Source: Arabidopsis thaliana (Eukaryota; Streptophyta; Magnoliopsida; Brassicales; Brassicaceae). From it: a stretch of 64,000 nucleotides of DNA. This document shows, one piece after another, positions 1 through 64,000 of the stretch (position 1 is its first letter; each line of letters opens with the position of its first letter). The notes below the pieces were generated by a model, which saw nothing but the letters and a program-made list of their open reading frames with translations, had not been told where the DNA came from and ran no database searches. The DNA is taken from contig NC_003071.7 in assembly GCF_000001735.4 (NCBI RefSeq), positions 19,009,443 to 19,073,442 on the forward strand, read 5' to 3'. The position numbers were made by a program, and so were the translations under genes.

Positions 1-2024
1 GTTTTATTATTATTTTGTGTGAGATAGATTATTTTGTGTGTAATATTTTATGTGGGTTATTATTTGGGCAGTAAACATAATGTAATGTGGTGATTTTTAT
101 GTTAAGAATATTTTCGACATGTTTGTGTAATGGTGGTGGGAAAATATTGTTCAGGTGGCGTATGAATCTTTAGACACTAATGGGCCCGTAAAGTATATGG
201 GCTGAAATGTTTCGTAAACAAAAATATAGATATCGAAATGGTGTGCCATTTTTGGGGGCCTAAATTGGTAAAATGTCAAGTGGAAATGTGGAATTCGAAA
301 AAAATGGCTTGTTTTTCAGAATTAGGATAAGAAGTCCAAAAATAACAAAATTCCATTATATCAGTTAATCTGTTTTTCCTCATGTGTATCACTACAGAGA
401 GATAGCTGTATCTGTCATTCAATGTGATTTGTAAAAATGATAGATAATATTTTAGATGTACAGTCTAGTTGAGAATGTACTATTTTTGGTATTATCTATC
501 GTACGACTGCAGGTTTCTGCAAAATTCTCGCTATACAGAAACGATTAGGATAAAAATGGATGTCTAGATCAAATGTCGGAGAAGAGAGTCGATCACTGTT
601 TTTATCTTGTTTATTTATATGATGCATGAACTGCTTCAAATGTGAAGTAAATTGTTCACGATGTTTATTCCCTTCAACTAAATGCAATAATAAAACAGAG
701 AGAAAAACATGTAGACGATAATACAAAGACCATCTCGTTTCCTACCTACACCAACTCATACCTCGTAGTATAACCAAAAAGCAAATAATAATTAGGTTAC
801 AACAAATAAATCTCATGCCTCAACGTCCAACGCATATCGTGGCAATTTCTTTTGTTATCGCTTTGTCTTCAAGGTTGTTCATGTGGCCCTAATAAGATAA
901 GTCCAATTTCTCTTTTGTTTCATATCTTTTGTTTCTTTCTATTAATAGATTAATGCATGTTAATGCACGCCACATACTATATAAATTAATTTTTGATTAT
1001 AGTATTCCTTATTTATTTCCCGCTACGAATCTCTTAATTATTTGAATTGATTATCTTCCGAAACTGCTTCGAAAGACTTGGTATATATTATGACCCCAGA
1101 TTCTTTTACAACAACTTACCAAAGAAAATGAATCCACCTAGATCCCCATAAAAATATACACAATAACCTGACCTGGTCAGAAATTCAGTAACAAATAAAG
1201 AGAAATTGAGTCTATATTATTTTTTTGTCTTTCTAGTTTATGACTTTTATTATATCAGATGATCCAATACCACTATAAATTTGTGGTAAATATTTTTTAT
1301 TTCTCATGATAAAGTGCCAAAACAAAAGATATTGAGAAAAATTATCCAAAATTTGTTTTTTTTTTCCTTTTTAGTGTCCAGTTTCAAAGCTGATTAATAT
1401 TAGTATAAGGAAACAAAATATATAATGTCTGCAATCACTTGATCTCCAAGCAAACAGATCATAATTTCCCAAAATAAAAACATTCTTAATTCAAATCAAG
1501 AGGAGATAAATAATAACAATCAATGATCTTTCACAAAAACTTTAAAAACATTCCGATTACATCATTACCATAAAATTCATAATTATCATAGTGGGTCAAA
1601 AGGAGTGAGTGACAGTACTGTGACCAGTCTCACGTGAGAGAAGGCCCGCCCATTTCTTCTCATTAGCGCGCATGACCTTCACGAACACATATAGGCGCGT
1701 GTCATGGTACAACAATAGTCAAAGTTACTTGTAAACCAAGCTATAGAGTGAACCAAAACCGAAGCTCTTGAATACCGAAATAATCCACGTGTCAAAAATC
1801 GGAGAAGCGGCTAGTCGTTTGAAGCGCCCACTAATCTCTCTCTTAATTGCCTTACTTAAATTTTCATTAACAGAAAACATAATTATGATACGGCTAAATC
1901 TCGGAAATTCCATAACGATAATTTCGAAAATCAAGAAGGAAAGTAAGAAAAAGCCAAAAACACAAAAGGAAATAATAATATTTTTGAAAAATGGGAAAAA
2001 GGAATAAATGAGGGGGGGGCGTGA
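1..2024. other. intergenic, AT-rich; distal CRF5 upstream region
   Basis: No coding exon is supported here. The longest reading frame (496-726, minus) has no ATG near its start and no recognisable domain. Two TGGGCC/TGGGCT (site II-like) motifs occur at about 180-205, which may belong to a gene left of the window. CACGTG boxes near 1631 and 1786 and a run of eight G at 2012-2019 lie in the part proximal to CRF5. Confidence 0.6.
1628..1639. promoter_or_regulatory. 12-bp palindromic G-box upstream of CRF5
   Basis: The sequence tctcacgtgaga is a perfect palindrome centred on CACGTG, about 530 bp upstream of the CRF5 start. A second CACGTG followed by TC (ABRE-like) is at 1786-1791. G-boxes bind bHLH and bZIP factors; use of these sites is inferred, not shown. 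Confidence 0.4.
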
Positions 2025-2032
2025 CTATATTT
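2025..2032 (+). promoter_or_regulatory. probable TATA box of CRF5
   Basis: tatattta lies about 140 bp before the CRF5 ATG. It is followed by a CT-rich leader (about 2085-2155) typical of Arabidopsis 5' UTRs. Confidence 0.45.
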
Positions 2033-2171
2033 AACAAAGGGATTGTTACTAAGAAACGGCGTTTTCTTCTTCCTTCATAGATAGCCTTTTTGACTCTTCT
2101 TTCTCTCTTCTACTTTTTTTCAGGCTCTCTCTCTATATCTCTATCTTCTTCTCCGGTTAACTAAAAGAGAA

Positions 2172-3056
2172 ATGAAAAGCCGAGTGAGAAAATCCAAGTA
2201 CACGGTTCACCGGAAAATCACATCCACACCGTTCGACGGTTTCCCGAAGATTGTCAAAATCATAGTCACTGACCCATGCGCTACTGATTCTTCCAGCGAT
2301 GAGGAAAACGACAACAAATCTGTTGCTCCGAGGGTGAAACGTTATGTGGATGAGATCAGGTTCTGTGACGAAGATGACGAACCTAAACCGGCGAGGAAAG
2401 CGAAGAAAAAGTCCCCGGCGGCTGCGGCGGAGAACGGTGGAGATTTGGTAAAGTCTGTGGTGAAGTATAGAGGAGTGAGACAACGACCTTGGGGAAAATT
2501 TGCGGCGGAGATTCGTGATCCTTCGAGTCGTACTAGACTCTGGCTTGGGACTTTTGCGACGGCGGAGGAAGCTGCTATAGGTTACGATAGAGCCGCGATT
2601 CGAATCAAAGGTCATAACGCTCAGACGAATTTTCTCACTCCTCCTCCTAGTCCGACGACTGAGGTGTTACCGGAAACTCCGGTGATTGACCTTGAAACTG
2701 TCTCTGGTTGTGATTCGGCGAGGGAATCGCAAATCAGTCTGTGTTCTCCGACTTCTGTTCTCCGGTTTAGTCACAACGACGAAACAGAGTACAGAACAGA
2801 GCCAACGGAAGAACAAAATCCGTTTTTCTTGCCTGATTTGTTTCGCTCCGGAGATTATTTTTGGGATTCCGAAATTACCCCTGACCCTTTGTTTCTCGAC
2901 GAATTCCACCAGTCCTTGTTACCAAACATCAACAACAACAACACAGTGTGTGATAAGGATACGAATCTGTCTGATAGTTTTCCGTTGGGAGTGATCGGAG
3001 ATTTCAGCTCATGGGATGTTGATGAGTTTTTCCAAGATCATTTGTTGGATAAGTAA
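2172..3056 (+). CDS. CRF5: cytokinin response factor, AP2/ERF transcription factor
   Basis: Intronless 294-aa protein. The single AP2/ERF domain spans about residues 98-154 (begins [18 protein letters not shown], contains WLGTF and ends near NAQTNF). It binds GCC-box-type DNA. N-terminal to it (about residues 8-62) is the CRF domain ([20 protein letters not shown] onward), which mediates CRF dimerisation and contact with phosphotransfer proteins. A Ser-Pro motif SPTSVL at about 192-197 matches the putative kinase site typical of the family. The C-terminus is acidic and aromatic (WDVDEFF), as expected of an activation region. The family acts in the nucleus downstream of cytokinin signalling. 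The ATG is the first in frame after a CT-rich leader. Domain order and exact length match CRF5 (At2g46310). Confidence 0.97.
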
Positions 3057-6000
3057 TTTGATGAGTTCTTCCCCAGAATTTTTCTGGGTTTCTCTTTTTG
3101 GTTGTGTGAGTGAGATGAGTGGTTTGATGACAACGACGGGGATGAATCTTAGCCGTCCGTTTTCCATTTCGTGGACGGCTCCGATCAGCGGAAGAAGCGC
3201 AACGGAGTTTTTATTTATCTGTTTGAGAATTTTATAATTTAATTTGCGAGTAAATATAGTAATTAGTGTTAAGATTGTGAGAGTTTAAGTTAATTAGGGA
3301 GGGGTTTTGAATATTGGGGATTTTGGGAGGTTTTTGTTTGGTTTCTCTCCAAGTCTGTCACTATGCAAGGAAGCAGTATAAAGACCGTATATATATTTTA
3401 TTATTAATATTGATAAAAGTATTTATTTAGTGCAAATCTTTGTCTTTTGTTTCCTTCGCATGAATCTCTCTATCAAGTGGGGTTTATGTGACTTGTCATT
3501 TTTATTGTACATAAAAACATCTAATCACATTCTTCTCCCCCTAAACATGTAAATCGTTTTAATAAGCCAAAAAAGCAGGGAAAATATCGTAAGATCCTAA
3601 CTATATGGATTAAGACCAAATCAACTATCTAATTTTAAAATATACATATAGTCAAAAGACGAATTATTTACATCTAAAGAGTATCTTGTTGTGTTTTTCT
3701 TCTTCTTCTCTTTTGGCACTAAGTGTCAGAGCAACAATGCCCATTAATGTGAAGAACCAACTCATTGAATCATCTATTACCCTACACATTGTCTCCACTT
3801 TAACAACCTTCTCAATTTCAAAGACATTCAATTACTACACCTCTTTTTTTTTTCCTTCTTGTGTTCAAAATTTGGTCCATGTCTACGCAAAACAGTTCAT
3901 TTGATTCAATACAAACAGCAAAACGAAACTATACAAAGTTAGGTTTACATCTTTTTTTAAGGAGAAATACTGTAGTGTACATGGTTGTGGATGTGAATTA
4001 TGTATTGAGTTGATATATATTCAATGGGAGACAACATGAGAAGAACAAAAAAAAAACAATGAAAGAGTGAGGAGAAGAGAAAGACAATGTATTGGGACAT
4101 GAACTTAGATGTCTTTCTGTCAAAGACCACCACAGGCTCTGCTTTGGCAAATTGGAGATTTAAAGGAAAGAGTTTTCCAATGAAGAAGAAGACTTCTCAT
4201 GATCTTGTCGTTGACCTTAGTCCCCCCCATTATAAACATTTTTAATTATTTACTTTCTAATCTGTCAATCTTTCGATTATGACGTTACCTAATACTATTA
4301 CACAAAAACGTCTTATGGAATTGTCATTTATTTATTCACATGGGTTTCAATCTGTCACTCTCTGTCTACTTTTGGAAATGTTTTAAATTTGATTGTAGAC
4401 TTTTCTTACTCTTCTACTAACTACGTTTGTTTTCTTCAAAATCTTTACTTTCTTTATGCAATTGTGAAGTGAATGAAGTAAAAATGACCATCAAAATAAA
4501 TAAATACGTAAGAGAATAAATTGTAGTAGAAGAGAAAGAAGTCTGAAGTCTGTGATGTTTTAGAAATAAAAAAAAAGGACCATTCACCAAAAACAGCAAT
4601 AACAACAGTATTGGTCCGTTCGAGGTTTAATTTGACCAATTGAGTAGATTTGTCTCTTTCGTGTTTTTAAAATTGGACCAGACCGTTTTTGGCTTCCCGA
4701 AGTGTGTGACTACTCTGCCCTGAAACCCTCTTTCTCGTTCAGAAGCAGAGCGCTCCCCATTCCTCTATCAGAAATTTTAACAACAATACAAACTGAAACC
4801 TTTGATTTTCGTGGTTGAATGGTCAAAACACACCCAATAAAAAAAAGGTTGTGATTTTTAGTATAATGCATTTTTCCTAAGATGATGGTTGCACCAAAAA
4901 GAGAGAGGCAATTCTGTTATCCTCCTGCATGTTAGATCATTTATCCGAACAAACCATAAAAATGAAAATATTTTGAAAAAATTAAAGTTTGTTTGTTTTC
5001 AAAAAACATATTAATCCCATGCTCATGAGTGTGACAAAAATGGACCACTAGCCGCATAGAATCACAATGAAGATTTAACAAAGCAAAAACAAGATATTGA
5101 TATTCTAAGATCTACTTGATTAAGACATGCAAATGCATTAAAATTAAAAAGAAGAATCGACCTTTTAATGCAGTCATCTAATGCGTGTGGTAGGAAATGC
5201 TCTGTAAACAAAGTTTTTAAATGAAGTCGAACAAAATTTTTAGAAATTGTAAAACATATCAACCAATAGTTTTTGGCAGTAAAATTTAAAAGACTTTTAA
5301 TTTGTAATATCTCAGTAGATGACTGGAAACAAAAAAAAGTGGGTCTAAGCCCATGTAGCAAACCACGTTGCAAAAGGAAATGTCTTTATCAGACAGAGGT
5401 TGGCCCAAATCAAATTGAGAGGTGAGACAAGTTGCCTCTGTACCAATGAGATTGTTATGGGTCCCATAAGATCTTTAAGTGAACCCTTCTTAAAACGCTT
5501 TTACACTTTGTGTATCAATTCGATATGACCCGGTTTAACTCCGGTTATCTTGCAAATACAAAGCTGGTTAAGTAATGGTAACGAACTACATCAATTTTGG
5601 TAAATAAAGGTTTGTCATCCATGCTTTGGCAGTGTTGTCAATTTAGGCAACAAGGCAAAGAACAAAGAATAAAAGCAAAAGTTTTGTTTCCCCCAACTTG
5701 TTCACATATAACATTATGTCTCTATGTGGAAGAATGCTTTTAAAAAAATTCAAACATAATTGTTACAAATAGTTATTGTTTGTCAATATAATGACTCATA
5801 TAAATTCAAACATACCCAGCATGAAAAATGGGAAATTTTATCAATATATATTAGCTATTCTTGTTGTTGTCATCAATGATGAATGGCTGGTCTTTAGTAT
5901 GCCAAATCCCATTATGTGTTTTCCCTAATAACATTAACAATAATAGTGTTAGGTGGTAGTACCCTGGTTGGTGAAATGCTAATGGTGAAACTGGGTCAAT

Positions 6001-6245
6001 ATAAAGATAACACTTATTACTACTGATCTCGCCAGCTTGGTGGTTCTCATTCTTGTCTTCACAAACATATAAGACCCTCCTCACACGTTGATGAACTGAT
6101 TCTTTTCCAATTATAAAAATCGTAATCTTTGGTCACAAAATATTAAATTTGGTCTTCAAGCCTTAAAAACGGCAGAGATTACATCAGTCAAGTAAAAACA
6201 GCGACGCTTTTATTGATCAAACTCATTCTAGCAAAAGGTGTTACA
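3057..6245. other. intergenic 3.2 kb, no supported gene
   Basis: Holds the CRF5 3' UTR (to roughly 3.4 kb) and AT-rich sequence. Frames at 3686-3904, 4417-4639, 5062-5373 and 5851-6084 are short, low-complexity and without domains. I see no RNA gene. Confidence 0.55.
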
Positions 6246-6262
6246 GGCCCATATGAGGCCCA
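6246..6262. promoter_or_regulatory. paired GGCCCA (site II) elements upstream of carrier gene
   Basis: GGCCCA occurs at 6246-6251 and 6257-6262, about 300 bp before the carrier ATG. Paired TGGGCY elements bind TCP factors and are enriched in promoters of nuclear genes for mitochondrial proteins; that role is inferred here. Confidence 0.45.
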
Positions 6263-6555
6263 TAATGTGAAAACAAGGCTTAGTCAAAAACGGCAGGGAG
6301 TGTGGTCAAAAGTTTTGAAACGGCAAAGAGTGTTAGTATGTGTTTTGTCTTTGGTTGATGATTTATGAACGGCAACGAATCACCTTCCGAAGATTTTTCT
6401 TCCTTTCTTTTTTGGATTCTCCTCCATGCAAAATTGGAAAGCCCTAAGACGAACACCAACCATACGCCATCGTGCGACGTGAAAATTGGAGAATCTGATT
6501 GGCTGAAGGATTATTGAAATTGAAAGTTATTGTGATCGAGTTTTGTTTTTTCCTG

Positions 6556-8578
6556 ATGGTGGAAGAAGCACAATTGGATCCTAAATCGAAATCGATTCCG
6601 AATGAGAATTTGAAATTTGGAGAAAGGGCTTTGTCTGCCGGAGGCGCCGCTTTTATATCGGCGGTCATAGTCAATCCTCTCGATGTTGTTAAGGTTCGAA
6701 AGTAAACATATTTCCACACTTTTTGGCTTTGGAAACTTGTCTGCGAAAATCTGATTTTGAGCTTCTTTTTATTGTAATAAGCAGACGAGATTACAAGCAC
6801 AGGCTGCAGGAGTTCCGTATCAAGGCTCGTGTCGTCTTGGTTGTTTCGACACGAATTCCACGGTATATTTGCTAACTGATTCTTAGTTTTGAAATGGATT
6901 CTGGATTGCTAAAGCATTGATTTTTATCTTCTGGTTATTGCATTTGCAGTTGGTACATGATTTGAGAAGTAATTCTGCTCCAGGGATGTGTAGAATTACT
7001 GGCTCTGCATCTGTATGCTCAGATAATCAGTACAAGGGAACTCTTGATGTTTTCTACAAAATTATCCGCCAGGTTAGAACAATTGCTCTGTTTGATTATT
7101 GTTGGATATTGAAATTAAGATGGTATTAAGAGCTGCAGTGTCTATATATAGAGATATGTGTGAATCCCTTTTGTTTTTTGAGAACATTCATCTTACTGGT
7201 TTAGTGTCTCTGTGCTGCAATATGGCTTGGAAGTTGTAGCATCATCTAGTTGGATACCTCTATTGGAATTGTTGTAATTTTTTTATTTAAAGTTCTTTAT
7301 TTACTCATTTGTAGAGTTTCACAGGAACAACTTTATGCAGGAAGGGTTTTCTAGGCTTTGGAGAGGTACAAACGCAAGTTTAACTTTAGCCATTCCGACT
7401 GTGAGTTCTCTCTCTTAAGTAATGCTGTTTGCTTCTGCAACTTATTTGTTCATTGGGTCTTCCTGACTTATTAATACTTCTTTGACTATGTCGCTAGGTT
7501 GGGATCTACATGCCTTGTTATGATTATTTTCGCAACATAATGGAGGAGTTCACGACTGAGAAGTCTCCATCTTTGACGGTTTATGTCCCTCTAGTTGCTG
7601 GGACAATAGCACGCTCCTTGGCTTGTATCTCTTGTTACCCTGTTGAGTTAGCAAGGACACGGATGCAGGTAACTCTTTAAGGATTTTCGCCCTCATTCAT
7701 TGTAATGGTGTGGAGATATGGACACAGAACCAATGGATATCGATTCTTGTGTTTTACTAACAGGCATTTAAGGGAACGCAAAGAAATGTGAAACTGCCTG
7801 GCGTTTGGAAGACATTAGTTGACGTCGTCAATCCAGTGAAGGGCTCAAATAATGGATATAGGATGTTATGGACTGGTCTTGGTGCTCAACTTGCTAGGGA
7901 TGTTCCATTCTCTGCAATCTGCTGGTCGATACTTGAGCCTGTGAGTAGTAATCTGTCTCTGAAAAACACATCCATATTCACCCATTGTGTCTTCCATCCA
8001 TGTCCTCACGATTGTTTCATTGTGACTTTAGACCCGGAGAAGCATTCAGTCGGCCATGGGTGAAGAACCAAGGGCAGGCAGTATAATAGGTGCAAACTTC
8101 GCTGCTGGTTTTGTTGCGGGTGCAGTTGCTGCAGCAGCTACTTGCCCTCTAGATGTTGCAAAGACTAGGCGTCAAATAGAGGTAAACATACCTTTTTCAC
8201 TTCATCTTTCATAATTCCACTGTGTTGCTCTACAAACTAGAATTCATCGCCAGCTTGCATTAAGTAAGTTTTGGATCTTAAACCAAGTAACAGTTAAATT
8301 TGTTTGGATTATGCAGAAGAACACAGATAGAGCCATGACAATGACCACAAGACAAACCTTGGCAGAGATTTGGAGGTATGAGTTAGAGATCCATTAGACA
8401 ATTTTCGTGTTTCCAAACTTAACCATCCCGGTCGGGTTTTTGGTATAGGGACGGAGGGATGAGAGGGATGTTTAGTGGAGCAGGGGCTAGAGTGGGACGA
8501 GCAGGACCATCTGTAGCCATTGTGGTATCGTTTTACGAAGTGGTCAAGTACGGACTGCACAACTTCCACCAACAGTAA
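6556..8578 (+). CDS. MTM2: mitochondrial carrier, MTM1/SLC25A39-like
   Basis: Nine exons: 6556-6693, 6785-6862, 6950-7072, 7341-7400, 7498-7668, 7764-7940, 8032-8181, 8317-8375, 8449-8578. All junctions are GT-AG and the frame closes to 361 aa. Three carrier signatures mark the three pseudo-repeats: NPLDVVKTR (residues about 41-49), YPVELARTR and CPLDVAKTR. The protein is predicted in the mitochondrial inner membrane with six helices. The spacing and sequence fit the yeast Mtm1p/SLC25A39-40 subgroup, linked to manganese/iron handling for mitochondrial SOD and to glutathione import; the substrate is inferred from family. The start is the first in-frame ATG; an upstream in-frame stretch has only TTG. 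A converging neighbour (AGP16) lies 0.7 kb downstream. I match it to At2g46320. Confidence 0.93.
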
Positions 8579-9287
8579 CACTTATACTAGACAGATTTTG
8601 TTTTGATGCGAAGCTAAAAAGAACACACTTGCGCGTCTAATCCAATAAAGGTTACCGTATTAGGTGCTTACGGCAAAACTTGATTTTTTTTTGTCAAGAA
8701 GGAATATTATTTATGCAAGTTGTTGCATTTGTTTTTCGTTTTAATATTTTTTGTAAGAACAAGTAAATTAACACGAGATTCTTATGGCAAGAAATTAACT
8801 CCATGCATGCTGATCAAGGGTGTGATTTATAAATGACATGTGAAATGGCATATATACAATTCCGTGATTTATAAACTTTTTCATGAGAAATTGTAATCTG
8901 AAGATAAGACTTTGAGAATCGAATTCAAAAGAGTTGAGCAAATTTTCTGGCTTTCATATCCTGCTTCTGAACTGGTCAGAGATTTCTTTTGTGAGGCCAA
9001 TAAAGTTGGTAATTGTCAAATATCTGGTAATTTAAGCTAAATGATGACATTTACACAAATATTATAAGGGAAGAAGAATAAATTTAATATGGAAGAGAAT
9101 AAACAAAAAAGAACAAACAGTAGAGATTATCATCAATCAATCAATCTCCAGAAATCATAATCGAGAACATGATGATGAAATTAACTCTTGAAAATTTTAT
9201 CCACAAGAAGAAGAAAAAAGGCAAATTGAAGAAACTAATAAGAAGTTGCAAAGAAATAAAAAAAAACAGAAGAAAGAGAGAGAGAGA
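8579..9287. other. convergent 3' intergenic region
   Basis: Lies between the stop codons of the carrier gene (+) and AGP16 (-) and holds their 3' UTRs. There is a purine-rich stretch at 9200-9300 (the AGP16 3' UTR read on plus). No other gene is seen. Confidence 0.55.
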
Positions 9288-9666
9288 TTAGAAGAAGGAG
9301 TAGGAAGAAGAAGCATCAAGAGGATGAATTAGGTAAGTCAGCACTAACGCCACCACCATTAGCAAATACGCTATCCCTTGATCTATCGATGTTCCTGCCA
9401 TTTCCAAAACACACCATTTTCAAATGTCAGAGAGAAACGAATTCGTAATCCAATTCGACTGTTTCCAGATTTCACGCGGAGAGAGTCTCGATTCAGATCT
9501 GGAAATGCGAATATCGTGGAAGAAGAGAGAGAGAGAAGTAGAGAGGCTTACCATCGCTGGTGGGAGCAGGAGCTGGAGCCAGGGATTGAGCGCCGGCGAG
9601 AGATAAGATGACGGCGAATACAAAACTGAACAACGCGAATCCGGTGACGGAGTTTCTCGACGCCAT
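9288..9666 (-). CDS. AGP16: arabinogalactan peptide, GPI-anchored
   Basis: Two exons on minus, 9552-9666 and 9288-9394, joined GT-AG, give 73 aa. The layout is that of an AG-peptide: signal peptide (MASRNSVTGFALFSFVFAVI to about residue 27), a very short Ala/Pro core (LAPAPAPTSDG) whose prolines would be hydroxylated and O-glycosylated, then a GPI-attachment signal with a hydrophobic tail (IAYLLMVVALVLTYLI). The mature product would be a proteoglycan of only about a dozen residues at the cell surface. The ATG is preceded by a long (about 150 nt) leader. The order signal peptide/AP core/GPI signal and the 73-aa length match AGP16 (At2g46330). Confidence 0.95.
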
Positions 9667-10016
9667 CTCTTGGTGATTGATCCGACGAAAATGATGATGC
9701 TCGAGAGAAAAAATCGAGAGCTCTGCAGGTGAAAAACTCCGGCGAGAGAGTGATTCTGCAGAGACGACGGAGGAGAGAGAGAAAACGGTATGAGAGGAAT
9801 AAAGCAAGAAGTGGAAGGAGACGACTTGTTTAAGGTGTTCTTATAGTATGAAGACCGGTTAAAGGTTACCGGTTTCAACCGGTTATTTATCCGGTCAAAT
9901 CTATTTACTAGTCAAGCTAATTAAACAAAAAACTTCTAAGAAGCATGATTTTCCTCGAATTTTCTTTTATTCTTTTTTGACCATTCCTCTATTGTTCTTT
10001 TTTTTCCTAGTTTTCT

Positions 10017-10064
10017 TGTCAAAATTGACATTTTTTTTTGAATGAATAATTGTCAAAATTGACA
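10017..10064. repeat. direct repeat of near-palindromic 14-mer
   Basis: tgtcaaaattgaca occurs at 10017-10030 and again at 10051-10064, period 34 bp. Each copy carries TTGAC cores in opposite orientation (TGTCAA and TTGACA), i.e. paired W-box-like half sites upstream of AGP16. Confidence 0.6.
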
Positions 10065-11440
10065 TTACTATGTTTCTAGATAAATAAAAAATAAAATCAT
10101 GTTTGAATGATCAAAAGTATGAATTGTTGTGTTAGAATTTTGACTAAAGTTGTTGTATCTCTAATCCAATTTGATTTGTGAATTGTTGATAGAAAATTGT
10201 TTTCTTTTTTCTGTCAACGGATAGAAAAAGATAGAAACTTGATTAGGTACTGATCTAAATTACAATCATATAGCCGATAAAAAAAATTATAATCATATAA
10301 GTAAATAAATTATTTATGTAATAAACTTAAATGAATTACAAAAATTCAATATTGGTAGCTTTATAGGGTAAATTCAAAAATAGCAATAGAAATGAAGTTA
10401 TGGATTATATGGTTTAAACATAAGCCCAAAAACAAAACAAAAAAATCTTTAAAAGAAATTGGCGGCTAGTTTAATTAAACGTTACAGCGACGAAGAAGGC
10501 CATGTGATGTGATGTGATTATCTTTTTTTTGTAAGCATTGTTTGGTTGGATTATGATAAAATACAAATCTTTAGAGGTGGTGTAATGGTAGGGGCTGACA
10601 GACTGGCAGCCAAACTGGACTCATTCGTCATATGTGACTCATTAGTCAGTCTCTCTCTCTCTCTATTATTCCTTTTTTTTATTGATACTCAATTATTTGT
10701 TTCTGCTATGTCGATTAATTTATTTAACGGCTATCTCAGTAGGTGTTAATCTGCGTGATTATCGGTTAATCTGCCAACATTTTGATTTTTTAAATACTAA
10801 AGATTTTCCTATCTATCTCACATGTGGTGTCAGAATAAAACAATTTATCGTGATGATGTTATCTTACATATGCTGTTTTGTTTAGGTAGAGTGTATTTTA
10901 CAATATTAAAAACTTTTTAACTTGACACTATTTATAATACTAAACAGTAAATAACGATTTTTCTATGGTTTTTGATTCATAACCATGGCAGATTGATTGA
11001 TTTTACCATTCTATTCCATATCCTTTTTCTTTTTCTTTCAAGGTTATCAGTTAAAAATTAAAATATATATGAGTGTGCTTGACTTCTTTTTTAATTTGGA
11101 GTACCTCGGTTGTTGAATGTACGACAATATGAATTATTTGTTGTATAGTTATTATATTTGTTATTTAATGATTCATGTAATCTTTATTAGGTGGCTAATT
11201 CACTAACTAGTAAGAGGAATTAGCCGTTGGATCAGTTACATCAATCATTTTATGTTTCAAAATATATATACTATAATAATATCTTTTAACATAACAGGAA
11301 CGTGCATGTTGCAGTTGGAAATAATGTAGGGTCATCTTTTTTCAAATTTGCAAATCCTAAAACGTTATCAGCTTTTACTTTTCAAGGGTTACTAATGGTT
11401 CAGAAATCAGAATGAATGTAGTAAATCCAAAAGGAATAAT

Positions 11441-11458
11441 ACACATATATATATGTGT
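11441..11458. repeat. 18-bp perfect palindrome
   Basis: acacatatatatatgtgt reads the same on both strands. It is directly followed by cacatgtg, another short palindrome. Function unknown. Confidence 0.6.
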
Positions 11459-13129
11459 CACATGTGTGCGGCCAAAATAGTTCACTGACTCTTGCTCTCT
11501 CATATCTTCAATCATGTTTTTTTTTTTTTTAAACATATCTTCAATCACGTTACTCGACTGGTGGTGTTTCACGGGTGAGAAATATATGTATTTACGTATT
11601 AATTTCTTAGAATGAATATTCTACAAATAAAAGTTACTATTTGTTCTTACGTCAAAAGAATAGAGAGTTATTAAAAAGGCCACTTGATTAAAAATATATG
11701 AATAATCAATTGATGTTAATAATAATAAACTTCGTATATAAAAAATTGTCGTATATGACGACTAAAATTTAAGCACAAAAAAAAGTCTTGTGGTATAATA
11801 ATTTTGATCAAAGAAAGAAAATAGAGATGAGCACAAAGAGCCTAAAATAGAGGGACAATGAAAAGGATGGAGTAATGGGATTGTTTGAAGCAACCATGTG
11901 CCCTGTGAACCCAACTTGCCTCTTTTGGTTCCAATTCGATTACCAATGTTTCGTCAACTACTGGTCAAAGTTACCAATATTTCATCAGAATAATCAAATC
12001 ATCTTTAGCATTTTACAATATTAGTATAGAGATATCAGAAAATGTTCTTATTGCATGGCATAACAAAGATGATAGAACTGCTAGTATTATTTTGTGGCAT
12101 GAACAGAATGGGCCAAAATTTGATAGTCACTGATGATTTAATATTTAGATTCATTTTCCATTGAAGAACCAATTTTTTGTTTTTTGTTTGTCCGGACTTG
12201 TTAGAATTGGAATACTCAAAAGACACTTACCTGGCAGATGTGAAAGATGACTTGCAAGAGATGGCATAGCACCAAAATCTTAAAGATTTTGCTTCGAAGG
12301 AAGGATAATGTTTTGATTTTTAAAACGCAAGACAAAGAGAGTCTCTCGCGAAAGCAGAGGGTTCAAATCTAAAGAGAAATGTTGGCTCAAAGGCCTAAAC
12401 CCACGCCACCAAGCAATCAATTACATCTTCCTATCCTAGTTTTACTCTTAAACATACAATGTACCCATTACATGTTGGACATAGATACAAAGAACATGTC
12501 TAATTCATGATTTCGAGATTTATAGTAATAGATAATAGGAAAAAAATAACCACATTTAACCCATGTGCCCTTCATCAACGACATATTCTACTTGTTTTCC
12601 TAGAGACTTGAAGTTGGTGGTCACACTAATAACATCGTATGTGCAATTGTTATGAATTTCTTCTAAAACAACACTGAATCTAAAACCATAAATTGTGAAA
12701 TACGCAGACGAGAGGTAGTAGCCATGCGATGAAATGAATGGATGATATATATATTTTCTCTCTTATAGAGAATCTCCAACAACAATTACATAACCGAGCT
12801 AACGATATAACACACTTGTACAAGTTATATACCTCTCATCATTACACGTTATGCCGACCAAATATGAATCATTTCTGAAGAATCTGAGAAGTTTATCTCA
12901 AATTATATCTCATATATATAGAATTACAGGAAGAAGAATCAAATAATATATTATCACAGACAGTTTTGCTTCTTCAACTTCTCCAAGATTTCGAACTTTT
13001 TTTCTCTTCTGGTCATATGGGATCATAGTTTCCAGGACAAAAACGTTTGCTTCAAAGTCAGACCTGCTTTGTCCTAGTTTCAGACTCAAAAAGTCCAATG
13101 CCCGCAGTAGTAGCGAAAAGGCCAAGTTG

Positions 13130-16100
13130 TCAAACAAGTTTTAGTAGCTTCATGTTTCCAGTAGAGTTTGCAGCTACAAGCATATTCGATTTTTTCCTCC
13201 AACAGACGCTCGACACAAACTGTCCATTGTCATCAAAGTATTCGTTTCCAGAAATGGGATCGACGGATCCAAACTTGTATGAAGTCATTGGCATCGGTAA
13301 AGATTTATAGTAACTATATACCTAAGACGCAAAATCAAAGTAAAGTTTTTTTAGTAAGTTATAACAACTAATTTTAGGCAGCTTCATAAACAAACTAAAC
13401 GCGATTGACATATACCACCTTTGATAATCTGAAATTAAGTATTCTAAAGGTTGAGATTTTGTTTTATGATGTGATATATACCTCATTGGTCTCTGAACCA
13501 CAAGCTATGTATCCGTCCAAAACCGACAATCCAACGAAATTCTGCACAGGTAAAGGATTAGACATCAGAACTAACTAATGATGTTGGATGAGATGTTAAA
13601 GGTAGATAGAAAAGTTTTTGGGACTAACCTTCTGATTTGTATGTCCTTTATATGTCAATGAACAAGCACCAGGAGATAAACCAGAGGAATTTGTCTTGTT
13701 AAGATTCCAAAGCTTGAGAGAGTTATCAGTGGAAGCAGAAACAATGGTTTCTGAATCCATAAATTTAACATAACTCACCGCTTTCTCATGACCAGCCAAT
13801 GTGCACCAAGGTGTTTTGACATACCGAAGGTCATAGCAATAGACCTTGTAATCAGCTGACCCAAATGCCAATAAGTGATTGGAATAAGAAGAGAATTGCA
13901 CGCAACACACATTTGCTGGACTCCAGATTGTGCCTAATGAACGTTTCTGCATACCAAACAGAGAAGAATATAAGTTTCACTAGATTTGGAAATTCACAAG
14001 TATAAACAGAGAATCATGCCTTATGGAGCTATAATCTGGAGTAATAAAAACAACGGGGACATGAAAATTCTTGCAATATCAGGAGGTAAAGGAAAGAGAA
14101 GTGCCTCATTGATGCTCCAAAGCTTCACCGAGCAGTCATCACTTCCACTAACAAATTTTGTCGGGTCAGATGGAGAAAAATCAACTGACCAGGCTCTCTT
14201 CTGGTGTTCTGTGTACTGCGAAAATCCTTGTCCAGTGCCGGCATCCCATATCTACATTCATTAGCACCATACAGTAAGAAAATGGCAAGTGAAAACCATG
14301 AAATAGACGCTTCTATATCTCTATCTTATCACAAGATTAACATGTACACATCTCATAGAGGAAGAGAAAGCACATGAGGCTAGTCCTATAGATCCTACCG
14401 TGCAACATATGATGGTAAATAAGAAAGATTCCAAACTTGACATCGATAGGTACCTGAACTACACCATCGTAGTCAGTCGAGGCCAAGTAGTTTTTGATGT
14501 AGCTATTCCAGCAAACACAGCTTAATTTAGATTTGTTGACCATCTCTACTAGTGGATAATGAACACCGACAGATTCATTCATAAATGCATTGAAGTCAAA
14601 AATCTTGATCTTCTTTGATATCCCAGCTGCTGCTATGTGTTCTTCATCAGGGTCAAAACTCAACGAGCAGACCACACTTGCAGAGTTTAAAAGGTCCCCA
14701 CTTCTTATTGTCCCACAGGTTTCGAACTTGCTATACCGAGCAAATTTGCACAACCCCTCGAAAAACACTTCGAGTTGATCTGAAGATTTTCCTTTGGTAC
14801 TCATATCCTGATTTTCATTTTGGTTTTCAGAGCATCTGTCCCTGTCCTTTAGTGTTTTGTCAGAACGGGCAGTAGCAGCAGAACTCGATAAGTTGATTTG
14901 TGATCGCATGAAAAAATATGCATCTTCAAGTTGACGGATATTACTCATCAGCCTGTCTGTATTAGCAGTTGGTACAAACAAGGCACTGGAAGTTGTACAG
15001 TGCTCGTCTAGGGGAGATGATTGCACCCTTTTTTCAATAGCTCCATGAGATCTCACCAGAGATACATTTGAAGAATATCTTCGCTCGGCCTCCTTAATAT
15101 CATCCTCTAAGGTCTGGATATCTTGCAAAAGTTTAGATGCTTTTTTCTTCTTCTGCACTTCTAATGAAGACAAAAAATGAAGTAACAGCTCAGATATCTC
15201 CTCAGCAGCAGCAGTCGATTTAACTGAATCATCCTCGCATATCAACTCTGACTTTAGTATATCTCTGTCACATAAAGAGAAAAGAATGAGAACAGAAAAA
15301 GAAACAAGAAGATAATTCACACAGTAGCATGCCATTTTTTTTCTTCACAATTAAGCGGGAAAACATTAAATAAAATTGAAGATATCCGGCAAAGAAATCT
15401 TAAATACGACTATTTAAGCTAATGGAAGGTCTACAGATTCTCCTTTGTACCACTCCTAGACTCCTAGTAAATACTCGCCCACATGAATCATAAAAGAGTA
15501 GCACTCAGCTAAATACCTAGCTGATGGTCGGGAGGAGGGTTCAGGATGTAGAAGCCAAAGACAAAATCCAGCTTCCTTCGGGTATTTCGAGAGAAATGTT
15601 GGTGGGAGAATCCGATGGCGTAAATCTGCCATCATTGCAGCATGCATCTCGCCTGACTCGCAATGGCATAGCAACTGAAACAACAATTGGTCAAGCTAGA
15701 TGTCAGTAGGCGTCTTCACATGAAAGTATCAAACAAGTAAACAAAAATACTGACAAGTTATATACTGCAGACTGGAAAATACTAGCTCTGGGATTCAAAG
15801 TTCAGACTAGAGTAAGAAATTTCATGAAAATGAAAGAATATAAACTACCCAAAGCCCACATAAGCAGGATATGACAGTACATAGTGTTCAAATGCAAGGA
15901 AATGTTACATCCTTCTTGGTATTAAAGCAAACTAAAAATCTATCCACAACAATAAAACTGGGTATTCGTCCATACCTCAAACAGAAGAACACCAAGGGCA
16001 TAAATATTTGATTTTTCTCCAATATCTTCTCCATTTATCTCCTCTGGACAAGTATACCATTGCTCTTCTAGCCATGTGGACATAGACTGTTTTCTCGACA

Positions 16101-17379
16101 CTGAAGACACGCTTAAATTTTTTATGTAGTCTTGCTGTTGAAGCTCGCAACTGTCTGGATTACGTGCATCAACCATGTTTAAATCAATCACAGGGCTTTT
16201 CCTTTTGAAAGGTCGCCCGGTTGAAGTGGCCTGAAGTTGATTCCCTGGAGAATTCAAATGCAAGTCCATTTTTCTTTTCTTCGAATCCCTACCTCCACTA
16301 GATGATTCCTCAACAACAGGCCTCCTCCTATTCAAATCTTCGTCAACATCTGATTCTAGATCGTTCTTTCCAAAATTACCAATATATCTAAGTTTCTTTG
16401 ATGGAACTAAAGTGAAAAGGGATGGTCTCAAGTCTAGCAAGAATAATCTTTTTGAATGGGCTGAGTCAACCAGTTCCACCAGCTGCCTAAATAGACAAAG
16501 GCCATGTCTTTTTTCTCTTTTAGCATAACTTGATCTAAGAAACTCCCTCAAACTGATTCCAATAGAAGATTTACTATGATTCCCATCACCATGTGATACC
16601 ATACCATTTCCTTTGGGACTTGATTTTAGAGGTAACACATCGTGAGGAGTAGGCGACTTGCTAATATCCAACTTTTTTTCCTTGCTTCCTAAATCTTGAT
16701 CAGAGACAAATTCAGGAGGAGTTTCCTGGTTCTTTCCTACTACCCCTTTCCCTTTCATAGCTCTTTTAAGTAACAACTGAGAAAAATTCGAAGAACTCAC
16801 CGGCGTTTTCATTTGGACACCTTCACTGATCAATGCAGGAGCATTCATAATACTATTCTCACCAGCTGCTCTTAGACGTTCAGAAAAAGCTTCAAGATTC
16901 TGATCGCTCCTCCTAGACATAAAAGGTTTCAAGTTTTGCCTCTCAGAAGGAGCTCCAGCAAGCTGTTGTCTGATTCTGGACAACATTTGATCCATATCAC
17001 GAGGTTGAGAATCAAGATCCCCATCTCCTGCCCTAAAAGCAGACCCTCTAGCCAAACGATAAAGATGCTCAAACTTGCCAGCCCTAGGACTATCCACATT
17101 AGTATTATTACTCCCTTGAACAATCCTGTAGTTCCCCAATGTCAACTCTTCAACAGAAAGCTTAGCTCCTGCGGCTTCCTCAGGAGGCGGCGGCTTAGTC
17201 AAATCAACATTCCTGTGAGCTGAGCTTCCAGGACAATCACTGTTTGCAGTTTCTGATTGAATCACCATATCGTTATGACGAGCATCAAGCTTATTACAAG
17301 GAACATCATCCACTCGTGCTTTCAATTGTATGTTGTTAGTCGCCACAGTTTCTTCAGCTACTCTTTCCATAACAGGCAT
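13130..17379 (-). CDS. SPA1: SPA1, WD40/kinase-like suppressor of phyA
   Basis: Seven coding exons on minus: 15976-17379, 15517-15674, 14454-15264, 14105-14251, 13629-13946, 13482-13541, 13130-13321. They give 1029 aa, the expected SPA1 length. Domains: N-terminal kinase-like region (about 200-520), coiled coil (about 545-583, heptads around [20 protein letters not shown]), and a C-terminal WD40 propeller (about 715-1029; [22 protein letters not shown]). SPA1 joins COP1 in the CUL4-DDB1 E3 complex in the nucleus and promotes destruction of HY5 and CO in darkness. All introns are GT-AG except the fourth, whose donor is GC (14104-14103). An 11-aa upstream frame overlaps the start (17354-17389). 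Confidence 0.96.
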
Positions 17380-17389
17380 CAACACTCAT
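17354..17389 (-). other. upstream ORF overlapping the SPA1 start
   Basis: An ATG at 17389 (minus), 10 nt upstream of the SPA1 ATG and in another frame, opens an 11-codon frame ending in TGA at 17356-17354, inside the SPA1 coding region. If the mRNA leader includes it, scanning ribosomes meet it first. Effect on translation is inferred. Confidence 0.5.
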
Positions 17390-17486
17390 TGCATCAGCAC
17401 CACACGTAATAATAATAATAATCTACAGCCTCCATACCTTAAATCATATACAATACAAAAACAAATCAGAATCAAACCAACAAAAT

Positions 17487-17514
17487 GAAGAAGAAGAAGA
17501 AGAAGAAGAAGAAA
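17487..17514 (+). repeat. GAA trinucleotide repeat (about 9 units)
   Basis: Uninterrupted gaa units in the SPA1 leader region; on the transcribed strand these read TTC/CTT. Confidence 0.85.
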
Positions 17515-17817
17515 GAAGCCCTACCTAGTAAATTCATGCATGTAGAGATTCTAAAACTAGTTAAACATACAATAATCACTAATCCCGAAACGTATCATTA
17601 GCTGTAATCTAAAGTAGCTAATCAAAACAGAAGAAGATTATGTAAAATCGCAGCAAACTATTAAAACCAATCATGAAGATTACGAGAAACGAGAAATACA
17701 CAAAAATCAAATCGCTTACCCCGAAGATCCCAGATATCGAGAGAGATCACAATCAGATCATACACCGAAGCGGTGTGGAGAAGAAACCTCTTGAAGAAAG
17801 CAAATTCAAAAACACAC

Positions 17818-17843
17818 AGAAGAAGAAGAAGAAGAAGAAGAAA
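17818..17843 (+). repeat. AGA trinucleotide repeat (about 8 units)
   Basis: Second purine microsatellite of the SPA1 leader region, about 330 bp from the first. Confidence 0.85.
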
Positions 17844-18495
17844 GGTGAGGCTATAAATTTGTCATATACTATTGATAATTACATATAATATCTCTTTTGT
17901 ATTCTGTGTATAGTCGAAGAAACACAAATGAATCTCTCTTTCTCTATAGACTTTTGCACAATTCGTTCTTCATTCCTTATTTTCTGATTTTTTATTTTAA
18001 TGATTAATTTAGGCTTTGAAGCCACATATCAAATTTTCTTTATTCTGGCGGACAATTTTTTGAACATTATTTTATTTAATTTTTTCATTACTTTATAGCA
18101 AAAAGAGAGAAAGATTTTTTATTTTGGCTGCCCAATTATTATACTTGTTTTGTTTAAGTAAGAGGTCAAAAGGATTATGACACGAGATTACGTTCATAAT
18201 CTTTTGATTAGTGACATCAGCTTTAGAGATGGTCCTGTTTTTTGGTCTTATTTACGGATTATGCCACTCAGGTTTTTCCTCTCTGGTTAAACGATATGTG
18301 TGAGTATAGGGGTAGGATGGTAAATAAAGAGGAAAAGCGTGGGTATTAAGAGTGTTGCATGGGGGAAGTAATCTTTAGGGATATTTGTTAAGAGGAGGAG
18401 ATTAAAACACGTCGACGTCGCTTAATCTATTCGCCATTCGAGGGGGGTCACGTGAAAGATGTGGAGATTATTAAGCCACGCTTTTTTTGCGAATA

Positions 18496-18630
18496 AACTA
18501 ATATACCCTCACCTATAACAACACTTTTTGGGCTCAGCCCATTTTGGAAACCCATTTGGGAAACTTTGTACAACAAACACAATTTAAACTAATATACTCC
18601 ACCTATCAGTTATTGGGCTCAGCCCATTTT
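18496..18630. repeat. tandem duplication with TGGGCTCAGCCCA palindromes
   Basis: Two related segments, each beginning aaactaatata and ending ttgggctcagcccatttt, lie about 85 bp apart. Each contains the palindrome TGGGCTCAGCCCA (18529-18541 and 18614-18626), i.e. two opposed site II (TGGGCY) elements. A further TGGGCT is at 18641. It lies about 0.6 kb upstream of the likely SPA1 transcription start. Confidence 0.6.
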
Positions 18631-19064
18631 AATACTTTTATGGGCTGCTTCGCTTATAACTTGGACACAACTTTTGTTTTCCATAAACCCATTAGTTAAG
18701 CATTTATTTTAGGATGTCAAAAAAACAATGAAAAGGCATTCATTTTAGCCATTGGCCAATTTTATCAATGGTTAAATGTTTGGTTGTTCTCAAAACGAAA
18801 CATTTGAGATAAGAAAAATAAAAATAAAAATTGGTCGATCTTGTGACTAATGAATTTAGGAATCTTATTTCTCTACCATCGAGTCTTTAAGATGGAAAAT
18901 ATACCAATACCACTCAAAAAATTGCAAATTGATTTAATTAGTTACTATGAATGACCACAAGAAAAAAAAAAGAAGAAGATAAAAATTTTGTCCAAAAGAC
19001 GGGCTAATTTAGGGACTAATAGCTCCCAATAATTGTATCATTTTTGGGTCTTCTTTTTGGGTTT

Positions 19065-19358
19065 ATGGATTCGTCTCGCGAAGCCAATCGTAAACATGAT
19101 GCGGAGGAGAAAAGAGAAGACGAGAAAACTTCTCTGATGGAGGTAAATCTCATGGTGGTGCTTCTCTCTCAGCTTTCTACGAAGAAGGAAGATGAGAATG
19201 GTTTGGAGAAAGAGAGAAGAGACCATGTTGCACACGAGGCTCGTGAATCTAGAGCACGTGCAAACAAGAGGTTTATGAAGGATACAAAGTTGATGGAGAA
19301 AAGGACTCACGTGCTTCAGCCCATGGCTAAAGAATTCAGGCATTACAGGAAAATGTGA
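19065..19358 (+). CDS. small charged hypothetical protein
   Basis: 97-aa frame from ATG 19065 to the stop at 19356-19358, intronless. Composition is strongly charged (many E, K, R) and predicted helical, with a middle hydrophobic patch (MEVNLMVVLLSQL). The C-terminal half (DTKLMEKRTHV...MAKEFRHYRKM) loosely resembles the end of plant NAM-associated / transposase-linked coiled-coil proteins, so it may be a fragment of such a gene. No domain is certain. Codon use is ordinary. It probably corresponds to the hypothetical gene annotated between SPA1 and JAR1; it could be a decayed gene. Function unknown. Confidence 0.45.
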   Translation: MDSSREANRKHDAEEKREDEKTSLMEVNLMVVLLSQLSTKKEDENGLEKERRDHVAHEARESRARANKRFMKDTKLMEKRTHVLQPMAKEFRHYRKM

Positions 19359-21553
19359 AGGCGCATGACTGACTTGTGATTGCCCCCAGAACCTGAGTTC
19401 AATTATATTTATTGGATTCAAATTTTTTTGTTATTGATCACTATATATAAAGATGAACAGATCTTTTCATTATTAATTAACTGTAAAAGATGAAAATGAA
19501 GAGATTTTTTGGCGTAATTAAATGTAAGCAAGTATTCGCTTTGTAACGAAGATGTATCCAATCTTGTATCAACTATAGAAGAGATGCAAATTCAATGTTT
19601 CAACCTAACCAGCAACATGTTGTATTATTTTCTCTGCTCTAATTCGGATTTGTGATGCTTAGTTAAATTTGTGTGGTATATCAGATAGAAACGTTTCATT
19701 CATCAATCTTATCGTGTTATGATCATTGTTCTTAAACAATGAACCAAAAGCAGCATTGACACGACCCTAGCTCCTCCACCACAATAACATGAAAATCCTC
19801 CTCTCTCTATTTCGGATTCGTAAATCATAGGGAGATTCCTTTTAGACGAACCACAACCTAAAATAATAATATTTAACATGATTAACAGCTACTTACCTTT
19901 ACCTAATCTATCCCTTAATCTAACATTATTTTAATAACTAGTTGACATCCACAACCTAATCCATATATAATCCCTTTAGCTTTGTTTTGTTTTTGTATTC
20001 TCTCAACATGTGAACTTGGAAATAAAACCCAAACTGATAATCAGCATAATCTATAAAATTAAATTTCGAATAAAAATTTGATTTGGTCGGTCCTATATTC
20101 CATAATATACCCTGAATTGTAAATTCATAATACTACAATGATATATCATATTTATATACAACACGTTTAAATGTAATGGTAGAGTTTTTGGACGAAGTGT
20201 TATTATGAAAAATTTAATTTGTTGAGATCAGAGTGTTATATCTTTAAAAATTTCGGCTAGCCGTCGAAGGGAAAAGATGTTCACACGAGGGCTCCGGTCT
20301 TCGTTGAGAAGATGTGACTTGAAAACAAACAAAAGAGTGATAAAAAGGAATGATATAAAAAGTGGCCGGAAACGGAATTGGGTAGTAAATGAGGGGTCGT
20401 TTTCGCAAAACCCAATTTTGGTCACTATGCAATAAGAGGTTTGGGTTTGTCACTAATGAATTATGACACGCTCTCCATTATTATGACAATTTCATTAATT
20501 TTCATCCATTTGATTATTATCTTATGTTTTAGTTTTTCTTTGTTATTATATTTTGGATAAATGTACATTGTGACTGATTTGTATATTACAAACAATAAAA
20601 CCGCCAAAACAATAATAAAATTAAAATATGTCTTTCATAAGATGATACCAAAATAATTTTTAAAATATAGAGATGACATATGTATAACTTTTTTTTACAA
20701 CCTAAACTAGTAAAACATGATACTGAATAGTAAAATAATACATATATGTTAAAGGGCAATATTCTTTATTATTTAACAGATAATTTTAATACAACGAAGA
20801 GTTACGCAATAATTATGAAATTAACCACTAGAATATGGTCGACTGTTAAAAATGTCAAATGTGATTAAGGTTCAATCATTTGATACGTGCGTGAATCTTC
20901 ATTAGCTATTATTTCGGCTATATAATATTCATTAAACTTTTCCTTCTAAGTTCTAACCCTCTTTACCTTTTCATTCAATTATTTGATTGGTTTATTGAAT
21001 GCAAATAGCAAGTTAGCAACCATTATTCTAGTGAAGACAACCCTTTTTGTAACGATTTGACGTGGTCAACGAAATGGGTAAAACGTCATAAAAGCAAAGC
21101 CATGGATTATAGAGGTACTTATAATAAATTATTACACTAATTAGTAATTACCTTCAGATTTAAAATTCGTTTTGTAATATTTCAACAAGACTACGCTAGA
21201 AAATGATCGCTCATATGGTTATTGTATTTTCATTTTTCCCACGTATATAATCTGAAAATTATAAATAAATATAAATAACATTATGAACGTTAAAAAATTC
21301 TCATTACATGAAGTTACAAGCAAACTTTAAATCATAGATTGACCTAGAAATTTAGACAAAAAAAAAAGATTGACCTAGACTATTTGTTGATGATTGGAAT
21401 TATATATATAGTAATGAGGAAGAAAATATCTGATAAGTATTTACATAAATATTTGTCAATGCATTATGCAGGTCTGATTTTGGATGTTGCATGACACATC
21501 AATGTCATTAATTAACACAAGCAATTAGATTACATGTTTGGTCCACAAACAAG

Positions 21554-21577
21554 TATATATATATATATATATATATA
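21554..21577. repeat. TA dinucleotide microsatellite
   Basis: About 12 uninterrupted TA units in AT-rich intergenic DNA. Confidence 0.85.
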
Positions 21578-23217
21578 CATAAATAGTTTTATAAAGAATT
21601 TTAAAATGTTTGTTGGCGTAAATTGACTGATCATTTGGTAGGAAATGATTATTATAGGTGTCACACTCAATATTAAAAAGTAGTAAGTTATACATATTTT
21701 GCTGAAATGTTTGATACCTAATGTGTAATTCCATTGGCTAATTGTGATTTGTGAAGCTAAACAACATAGAAAGAAGACGTCTAAGAATCGTGACAACACA
21801 ACATAACATCAATGGGACCACTATGGTAAAACATATTCGATGAACTAATGAACAAATGTATAGAGCCATCAACATGTATGATTAATTAAACTAAATAACT
21901 ATGCTTATTGCAGAAATTGTGTGTCGTTTACTTTTTCGTCTTATCATAATCACTTGTATCAAGTTGTACGTTAGCCCCTATGGAACGTGAGGACGCTTAC
22001 GTATTCATAATACTAAAAAGATAAACAGTGTCTAGTTCTTTTGTAGCCATTTTTTTGGGTACTTAAACACTATAAATTCTTTAAATAATATATCACTGTT
22101 TTCTTTTGATAAACGAAATAAGAAACCAATGTTGTACATAAGTTCTGTGTTATGGTTGACGTGATAGGTAAATGTTGTCAAGCTAATCGTAAGTAATTAA
22201 ACTATATGATTAAGTTATTAATGCGTCACTGATATGGAATATTTTTGTGATCTGTTGATGGACCTGACTTTAATTCTCGATTCTTAGGAATTAGGAAATG
22301 GCCAAGTTGACCAACAAAAAATGTGGCGGGTGTAGTGGAACCCACTCAAAAAAATCAGGCAACTTTCGTAATTTAATGAAACATTTGGGGGCGAAAATAA
22401 GGAAAACGTAAAGGATGTGACCGACAAATTATTTAGAGCCGAGACGTAATTGAATTGGACGGCACTGCCACGTGTAAGCACGAAACTCACTTGGGTCACA
22501 GTACATGCGGATCCAGAGGATCTTTTATACTAATCCAATTAGACTCATCCACGTGTCAAATTAGTTAAATTTAAGTTTTTTTTAGTCCGAAATTAAAGTT
22601 AGAATATTAAATTAATTTCCACACACAATCGTTTTTCTTAGTTATTTTACAACTAGCTAGTATAAACGATAACCAAAATGGATGACATCAAAATAATTAA
22701 TTAGGCCAAAAATAATAATATCAGCAGTCAATAATAAAATTGTGTATGCATGTGTCATGGTACCATTGTTTCTTAAGCTCAAAACATTTATGATGAGCAT
22801 GGAGGAATATGTGATTTATGTTGACTTGTCATGCATGTATACAATTTATAGCTTCTTCAGTCAACAAAAAAAATTGAAAATGTTAACTTCTCTAAAAGGA
22901 GCTTTTCCACAGATTTCAATCAGTTCATGATTTTCTCGATATAAAGTAGGCATGAAATTGACGAATGAAAATGTATGAATTGAAGAAACTATATAATGAA
23001 AAACAAGAATCATCAATAAAAATCAAATGTTTCTTACATAGTTTTTTTTTCTTCTTCAAGGAAATCAACTATGTTTTGTTTTTTTATACAATCAGATCAT
23101 TAGATTAATCGTATGTTTTTGTAACTTAACTTATGTTGATCAGCTTCATTAAAATGAGAGTTTATTCTTGTAAACAAAAAAGTTAGTTGTGATGACTAAT
23201 ATGCGTTTCCGAAACGA

Positions 23218-23231
23218 AACCCTAAACCCTG
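23218..23231. promoter_or_regulatory. telo-box pair (AAACCCTAAACCCT)
   Basis: Two telomere-type AAACCCT units in tandem. In Arabidopsis such telo-boxes occur near transcription starts of ribosomal and snoRNA genes, but I see no gene beside it; it may be an interstitial telomere-like sequence. Confidence 0.35.
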
Positions 23232-23300
23232 CAATAGAAAAGGGATTGTTGAACTTAATTTGTTTTGTGCACGAGAAGATGGATGAAACAGAATTGTTAA

Positions 23301-23342
23301 CCAAAAATCTTATGAACCTAATTCCAAAAATCTTATGAACCT
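23301..23342. repeat. 19-bp tandem direct repeat
   Basis: ccaaaaatcttatgaacct occurs at 23301-23319 and 23324-23342, identical, separated by 4 bp. Confidence 0.8.
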
Positions 23343-23430
23343 CACAGACTTTGAGAATCGTTTAAATGACTAATGTAAAGATGTGCAAGCAACTGATATG
23401 AAGAATTGTTAACCATATATTGTGATATCT

Positions 23431-23465
23431 CATATTTGTATATATATTTGATATATACAAATATG
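23431..23465. repeat. perfect inverted repeat, 15-bp arms
   Basis: catatttgtatatat (23431-23445) is the exact reverse complement of 23451-23465, with a 5-nt loop (atttg). It would form a hairpin as RNA or a cruciform as DNA. Confidence 0.8.
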
Positions 23466-24312
23466 TTTGTTCCAAATTTTGTTACAAACTACACAGCCAA
23501 ATATAAGAAGCTATCAAATATTATTTCTTTAGCAAGTTTGAATTAATCAAACGCAGGTCATTATAAATTAAATCATAACAGGTGGTATAAAAACAACGTA
23601 TTTTGTTAAATTTAAGTGATTGTAGTCTTAGAATTATATATAGGTCTTTTGTTAGAGATGAATAGTTGATTTCTGATGTATTTCCTAGTATTACATCATT
23701 AACGCAATGACCATATATAATGATATAGACAACGATGACAGAGAGGTGACTAAGTTAACATGTTATGATCCTCGTCTGAATAAACTAGAAGACTAGCCGC
23801 ATGAAAATTCTTAGTTAACAAAAAATGATGTTGTCTATATGTATATCTACTACTAATATCATGAACCCAAATTACTCAAGAATTAAAGAAATAATATTCC
23901 TAACACAAGTTGGCTTTTCGTAAACTAAACTTACGGTATTGTTTTATGCATCGATCATAATGAATATTTTAAAACACTAAAACATGGTTAAAAAAAAAAG
24001 TAATCCACATGCGATTGTTTTGGATTGGTCCTTTTAAATAAACTAAAGTTTTGGCAGAGAGGAACCAAGTAAAAATGGGCATTATCTAAGAATGGTCCTA
24101 ATTCCAAGAAGATATTACACTCTTTTACAGATTGGACCCAAACACTCATGTGAAGATGAAAAAATAAACTAAGAATACAAAAAGAAGAAAATAAAAGAAA
24201 AAATCAGAGATCCCGTCGGAGAAAGAAAAAGAGAAGATAGAGAGATACAAGTAACGGCTTCCACTAATCTTTCGCCTTCTACATTTTTGCTGCTCCGTCC
24301 AATTTTTGTGTC

Positions 24313-24320
24313 TATAAAAT
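24313..24320 (+). promoter_or_regulatory. probable TATA box of JAR1
   Basis: tataaaat is followed about 30-50 bp later by a CT-rich leader. The leader exon ends at a GT donor at 24426; the 5' UTR intron (24426-24898) ends with cag one base before the ATG. Confidence 0.6.
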
Positions 24321-24899
24321 AAGACAGCTTCTTTCTCTTGACTTTCCAAATTCACTCAACTTTCTCTCACTCCTTTTTTCTCTCTCTCTCTCTATCCTCT
24401 ACAGAGCTCGCAGCAACTAGCGCAGGTACTCTCTCTTTCTCACTCCTTAATCTAGATACTAAAGCTGATCATTTTCATATCTCTCAGTAATCCGTTTCGT
24501 CTGATCGGGTAAAACACACTTCCAATTACTCCGGTTCCGACCTCGTTGACTTTTTCTTCAGATAGATTCCAAAAAAGTTCTCATCTTTACTTGTTCAATC
24601 TCATAGATTCCGATTTGGGTCTGATTGTTACCTCTCCACAACTATTGGGTTCCTCTCAAAACCCTTCGATTTCTTGATCCATCCTTCCTTAATTTTCGAT
24701 TCTCGAAAACCGTTTTCACAACTTTTTTTTATAAAAAAAAAAATCTGCAAAAAGATCTCTCTGATAAGAATTTTTAAAAACTTTCCCTTTATGGATGCTC
24801 TGAAACATAAAAGAGCTTTTAAGTTTATACCTTCCCTTATATTCTCTGTTTTCAAATCTGTCAGAATCTGATCACTCTTTTCTTTTTATCTACTTCAGG

Positions 24900-26927
24900 A
24901 TGTTGGAGAAGGTTGAAACTTTCGACATGAACAGAGTCATTGATGAATTCGATGAAATGACTAGAAACGCTCATCAAGTCCAGAAACAAACTTTGAAAGA
25001 GATTCTTCTCAAGAACCAATCCGCCATTTACTTACAAAACTGTGGTCTCAATGGAAACGCTACTGACCCTGAAGAAGCTTTCAAATCTATGGTTCCTTTA
25101 GTCACTGATGTTGAATTAGAGCCTTACATCAAAAGAATGGTTGATGGTGACACTTCACCTATTCTCACTGGTCACCCTGTTCCTGCCATTTCCTTAAGGT
25201 AACTTCCTCTTTTTGCTTTATCATTGATGATTCTGTTTCTCAGTGTGTGTGTTTTTGATCATCAGCTCTGGAACTAGTCAAGGCCGTCCAAAGTTTATTC
25301 CTTTCACTGATGAATTAATGGAGAACACATTGCAACTGTTTCGCACTGCTTTTGCCTTCAGAAACAGGTATAGTTTAAATTTGTGTTTATGTTTCCCCCA
25401 CACACATTTCACACTTTTCTCTGTTCCATCCATTGACATGAACAGAGAAACTAGTGATGTTGTTACTTACCACCGACTATGCCTTAACATGTGATGTTTT
25501 TCTTCTTGTACAGAGATTTTCCCATTGATGACAATGGCAAAGCTTTGCAATTTATCTTCAGCAGCAAGCAGTACATATCAACGGGAGGTGTCCCGGTTGG
25601 AACCGCAACCACAAACGTGTACCGCAACCCTAACTTCAAAGCTGGGATGAAATCTATAACGTCTCCTTCCTGTAGTCCCGACGAAGTTATCTTTAGTCCT
25701 GATGTCCATCAAGCCTTGTATTGCCATCTCTTATCCGGAATTCTCTTCAGAGATCAAGTTCAATACGTCTTTGCCGTCTTTGCTCACGGTCTAGTTCACG
25801 CTTTTAGAACCTTTGAACAGGTTTGGGAAGAGATTGTTACCGATATCAAAGATGGTGTCTTAAGCAACCGTATTACTGTCCCATCGGTCCGTACTGCAAT
25901 GTCGAAGCTGCTCACACCTAACCCTGAGCTAGCTGAGACGATCCGCACCAAATGTATGAGTTTGAGCAACTGGTACGGATTGATTCCCGCGCTCTTCCCC
26001 AACGCAAAGTATGTTTACGGGATCATGACTGGCTCCATGGAGCCGTATGTGCCAAAGCTGAGACATTACGCGGGTGATCTACCTCTTGTGAGCCATGACT
26101 ACGGTAGCTCGGAAGGATGGATTGCTGCTAATGTTACCCCAAGGTTATCTCCAGAGGAAGCTACATTTGCTGTGATTCCGAATCTCGGTTATTTCGAGTT
26201 TCTCCCTGTATCTGAAACAGGGGAAGGAGAGGAGAAACCGGTTGGTTTAACTCAAGTCAAGATTGGAGAAGAGTATGAAGTTGTCATCACAAATTACGCA
26301 GGTATTACCGTTGTTTTAAGGCTGGAATTAGCGTAGTATCGGTCTCGTAATGGATGCTTATAATTCTCATTTGATCCACATTGCACAGGGTTGTATCGAT
26401 ACCGGCTTGGAGATGTGGTAAAGGTCATTGGTTTCTACAACAACACTCCCCAACTAAAATTCATATGCAGGAGAAACCTGATTCTCTCGATCAACATCGA
26501 CAAGAACACCGAAAGAGACCTTCAGCTTTCAGTAGAATCGGCTGCAAAGAGACTCTCAGAAGAAAAGATCGAGGTCATAGACTTCTCTAGCTACATCGAT
26601 GTCTCGACAGATCCAGGACATTACGCTATCTTCTGGGAGATTTCAGGAGAAACAAACGAAGACGTTCTTCAAGATTGCTGCAACTGTTTAGACCGAGCAT
26701 TCATCGATGCGGGTTACGTTAGTTCCCGGAAATGCAAGACTATTGGAGCCTTGGAGCTGAGAGTTGTCGCAAAAGGAACTTTCCGGAAGATTCAAGAACA
26801 TTTTCTCGGGCTTGGTTCATCGGCTGGACAGTTTAAGATGCCAAGATGTGTGAAGCCAAGTAATGCTAAGGTTCTCCAAATTCTGTGTGAGAATGTGGTG
26901 AGTAGCTACTTCAGCACAGCGTTTTGA
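24900..26927 (+). CDS. JAR1: jasmonoyl-isoleucine synthetase (GH3 family)
   Basis: Coding exons 24900-25198, 25266-25367, 25514-26301 and 26389-26927 (all GT-AG) give 575 aa. A further intron lies in the 5' UTR. JAR1 is a GH3 acyl-adenylate-forming enzyme. It activates jasmonate with ATP and conjugates it to Ile, making the JA-Ile ligand of the COI1-JAZ receptor, in the cytosol. The three nucleotide-binding motifs are present: SSGTSQGRPKF (residues about 100-110), HDYGSSEGW (328-336) and YRYRLGD (399-405). Ser101, the residue changed in the classic jar1-1 allele, is present, so this is the wild-type form. The ATG follows the acceptor almost directly. Length and motifs match At2g46370. Confidence 0.97.
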
Positions 26928-28032
26928 CTCACTAAAATTGTGTGAAATCAAAGAAAGTGGTTTTTAGTTGTTTATTTCCGTCGTTGTTGTCTTTATTTGT
27001 CAATATAGTTTTCTTTACGTTATTTAATTGAGCATAAACTTTTTTTATCTTTATAGAATTTGTATCACAGTGGTTTTACTTTGCTTTTTGTGCAATTAGT
27101 GTTTGGGAAATAAATAGATTTCTGATGTGACGTTACCTTTATTATACTTGGAACAAAAAAATCAAGATTCGAATAATTGATTGTCTGTATGGAGAATAAA
27201 ATTCGGATAATCTAATCTATCTCGATCTGACCTGAACCATATTGTGAAAATATTGTTTTATATTACGATATTCGAAACAATAATGTACGTGTTCGACAAT
27301 TGAATTTTGGTGCTTCTCTCAAAAACAAGAAGAGATCATAAACAATTAAAAATTTAGAGATCATAAACTCTCTAAATACTTTGCCAAAACAAAAAAAAAA
27401 CTCTCTAAATATAGATAGTGGTGTGATTTTGTGTGAGAAGCTATACGTGACTACGACATTATTAGTGCGACCGATGTTTATTTAGAGAGTTCTAATTACG
27501 AAAAAGTAATCATAGATCTACATATAGTCCACTAATTGAAGTCATTATCTTATAGTAGAATTTGATAGGATCCATTTGAATTTCCGAGTAAGTCCACTAA
27601 TTGTGTATACTTCACGTTATAAAAAAAAAAAAAAAGGAAATCACTCAAACAAGGTTAAAAGGAAAGTTAATTCCGTTTACGTATGTGGGCTGCAAAAAAA
27701 ATGGAACCTAATCATAACGGTAAGAGAATACTACCGTTTGTATATATATTACTGTTACAACTTACAACAATAATATATTCTCTTACTGCGTAACAACAAC
27801 ATATGAAGCTAAATTATTTGAGTGACTTGACGTTGTTTAGTCTCATTATACTATAGTTTGTTCTCGAGCAGATCCACTAAGTAGTCTGTAGCGTAATCTA
27901 GTGGTTGTTGTATGGCTTGTCTCATGAAACATGAAATCAAGGATTATACTACAGTCTCAGGGCAAATTAGAAAGCAAATAGGAAGTGGAAGTTTTTTTTT
28001 TTTCTTCTGCCTATTCAATTTTCTGCTTTGTG

Positions 28033-28108
28033 GATGACGACATAATTATGGATTAAGTGCCAAAGGACTGATGAAGATGACGAAATAATTATGGATTAAG
28101 GGCCAAAG
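28033..28108. repeat. imperfect 33-bp direct duplication
   Basis: Segments 28033-28065 and 28076-28108 both read gatgacga(c/a)ataattatgg followed by attaag(t/g)gccaaag, differing at only two positions, 43 bp apart. Confidence 0.75.
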
Positions 28109-28331
28109 ATATGTCTTTTGACTTTTGTGAGACTTGAAAAGTAAAAATACAATCAATAGACAAAATCGAAATTGAAATATGGCATGATGAAATATTGCTA
28201 CTTTGAACAAATTATAGCAAGAAAAAACAGCTGGAAATTATTGGTAACAGTACTGATAAGTTGTCGTGAATTTGGTACAATATATCTCGTGATTTTTTAC
28301 TATAATGGTCACAATTTATCGTTTATACTCA

Positions 28332-28368
28332 CTAACACACGCACACACACCCACACCCACACACACAA
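28332..28368 (+). repeat. CA-rich microsatellite
   Basis: Interrupted ACAC/CCAC array just upstream of the small gene at 28516. Confidence 0.8.
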
Positions 28369-28389
28369 TTCTATCTATTTGGCCCTCCC

Positions 28390-28396
28390 TATATAA
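28390..28396 (+). promoter_or_regulatory. probable TATA box of the 123-aa gene
   Basis: tatataa about 125 bp upstream of the ATG at 28516, with an A-rich leader after it. Confidence 0.5.
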
Positions 28397-28515
28397 CAAC
28401 AACAAACTTCGATACATAAACAAAGCAAAACAAAAAACACCTTAAACCACTTGTAGAAACAAAACTTGAAATTGTAAGAAATCGACTTTGAGAGAAACTC
28501 TCCAGTCCTTGAATA

Positions 28516-28887
28516 ATGCCAAACACAAGACTCTGTGGAAGTAGCTCAGAAGAGAAGATTAGTGATGGTCGTGATCCTAAAATCTGGGACTGTGATAGTA
28601 CTCTCTATGATTCCTACGAACTCGTCTCCTTTGTTCACATCATCGAACGTAAACTAATGCCTTTCTCTCCTCTCGCTCGGCAGCCTGGTTTGACTCTACG
28701 AGCTTTGATGGATAAAGATAGCGACCATTGTTCCTGTGCGTCGACTAAGAGGGGACCTTGTATTCACCGGAGGAAATATTGGTGGAATGGAAAGAAGAAA
28801 GACGAAATGAAGGAACGAATCAATAAGAAGAAGATGTTTGATTTTAGTTTTTGGTGGAATTTTTGTTGTAAGAACTTGTTCTTCTAA
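28516..28887 (+). CDS. plant-specific protein of unknown function, 123 aa
   Basis: Intronless frame with a TATA box, a plausible leader and a clean ATG. I do not recognise a named domain. Visible features: an N-terminal Ser/Glu/Asp-rich part with KIWDCDSTLYDSYELVSF, a central stretch HIIERKLMPFSPLARQP, a Cys/His-containing segment (CSCASTKRGPCIHRRKYWW, about residues 74-92) that could bind metal, a lysine-rich segment and an aromatic end (FSFWWNFCC). No signal peptide or clear membrane helix. Sequence complexity and the ordered motifs look like a real protein. It probably corresponds to At2g46375. Function not assigned. Confidence 0.75.
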   Translation: MPNTRLCGSSSEEKISDGRDPKIWDCDSTLYDSYELVSFVHIIERKLMPFSPLARQPGLTLRALMDKDSDHCSCASTKRGPCIHRRKYWWNGKKKDEMKERINKKKMFDFSFWWNFCCKNLFF

Positions 28888-29030
28888 TATGTAAGCAAAT
28901 TTCTATGCCGAGTTGTTTATGTGATGAAAGTTGTGTGTAGGAGCTTGTCTTACTTCAAAATTAATCGAAGAAAGTGAGTTCACTGTGCTCCCATATTTGC
29001 TATAATTTACAAAGTGAATTTTGTGCCTAG

Positions 29031-29150
29031 TGGGCTTATGGTTAGGCCCATATAGGCCCATCTCTTAGGGTCCGACTTGAGTACGAAAACCTTATTGATC
29101 TCTTAACAACAATAACATAAAGGAAGCTACTACTGTATTCTCTAGGGTTT
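29031..29150 (+). promoter_or_regulatory. site II x3 plus telo-box promoter-like module
   Basis: TGGGCT (29031-29036), GGCCCA (29045-29050) and GGCCCA (29055-29060) are followed by a telo-box TAGGGTTT (29143-29150) in a pyrimidine-rich context (ttctctagggtttctattct). This combination is typical of promoters of ribosomal-protein and snoRNA genes in Arabidopsis. No coding gene starts behind it until 29935. Confidence 0.5.
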
Positions 29151-29664
29151 CTATTCTCTATTTGCTTTACCTTTTGTATTTTGTACTTTGTATAAAGTAG
29201 ATATAGGCAGGTAACCTTGGGTCGAACGACCGTCTTGTAATTTTTGTTTGTAGCTTTGTTTCTTTCTCAAATGAATTGGAATAAGTCTGATTCCATATAT
29301 TTCCCTCGTTCAATCTTTTGAAAATTACTAATGAACAAATATAGCATAAAAATTCAAAATCAGAACAGTTCAAGTTATAAAGAATAAATGAGAAATAGAC
29401 AACTAACCACTTTCTTCCACACCCTCATCAATTTAATGTTTCTTTTCTTTTATTGTTGTCCCAAAACCAGTTTGGCTTTTGACCTTAACCTTGACTTTTC
29501 TCCCTCTTTGATTGATGTTTTTTTTCAGCGTTAATTTATTCCAGTAATTTCCCTTAGTTTTAAACATTACAACACTAACTACTAAATGTAAGTAAAAAAG
29601 TAAAGGTAAATCTTTAAATTTTATTCCTTGGCTGAAAAAGAAAGAAAGTTACGAGTTACAAAAA

Positions 29665-29690
29665 TGGGCCCACTTTGTAGATTGGCCCGC
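29665..29690. promoter_or_regulatory. TGGGCC/GGCCCG elements upstream of EDR4-like gene
   Basis: TGGGCC at 29665-29670 and ggcccgccca about 15 bp further lie roughly 250 bp before the ATG at 29935. They are likely proximal promoter elements; inferred. Confidence 0.35.
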
Positions 29691-29934
29691 CCAAAATAAA
29701 TCGATTTGAAACTCAATTTTGTATAGTCAGTCTCTCTCTTCTTCATGTTTGGTTTCAGAGAATGAAAGGCTTAACAAGAGCTTCTTCATTGACTCCATCT
29801 TCTGCATCTCTTTAGAGTTTATAGATCTAATAACAGCAATAAATCTAGCTTCTTAAGTCTTCTTGGTTTTTCTTCTTTAATTGAATGCTGAGTATCTTTC
29901 TTGTCAGCTCAGTGACTATTTTCGTTTGTTTGTA

Positions 29935-32729
29935 ATGGCTGAGTCGTCAACGATCGAAGCAAGGCTGGTTCGATGTCCCAAGTGCAAGAATCTCTTACAA
30001 GAGCCTAAAGATTGCCCCTTTTTTCAGTGTGGTGGTTGTGGAACCGTTCTTTGCGGTTAGTTCCCATTTTTCATCCTTCTCTTTTGCTGTAAAGAGTTCA
30101 ACCAAACAAAGGATAGTTTCGAGATTACTTCTTCTTTTGATGTTTCAACCACTCATCCAGTTTCAGATTCTGTTTTTTTTTTTACCATGACGTCGATTAG
30201 GTAATGGGTAAAAAAATTCTGACCCAAAAGAGTTTTTGTTTGTTTGTTTTGTTATTATGTATGTAAAGCCAAGAACAAGGACCGTGAAGCTGATTTATTG
30301 TCGGTTAAGTCCGTTGAAAATAGATCCAAAGAAATTGAAGTTACCTCTGGCTCAAGTGAAGAAGAATCTGATTCAAATGCTTCATTAAGACACCAACAAG
30401 ATGGTCAAACTGAGACTTGGGATGTTCACAATGATCCTAGTTCGAAAATGAATGTTGTTGATTCGGGTAATAACGATTCTCAACCAGGTTTGGATCAGAT
30501 TAGGAAAAGAACAACCAAGAGATGCGATTTAGAAGGTTTCAGATTCTCCACTTCTAACTATTTTACAGATTCTCTGTCTACTGATGAAGCAATTGAGCAA
30601 GACAGAGCTGGACTGGTGAGAAAATTGGATAAGCTAAAAGAACAGCTTGTTCAACCTAAAGAACAGCAGATCCCGAGTTCGTCTTCAGGATTCCAAAAGG
30701 CTCCATTGCGGGTTTTCAGCTCCGGGAGGCGTATTGCAGGTCCTTCCTACTACCAGTATTATTCAGAACCCGAACCTCCATGTCTTTATAACAACAACAG
30801 TGATGTTTCTCTACATGGTCCGATGCATAACCCGGCTAATGTTCCAGCATATGGTGACCCTCACGGGTTCCCAATGCATGAAAGAACTCTGCAGCCATCT
30901 CATCTGCACAACTCTAGACAGTATATTGGTAATAATGGTCATGATGTTTTTGATACACACCCTCATAATGGGATGTTTCATCAATCAACTTGCTCTTGTA
31001 CCCATTGCTATGACCCATATCATAGAGCTTCAGGCTCAGTGTTTCCTCCCTCAGGGTTGCCTGATGCTCTGCGTAATCCCGGTTTTTACCCTCATGAGAG
31101 AAGTTTTGGGTTTGGTACTTCATTGCATAGCCCGAGAACCTTTATTCCTCCTGGTTCTCAATCTCCTGGACCACAGCTCCGAGGAAGATGCACGAGTGGA
31201 TTTAAGGATATGCGAATGAATGCAGTTTCTCGTGTTCACCCCTCTAAACCTGTATCATCTTCAGGTGGTTCTCGCCTAATTCAACCTGTGGCTGGTGGTG
31301 CACCATTTATAAACTGTATAAACTGCTTCAAACTTCTGAAATTGCCAGAGAAAATAGATTCTGCTACGAGAAAGAAACAGAGAATGCGCTGCGGAGCATG
31401 CTCTTGTGTAATAGATTATTCCTTTGTTGATAAGAAGCTCATTCTCTCTACAGATCCTGCTTCAGCAAGAAAACCAGAAACTCATAGTAGGCTGCGTTGG
31501 GAAACTACTGCTAACTTCTCTTCTGATGACTATGATAATGCTGCTTACGAATTCCATGCAATGGATAGAGGATCAGCCGATGTATCAACTGCTCTGGTTT
31601 TGATCTCCAACACAGCTCAAGAAATGCAGATTACGGATGCTACTTCTCCTAGCGTGTCTGAAGACGAGTTAAGTTCAGACAGTTCAACAGTTAGGAAAGT
31701 TAATCTTGCTTCACCTCTTCACAAACAATTTGAATACTCTTCGATCAATGTAAGGGACCGGTCTGGGCCAAGGAGCCAAAGCTCTCGTTCAGAACAGGAC
31801 AGGGTCACACTGAGCAAAACAGCCATGAGACAGAACTCTATGAAAGAAGCTTCAGTTGCAATTGAGATGGACGTTAATGACTACTCTCACAACAATGAAG
31901 TGTCACAAGATTCTGCGAATGACTGTACAGATGATCAGGGAAGAACCAAGAAGGGTGGATTTGCGAGTATCATGAAGAATAGCTTCAAGGATCTGAAGAA
32001 ATCCATACAGAACGAAGGCAGAAGTGATGTCTCAATAAATGGTCATCCTGTAGCTGAACGTCTGGTGAAAATGGCAGAGAAGCAGGCTGGACCAATCCGA
32101 CCAGGAAACTACTGGTACCAGGAGATCCTTCAATCTCATAAATTTTCCTCACCTACTAGCCCTAATGATTCTCTTCTATTCTGTTGCTTGTTACCAGGTA
32201 CGACTACAGAGCTGGATTCTGGGGAGTACTGGGAAGTCACTGCCTTGGAATATTACCGGTAAACATCAGCTAACAAATCATATTTGTCAATCTCTTTTCG
32301 TTTTTTTCAGTATGTGTACTAAAACTGGCGAAAGGTGACTCCTTCCTTTCTTACAGCCTTTCATTGAAGAGCTCAATTACCCAATGCCAGAGAATTGCGC
32401 TGGCGGAACCACAAGAGTCTTTGTGAACGGAAGAGAGCTTCACCAGAAAGACCTGCGCTTGCTCACTGCCAGAGGTCTTCCACGGGATAGAGATCGATCC
32501 TACACTGTTTACATCTCAGGTAGAGTCATAGACGAAGATACCGGTGAAGAGCTAGATAGTCTTGGTAAACTCGCCCCAACGTAAGCTTTCACATAGCCTA
32601 TAACACCTCTCTTTTTCGCCTTACCTTTCAAGTTCTCATGTATCTGAGTTTGGTCTGTGATGCTACATGGTTAGGGTCGATAAGCTAAAGCGTGGGTTTG
32701 GGATGAGAGTTCCGAGGAGAGCTACATGA
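29935..32729 (+). CDS. EDR4-like zinc-ribbon / DUF3133 protein
   Basis: Five exons: 29935-30055, 30269-32114, 32198-32258, 32357-32580, 32675-32729. All are GT-AG and the frame closes to 768 aa. The N-terminus has a zinc ribbon with paired CxxC motifs (VRCPKCKNLLQ ... QCGGCGTVLC, residues about 12-40). A second Cys-rich domain, DUF3133, lies near 386-432 (FINCINCFKLLKLPEK ... MRCGACSCVIDY). The middle is low-complexity, rich in Ser, His and Pro. The conserved C-terminus reads NYWYDYRAGFWGVLG then EELNYPMPENCAGG. The family includes ENHANCED DISEASE RESISTANCE 4, which acts at the trans-Golgi/plasma membrane with EDR1; assigning that role here is inference. The SDH8 gene converges 0.3 kb downstream. 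Matches At2g46380. Confidence 0.9.
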
Positions 32730-33023
32730 AGAAATATAAAGAGCCTCTCCATTGTGTTGTTGTATTCTCTGAACATCCGTGTTAGATTATCCTAACATTA
32801 CTAGGCTAAACTTTTTTCTAACTTTACAGAGCCTTATGATCAATGTAAAGAATGAGAAAGTGGAAAATGAAATATCATTATTAGTAACAAGAATCTAAAA
32901 ACACCACAAAGATCTGTGTATTCAAAAGCTTACAAAAGCATTATTGAGCTTATACACTGCAAGAACTAAATTGTATCAAATCACATGATCACCACATTTT
33001 GTAGCATCTCTCCATTTGTCTTC

Positions 33024-33576
33024 TCACTTGTTTGTTGAGACATTCTTCTTCTGCTCCCCTTTCGTTACCTGATCATCAGACACCAAAAGTCAGACTCCAA
33101 ATCTAAATCTTTGGATCAAAGTTACCAACAAAAAAAGATGAAATTGGTTTATGTATTCAAACATATAATCTCCAGAAGATCGAGAAAGAAGCTTAGTCGC
33201 CTGATACGGATCAAATTCATAACCTTTATCAACACACAAATAAAGGCAATCCTGATCCATCAACGAAGACTATGAAAGAACACAAATTTTCAATTAAAGG
33301 TTGTTCCTTTCGTGCCTCAATGTTTCAAAAGGCCAAATTACTAACTCATCAAGAGTATTTGTGATCCGAATAAGATCAAAGGAGGAGCGCAACACATGAA
33401 AAATTGTGAAGAAGGAGAGAAAAAGCAGCCAATGAAGATATAGATCTAACGACCAAACAAGAGAAAGAGAAGGAGAATACGTTTTGCAAGACGAATCCGA
33501 CGGCGACGGCAGCAATTACCGCTCCGCCGAGGATAACCGGTGGGCCGGACAGCAAACTCCACTTTCGGTAAATCAT
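33024..33576 (-). CDS. SDH8: succinate dehydrogenase plant-specific subunit 8
   Basis: Two exons on minus, 33481-33576 and 33024-33068, encode 46 aa. One transmembrane segment (PPVILGGAVIAAVAVGFVLQ, about residues 12-31) sits between a basic N-terminus (MIYRKW) and a charged lysine-rich tail (TKGEQKKN). SDH8 is one of the small plant-specific subunits of mitochondrial complex II; it would sit in the inner membrane. The size and sequence match At2g46390. The gene converges with the EDR4-like gene. Site II elements lie about 105-140 bp upstream. Confidence 0.92.
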
Positions 33577-33681
33577 CTTTTCTCCTTCTTCTTCTTCTTC
33601 TTCGGAACTTTCGTTTTCGTCTTCTCCGACTATCTGAAAGATTCTTATGATGATGAAATCGACAGAGTCTCTTCTCGAAGC

Positions 33682-33716
33682 TGGGCTTGATAGTTTTTAT
33701 CTGGGCTCATGGCCCA
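33682..33716. promoter_or_regulatory. three site II elements in SDH8 promoter
   Basis: TGGGCT at 33682-33687 and 33702-33707 and GGCCCA at 33711-33716, upstream of SDH8 on minus. Site II (TGGGCY) elements are established regulators of nuclear genes for respiratory-chain proteins, which fits SDH8. Confidence 0.55.
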
Positions 33717-34233
33717 TAATGACGATATGTTCTTTTCTTAGACAAAAAGTTGTAAATGAAAAAATTATATTCTTTTGACTGGAATTAATTTTTACACTGC
33801 TTGAAAATTTGAAAGATGGAAGAGTTTTCCACTTTTTAATCTGTTCATCCTAATAATTGCATCACTTTTACAAAGCGTTTTCATAAGTCAATCATACTAA
33901 TGTGACATTTGAAATGTCTTTCTATCAATTTAATCATAAGAATTAACAACTTTAACTCACAAATAAACCTTATATAAAATCCTTTCTTTATTAATTGTCA
34001 TAAAGTACAATCCAACTTCATAGGGAAATCATAATTCATAAACCCTGCTGAAAAACAATGAAAAAGGCCAAAATCATGTAACTTTAGTCCTATAAGCCAA
34101 TTTTTATCCATCGGCAAAAATAATTTTTACTATACTAATAAGTAATAACTAATAACCCTTAAATTAAACTGACCATCTATAATTACTGCCATTAAGAGAG
34201 AGACATTACATTCACCAAATCAATTATTCAAAG

Positions 34234-35312
34234 CTACGACCACAACCAATCCTGTCCGAAATCGATAATATTGTCCAAAGACGAGAAATACGAATCTGCA
34301 GTTTCGGAATTCTCAACAGCAGCAGGTGCAGATAAAACCTCGCTGGTAATTGCAGACCCTGATGTTGCAGGAGAAAGATCTTCCACGAAATTTCCCAAGA
34401 AAAGGTTACTTTTCCACACACCGTTCTCAATCTCATGGTTAGAGAAAGAAAACGTTCTGAAAATGTTCTTCTTGTTCTCCAGATCTTCAAGGCTTATCAT
34501 CACTTCTTCGGACTTGGTCGGTTTCATGTCTTCCGATTGCTCTGTAACATGTACTCTGTTTCCTTCAAAGATGTTCGTGTTCGTCAATGAAACAGAGAAG
34601 TTCGTCGTCGTCTTCGGGGATGTGATGTTGTTACAAGTGTGGTTTCCGAGATACTTCACTTCGAAAAGGGAAGGATCTGTGTCTGATTTCTGAACTTGCT
34701 TCACTGCTAAACAGTCTTGTGTGAATCGATGCGTGCATCTGTAATATGCTCTGTAAACAAAAACAGAGACATAGGATTTAGCAAATATAGCAAAAGAAAA
34801 ATTAAAACTTTGAAATTCCCAGATGATGAATGAATGATAATCACCTAGGATTTTTGGATCCATGAATCTCTTTTTGCCCATATTTTCTCCAGCAGTGACC
34901 ATCATCAATAGAGCCATTTTCTTGTTCTGTTGCAACAAAAACCTTAACTTTCTCTGTGTTCTTCTCCGATACTTTCCTGAAAATCACCAAAAAAAAAAAC
35001 AGAGGAATCAGACACATGAGCACAGTTTGGAACTGAAAGAGAGACAAAAAACCAATCTTTTAGCTCAATTTACCTCTTTTTGAAGACGTTTTTAGAATCT
35101 TTTCCATCGATCTCAAGGCTTCGCTTAAGGATGTTCTTGTCTTGGTTGAAGCTCAACATGAAAATGGCATTCTGGTAAATACGGAGGATATCAGAGATCA
35201 AGGTTTTGTTGGAATCGACAGAAGAAGTGTGTTTGAGATTGTTCATCAATCGGTTAGCAAGCTCTTTCCCTAGTTCCAATTCGTTGATCACAAGTTTCTC
35301 TTCCATCATCAT
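34234..35312 (-). CDS. WRKY46: WRKY46, group III WRKY transcription factor
   Basis: Three exons on minus (35074-35312, 34845-34976, 34234-34750; GT-AG) give 295 aa. The single WRKY domain (about residues 103-165) carries the WRKYGQK heptad and a zinc finger C-X7-C-X23-H-X-C, which defines group III. The domain is split by an intron at the conserved Arg codon (NPR|AYYRC), as usual in this group. It binds W-boxes (TTGACY) in the nucleus and acts in salicylate-linked defence and in drought and brassinosteroid responses (family knowledge). The ATG chosen is the first of three Met (MMMEEK). Upstream in-frame codons have only GTG. A TATA box lies at 35410-35417. Matches At2g46400. Confidence 0.96.
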
Positions 35313-35409
35313 CTTTGCATTCACTTCAGAAAATTAAGAATCTTTTCTTAGATTTTCTTTTGAGTGAGATTGGTGGGAGATGTGAGTTTCGTCTGTGAGT
35401 ATCTAGATG

Positions 35410-35417
35410 TATTTATA
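35410..35417 (-). promoter_or_regulatory. probable TATA box of WRKY46
   Basis: TATAAATA on minus, about 100 bp upstream of the WRKY46 ATG. Confidence 0.6.
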
Positions 35418-38400
35418 GACATGAATGATGGAGATTCTATGATGGTACTCGTCCTTGTGCTTAGACAATAAGTATTAATTTTTATTTTTGTATTTATTAT
35501 TGGTTTCAATCTTCGACCAGAAGTTGTGTGGAAAAGAGAAGGATCTTGGAGAGAAATTGACATAAAGGAGACTATTAGTGTTTCACTCTTTTTTTATATT
35601 GCTAGAATATATAAAATAGTATAAAACTGCTAAATTTGTCTTAAAATATTACAAATAAAATTGGAATGTTTTAGTCTAGGGGTTACTCGTTTCTGATAAA
35701 AAAAAAATGTAGTTGCTAATTCCATACCTATTAAGCAACTATAATTCTTATCTTATTATTTTCGGTCTATAATTTTTATATATTAGACAGACTAATGATC
35801 ATATCAAGTTATCTATAAATCGTCAACTAACTCCCCAATCTTAATAGAACCCATATATGGTGAGTCTCACTAAGTCGGTTAAGCTAATCCTATTTTATCT
35901 ACAAAAACTAACAAATAATAATTAAAGTTATAGTTATTCAGACGAGTGAACCAATAAACAATATTCTTCAAAGACGTCCTGCCGCGTTAGATTCGGTTGA
36001 AATTGAATGTCTTTCTTTTGTTTCGCTGACGTGAAGACTCGTGATGTCATAAATTGCCCAATTATTGCGTTATTTCGAATTTTAAATTGTAGTTTTAAGG
36101 TAGCTAAATTATGGGTTTTATTTACAACAAAAGAGTTATTTATTTTAAATTACCAATATATAGTCATTTATTGCATGTATTTGCATATATATACTCTATA
36201 CTCGATTTACATATATTTTATCAACCATTTTTTTATATAGGATGTTGATTATGTAGTTAGTTATATTTTTAGGGGGTCAAAGATCGAAATTAATCAAATT
36301 TTAGTGGCCCTAACAAGCAAATCAAGAATCTATGGATCAAATCAAAAAAGTATCAAACCATGCAGGTGTAGTTTTGAGAAAATATACCAATGTGTCTTTT
36401 TCATTCACACAATTGACAGTGACGTATTATCATTAATTATTAATATGATTTAAATTCGTAATCACTATGATCCATCATCCATATATGTTGTAGTATTCTA
36501 TTCACCAATGTATATAGGTTTTTAATAGAATCGAACAGAACTACAGAAGGATACAGAAAAAAACACAGTTAGTACTTTACCAAAAATTAAAAAAAAAAAC
36601 AAAAACACAGTTAATATATAATACGGAATAAATGCATTTAATAAAATTTAAAACAGTGATTTTATAAAGTAATACTATATTAAGTCATAATTAGTAAACA
36701 AAAAAAAGAATTTAAAGGAATACAAACTGTTTTATTATTTATTAATAATGATATACTCCGTATCATAACGATTTACCTTAAAAATCGTAAAATGAAATTT
36801 TTAATCATGGCGCTTACATCCATGATTAATGGCAGAGCATCGTGGCCATTATGTATTCAAATTTTGTTCGTCGAACAAACAAATTTTGTGTGAATTTAGA
36901 TGAAATCTAACCTTATGCATTTGCCATATTCATCGTACTGAATTCTTCAGTTTAAAAATTGTGAATATCGTAGATAATATATTGATATATCCACGTTACT
37001 GTAGTACTATATCCTATGTTTCTCAGTTATCAACTTTGTAGCTTTCTGACTCCAAATTAATATATTTTAGAGGCTGCTGTGCTGAGTCGAACTTAATTAA
37101 TTCCTTAATACTAGTAGAAAAATAATATAAATTCTTTTGAAGATAAATATTTATTCTACGACGCGTCGCTTGTTTAACGCGTCTGGTCAAGGGAATAATT
37201 TATGACTAAAACTAAATTCAGTAAAATGCCCGAGTGGCGTATATACATGCACATGCCTTTTGTGATAAAAATAATAGCTTTAATCACACTTAGTAAATAA
37301 TTATTCAAGCATGTATGGACTATCTATGATTAATTAGTGCCATAAGGGTTTATTATCTTAATTTGGGCTGCTCTTAGCTTGCTTTGAATTGATAACAACT
37401 AACGATTATAAATTGAACAATATGTTTTCAACTTCTTCTCAAATCAAATGATGTCTTATCATCTGCTTTTGTTTATGTAAAGAACATTCCCTTGTTAATG
37501 CATGCATTAGTCCACCGTTACCAGAATGGTCTTTAACTTATTTACATCGGCTAGATATCAACATCGAAATGATAAGATCATAGCTTGACGAAAAACTCAA
37601 GAAAGACGATTAACACTTAACAGAATGCTGTCAAATGAGAGCAGTTGTTATTACCTTCATGTCCAACCATAATTTAATAAGATTATCTTGTATTAACAGG
37701 ATTGTGGTGTAAATGCTTTAGAGCAAAATACAAAAAAAAAACATCAAAATTATAACTCCGTACATGTTATGGTATCGTAAGGAAAGAAAACTTTCAAACA
37801 CAATATCTTCTTATCGATGGGATGGATAAACGTTATTGAAACTTTTGGAATATTTACCAAAATAAACCTACACCGATGAAATATTCTTTGAACAAAAATA
37901 AAAATCTACATTTAGTTTTGGAAACTGTCTGGTAATTTCCACGAAAGGTCTTTGGACTTTGGGTGCGTGTTGAAAAAGATATAACTCTCCTTATACAGAG
38001 ACCCACATGTCACTTCATATGCTGATTAAATTTAATTTGTACAATAAAATTACTTTTGAGACTAATAAAAACTCTTACGCCTTAATAGAATTTAATTAAG
38101 GGTATTTAGTAAGTTACATCTACATGTGAATTTGTTGAAATTACTGGTCTTGATTGATATTCTCTGTTTCAATTTAAGCGTCATTTCAGAATTTGAAATA
38201 TGTTTATAAAAAGTGTCATTTTAAGCTGTTTAACTGTCATTTATGTTTCAATGCATGTATTTGATAAAATTTCTATTTTTTGTTTTTACTGTTTTAGTAT
38301 GTTGGCCAATGAAAATTTTATAGAATAAATTCATAAAATAAAAATAAAAATAGAATTATTTTCTTAGGTTATGTGATGAAAAACACTTTAAATAATACTC

Positions 38401-39872
38401 AATTTGACAAGATAGTAGTGTCTGGGACCATACAGGACAGATAGAAAACAATCATTTTTTTGTTAAATAGATTTTTAAGATAAGCTAAGTACCAAAAAAC
38501 ACATTGAAACCAAACAGCATATGAGTTTGAATTTGTTTGGTACTGGAAGAGTTTATATAGAAATTAAGCTCATATTTCAGCCAAATGCAATTGAAAAAAA
38601 TCAAAGTGTTAGTCACGCCAAGTGTGAACGCAGAAAGTCCTGTTAGATGATAAGCACGTGTGAAAACATCTTAACACTTTCATTGTATTTGTCTTTTAGA
38701 TTAAAGTTGTCGGATTTCTCAGCGTTGCTATGCGCAAGAAAAAAAAATCTTGGCCACAAACTTAGTTAATACTGTAGCATATGGATATATGTAGTTTGCA
38801 ATTGCATGTGTAACGGGGGAGATAAAATGATAATAAACAATGAGAGATCAGGGAATTTTTGGAACTAATCGTAAATTTTACCACGTCATTAATCGTATAG
38901 TTTTGAATCTTTATATTCAATCCAAAGAATTAAAAAGGATGGGCACAAAGGGTAGATATATATGCTTCCTTGATTGAATAAAAGGAAACTTTGCATTTTA
39001 TATATTCGATGACGCTACTGAATCTTTATTTTCTTTAGTGAATACAAGAGAATGAAACAATGTTACAACAGAGGAACAACAATTAATATCATATGGGATG
39101 ATCCCTAATTCCGCTTCATTACCAACAAATTTTTTTAGCATTGGGATGGATAATTCGTAATGATCGTGGTATTTTTTTTGGCAGGTAACAGAAGCTATTC
39201 AAAAATAAGCAAGCAAAACAAAAAATAATAACAGTTGCATACACTTGCATTAGGCCACACATACAGTGAAACGGTATGATTGTTTTAAACCAAATATCTA
39301 AACGGCATGCATGTGTCTCTACTGTTGTAAAATCGTTGACCGTGGAAACATTTTATCTTAAAAGTCTCAACTTAATAATGGGCTTTCTTTATGGCCCATA
39401 TAAATGAGCTACCTCGTTGACCCATATCGTAGGCCACTTACAGATTCTCATTTCCGATCACGAAAAAATAAACCATCTTGGGTTCAGTTTAAGCATTCCC
39501 CTATGCAGAAGAAATAAGAGAGACCTTTCACCTTTGTTTGTTTGTATGAAAGAACAACAGTAATTTTTTTTTGGATAAAATAGCGAACATAGTTAAATTT
39601 AAAATTTACAGTCGATCTTAGGAAAACAGACTTTAGAAAAGTGTGATTTATCTCATTAAATCACAGCTACTAATACTATACTTCTATAGAGGGATATATC
39701 ATGTGTCGATGGAGGCTGGTAAAAATTTGAAATTCCTAAGCAATTTTTTCTTCTTATATATATAGATAATTATACATTCCAAAATAGTAATTCAAGGACA
39801 GGTACATTTCCTTTTTTTCTTGTCTTGTGAATTAAGGAGAGGAAAATTTTCTTTTAATCCAAACAAAAAAAA
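35418..39872. other. gene-poor AT-rich region, 4.4 kb
   Basis: WRKY46 promoter on the left (one TTGACC W-box on minus near 36277) and the CPC 3' flank on the right. No supported gene between. A short LINE RNase H relic lies at 39137-39187. Site II-type TGGGCT and GGCCCAT next to a TATAAAT lie at 39378-39405 without an obvious gene. Confidence 0.55.
39137..39187 (+). mobile_element. relic of a LINE-type RNase H domain
   Basis: One frame reads ALGWIIRNDRGIFFGR then a stop. This matches the conserved start of the RNase H domain of plant non-LTR retrotransposons (compare GWIIRDESGQF in the gene at 62095). Only this fragment survives, so it looks like a decayed insertion. It is short, so chance is not excluded. 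Confidence 0.4.
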
Positions 39873-40743
39873 TCATTTCCTAAAAAAGTCTCTTCGTCTG
39901 TTGGCAAAAACGACGCCGTGTTTCATAAGCCAATATCTCTCTATCTCCTCCGGCGTCCGTCCCGGGATCCTTCCGGCGATCAACTCCCACCTACGCGCCA
40001 CGTAGGATAGGCTAACAGTCAGTGTTGAGGAACTTACACTTAACCAAATACCTTTTATTCCGATAAAAACCGCATAAAGTTTGTAATTCGGTTAAAATTC
40101 TATGGAACCGAACCAAAATCGTAATTTACACTTTGACTTCATACAAACATGCTGTAATCAAAATTGAACCAAACTAGCCAAAGTGAGTTCTGACATAAAT
40201 TAAGAATATGTTTTGCTAAAGAATCATATATAAAAAAAGAAACTGAAAACGAAATCTTGATTAGGTTTTGCTATTTGAACAACTAAAACAAAAAACAGAG
40301 AATAATAACAAGATCAAAAATCAGGCTGAACACAGTCATTGACAGCTCGGTAAGTTAGACCCAATAATATAATAGAAAAACCAAGAAAATGCATAAATAA
40401 ACGACCGACTTTGAGATCAAAATCTAAGCAGATTCGACAAAACATGAAAGACCAAAAAAAAGAGAAAGCAACAAGATGGATCGAGAGAGAAAGAGTCTCT
40501 AACCTGTCGCCAACGAGTTTATACATCCGAGAAATGAGATCTTCTTCTTCTTCTGACATCTTCACAGCTTCCCATTCGATACTACTCACCTCTGCGAAAC
40601 AAACATACAAAATCAGACTCAAACCGATCAAAAAGATATAGAGAGAAACAAAGAGAAATCAGACCTTCGGAACAAGAAGCCTTGGCTTTGCTCTGTCTCC
40701 GTCGTCGTTTATCCATTTTTTCCGCCTTGTCTGAACGAAACAT
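39873..40743 (-). CDS. CPC: CAPRICE, single-repeat R3-MYB
   Basis: Three exons on minus: 40665-40743, 40504-40591, 39873-39990 (GT-AG), giving 94 aa. The protein is nearly all one R3 MYB repeat (about 30-82), with no activation domain. The bHLH-contact signature DLISRMYKLVGDRWELIAGR (44-63) allows it to compete with WEREWOLF for GL3/EGL3. That represses GL2, promoting root-hair and inhibiting trichome fate. Residues W76 and M78, needed for cell-to-cell movement, are present in ERYWLMKHG. It acts in nuclei of neighbouring cells after movement. The ATG begins MFRSDKAEK. Matches At2g46410 in length and sequence. Confidence 0.97.
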
Positions 40744-40933
40744 CGAACTAATCTGAAGACACGAAACACACAGAGAAAGAGAGAGAGAAAGAGAATAAAT
40801 CTCGAGAAACAAGAAGAAATGATTTCCTCACGAGGGGAAGGATTAATAGTAGCTTTTTTTTTGTTGGGTTCTCGGAAAAGAAAAGAGTGAGAGAGAGAGG
40901 GGCTCGAAAAGGAAAAGAAAATCAAACTGATTA

Positions 40934-40940
40934 TTATATA
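40934..40940 (-). promoter_or_regulatory. probable TATA box of CPC
   Basis: TATATAA on minus, about 195 bp upstream of the CPC ATG, with a CT-rich leader between. Confidence 0.5.
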
Positions 40941-41084
40941 ACTGCGCATGTCTGATTAATCCTAGAATAATTATTTATTTAATACTTATCATCATCCTCC
41001 ATTATTTAAATATTGACTGATTAAGAAATAATATAATTCGATTGAGCTAAAGAAAACGAATCTGTAAACTGTAGTGTTTCACTG

Positions 41085-41099
41085 TGTGTGTGTGTGTGT
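41085..41099 (+). repeat. TG dinucleotide microsatellite
   Basis: About seven TG units in the CPC upstream region. Confidence 0.8.
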
Positions 41100-42627
41100 T
41101 GCTTCCAACGGCCTTTAGTTCATAGAGAAAGAAGAACGACAGATACAACCATAACTACTTATTTTAAATCCTTTGACTTGCGGTTGTAAAAATTCCTCGT
41201 TTACAGACAGTTGGAGAAATAGTAGCTTCTCCTCTGGCTTTGACTTTCGAAATGACCAGTATGTCCCTTATATGTGTTCTTGTTTCTAGTTTATTTGCTA
41301 TTCTACATTAAATATACATTCTGTCAAAGCTACTTATTTAAAAATATAACTATTCAACAATAACAAAAAAATTCATTTGTTGCAAGAGAAAACAAATAAG
41401 GACTGTGATATAAAGTTCAGGAATTCGATTTGAAAGTTTGATATAAGAGGAAAGTTTGGTAGAAGAGAACAGCAAAACGGGAAAATAATATTATAATCAG
41501 AAGAGGGTAAAAAAAGAAATAGTTAGTTCGAGAACATATCTCTCTCTATGTATCTTTCATATATTCCTTTGGTCTGATGGTAATGTCGTCAAAAGTGGGC
41601 ACAACACCCGTATGGTTGTGTGCCTCTACTGGTCCGATGTGGTCCGAAAACGTACTTGTTTTTCTTCATTAATTATATATTTTTGATTACAAATATGCTT
41701 TAACCACATCTCGAGACCGGTTTCATTACATATTTCAAGGTTTCATCTATTCATTTTTATATCACAAATGGAATTTTTGACTAAATGGAGTGAGACGAAA
41801 GAGCAAAGAAGCACATTTGTTGTATACAAAGCTTTGACTCGCAAAAAAAAAGGCATGAATCAGACAAGTATCTAACAACAATTATTTATGACATGTGGTG
41901 GTTAAAGCTATTTAATAACCCAAAAAGACTTCGAAGAATATATGAGATTAGCCCCCCTTTTTTCATTTTCTTAAAAAGATTTGTATAAGATCTGCAGTGC
42001 GAAGGTGAGATACGTCTATATATTCTATAAGATGAATAGCTGCTCTAGCTACTTTTTTTGTGTGGTACATGTTATGATAAATTGAAAACGTTTAATCTAT
42101 GCATTTTTAAGTACATGATCTAACAGTTTATAGAGATAAGTTGCATGTTTTCGTACATTATATGCTAATGAAAACAGTTATGTTGAATGTTAGTTGCTGC
42201 ATGTTGTTGTATGGGTTTTTTCATGACGAAGTGGTTAAAGCGTTATATGTTGCCCTAATAAGCCATGGGCCTATTCAAAAACAATATGGGCTTATTGATT
42301 ATTTTAAATTGCTATCGGCCAGCTTGAGCAGTTACTTGAAAAGGCCCATGAATGTTTACGGAGAGTACAACACGTTGACACGCACAACAACAGAAAAAGA
42401 AAACACAAAAGCTTATCAATCAATCAAATCTTTAATTATATTATTTGGTCGGTTTAAGAAGTGTTTACGTGGTTATCAACATTAACTTTTGAATTGAATT
42501 ATACGAAACGGCAAAAAGATTATCAAAAGTGTTGACTTGTGAGCTACCGTTTTTGCCCCTTAAAAGTCTCAAATTCCAAGGCGATAAATGGTCAAGCACC
42601 CTCCACGCTCCTCCTGTCTTTTATTGC

Positions 42628-42923
42628 CACGTGTCTACCACCGTTCCCGTCTGAATTTGTCAGCATCTGTATGCCACGCGGCGGCCAGTTTCCCCGACGT
42701 TAATTTCTCCGGTAATTATCACACGTGTCGTGTAGTCAATGGATATTAACTTCGAGCTTATTTTATGGAGTTTTTAATTGTTTTCAATTAGCGTTTTTTT
42801 CTCATTGGTGGGTCCACAGATTAATGGAACTAACGAAATATAATTGGTGAATGAAAATGTCTGTTTCATTGAATTCATGCGTTTCTATTAAAGAAGTCAC
42901 AGTTTTTAAAATGGGTTCACGTG
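42628..42923. promoter_or_regulatory. cluster of three CACGTG (G-box/ABRE) elements
   Basis: CACGTG at 42628-42633 (gccacgtgtc), 42722-42727 (acacgtgtcg) and 42918-42923 (ttcacgtggtc), in a GC-richer block than the surroundings. ACGTGTC is the classic ABA-response core. The nearest genes are CPC (1.9 kb) and the gene at 44.2 kb (about 1.3 kb). Confidence 0.45.
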
Positions 42924-44208
42924 GTCGAGTACTTAGCTCGTGAGCCGGCTTCAGTGTCCATAGTGTATTACTCAGCTTTGTAACAACATTATTAGAGAGA
43001 ATAATTCACTTTCATTGTATAAATGACAAAAACAATTAATACCAACTTGTTTTGATAATTACAAAGTAACAAAATAGAAGCATTCAGAGTTTTGAAGTTA
43101 TATATTCATTTGAAATGTCTTGAAAAAAGTTATATGTCTTTCTTTGACAAAACAAAATTCAGTAAATTTCAATCAATTATATATTTTTAAAAGTACTATA
43201 CGCACACAATTCTTTATACAACGACAAAAAGAAATTTTACATCTAAAAATTTCGTATATAGATAAATTAACACGTTTGTAAAATATTGAATAAATATTAT
43301 TTTGTCACTATATACACAGTAATCACATGTAATAAATTAAAATCAATCGATATGTTTCGTTAGATCTCTCAATAGATAATTATTGATATAAACTAGTACG
43401 AAAATAACATAACATACACAGTTACACATACATAAACATATAATATTTGTACCAAAATTATTAAGAAAAAGAAATTTAAAGCTCTCAATCAAGAGATTTT
43501 GTATGATATGAAATATTCTTCTGATTTTTGAACCATTTTGCATTAGAGAAAAGTAAATAAAACTAAAGTGGTCCTGGAAACATAAAAAAATAAAATAAAA
43601 ATAGAGAAAGAAAGAGATGCTATTCCTGGAGACTGAGAGTACAGTGGAGGTCCATGACATCTCGTAACACCCAACAACACTCAACAACTTGCCAAATTAG
43701 CTTTCACTAGCTGTTGTTATACATTCATTTCTTAATTTAAATTGGAATATCATAAATAACACCTTATAACATTATAACCAAAGCATAAACTACATGCATA
43801 TATTCTTAGAAGACATTAACTTTTTAATTAATTTCCGATTATAGTGTGATTACGCTCCTTGCAAATACTCTACAAGCTATGAAAGTAAAAAGGTATTGGC
43901 TACTTTCACCGCCGCTACTATATCTCGTGAGTCGTGAGTGAAGCCAAGCCAGGCTATTATTAAGTTGTGTACTACTCATTCCGTAAAAACCAAACTGAAA
44001 CAGAACTATTCCTTTTATAGTTAAACACCGAATTTAATTCTAAACTCAATCGTATTAAATGAGAAACGTACCATTACTTTAAAACTCAAACTGAAACTAA
44101 ACTAAAAATCCGGTAAAAGTTCTTTTACTCATATCATTGGAAATAGTTTTTGAAGCAAAGTAAAAAACACTAGAATAGTGTAACTAGAAGGAACTACTAA
44201 TATAAATT

Positions 44209-45448
44209 TTGGTTGCTGGTGAGATTCTTTTTCCTCCTTCCCCAGCGGACGTCTCCGTCTCTTCTTCTGCTTCTAACTTGCTCCAAATTTTCATTTCAAT
44301 TTTTTTGATAGGACTTAAAAATTCCAAGCTCGCTTATGAGAGTAATGGCGTAGCAAAATCTTTATCTAACTCTTGGCTCTTGTCTTTTTTTGTTTGTTTC
44401 TCAACCTACGCCGGATCTTGCTTCTTCGAACTTCTCCGACGCATCTTCTTCAGATTCCGCAGAAGTTTGCGTCGTTTTCTTGAATCCACTCAAAATTTTA
44501 TTGGAAGTTTGTGTTGTTTTTACTAGCTCTGAATCTTTAGAGGGCTCAAAAATTCGTCGAGAAAACCAGTCTTTGGAAGTGTAGCATTTTGGATTCGCTT
44601 GTGACTTGAATCTTGAATATTAGGTGAAACCGCCTTGGATCTTCTCGTTGATCTTTGTCGTGGACATTTTTTTTTGTAAAGCTTAGTAGATTCTCTAATA
44701 TTTAATTAGAGAGTATCTGTTCGTGTTATTCTTTATTGTTAGATAATGATTAATCACTGCACACAATCTTATTGAATTTTCCTGTTGCTTTTCTCGGCTT
44801 GAATTCTGAAGAAGTAGTTAGAGAGATGGCTTTGCTATATACTCTTGCTAGATCTGTTTGATTTCTTAGATTCCTGATTTAACGATTTCCTTCTAATTTG
44901 ATTATCCAAAATCTAGAAATGGTAAAAGTTTCTTGAGTTAAGGTTCATTTATTTTACATTTGACTGTAGTTTTTTTGTGTGATTTAGATGCAGACAGGAC
45001 CATGTTGTGTTTTGGATTACTTGAGAGATTTACTATCTCAATAGTTCATTTCATCGTACATAATTTTTTTTTGTGAACTTGTTTAATAGGAATGATGATG
45101 AACTATTCTTGTTTTGTGTGTATAGTTTGAAGATGGTAACTTTATGAATTAATTATTTATTACTTATTAGATTCTGCAGTTGCGTCTTCTTGATTCCTAA
45201 TAAACAATGTTAAAGAACACACTTTTCATGCTTCCTATCATTAGAAGTGTCAAAGATGCTGCTCTTTTTTAATCATTTTTCTTCTTACCTGCTGTATTAA
45301 CAATTTACGTATATCCAGGTTTCTATTTGGTCAACAACATCAGAAACATGTGTGCTCAGATGTTGAGCTCTTTAGATTCAATTGTTGTGAACATTGTCAA
45401 GGAGAATAGTGATTATTGAAGGATGCAAGATTTTTATATTCAGCTCTA
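44209..45448 (+). other. probable 5' leader of the A_thal_3526-domain gene
   Basis: CT-rich sequence with a probable leader exon, an intron ending near 45319 (tatatccag) and a short upstream ORF (45350-45409, M C A Q M L S S L ...) before the chosen start at 45449. Exact exon limits cannot be fixed from sequence alone. Confidence 0.4.
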
Positions 45449-47388
45449 ATGAAGAACGGACAGGTTTGTCCCTAACACATCCTCACCAACTTTTTCCTTA
45501 TTGTTATAATCTTGCTTTCGTATACTTAGATAAGAAGTTGAGCCATGATAGAAACTTCATTATTAAGAATACGTGATCCTTTAGTTATTGGTATGCTTGA
45601 TTGGAAAGAAAGTTGTAGCTACTTTAGCATTGATATACTTAGATTTACCAAGAAGTGAAGAAGTAAAAGAGAGTTTGTATAACAGGAGTTGCAGTCTTCT
45701 ACCCAAGTTTCACATGAGTCCCAAGGTGAACAGAAAGTTAATTTATCAGTAGAAGCTCCAATACAAGATTCTGGTTCTGTATCTGCCTCAAGTAATGACG
45801 GTAGGAAAGTGTCAAGACAAGATATTGAACTTGTAAGAACACTTTGCCACCTTCCTATCTTTATAGACTTTCTTGTAAGTTTCCAATCATCTGATAAAAA
45901 AACATATTCTAAATGACTGATGCAGGTCCAAAATTTGATAGAAAGATGTCTCCAGTTGTACATGAGCAGAGATGAGGTCGTAAAGACACTCTTGACCCGT
46001 GCAAGGATTGACCCTGGTTTTACAACATTAGGTACAATCACTTTTGTTTATTTCCATATCAAAGTAACATTGTGTTAGTAACTTACCCTTTATGATAACG
46101 TTCTTTTGAATTTTAGTATGGCAAAAACTGGAAGAAGAAAACGCAGAGTTTTTCAGGGCATATTACATCAGACTGAAACTGAAGAAGCAAATAGTTGTAT
46201 TCAATCATTTGCTTGAGCATCAGTATCACCTCACGAAGTATAATGTACATTCAAAAGTTCCTCTGGTCCCAATGCAGAACGGTATTCATCCTATGGCATC
46301 TGGTAAGTCTGACTCCTTATATCACTTGTTGGTGTAGATGGTTCAATGATTTGTTTGTGGTTTCACTATTATTATAACACTAAATGTTTGCAGCGCAGTG
46401 AACAACATGCCCATGGGATACCCAGTACTACAACATCCTCAGATGCATGCTCAAGGTCATCCCCATCTTGATCCTATGAGCTGTGGAATGTCAAGCTGCC
46501 ATGTGGTTAATGGAGTCCCTGCACCTGCTAATTTCCAACCAATGAGGATCAACTCAGGGAATGAGTAAGAACTAACTTGGATTGAGTTTTGTTTTTGCAT
46601 TTTTGGTGCTTTAGACTTAAGAACTAATTCCTACTGTTGTTTCCGGTGCTTGGTGTAGTATGGTAATAGATACAACCATGGCTGAACCAACTCCAATGAT
46701 TCCACCAAATAGTGGTATGTCGGATATGCCAGTAAGTCCAGCTTCTGTGGCGTCAAGCGGACACTTTCCATTTGCTGCTTCAGACATGTCAGGGATGGGA
46801 ATGGACACGTCAGCTCTTGACTCTGCTTTCACATCTGATGTCGGAACTTCAGTAGGGTTACAACTTGGATCAGATGGAGGAGCTGGAAATTCTAGAGACC
46901 CTCTCAGGCCATTTGATCAGATACCTTGGAACTTTAGTCTCTCTGACCTCACTGCAGATTTGTCAAATCTTGGAGGTAAGCTCTTTTTATCAAATGCCAT
47001 TGCGAGTTTAGCTCGAAAAACTTTATAACATACGTTGGTAGATGCTCCATGTACAGGTGTACTCCATAGAATGTTGCATATCAATGATCTTTTACTTTGC
47101 AGATTTAGGGGCTTTAGGAAACTATCCCGGTTCTCCTTTTCTGCCATCTGATTCAGAGATTTTACTTGACTCTCCCGAACAAGAGGACATAGGTAAACAT
47201 TAGCTCTCACTCTCCATCTAAAAGGTGCAATCTTATAAGAATGGTTTGAACATGGATGTTATAGATTTAAAAGTTTCATGTCCTATGATCACTAACCAAT
47301 ATCTTCGTTTCTGTATCCCGTAGATGAATTCTTTGTGGATTCGATTCCAGGACCTCCATGTTCTCAGTCAGAAGAAGACAAGTCTTAA
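45449..47388 (+). CDS. plant protein 1589 (A_thal_3526 domain) family
   Basis: Eight coding exons: 45449-45463, 45686-45832, 45926-46031, 46117-46302, 46399-46564, 46659-46975, 47103-47192, 47324-47388. All are GT-AG and the frame closes to 363 aa. The domain (about residues 44-125) begins VSRQDIELVQNLIERCLQLY, then RDEVVKTLL, WQKLEEENAEFFRAYY and KKQIVVFNHLLEHQY. It is the plant-only 'uncharacterised protein 1589' domain, helical and of unknown function. The rest is Met/Pro/Ser-rich, ending in acidic EQEDIDEFFVDS, which resembles a transcriptional activation tail (inference). The first coding exon has only five codons (MKNGQ), so the start is the least certain point. Matches At2g46420. Confidence 0.82.
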
Positions 47389-49029
47389 TCAAGCTTATGA
47401 TATTTGATCAATAGAAACAGTCTTATTATCTAGCAAGCAAGCATTGTTTGTGCCGTTTCTCTATATTAGAGAAAACCTCCCAAAAGGATTTAAAATCTTC
47501 TTCTTTTTTCCTCTTCTAAGGGTAATGATCGATCATAGATTCATAGACTTAGATTAATTGCTCAGTTGTTTGTTTATTGTACACCTTTATTTTGGGACTT
47601 TGCTAAGCATTGTATAATATCTCCCAATAATCTATTTTCTTGTTGGATAGTTCATCAATATGCATGGGAATATCTCATTTTTTTCCTTCTAATAAATACT
47701 CCCTATTATAGAAATCTATAAAAGTGTTCATAATTATAACTCGTGGAAATTAATTTGAGCTTTAAGGAATGATTGATATCTTTTTGTGAAACAAAAAATC
47801 ACAAAAAGAAAATCATTGATTTTTTTTTTTTTGGTTGGAAAATGATTGATTCTTTTGTTTTTTTGGGTAGGAAAATGATTGATTATTTTTGTAGAGGAGA
47901 AAATGACGTACTCTAAAATTCAGAAAAAAGAAATGACGTACGCCAAAAAAAGTATGAAAGTCTCTTCAAGACTAACCACTAAACACCAAACAAGATATAA
48001 TTTTCTTTTTTTTTTTTGTATGTGGAGTAGAAAAATCATTGATTTCGTATATAGGTAGACTAATCAACGTTTGTGGATTCAGAATTTCAAATACAAGTGT
48101 CCGTGAATTAAATCCAAGACCGTGAATGCATAAAAAAAACTAGGTCTATAAAGTGAAAAAAAATACAAATATTAAGGGAGTAACTGAGTCATCATAACTA
48201 TGAAAAATATGATTGTTTGTTATACATAAAAAAATTATGACCATACATATATATTTTCTTTTTAAAAATAATGAACATATTGAGGTAAATAAATAAACAA
48301 CAGATTAAAATATTATATATCATGGTAAGAACCACAACATATATATATAAGTTGAATTAGTAAATTAAAAATGTTGGATGGAATTTGCTCATTCACTAGA
48401 AAAATTATTTTCATATTTCGTCTCAAGAAAAACCAAATTGGAATTGTAATTTTTTTGGGTTGACTGACTCAGTCTTCGTCAAAAGTCAACTCAACTTTAT
48501 TCCCTTTCCAAAATTTATTATTATTGAAAACTTGTCTTTTTCATGTGTGTTCCAGGCTCGTTTCTTCTTCACTTAGTTTCAATTCAAAGTTGTACTAAAT
48601 CACTACTTCGCCAAAATTAGAACATCATTATCTTCGAGGGTCTCTTCTCTCTTCATACTACTTCAAGAAATAATTAAACCTTTTTTTCCCTTTTAATCTT
48701 TCCTGTCGGGAAGACTTTTAAGTACCATTTCTTTTCCGGGAAACAAATTCTCGAATAATCACAGAAAAATACCTTGGTTCACTTTTTTTACTGTATAGAT
48801 CGTCCATTGAAATCAAGGTTTTATTCTTTAAAACTTTGGTCTTTATTTCACAACTTCTTTGAACTTCAAATAGTTTAAAATTTACTCTGTTTCATCAAAT
48901 TACTCTGTTTCGTCAAATTACTCTGTTTTGTCAGCTTGCTCTTTTCTAAAACGTGGAAGTAAATAAAATTTTGACATAAGTATATTTTCTCCCACAGGTT
49001 CAAGAATCTGTGGAAGAAAACAATCAGCG
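47389..49029. other. intergenic; CNGC3 promoter and leader
   Basis: AT-rich, no coding exon. It contains the 3' UTR of the upstream gene and an 18-bp x3 tandem repeat just before CNGC3 (48882-48935). The CNGC3 leader probably includes an intron ending with cag at about 48998. Confidence 0.5.
48882..48935 (+). repeat. three tandem copies of an 18-bp unit upstream of CNGC3
   Basis: Units ttactctgtttcatcaaa, ttactctgtttcgtcaaa and ttactctgttttgtcagc follow head to tail about 100-150 bp before the CNGC3 ATG. Present at CNGC3 only; CNGC11 and CNGC12 lack it. Confidence 0.8.
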
Positions 49030-51831
49030 ATGATGAATCCCCAAAGAAACAAATTCGTAAGGTTTGTATCAATTCTTCCTTTTGATTTAATAATTACGAT
49101 GTTATGAAGTGATCTTGATCTTGATTTATTGATCCAGGTTTAATGGAAATGATGATGAGTTTTCGACCAAAACTACTAGACCATCAGTATCTTCAGTTAT
49201 GAAAACCGTTAGACGAAGCTTCGAAAAGGGGTCAGAGAAAATCAGAACCTTTAAGCGGCCCTTAAGCGTTCATTCAAATAAGAATAAAGAAAATAATAAG
49301 AAGAAGAAGATACTAAGAGTGATGAATCCGAACGATTCATATCTTCAAAGCTGGAACAAGATTTTCTTGCTTCTCTCTGTTGTGGCTTTAGCCTTTGATC
49401 CTCTGTTTTTCTATATCCCCTATGTGAAGCCCGAGCGATTTTGTCTTAATCTAGACAAGAAACTCCAGACAATCGCTTGCGTTTTCCGCACTTTCATCGA
49501 CGCTTTCTATGTGGTTCACATGCTGTTTCAGTTTCATACCGGTTTCATCACTCCTTCTTCTAGTGGTTTCGGCAGAGGAGAGCTTAATGAGAAACATAAA
49601 GATATCGCTTTAAGATACCTCGGCTCATACTTTCTAATCGATCTTCTTTCGATTCTCCCTATTCCTCAGGTAACAATGTTTTCTCAAATCTGCTTTGCAA
49701 GATCTTGGTTGCATATCTAATGAATATGAAATACTATTTTTCTTTGCAATGACAGGTAGTTGTTCTAGCTATTGTTCCAAGGATGAGACGACCCGCGTCG
49801 CTAGTAGCAAAAGAGCTACTGAAATGGGTAATCTTTTGCCAATATGTTCCGAGGATAGCGAGAATCTATCCGCTTTTCAAGGAAGTAACAAGAACTTCTG
49901 GTTTGGTAACTGAAACTGCTTGGGCTGGTGCTGCTTTAAACCTATTCCTCTACATGTTAGCTAGCCATGTAAGAAAAGATTATTTTATTTGATTCTTTGC
50001 TCCACTTGATTAGGTTATGTTTGGGCAAAGATAACGGTTTTAACCATTGCGAAAAATGGACAGGTTTTTGGGTCTTTTTGGTACTTGATTTCGATAGAAA
50101 GGAAAGATAGATGTTGGCGTGAGGCGTGTGCTAAGATACAGAATTGCACTCATGCATACTTATACTGTTCACCAACAGGGGAAGACAATAGGTTATTTTT
50201 AAACGGTTCTTGTCCGTTGATCGATCCCGAAGAAATCACAAACTCGACGGTTTTCAACTTTGGTATATTCGCTGATGCATTGCAGTCTGGAGTTGTGGAG
50301 TCTAGAGATTTCCCTAAGAAGTTTTTCTACTGTTTCTGGTGGGGTCTCCGCAATCTTAGGTTTGTAACATCTAAAACTCTTACTTATTACGGTTCGGTTA
50401 CTTTTTGTTATCTAATCGATGAAATCTTATCTTTCTGTGTGTAGTGCTTTGGGCCAAAACTTGAAGACGAGTGCCTTTGAAGGAGAGATCATTTTTGCAA
50501 TAGTCATTTGTATTTCTGGACTAGTCTTGTTTGCTCTCCTCATTGGAAATATGCAGGTAATCATTTCTCTTCTCCTTTGAGCTCTTAAAACAAGGAATAT
50601 CCATATATATAGTCTTAAAGAGTTCTGTGATTTGTAGAAATATTTGCAATCAACTACTGTAAGAGTTGAGGAAATGAGAGTGAAAAGGAGAGATGCAGAG
50701 CAATGGATGTCTCATCGGATGTTGCCAGACGATCTGAGAAAACGTATCCGTAAATACGAACAGTATAAATGGCAAGAAACCAAAGGAGTTGAGGAAGAAG
50801 CTCTTCTCTCTAGTCTTCCAAAAGATCTCAGAAAGGACATTAAACGCCATCTTTGTCTCAAGTTGCTCAAAAAGGTAACCTTTTATTTTGTCCCATCATA
50901 ACTTCTTGAATTCACTGTTTTGTTTTGTTTCAGGTGCCTTGGTTCCAAGCTATGGATGATCGGTTACTAGATGCTCTATGTGCTCGTCTCAAAACGGTTC
51001 TTTATACAGAGAAGAGTTACATTGTGCGTGAAGGTGAACCAGTGGAGGATATGTTGTTTATAATGAGAGGAAATTTAATCAGCACCACTACTTATGGTGG
51101 CAGAACTGGTTTCTTCAATTCTGTTGACTTAGTTGCTGGTGATTTCTGTGGAGATCTTCTCACTTGGGCATTAGATCCTCTCAGTTCCCAATTCCCTATC
51201 TCTAGTAGAACCGTTCAAGCTTTGACAGAAGTCGAAGGCTTTCTTCTCTCAGCTGATGATCTCAAGTTTGTCGCTACTCAGTATCGTCGCCTCCATAGCA
51301 AGCAACTCCGACACATGTTCAGGTAATACTTTCAATTGAAAAAATGCATGTTGAGTTAATTATAAAAGTTAACATATTGGATAATGAGGACATATCGTAT
51401 ACCTATCTCGTTTCTCAAGTTTCCTTCAACATAATAACCCTAAATCTTTTTATTACCTACCTTGTATCTTGTTTCTCAAGTTACCTTTAATATTATAACC
51501 TAAACAACTTTTTGTCTCCAGGTTTTATTCAGTGCAATGGCAGACATGGGCAGCATGTTTTATACAAGCAGCATGGAAGAGACATTGTAGAAGGAAGCTC
51601 TCAAAGGCTTTACGTGAAGAAGAAGGCAAACTACATAACACTCTTCAGAACGATGATTCAGGAGGCAATAAACTTAACTTAGGTGCTGCGATTTATGCGT
51701 CGAGGTTTGCTTCTCATGCTCTGAGGAATCTAAGAGCAAATGCAGCAGCCCGAAATTCTAGATTCCCGCACATGTTAACTTTGTTGCCTCAGAAACCAGC
51801 CGATCCTGAGTTTCCTATGGATGAAACCTAG
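49030..51831 (+). CDS. CNGC3: cyclic nucleotide-gated channel 3
   Basis: Eight exons: 49030-49061, 49138-49669, 49756-49968, 50064-50359, 50445-50556, 50638-50874, 50934-51322, 51522-51831 (GT-AG), giving 706 aa. It is a plasma-membrane cation channel subunit with six TM helices: S1 near residues 86-105, pore helix and filter at about 353-367 with the plant GQN triplet (SALGQNLKTS; GQN at 361-363), then S6. The cytosolic part has a C-linker, a cyclic-nucleotide-binding domain (about 475-600, cassette GDFCGDLL) and an IQ calmodulin site (about 616-635, FIQAAWKRHCRRK). The long basic N-terminus (1-80) is absent from CNGC11/12. It is first of a three-gene tandem array. Matches At2g46430 in length. 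Confidence 0.97.
51323..51521 (+). repeat. CNGC3 intron 7 with internal tandem duplication
   Basis: Two related blocks, from about 51410 (cgtttctcaagtttcctt) and from about 51472 (tgtttctcaagttaccttt), repeat within the intron. The same duplication is present in CNGC11 intron 7 (54819-55005), so it predates or travelled with the copying between the two genes. Confidence 0.6.
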
Positions 51832-52639
51832 TTGTGTATATAGTTGTTGACTCTATCTCTATGTAATGTGATCGCTAGTATTTTTTGCAAATGATTATGT
51901 AACCAGTAAAGAGCTTTATGTGAAATAATCAATAGGAAAAATTCTTATAGAGTTTAGTTAAAAAATAATAATTAATGGAGACATTAATTTTAGCGAGAAT
52001 CTCACCACCACAACCACTGTAAATGTTTTGCTATCCAAAAACACTTTCTAAGTCCTAAGCTTTAAAAGCATCTCTCATTAAACAATTTTTCCACATAGTT
52101 AGGAGAGTTTACTAGCTAGAGACGGTAGACTTATCTCTCTATTGGTGGTCCAGCTTGGCTTCACTCTCTCGAATTGACGAGTTTAGTCTTATTACGACGA
52201 CTTTCAATTGGGTCTGTATTGACTAAAAGATGGCCAACTAAAATAATGATTTAAGTATATATTTGAAGATGGTACGAAATGGGCATGTTGTGAAAAGAAG
52301 ACAGGTAGAGAAATTGGATTTTGTGAATATTATTGTAAGTTGTAGGGCAAAGAGAGTGAGACTGCAGAGCCCCCACCGTAGACGACTTTACTGTCTCTTC
52401 AAGTCCATTTAGCTTACCACTCTGCATCCACATACATGAGTCTGTGTTAAAGCTGGAGAACATCGATTTGCCCACCATTTCTCACTGCCAAAGCCATACC
52501 CATATTTATTCTCTCTCGGTCTCTCTTCTCGGTCTCTCTTCTCAGTCTCTCACTCCCACAGCCTTTAGTTCGAGAAGACCGAAGGGGACTTCATTTTCTT
52601 GTACGGGAATTAAAATATTGAAGATTGACAGATAAAAAC
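51832..52639. other. CNGC3-CNGC11 spacer with CNGC11 promoter
   Basis: Similar in order and sequence to the CNGC11-CNGC12 spacer (55314-56402): both begin with gttgttgactctatctct and pass through ctattggtggtc near 52139/55839. Both end in a CT-repeat leader. This defines the duplication unit. The CNGC11 leader carries one more copy of ggtctctcttctc (52519-52544) than CNGC12. Confidence 0.6.
52519..52552 (+). repeat. CT-rich tandem repeat in CNGC11 leader
   Basis: ggtctctcttctc is present twice in tandem followed by the related agtctctcactc. The CNGC12 leader has a single copy (about 56291-56314). Confidence 0.7.
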
Positions 52640-55186
52640 ATGAATCTTCAGAGGAGAAAATTTGTTAGGTAGCTTCTTGGAATTTTTATGAACAAGTTTA
52701 ACATAGCTTCAATCTAGTATTTTTATATTTACTTTTGGCAGTAGTGATCATATCTTGTTGATACAGGCTTGATAGTACGGGAGTTGATGGAAAATTGAAA
52801 AGTGTTAGAGGACGCTTGAAGAAGGTTTACGGGAAGATGAAAACACTCGAAAACTGGAGGAAGACCGTCTTGTTAGCTTGCGTGGTTGCTTTGGCTATTG
52901 ATCCTTTGTTTCTGTTTATCCCTTTGATTGATTCTCAGAGATTTTGCTTCACTTTCGACAAGACACTTGTAGCAGTAGTTTGTGTCATTCGTACTTTTAT
53001 TGACACGTTCTATGTGATTCACATCATTTATTATCTTATAACCGAGACCATTGCTCCTCGTTCTCAAGCATCTTTGAGAGGCGAGATTGTCGTGCATTCT
53101 AAGGCTACACTGAAAACACGTCTCCTCTTTCACTTCATTGTTGACATTATCTCTGTTCTCCCCATTCCTCAGGTATTGTTCCCTTCGTTTGTGTGTGCAT
53201 GACATCTACTTTTCCATGCTTTTTATTAGAGATGTACATGCGTAATTATAGGTGGTGGTTCTCACTCTCATACCACTGTCTGCGTCGCTGGTGTCAGAGA
53301 GAATACTGAAATGGATTATACTTAGTCAATATGTACCAAGAATCATTCGTATGTATCCGCTTTATAAAGAAGTGACAAGAGCCTTTGGTACGGTAGCAGA
53401 ATCAAAGCGGGTCGGAGCTGCTTTAAACTTCTTCCTTTACATGCTGCACAGTTATGTAAGTCTTTGCTCTTGATCCCACTTCCCACCCACTGTTGGTGTT
53501 GTTGTTGTTGCAACTGTGCATGATGGATGGCTACTATATGTATATAGGTGTGTGGGGCTTTTTGGTATTTGAGTTCAATAGAAAGGAAAAGCACATGTTG
53601 GCGTGCCGCGTGTGCTAGGACATCCGACTGCAATCTCACGGTCACGGATCTGCTTTGTAAACGAGCTGGTAGTGACAACATTCGTTTTCTCAACACCTCA
53701 TGCCCATTAATCGACCCTGCCCAAATCACAAACTCCACAGACTTCGACTTTGGTATGTATATTGATGCGTTGAAGTCAGGGGTCCTAGAGGTGAAACCAA
53801 AGGATTTTCCCAGGAAATTCGTCTATTGCTTTTGGTGGGGTCTCCGTAATATTAGGTACTAAATTGTATTATGCTAAACTCTCTGCCGTGAGACATATAT
53901 CAATCCACTTGATAGATTAATCCGCTCTACAGTGCTTTGGGCCAAAACCTGGAGACAAGCAACTCTGCAGGGGAGATTTTCTTTGCTATCATCATATGTG
54001 TCTCTGGTTTACTCTTGTTTGCTGTGCTCATTGGAAACGTTCAGGTAATGTTCATACCTTAGAACTAGAGTTTGATCTCATAAAGCTGATTCTTAATAGA
54101 TGTTTGTTTTTGGTGATCGCAGAAGTACTTGCAATCATCTACGACTAGAGTAGATGAAATGGAAGAGAAAAAGAGAGACACAGAAAAATGGATGTCCTAT
54201 CGGGAGATACCAGAGTATTTGAAGGAACGCATTAGGAGATTTGAAGATTACAAATGGAGAAGAACCAAAGGCACCGAAGAGGAAGCTCTTCTTCGTAGTC
54301 TTCCAAAAGACCTCAGACTCGAAACCAAACGCTATCTTTTTCTCAAGTTGCTCAAAAAGGTAACCTTTTATTTTGTCCCATCATAACTTAACCAACTCCT
54401 CTTGAATTCACTGTTTTGTTTTGTTTCAGGTGCCTTTGCTCCAAGCTATGGATGATCAGTTACTAGATGCTCTATGTGCTCGTCTCAAAACGGTTCATTA
54501 TACAGAGAAGAGTTACATTGTGCGTGAAGGTGAACCAGTGGAGGATATGTTGTTTATAATGAGAGGAAATTTAATCAGCACCACTACTTATGGTGGCAGA
54601 ACTGGTTTCTTCAATTCTGTTGACTTAATTGCTGGTGATTCCTGTGGAGATCTTCTCACTTGGGCATTATATTCTCTTAGTTCCCAGTTCCCTATCTCTA
54701 GTAGAACCGTTCAAGCGTTGACAGAAGTCGAAGGCTTTGTTATCTCAGCTGATGATCTCAAGTTTGTCGCTACTCAGTATCGTCGCCTCCATAGCAAGCA
54801 ACTCCAACACATGTTCAGGTAATATTTTCAATTGAAAAAATGCATGTTGAGTTAATCATATTGGATAATGATGACATATCGTATACCTATCTCGTTTCTC
54901 AAGTTACCTTCAACATAATAACCCAAAATCTTTTTATCACCTACCTTGTATCTTGTTTCTCAAGTTACCTTTAATATTATAATCTAAACAACTTTTTGTC
55001 TCCAGGTTTTATTCATTGCAATGGCAGACATGGGCAGCATGTTTTATACAAGCAGCATGGAAGAGACATTGTAGAAGGAAGCTCTCAAAGGCTTTACGTG
55101 AAGAAGAAGGCAAACTACATAACACTCTTCAGAACGATGATTCAGGAGGCAATAAACTTAACTTAGGTGCTGCGATTTATGCGTAG
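52640..55186 (+). CDS. CNGC11: cyclic nucleotide-gated channel 11
   Basis: Eight exons: 52640-52668, 52767-53172, 53252-53455, 53548-53855, 53933-54044, 54123-54359, 54430-54818, 55006-55186 (GT-AG), giving 621 aa. Architecture as CNGC3 but with a short N-terminus. The filter GQN is at about 319-321, the CNBD at about 433-560 with cassette GDSCGDLL, and an IQ motif near 575. Exons 1-6 and their introns are nearly identical to CNGC12, while the end of exon 6 onward is nearly identical to CNGC3. The last exon ends at a TAG where CNGC3 has TCG, shortening the tail by 43 residues; a second in-frame TAG follows at 55292. Trp of the AWAGAALN motif is Arg198. Role: immunity-linked cation channel (the cpr22 locus, established). 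Matches At2g46440. Confidence 0.96.
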
Positions 55187-56402
55187 AGGTTTGCTTCTCA
55201 TGCTCTGAGGAATCTAAGAGCAAATGCAGCAGCCCGAAATTCTAGATTCCCACACATGTTAATTTTGTTGCCTCAGAAACCAGCCGATCCTTAGTTTCCT
55301 ATGGATGAAACCTAGTTTTGTATAGTTGTTGACTCTATCTCTCTGTAATGTGATCGCTAGTGATTTCTTGCAAATAACTTTTGTGTAAACCAGTAAAGAT
55401 ATTTTTATGTGAAATAATAATCAATAGGAAAATTTCTTATAGAGTTTAGTAAAAAAACAATTTTAATGGAGACGTTTTAGCGAATACTCACCACCTCAAC
55501 CACTGTAAATGTTTTGTTATCCAAAAACTTCTAATTCCTAAGCTTTTAACTTTTAAAGCATCTCTCGTTAAACAATTTGTATTTTTTTGCAAAACAAAAA
55601 TAAAACGCTGTATTTTTAAATTAGAATCCTTAAGGTTGGGTATTTTTAAGTGAATCAAAAATTCCAACCAAAGTAATGGAACTAAATAACTGTTTTTTAT
55701 TAGAAAACTGAATACGTACATATACCAAAGTACATAATAAAACTAGTTCTATTATTGATATATATAAATTAAACACAGATTTAGATTATATTTAAACACA
55801 TAGCTAAGATTGTTTACTAGAGAGACTTAATTAGGTCTCTCTATTGGTGGTCTAGCTTGGCTTCACTCTCGAATTGAAGAGGAACAACGTGTTTGTTTAG
55901 TCTTTTTAGGACTTACAATTACGTCTCTGTTGTTTAGTAACGATGGCAAATAAAAATAATGATTTAGTATATTTGAACATGGTCCCAAATGGGCAAGTTG
56001 TAAAAAGAAGACAAGTAGAGAAAATTCAAAATTGGATTTCGTGGATATTATTGTAAGTTGCAGGGAAAAAAGAGTGAGACTGCCCCACCGTAGACTAAAA
56101 TGATTTAGCTTACCACTCTCACTCTGCATCCACAGTTTAATAATTACCCCTTTAATATTTTAATCATTATTTTAGTAGACCAAAACTGTTTAGTGTTGAA
56201 ACTTGTGCATCCACATGAGTGTTGGTTAAAGGTTGAGAACATCGATTTGCCAACCATATCTCACAGCCACAGCCATTTTTATTCTCTCTCGGTCTCTCTT
56301 CTCAGTCTCTCACTACCACAGCCTTAAGTTCGAGAAGACCGAAGTGGACTTCATTTTCTTGTACGGGAATTAAAATATTGCAGATTGACGACATATACTA
56401 AC
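55187..56402. other. CNGC11 3' remnant and CNGC12 promoter
   Basis: 55187-55315 still aligns codon by codon with the CNGC3 tail and would encode it but for two stop codons, so it is former coding sequence, now 3' UTR. Beyond it is the CNGC12 promoter, a diverged copy of the CNGC11 promoter, with insertions near 55580-55800. Confidence 0.7.
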
Positions 56403-58922
56403 ATGAATCATCGGAGGAGTAAATTTGCCAGGTACTTCTTCGAAGTTTTGATTAACTACTATTTCATATTTGGTTGTGATAGTGATCATTGTTGATACAG
56501 GATAGATAGTATGGGAGTTGATGGAAAATTGAAAAGTGTTAGAGGACGCTTGAAGAAGGTTTACGGGAAGATGAAAACACTCGAAAACTGGAGGAAGACC
56601 GTCTTGTTAGCTTGCGTGGTTGCTTTGGCTATTGATCCTTTGTTTCTGTTTATCCCTTTGATTGATTCTCAGAGATTTTGCTTCACTTTCGACAAGACAC
56701 TTGTAGCAGTAGTTTGTGTCATTCGTACTTTTATTGACACGTTCTATGTGATTCACATCATTTATTATCTTATAACCGAGACCATTGCTCCTCGTTCTCA
56801 AGCATCTTTGAGAGGCGAGATTGTCGTGCATTCTAAGGCTACACTGAAAACACGTCTCCTCTTTCACTTCATTGTTGACATTATCTCTGTTCTCCCCATT
56901 CCTCAGGTATTGTTCCCTTCGTTTGTGTGTGCATGACATCTACTTTTCCATGCTTTTTATTAGAGATGTACATGCGTAATTATAGGTGGTGGTTCTCACT
57001 CTCATACCACTGTCTGCGTCGCTGGTGTCAGAGAGAATACTGAAATGGATTATACTTAGTCAATATGTACCAAGAATCATTCGTATGTATCCGCTTTATA
57101 AAGAAGTGACAAGAGCCTTTGGTACGGTAGCAGAATCAAAGTGGGCTGGAGCTGCTTTAAACTTATTCCTTTACATGCTGCACAGTTATGTAAGTCTTTG
57201 CTCTTGATCCCACTTCCCACCCACTGTTGTTGTTGTTGATGGATGGCTACTATGTATATAGGTGTTTGGGGCTTTTTGGTACTTGAGTTCAATAGAAAGG
57301 AAAAGCAAATGTTGGCGTGCCGCGTGTGCTAGGACATCCGACTGCAATCTCACGGTCACGGATCTGCTTTGTAAACGAGCTGGCAGTGACAACATTCGAT
57401 TCCTCAACACTTCATGCCCATTAATCGACCCTGCCCAAATCACAAACTCCACAGACTTCGACTTTGGTATGTATATTGATGCATTGAAGTCAGGGGTGCT
57501 AGAGGTGAAACCAAAGGATTTTCCCAGGAAATTCGTCTATTGCTTTTGGTGGGGTCTCCGTAATATTAGGTAATAAATTGTATTATGCTAAACTCTCTGC
57601 CGTGAGATCTGACGACTGACCCATAGTAAGACATATATCAATCCATTTGTTAGATTAATCCACTCTACAGTGCTTTGGGCCAAAACCTGGAGACAAGCAA
57701 CTCTGCAGGGGAGATTTTCTTTGCTATCATCATATGTGTCTCTGGTTTACTCTTGTTTGCTGTGCTCATTGGAAACGTTCAGGTAATGTTCATACCTTAG
57801 AACTAGAGTTTGATCTCATAAAGCTGATTCTTAATAGATGTTTGTTTTTGGTGATCACAGAAGTACTTGCAATCATCTACTACTAGAGTAGATGAAATGG
57901 AGGAGAAAAGGAGAGACACAGAAAAATGGATGTCCTACCGGGTGATACCAGAGTATTTGAAGGAACGCATTAGGAGATTTGAAGATTACAAATGGCGAGA
58001 AACCAAGGGAACCGAAGAGGAAGCTCTTCTTCGTAGTCTTCCAAAAGACCTCAGACTCGAAACCAAACGCTATCTTTACTTGGATATGTTAAAGCGTGTA
58101 AGCTAGCTCCCTTTTCGTCATTTATCCGTGTATCGCAAGAAATATAATAGTTGTCAACTTATAGCTTTTTCACCTCTCAGGTTCCATGGCTTAACATCAT
58201 GGATGATGGTTGGCTACTAGAAGCTGTGTGCGACCGGGTGAAGTCTGTGTTCTATTTAGCGAACAGCTTCATAGTGAGAGAGGGGCACCCAGTTGAGGAG
58301 ATGCTGATTGTAACGAGAGGCAAGCTGAAAAGTACAACCGGATCTCATGAAATGGGTGTCCGCAACAATTGTTGTGACCTCCAAGATGGTGACATATGTG
58401 GAGAACTTCTCTTCAATGGTTCTCGCCTTCCTACCTCAACCAGAACCGTAATGACTTTGACTGAAGTTGAAGGTTTCATTCTCTTGCCTGATGATATCAA
58501 GTTTATAGCTTCTCATTTAAATGTCTTTCAAAGACAAAAACTCCAACGAACATTCAGGCAAGCTTCGAAACCAAAGTAGCAGCTGAGATTTTTTTACTAC
58601 CTTAAACAAGCTGCAATGCAAGACTTAAACAAACCATTTTTTCAGGTTATACTCACAGCAATGGCGCTCATGGGCAGCATTCTTCATTCAAGCGGCATGG
58701 AGGAAACATTGCAAAAGGAAGCTTTCTAAGACAAGAGACAACGAGAATATTCCACAAGGCACGCAACTCAATCTTGCATCAACGCTCTACGTGTCCAGAT
58801 TTGTGTCCAAAGCTTTGCAAAATCGACGAAAAGATACAGCAGATTGTTCCAGCTCTCCTGATATGTCACCTCCGGTACCTCATAAACCAGCCGATCTCGA
58901 GTTTGCAAAGGCTGAAGCATAG
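56403..58922 (+). CDS. CNGC12: cyclic nucleotide-gated channel 12
   Basis: Eight exons: 56403-56431, 56501-56906, 56986-57189, 57262-57569, 57671-57782, 57861-58097, 58181-58557, 58646-58922, giving 649 aa, the expected length. Short N-terminus, six TM helices, GQN filter, CNBD (from about 433; cassette GDICGELL) and IQ region (FIQAAWRKHCKRK). The final intron uses a GC donor (AG|GCAAGC at 58558), unlike the GT in CNGC3 and CNGC11. If unspliced, the frame stops at 58579 and the protein (564 aa) lacks the IQ domain. The tail, ending LEFAKAEA, is unlike CNGC3. With CNGC11 it is the gene fused in the cpr22 defence mutant (established). Matches At2g46450. Confidence 0.96.
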
Positions 58923-59577
58923 TGTGTCTTTGAAGGAAAATGACTCTCTACACAAACAAGGTAGTGAAGACTCCATGTAAGCTCAAAACATGCCCTACAA
59001 CGTAACTTTCCAGTTATTGTCAAATAATTGACTCATCACCACGTCCTAGATATAAAAAAAAACAGTAAGAAAACAAGATCATTCCAAAAAACCAAGTGAG
59101 GCACTTGATGAGCTCTAAATATATAAATATGTAGTACCGATGTTTTTGTTTGGCGCCGCATGCAAGTAATTCCAGTCCTAAACTCGACTTGTTCATGAGT
59201 CTCAAGTAGGACCAAGTTTGCGAGGTAAGGAGATATAACAAAAATGTCTTGAGAGAGGCTTTGGAGTTTGTTCTCTTCTTTTTACAGAATTTTTATGAAC
59301 TCTCAAGGACTTTCGATAGGTTTCTTCTCCCTTCTTGCATGGTGCAAGTAACGCTTGTTGTTGAATTTGGATATCAATGGGAGGCTTAATCCTTGTTGAG
59401 TCAGGTTCAGTTTCCATTTTTTTTTAATAAATAAGTTAGGGTAATTTGACGAAAATAGAAAAACTAACAAGAAGTTGTACATGAAACAGAGTATTCTTTT
59501 GACAAAAAGAAACAGAGTATTCAAGTCAAATTTGATTCAAAGACAAAAACAGAGAGACTAATAAAGCAAAAGAAGAT

Positions 59578-61391
59578 TCACTTCTTGTCTTTCTTCTTCA
59601 CCACGTCAATAAATTCTCTCATCAGACTTATCAATCTCGCTATGATCCTTTGCTGCTCAGAGACCGTTGTTACTGTAATATCTGGCCACCCCAGGATGCT
59701 TCTCAACTTTACTATCTGATTGGACCTCAACACTATTTGAGTGGAAAAAAGTGTTTTAGATTGAACGAGAGAGAGACATAAAAAAAGAAGGAAGATATAT
59801 TGTGAGTTTATCTACAGAGAGAGAGATAGAGGGACTTACTCAGGTATAATGTGGATACATAGATTCTAGATGTGATCATGTAAAAGTACATTGCCTGCAG
59901 AAACAGAAAACTGAGACATATCACTACTAGATTCAAGACAATGTTTAAGATCAAAGCTCAAAAAAAAGGTCCAGCTTTACCGGTTCAAATTTAAAGGTAG
60001 CTTGGAGCACAACAAAGATAATGGGAAATATAGCAAGTCTCTTCATGCTCGATAAAAGATTTGCCCGCTGATTGTGGACCTATCATAAATTGAAATTAAA
60101 AAAAATATCAAATTTAGTTTGGATTATGTATCAAACAACATTTCTGTTTTTTTTTTTTTACTCTGAACACTATATTAAAGAAATCTTTAGACCTCTGATG
60201 AGAACCAGAAAGTGAAGCCTGCCAGTATAGGCAAGATGTATAGGCTGTCTGGAGTTAAAAGTTCAGGGATTTTCTTAGCCATGGTCGTTATCTGTTTCCA
60301 ACGTAGACAAGGAGTCAATAAGCAAGAGTCAAAACAGTAGAGCCAAAGAAACATTATCTTTTAGTTTTACCCCACTCATGAAGCTGATGTAGACGAATGC
60401 ATCAGGAACAAGTAGAGCAAAGTAATGCAAGCAACCGTCTTCGAATCTGGTGTGATAATTAATCCATAGAGAATAAGTTAAAGCAAGTCAGAGAGAGACA
60501 TGATATTGTGTAAGAAAACTCGCCTTTTCGTCAACTCCGCTTCCCATTTTCTGTATTTAGCTAGAGTTTCACGATTACCTGAAATCACGAGACTGTGCTC
60601 AGCTATGTTTGACGAGATTTCAAAAGAGCTAATAAGGACTATGTACCTTTTTAATTCTCTTCACGTTCTCCATGGACCTAATCAGACTCTAGTATACAAA
60701 ATGTAGAATTATGTAAAAGTTCAAAAAGCAACAAGATTTAGGAACAAAAGGATAAACCTGCAAAAGAAACTAACTTGTAGCTCCAGAGCTAGATTCTGAA
60801 CCCGCATAGAGACTGGTGACATCAGTACAGTAACAAGAAAAGCTGTAAGAACAATTGACATCCACCTATAATACATACAAGATTAGAAACTAATCACTGA
60901 ACAAAAACCTTAAGAAACCATCAAGCAATAACAAACACAAAGTCCAACCAATATAATCAATGTTACCAATTGAAGCCAGTGAGCTCGTGGATTCCATTAA
61001 TCACATACTGCACGAATCCCTCAGGGGAAAAAACACTCTCAGTTATAGCAGTACACTCATCTATAGTGGCGACATTAGTGACAATTGCTTCCACAGATTC
61101 TTCAACAACATTTCCAAAAGCATCAATCTTTGAACACAATTCTTCTGGTTTAGAAGACATCTGTCTACATAGCGATACTCCAGAAAACCCCACTAATTGA
61201 ACAAAAGACATTTTCCTTGTATCTTCAAAGAAAACATGCCTGTGAAAGCTACGAATCAGAAGACTTGAATCTGGGAAAGTGGGTTCAGTAAAATCTTTGA
61301 TATGATGATGAAGAACAACAGGTCTTGAGGTCATGTAGCATAACAAATTTGGGTAAAGACTTCTCCTTGATAAGCTACGAAGACAGGCCAT
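59578..61391 (-). CDS. OXA1/YidC-like membrane insertase
   Basis: Nine exons on minus: 60967-61391, 60775-60865, 60647-60688, 60524-60597 (start uncertain), 60371-60446, 60193-60291, 59981-60079, 59840-59894, 59578-59732; about 371 aa in an open frame. The N-terminus is basic and Ser/Arg-rich (MACLRSLSRRSLYPNL), a typical mitochondrial presequence. The first junction (GFNW|W) and following membrane helix (MSIVLTAFLVTVLMSPVSM) parallel the OXA gene at 63217. The core has LTPDSLYILPILAGFTFW, as in OXA1/YidC, which insert proteins into the inner membrane. It is diverged from the neighbour, and exon 4 has a weak acceptor and a GC donor. It may be less conserved or partly degraded. Probably At2g46455. 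Confidence 0.75.
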
Positions 61392-61707
61392 TTCTAGAGG
61401 TGAGCAAAGAAGTAACGCTGAGCTAAAAAAGAAGAAAGATTGCAACTTGGGATCGCGAGTGGGTGATTTCTTACACGAATCTAGACAAAGAGACACATCT
61501 TAACCAGAGATTTTCCCCAAATTTCAAAATGAAACAGAAACCCTAAGTTTCCACAGGATAAAGAGATACACAGTGGTTCCCCCATTTGAAGCAGAAAAAG
61601 CACGCAAAAGTAATGATTTTTCACAATTTCGTAACTCTTCGTACTCTGCTTTCCGCCATTTTTCTGCACTAATTTCCACTTTTGGGTAGCTTAAATTGAG
61701 CTAGTGA

Positions 61708-61857
61708 AGCCCAATATTTAATGGGTATTAAGGCCCATTAAAGTTAGATAGACGAATTCTTCGTTTTAGTTTGTTATATGAAACAATGCGTTTGGTTGCG
61801 ATGGTCAGGTATAGAGATTAGAGAGAGAGATAGAGAGAGCATGAAACTAAATCTGGT
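61708..61857. repeat. partial copy of the OXA1-like 5' region (copy A)
   Basis: 61719-61816 aligns with 62790-62909 (copy B, directly upstream of the gene at 63217). Shared stretches include ttaaggcccatta, gttagatagacgaa and gttgcgatggt. It ends with 17 bases (61841-61857, atgaaactaaatctggt) identical to 63311-63327 in the first exon of the OXA1-like gene. So it looks like a deleted copy of that gene's promoter plus a bit of exon. Site II elements lie at 61708-61713 and 61732-61737. Confidence 0.65.
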
Positions 61858-62094
61858 CGTCTAAATTTTTTTAAGCTCAATTCTTTATTAGGTATCAGTG
61901 GTTTAAAATTCTTTTCAGAGAATTTTTTTTTATATAATAAACAAGAGAAATTTAGTTTTATATAATAAATGTTCTCCAATTAGATTAAAAGACTTGTACG
62001 GAGAAGAAGAAATCAAAACCTCGATGAAGAAACTAGAAAGAGATTAAATATGTGATTTTTTTGTTTGCAGAGAAGAGAGATTAAAAATTTATAT

Positions 62095-62577
62095 ATGGGT
62101 TGGACAAGACCACCCCACGGCTGGAAGAAGTGTAACTATGATGGATCGTACAATCGGGAGATGCCAAGTAAGGCTGGATGGATAATTCGAGATGAGTCGG
62201 GCCAATTTGTAAGTGCAGGTCAAGCGACAGGGAACCACACTTCTAATGCTCTAGAAAGCGAGTTTCAAGCTCTTCTTATCACAATGCAAAGCTGTTGGAG
62301 CCACGGTCATAGAAAAATCTGGTTTGAAGGAGATAACAGGGAGGTGATGGAAATCCTCAATAGGAGAAAATCACGTTTTGATATCTTTAATTGGATAAGA
62401 GATGTTCAAGCTTGGAAGCAACGATTTCAGGAATGCAGATTCACATGGATCAACCGAAAACAGAACAAACCGGCGGATATTCTTGCCAAGAGTCACTTAC
62501 CCCAGAATGAACAATTTAAATTTTATGATTACATTCCGATTGTAATTTCTTCAGCCTTACAGCTGGAAAACTCTTGA
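62095..62577 (+). CDS. LINE-type RNase H domain protein
   Basis: 160-aa frame from the first ATG (MGWTRPPHGWKKCNYDGSYN), consisting of essentially one RNase H-like domain of the RVT_3 type found at the end of plant non-LTR retrotransposons. Catalytic acidic residues look intact: D in CNYDGS (about 17), E in LESEF (about 54), D in FEGDN (about 80) and the terminal NKPAD motif. No reverse transcriptase or endonuclease is attached, so it is a solo, possibly domesticated, domain. Open frame upstream of the ATG starts right at a cag (62070), so a spliced upstream exon is possible. It lies between the two OXA1-like genes and is bracketed by copies of the OXA1-like promoter. Probably At2g46460. Confidence 0.7.
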   Translation: MGWTRPPHGWKKCNYDGSYNREMPSKAGWIIRDESGQFVSAGQATGNHTSNALESEFQALLITMQSCWSHGHRKIWFEGDNREVMEILNRRKSRFDIFNWIRDVQAWKQRFQECRFTWINRKQNKPADILAKSHLPQNEQFKFYDYIPIVISSALQLENS

Positions 62578-63216
62578 TCATAATAACAATGGAAAATAAG
62601 ATGTTAAAAAAAAAAAAAAATTTATATATAGGTTTTAAAGCACGTTTTAGTTTTGTTGTGATAACGAAATAAGTCTCTCTTTTTTTACCGTTAGGCCTAT
62701 AGAAAGTTTTAGGCCTGATGCCCAAGTCTTCTCGAGTTGGCGGCTAATTTAAATTGACTTGTTTTGTTTTTCTTTGTCCTGCAAGCTTAATTAACTGGGT
62801 TTTAAGGCCCATTAAGGTTAGATAGACGAAACGCCGCGTTTTGTCTTTCGTTTTCGTTTGTCAGATGAAACGGTGCGTTTTTTGTTGCGATGGTCGTCGT
62901 CAGGTAGAGAGAGACGCGAAGTCCTGATCGCTCTCTCAGGTCTTAGCCCTAAGACTACGAGTCGACTCAGCCGAACTGTGAATGCAGTTTTGATTTCAAT
63001 CCCTTAGGTAATTTTGAAACTTTCGGTTTCTCACTCTTCTCGTTGTGCTCTCTCAAGAAAATGTTGTGAAGCTTGAAATGAATCCTTATCTGTACAAGTA
63101 AAAGCAGAAATTGATGATCTTTGAGGAACTTATTAGACTGGTTTTGATTCGAATTTTATCTCTTGTGTATTTGTTGTTGCTATAAGAACTCTCTTTTTGT
63201 TAGCAGGATCTTAGTT
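62578..63216. promoter_or_regulatory. promoter and leader of the OXA1-like gene (copy B)
   Basis: Contains GGCCCA (62806-62811) in ttaaggcccattaagg, a GC-richer block with cgccgcgttttg, and a leader intron (donor probably ttag|gtaattttg at about 63008; acceptor tagcag about 63207) just upstream of the ATG at 63217. Site II elements fit a nuclear gene for a mitochondrial protein. Confidence 0.5.
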
Positions 63217-64000
63217 ATGGCTACTTGCTTGCGTGGAATCACGAAGAGAGTTAATCTTCTACAGAGACGAGTTTATCCATCGTGTGGTCATCTAATTCGT
63301 GATGATAGAGATGAAACTAAATCTGGTTCTTCGGATACAATGATTCGTGAAGTCTTAGCACGTAATGGGACTAATAAGCTTAGCTCTATGTTTGCGGATA
63401 GGCATTATCAGTCGTTTGCTACTGGTCCGTTGGGTCTTGGATTGTCTTCGTGTCGGCATATGAGTTCTACACCACCAGAATGGTCTGATAAAGTTGATGG
63501 TATCGACTTTGTGGCTACGGAGGTTGTTCCCGATGAAATCATTGAAGCTGTGACCACCACAAGCCAAGCTGTTGTTCCTGCTATAAACGAGGTTGCTATT
63601 GCTGCTGCCGATTCTGCTTTTCCTGTTGCTGCTTTGCAGCATTTGATTGATGCTGTGCATTCCTTTACTGGCCTGAACTGGTATTATATGTAAACTGTTT
63701 TTAAACTCATTTTATTTGGCTATGTTTTTTTGTATGTATCAGTGGTAAATTTCTTTTCATTTTTTTTTGGCAGGTGGGCTTCAATAGCCTTGACAACTGT
63801 TCTTATCCGTGGAGTTACAATACCTATTCTTTTGAATCAACTAAAGGCTACTTACAAACTCAATGTCAGTTTTTAGATTTTTGTTCTCTGATTGCTTTTT
63901 TCAGTCACTAGGATTTGCCTCTTTTCCATTTGTGATTTATCTATCATGTTCTTGCAGGTTCTGAGGCCACAACTGGAGGAGTTAAGACAAGAGATGAGCA
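63217..64000 (+). CDS. OXA1L: mitochondrial OXA1-like insertase (5' part, cut by window edge)
   Basis: Exons seen: 63217-63680, 63774-63864 and 63958 onward (partial). Mitochondrial presequence (MATCLRGITKRVNLLQRRVY, Arg-rich and without acidic residues), a spacer, then the first conserved OXA1 helix WASIALTTVLIRGVTIPI and NQLKATYKLNVLRPQLEEL, the typical start of the YidC/Oxa1 fold. The protein inserts respiratory-chain subunits into the inner membrane from the matrix side. Both visible introns are GT-AG, and the exon junction at the tandem Trp is at the same point as in the paralog at 61391. Matches At2g46470. Confidence 0.88.

Follow-up and report, generated by a model that had tools for sequence, protein, structure and literature searches.

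How did the middle one of three tandem channel genes come to resemble one neighbor in its front and the other in its back, and what has become of it since? The question is raised by a 64,000-nucleotide stretch of Arabidopsis thaliana DNA (hereinafter the window), which lies on contig C2 of the 119.7-Mb genome that we searched. Models built from splice sites yield three genes in it, which carry the Arabidopsis thaliana names CNGC3, CNGC11 and CNGC12:

49030..51831, plus strand: CNGC3 (splice model), 8 exons, 706 aa; proposed parent of the back half
52640..55186, plus strand: CNGC11 (splice model and mosaic analysis), 8 exons, 621 aa; the mosaic gene
56403..58922, plus strand: CNGC12 (splice model), 8 exons, 649 aa; proposed parent of the front half

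A breakpoint within exon 6 of CNGC11

Exons 1–6 have equal lengths in the CNGC11 and CNGC12 models, with exons 2–6 of the two genes offset by 3714–3738 bp. CNGC12 intron 7 (58558-58645) is of the GC-AG type, the other 20 introns of the three models being GT-AG. We take the family to which CNGC11 belongs to be plant CNGC group I: its top match among solved structures is the plant channel CNGC1 (9j34, E 1.4e-214, residues 36-621), it clusters in trees with the set of CNGC1, CNGC10 and CNGC13, and its nearest relatives are CNGC1, CNGC3, CNGC10, CNGC12 and CNGC13. Pfam gives an Ion_trans match at residues 61-361 (33.9 bits, above the cut-off of 25) and a cNMP_binding match at residues 454-545, the latter with 22.9 bits, under the 27.5 cut-off; the alignment to the CNGC1 structure spans this stretch. 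CNGC11 has also been placed in group I in the literature (PMC6358908, in extract). Before the pore, at 53788-53808, CNGC11 and CNGC12 have the motif EVKPKDF, two residues longer than the ES-x-DF version of CNGC3, CNGC1, CNGC10 and CNGC13.

A first-pass annotation of the window had described CNGC11 as a gene with a CNGC12-like front and a CNGC3-like back, with a forecast breakpoint at 54330-54345, and both proposals are borne out. In a three-gene alignment we treated as informative those sites at which CNGC3 differs from CNGC12 and CNGC11 agrees with one of them (n = 940). A single breakpoint fits 910 of these 940 sites, which none of 2000 label shuffles did as well, with 575 CNGC12-like and 22 CNGC3-like sites before it and 335 CNGC3-like and 8 CNGC12-like sites after it. 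The last CNGC12-like site is 54333 and the first CNGC3-like site 54341, both in exon 6, while 16 of the 22 front exceptions are confined to exon 1, intron 1 and the first 12 nt of exon 2 (52650-52778). Between the two sites lies the junction:

54334..54340, plus strand: exon 6 junction; six bases that the three genes share, followed by one CNGC11-only base

The join is in frame at codons 424-426 of CNGC11, without insertion or loss, and falls between the Ion_trans and cNMP_binding matches, so that, as the annotation had proposed, a CNGC12-type pore part is joined to a CNGC3-type nucleotide- and calmodulin-binding part. Sliding identity in 100-column windows likewise reveals a change of closest paralog rather than uniform divergence: over 52825-54278 CNGC11 is 93–100% like CNGC12 and 48–71% like CNGC3, whereas over 54370-55348 it is 93–100% like CNGC3 and 53–67% like CNGC12. 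The closest paralog thus switches at one point, as it should in a mosaic produced by unequal crossing-over.

Phylogenetic analysis with CNGC1, CNGC10 and CNGC13 as outgroups gives opposite pairings for the two parts. The front tree unites CNGC11 with CNGC12 (100% bootstrap; alternatives with AU p below 1e-38), and the back tree unites CNGC11 with CNGC3 (98% bootstrap), rejecting CNGC11+CNGC12 at p = 0.002 and CNGC3+CNGC12 at p = 0.03. The outgroup models cannot be relied on in their first exons, nor can that of CNGC13 at its end; the codon and tree columns of the front begin at the LENW motif of CNGC11, and those of the back are trimmed only to the CNGC11 end. CNGC3 and CNGC12 are about equally distant in both parts (dS 1.305 in the front and 1.382 in the back); hence, the switch belongs to CNGC11, whose dS is 0.055 to CNGC12 in the front (0.103 outside the identical block described below) and 0.024 to CNGC3 in the back.

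A tandem unit with divergence in three segments

Two tandem copies exist of a unit that runs from the back half of CNGC3 across the spacer into the front half of CNGC12, with the same order of parts in each:

50856..54339, plus strand: tandem unit copy 1, from alignment to 54341-58077; CNGC3 back half, spacer, CNGC11 front
54341..58077, plus strand: tandem unit copy 2, from the same alignment; CNGC11 back, spacer, CNGC12 front

The repeat includes intergenic DNA and has its border at the switch point, as is expected of crossing-over. A genome search with the first spacer recovered the spacer itself and three pieces of the second one, with no further match reported by this search, which leaves out simple repeats and highly frequent words. 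The 3′ flank of CNGC3 (51832-52640) shows no likeness to that of CNGC12 (58923-60000; 78 of 200 shuffles score as high), and neither does the 5′ flank of CNGC12 (55800-56403) to that of CNGC3 (48100-49029; 83 of 200), whereas the 3′ flanks of CNGC3 and CNGC11, used as a positive control, score 679 against a shuffle maximum of 67. Given this strong control and the lack of likeness beyond chance between the CNGC3 and CNGC12 flanks, the spacer was copied together with the unit. A triplication of whole genes, which predicts similar flanks for CNGC3 and CNGC12, was rejected. The earlier statement that the 3′ flank of CNGC11 follows CNGC3 is correct, though at about 81–90% identity as against 97% in the gene part.

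The two spacers differ in further respects. About 211 bp of the CNGC11–CNGC12 spacer (55579-55789) have no counterpart in the CNGC3–CNGC11 spacer, reflecting either an insertion or a loss, and no second copy of the stretch was reported by the genome search, under the same exclusions; compared with the 5′ flank of CNGC3, the stretch scored somewhat higher (13 of 200 shuffles as high), which was not counted as a match. Directly upstream of the CNGC11 start, at 52501-52639, only 9 of 126 aligned sites differ from the CNGC12 side, as compared to 43 of 259 and 50 of 134 further upstream (52091-52500). This low divergence might reflect a 5′ leader common to both genes or a further patch of conversion.

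Segmentation over 3385 aligned positions of the tandem unit yields three segments, with divergences of 2.7% (50856-51883), 19.4% (51884-52778) and 1.9% (52779-54339). Together with their counterparts and the longest identical run, the relevant features are:

51884..52778, plus strand: diverged segment of copy 1 (segmentation); spacer, exon 1, intron 1 and first 12 nt of exon 2, with 161 differences in 830 aligned bases from copy 2
55367..56512, plus strand: diverged segment of copy 2 (segmentation); spacer, exon 1, intron 1 and first 12 nt of exon 2
52779..54339, plus strand: CNGC12-like front (segmentation); 29 differences in 1541 aligned bases
54341..55366, plus strand: CNGC3-like back (segmentation); 27 differences in 1014 aligned bases
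52779..53407, plus strand: block identical to CNGC12; 629 bp, from exon 2 through intron 2 into exon 3

The diverged segment of copy 1 is supported by independent genome-search matches of 75–82%. These boundaries qualify two earlier observations. CNGC11 had been said to almost equal CNGC12 in exons and introns up to about 54340, which is true from 52779 onward but not of the strongly diverged exon 1 (5/29) and intron 1 (21/69). Likewise, the 406-nt exon 2 and intron 2 had been described as apparently identical in the two genes; there are three differences in the first 12 nt of exon 2, after which 629 aligned bases are indeed identical, into exon 3. None of 20,000 shuffles of the front reaches such a run, and we read this block as the latest conversion tract.

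Leaving out intron 1, the introns show 12 differences in 552 sites, as against 134 in 770 for the spacer between the CNGC3 stop and the CNGC11 start (Fisher p = 2.7e-21), while the coding exon 1 is as diverged as the spacer. Thus, coding constraint cannot explain the contrast, and the low divergence of the gene halves, introns included, relative to the spacer points to their later homogenization by conversion. Both the identity run beyond chance and a heterogeneity of divergence beyond coding constraint are hallmarks of such conversion; the uniform divergence expected of a single crossing-over alone is not what the three segments display. Silent differences in the front outside the identical block (14/145) exceed those in the back (3/127, p = 0.02) as well as the differences in introns 3–5 (6/227, p = 0.0045). 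Accordingly, conversion has been patchy, and no single clock fits. A neutral rate of ~7e-9 per site and year would put the spacer (0.198) at roughly 14 million years and the back at roughly 2 million years.

Origin of the hybrid gene

The annotation had offered gene conversion or unequal crossing-over after duplication as the origin of the mosaic. The evidence points to both, with crossing-over itself being the duplication and conversion following it. The duplicated spacer, the three segments of divergence and the excess of changes in CNGC11 (see below) go beyond what the annotation had noted. We hold an unequal crossing-over that made a hybrid and an extra gene, followed by conversion of the halves, to be the best explanation and a probable one, because a crossing-over between CNGC3 and a CNGC12-like gene leaves just such a tandem repeat bordered at the switch point. 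We infer the order of events and the mechanism from one genome, as follows. The ancestral locus would have consisted of CNGC3 and, in tandem with it, a CNGC12-like gene. Chromatids might then have misaligned with the codon register kept, such that the CNGC12-like gene of one recombined with CNGC3 of the other, either in exon 6 or further down exons 6–8 with the border moved later. One unit, made up of the back half of CNGC3, the spacer and the front half of CNGC12, would thereby have been gained, and with it a new middle gene, CNGC11, combining a copy of the CNGC12-type promoter with a CNGC3-type 3′ end. Later conversion would have homogenized CNGC11 with CNGC12 in the front and with CNGC3 in the back, extending in each case only as far as the hybrid still matched its partner. 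The last front tract would be too recent for any difference to have arisen in it, and most new protein changes would then have accrued in CNGC11.

Gene conversion in tandem plant gene families gives rise to patchy tracts of low divergence. CNGC11 shares such tracts, including one identical block, but its conversion is split between two partners by the border of the hybrid. With chimeras from unequal crossing-over or non-allelic homologous recombination (PMC3449122, in extract) it has in common close paralogs in direct orientation, an in-frame join and a duplicated spacer; it departs from the standard case in that the join lies in sequence only ~70% alike and in that both halves, but not the spacer, were apparently rejuvenated by conversion. 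The identity of only ~70% between CNGC3 and CNGC12 around the join, with six shared bases at the join itself, counts against the preferred history, since recombination between paralogs is stated to require extensive identity (PMC3449122, in extract). A synteny table for Brassica rapa and B. oleracea lists counterparts of AtCNGC3, with no row for AtCNGC11 or AtCNGC12 in the portion considered (PMC8683401). This absence is weak evidence, because CNGC1, CNGC8 and CNGC10 are without counterparts in the same portion of the table.

An unlikely but not negligible alternative places the border of the duplication further down, in exon 7, exon 8 or the 3′ UTR: CNGC11 would have begun as a near-complete copy of CNGC12, and conversion by CNGC3 would later have replaced its back and set the border in exon 6. 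Such a history requires as many events as the preferred one, and the tract 54341-55366 is uniformly low in divergence (2.7%) with a sharp end, as befits a conversion tract. Yet a search of 55579-55789 and 56101-56200, the two counterpart-free stretches of the second spacer, for remnants of intron 7, exon 8 or the 3′ flank of CNGC12 gave nothing above chance (87 and 40 of 200 shuffles as high); moreover, the duplicated flank starts at the CNGC3 stop, so the border lies within the CNGC3-homologous exons or UTR anyway. Far less probable is a single recent unequal crossing-over without later conversion. While one such event would account for both the mosaic and the tandem unit, divergence in the spacer, exon 1 and intron 1 is seven to ten times that of the flanking gene parts, introns included, on which ground we reject it, barring a spacer mutation rate about eight times higher.

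Mis-assembly is a risk wherever tandem copies are nearly identical, and CNGC11 might have been fused with CNGC3 or CNGC12 sequence by the assembler. This is hardly credible in view of the 26 polarized changes that are specific to CNGC11 and lie to either side of the join (see below) and of the cloning and expression of a CNGC11 reading frame by others (PMC6749817, in extract). Practically no weight falls on three independent old genes kept similar by selection only: although the exons are presumably functional, introns 2–7 are about as similar as the exons, which refutes such maintenance, and the closest paralog switches inside one exon.

Changes in CNGC11 and the cpr22 deletion

Changes since homogenization were polarized with other group I genes, leaving aside residues 1-14 of CNGC11 because the N-termini of the outgroups are not dependable. 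Three changes, one of them protein-changing and two silent, could not be attributed to any one lineage. CNGC11 acquired 26 changes of any kind as compared to 10 in its partners (p = 0.011), an excess seen in the front (16 vs 5, p = 0.027) but not significant in the back alone (10 vs 5, p = 0.30). Protein-changing substitutions number 17 (in 15 codons) in CNGC11 against 4 in the partners (two-sided p = 0.007), namely 8 vs 0 in the front and 9 vs 4 in the back. The 8 changing and 8 silent changes of the CNGC11 front include fewer changing ones than the site make-up gives (p = 0.015); hence, the front is still constrained. The back, with 9 changing and 1 silent, does not depart from neutral proportions (p = 0.70), and we accordingly claim no positive selection on it. 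These counts suggest looser selection on CNGC11, not uniform along the gene, and any functional effect of the changes is likewise inferred.

Over the first 423 residues, 14 positions separate CNGC11 from CNGC12, 6 of which lie within residues 1-14. Four CNGC11 front changes lie at residues 198, 199, 205 and 215, in what we take to be the S5 region. Position 198 carries Arg in CNGC11, whereas each of the 19 further CNGC genes that we located in the genome encodes Trp there. The other end of the protein is shortened by a stop codon:

55184..55186, plus strand: CNGC11 stop (splice model); TAG where CNGC3 reads TCG

It cuts the tail 43 residues before the CNGC3 end, although the exon 8 frame, taken whole and also past the stop, retains 96% likeness to CNGC3 across 102 aa and contains two in-frame TAG codons. 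In oocytes CNGC12 gives a current and CNGC11 none, and in the same report CNGC11 neither affects the CNGC12 current nor interacts with CNGC12 (PMC6749817, in extract). Its complementation of yeast uptake mutants, listed in a review table (PMC7830781, in extract), and the lower heavy-metal content of cngc11 lines (PMC6358908, in extract) argue against a dead channel.

The cpr22 mutation is a 3 kb deletion fusing CNGC11 and CNGC12 (PMC4311611, PMC8147489, both in extract). It shares with CNGC11 the locus and the joining of tandem paralogs into a hybrid channel gene, plausibly by the same kind of process, but cpr22 is a deletion mutant whereas CNGC11 is a naturally occurring hybrid that goes with a duplication instead. 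If the CNGC11 and CNGC12 fronts exchanged in register within exons 2–6, the 3714–3738 bp of their offset would be deleted and a two-gene locus left. With exons 1–6 equal in length and so few residue differences, the resulting fusion would therefore have 649 aa and be nearly CNGC12. The comparison suggests that the autoimmune cpr22 fusion may mirror, as a deletion, the event from which CNGC11 arose. If it is such an in-register fusion, the promoter, the dose or a few residues, and not mixed halves, may cause the phenotype; overexpression of CNGC12 is reported to suppress cpr22 (PMC7830781, in extract), which fits poorly with “simply more CNGC12”.

Taking these strands jointly, one may speculate, with the whole chain being improbable as it stands, that CNGC11 is a natural, electrically silent hybrid subunit retained as a regulatory partner of CNGC3-type channels. 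Its CNGC12-type membrane part would be disabled by CNGC11-only changes, Trp198Arg foremost, and its CNGC3-type ligand and calmodulin module would lack the last 43 CNGC3 residues. The locus would alternate between two- and three-gene states, with cpr22-like fusions as a recurrent deletion product encoding roughly a CNGC12 protein under the CNGC11 promoter.

A literature search, with the primary cpr22 and CNGC12 papers outside its scope, found no description of CNGC11 as a CNGC12/CNGC3 mosaic, nor any paper combining “gene conversion” with two of the three gene names. Events of this type are well known, and the present case is a clean one that is useful for a much-studied immune locus. It means that no single position in family trees is right for CNGC11. 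The mosaic also offers a reason for the differing behavior of CNGC11 and CNGC12 despite their near-identical membrane parts, and Trp198Arg could account for the missing CNGC11 current.
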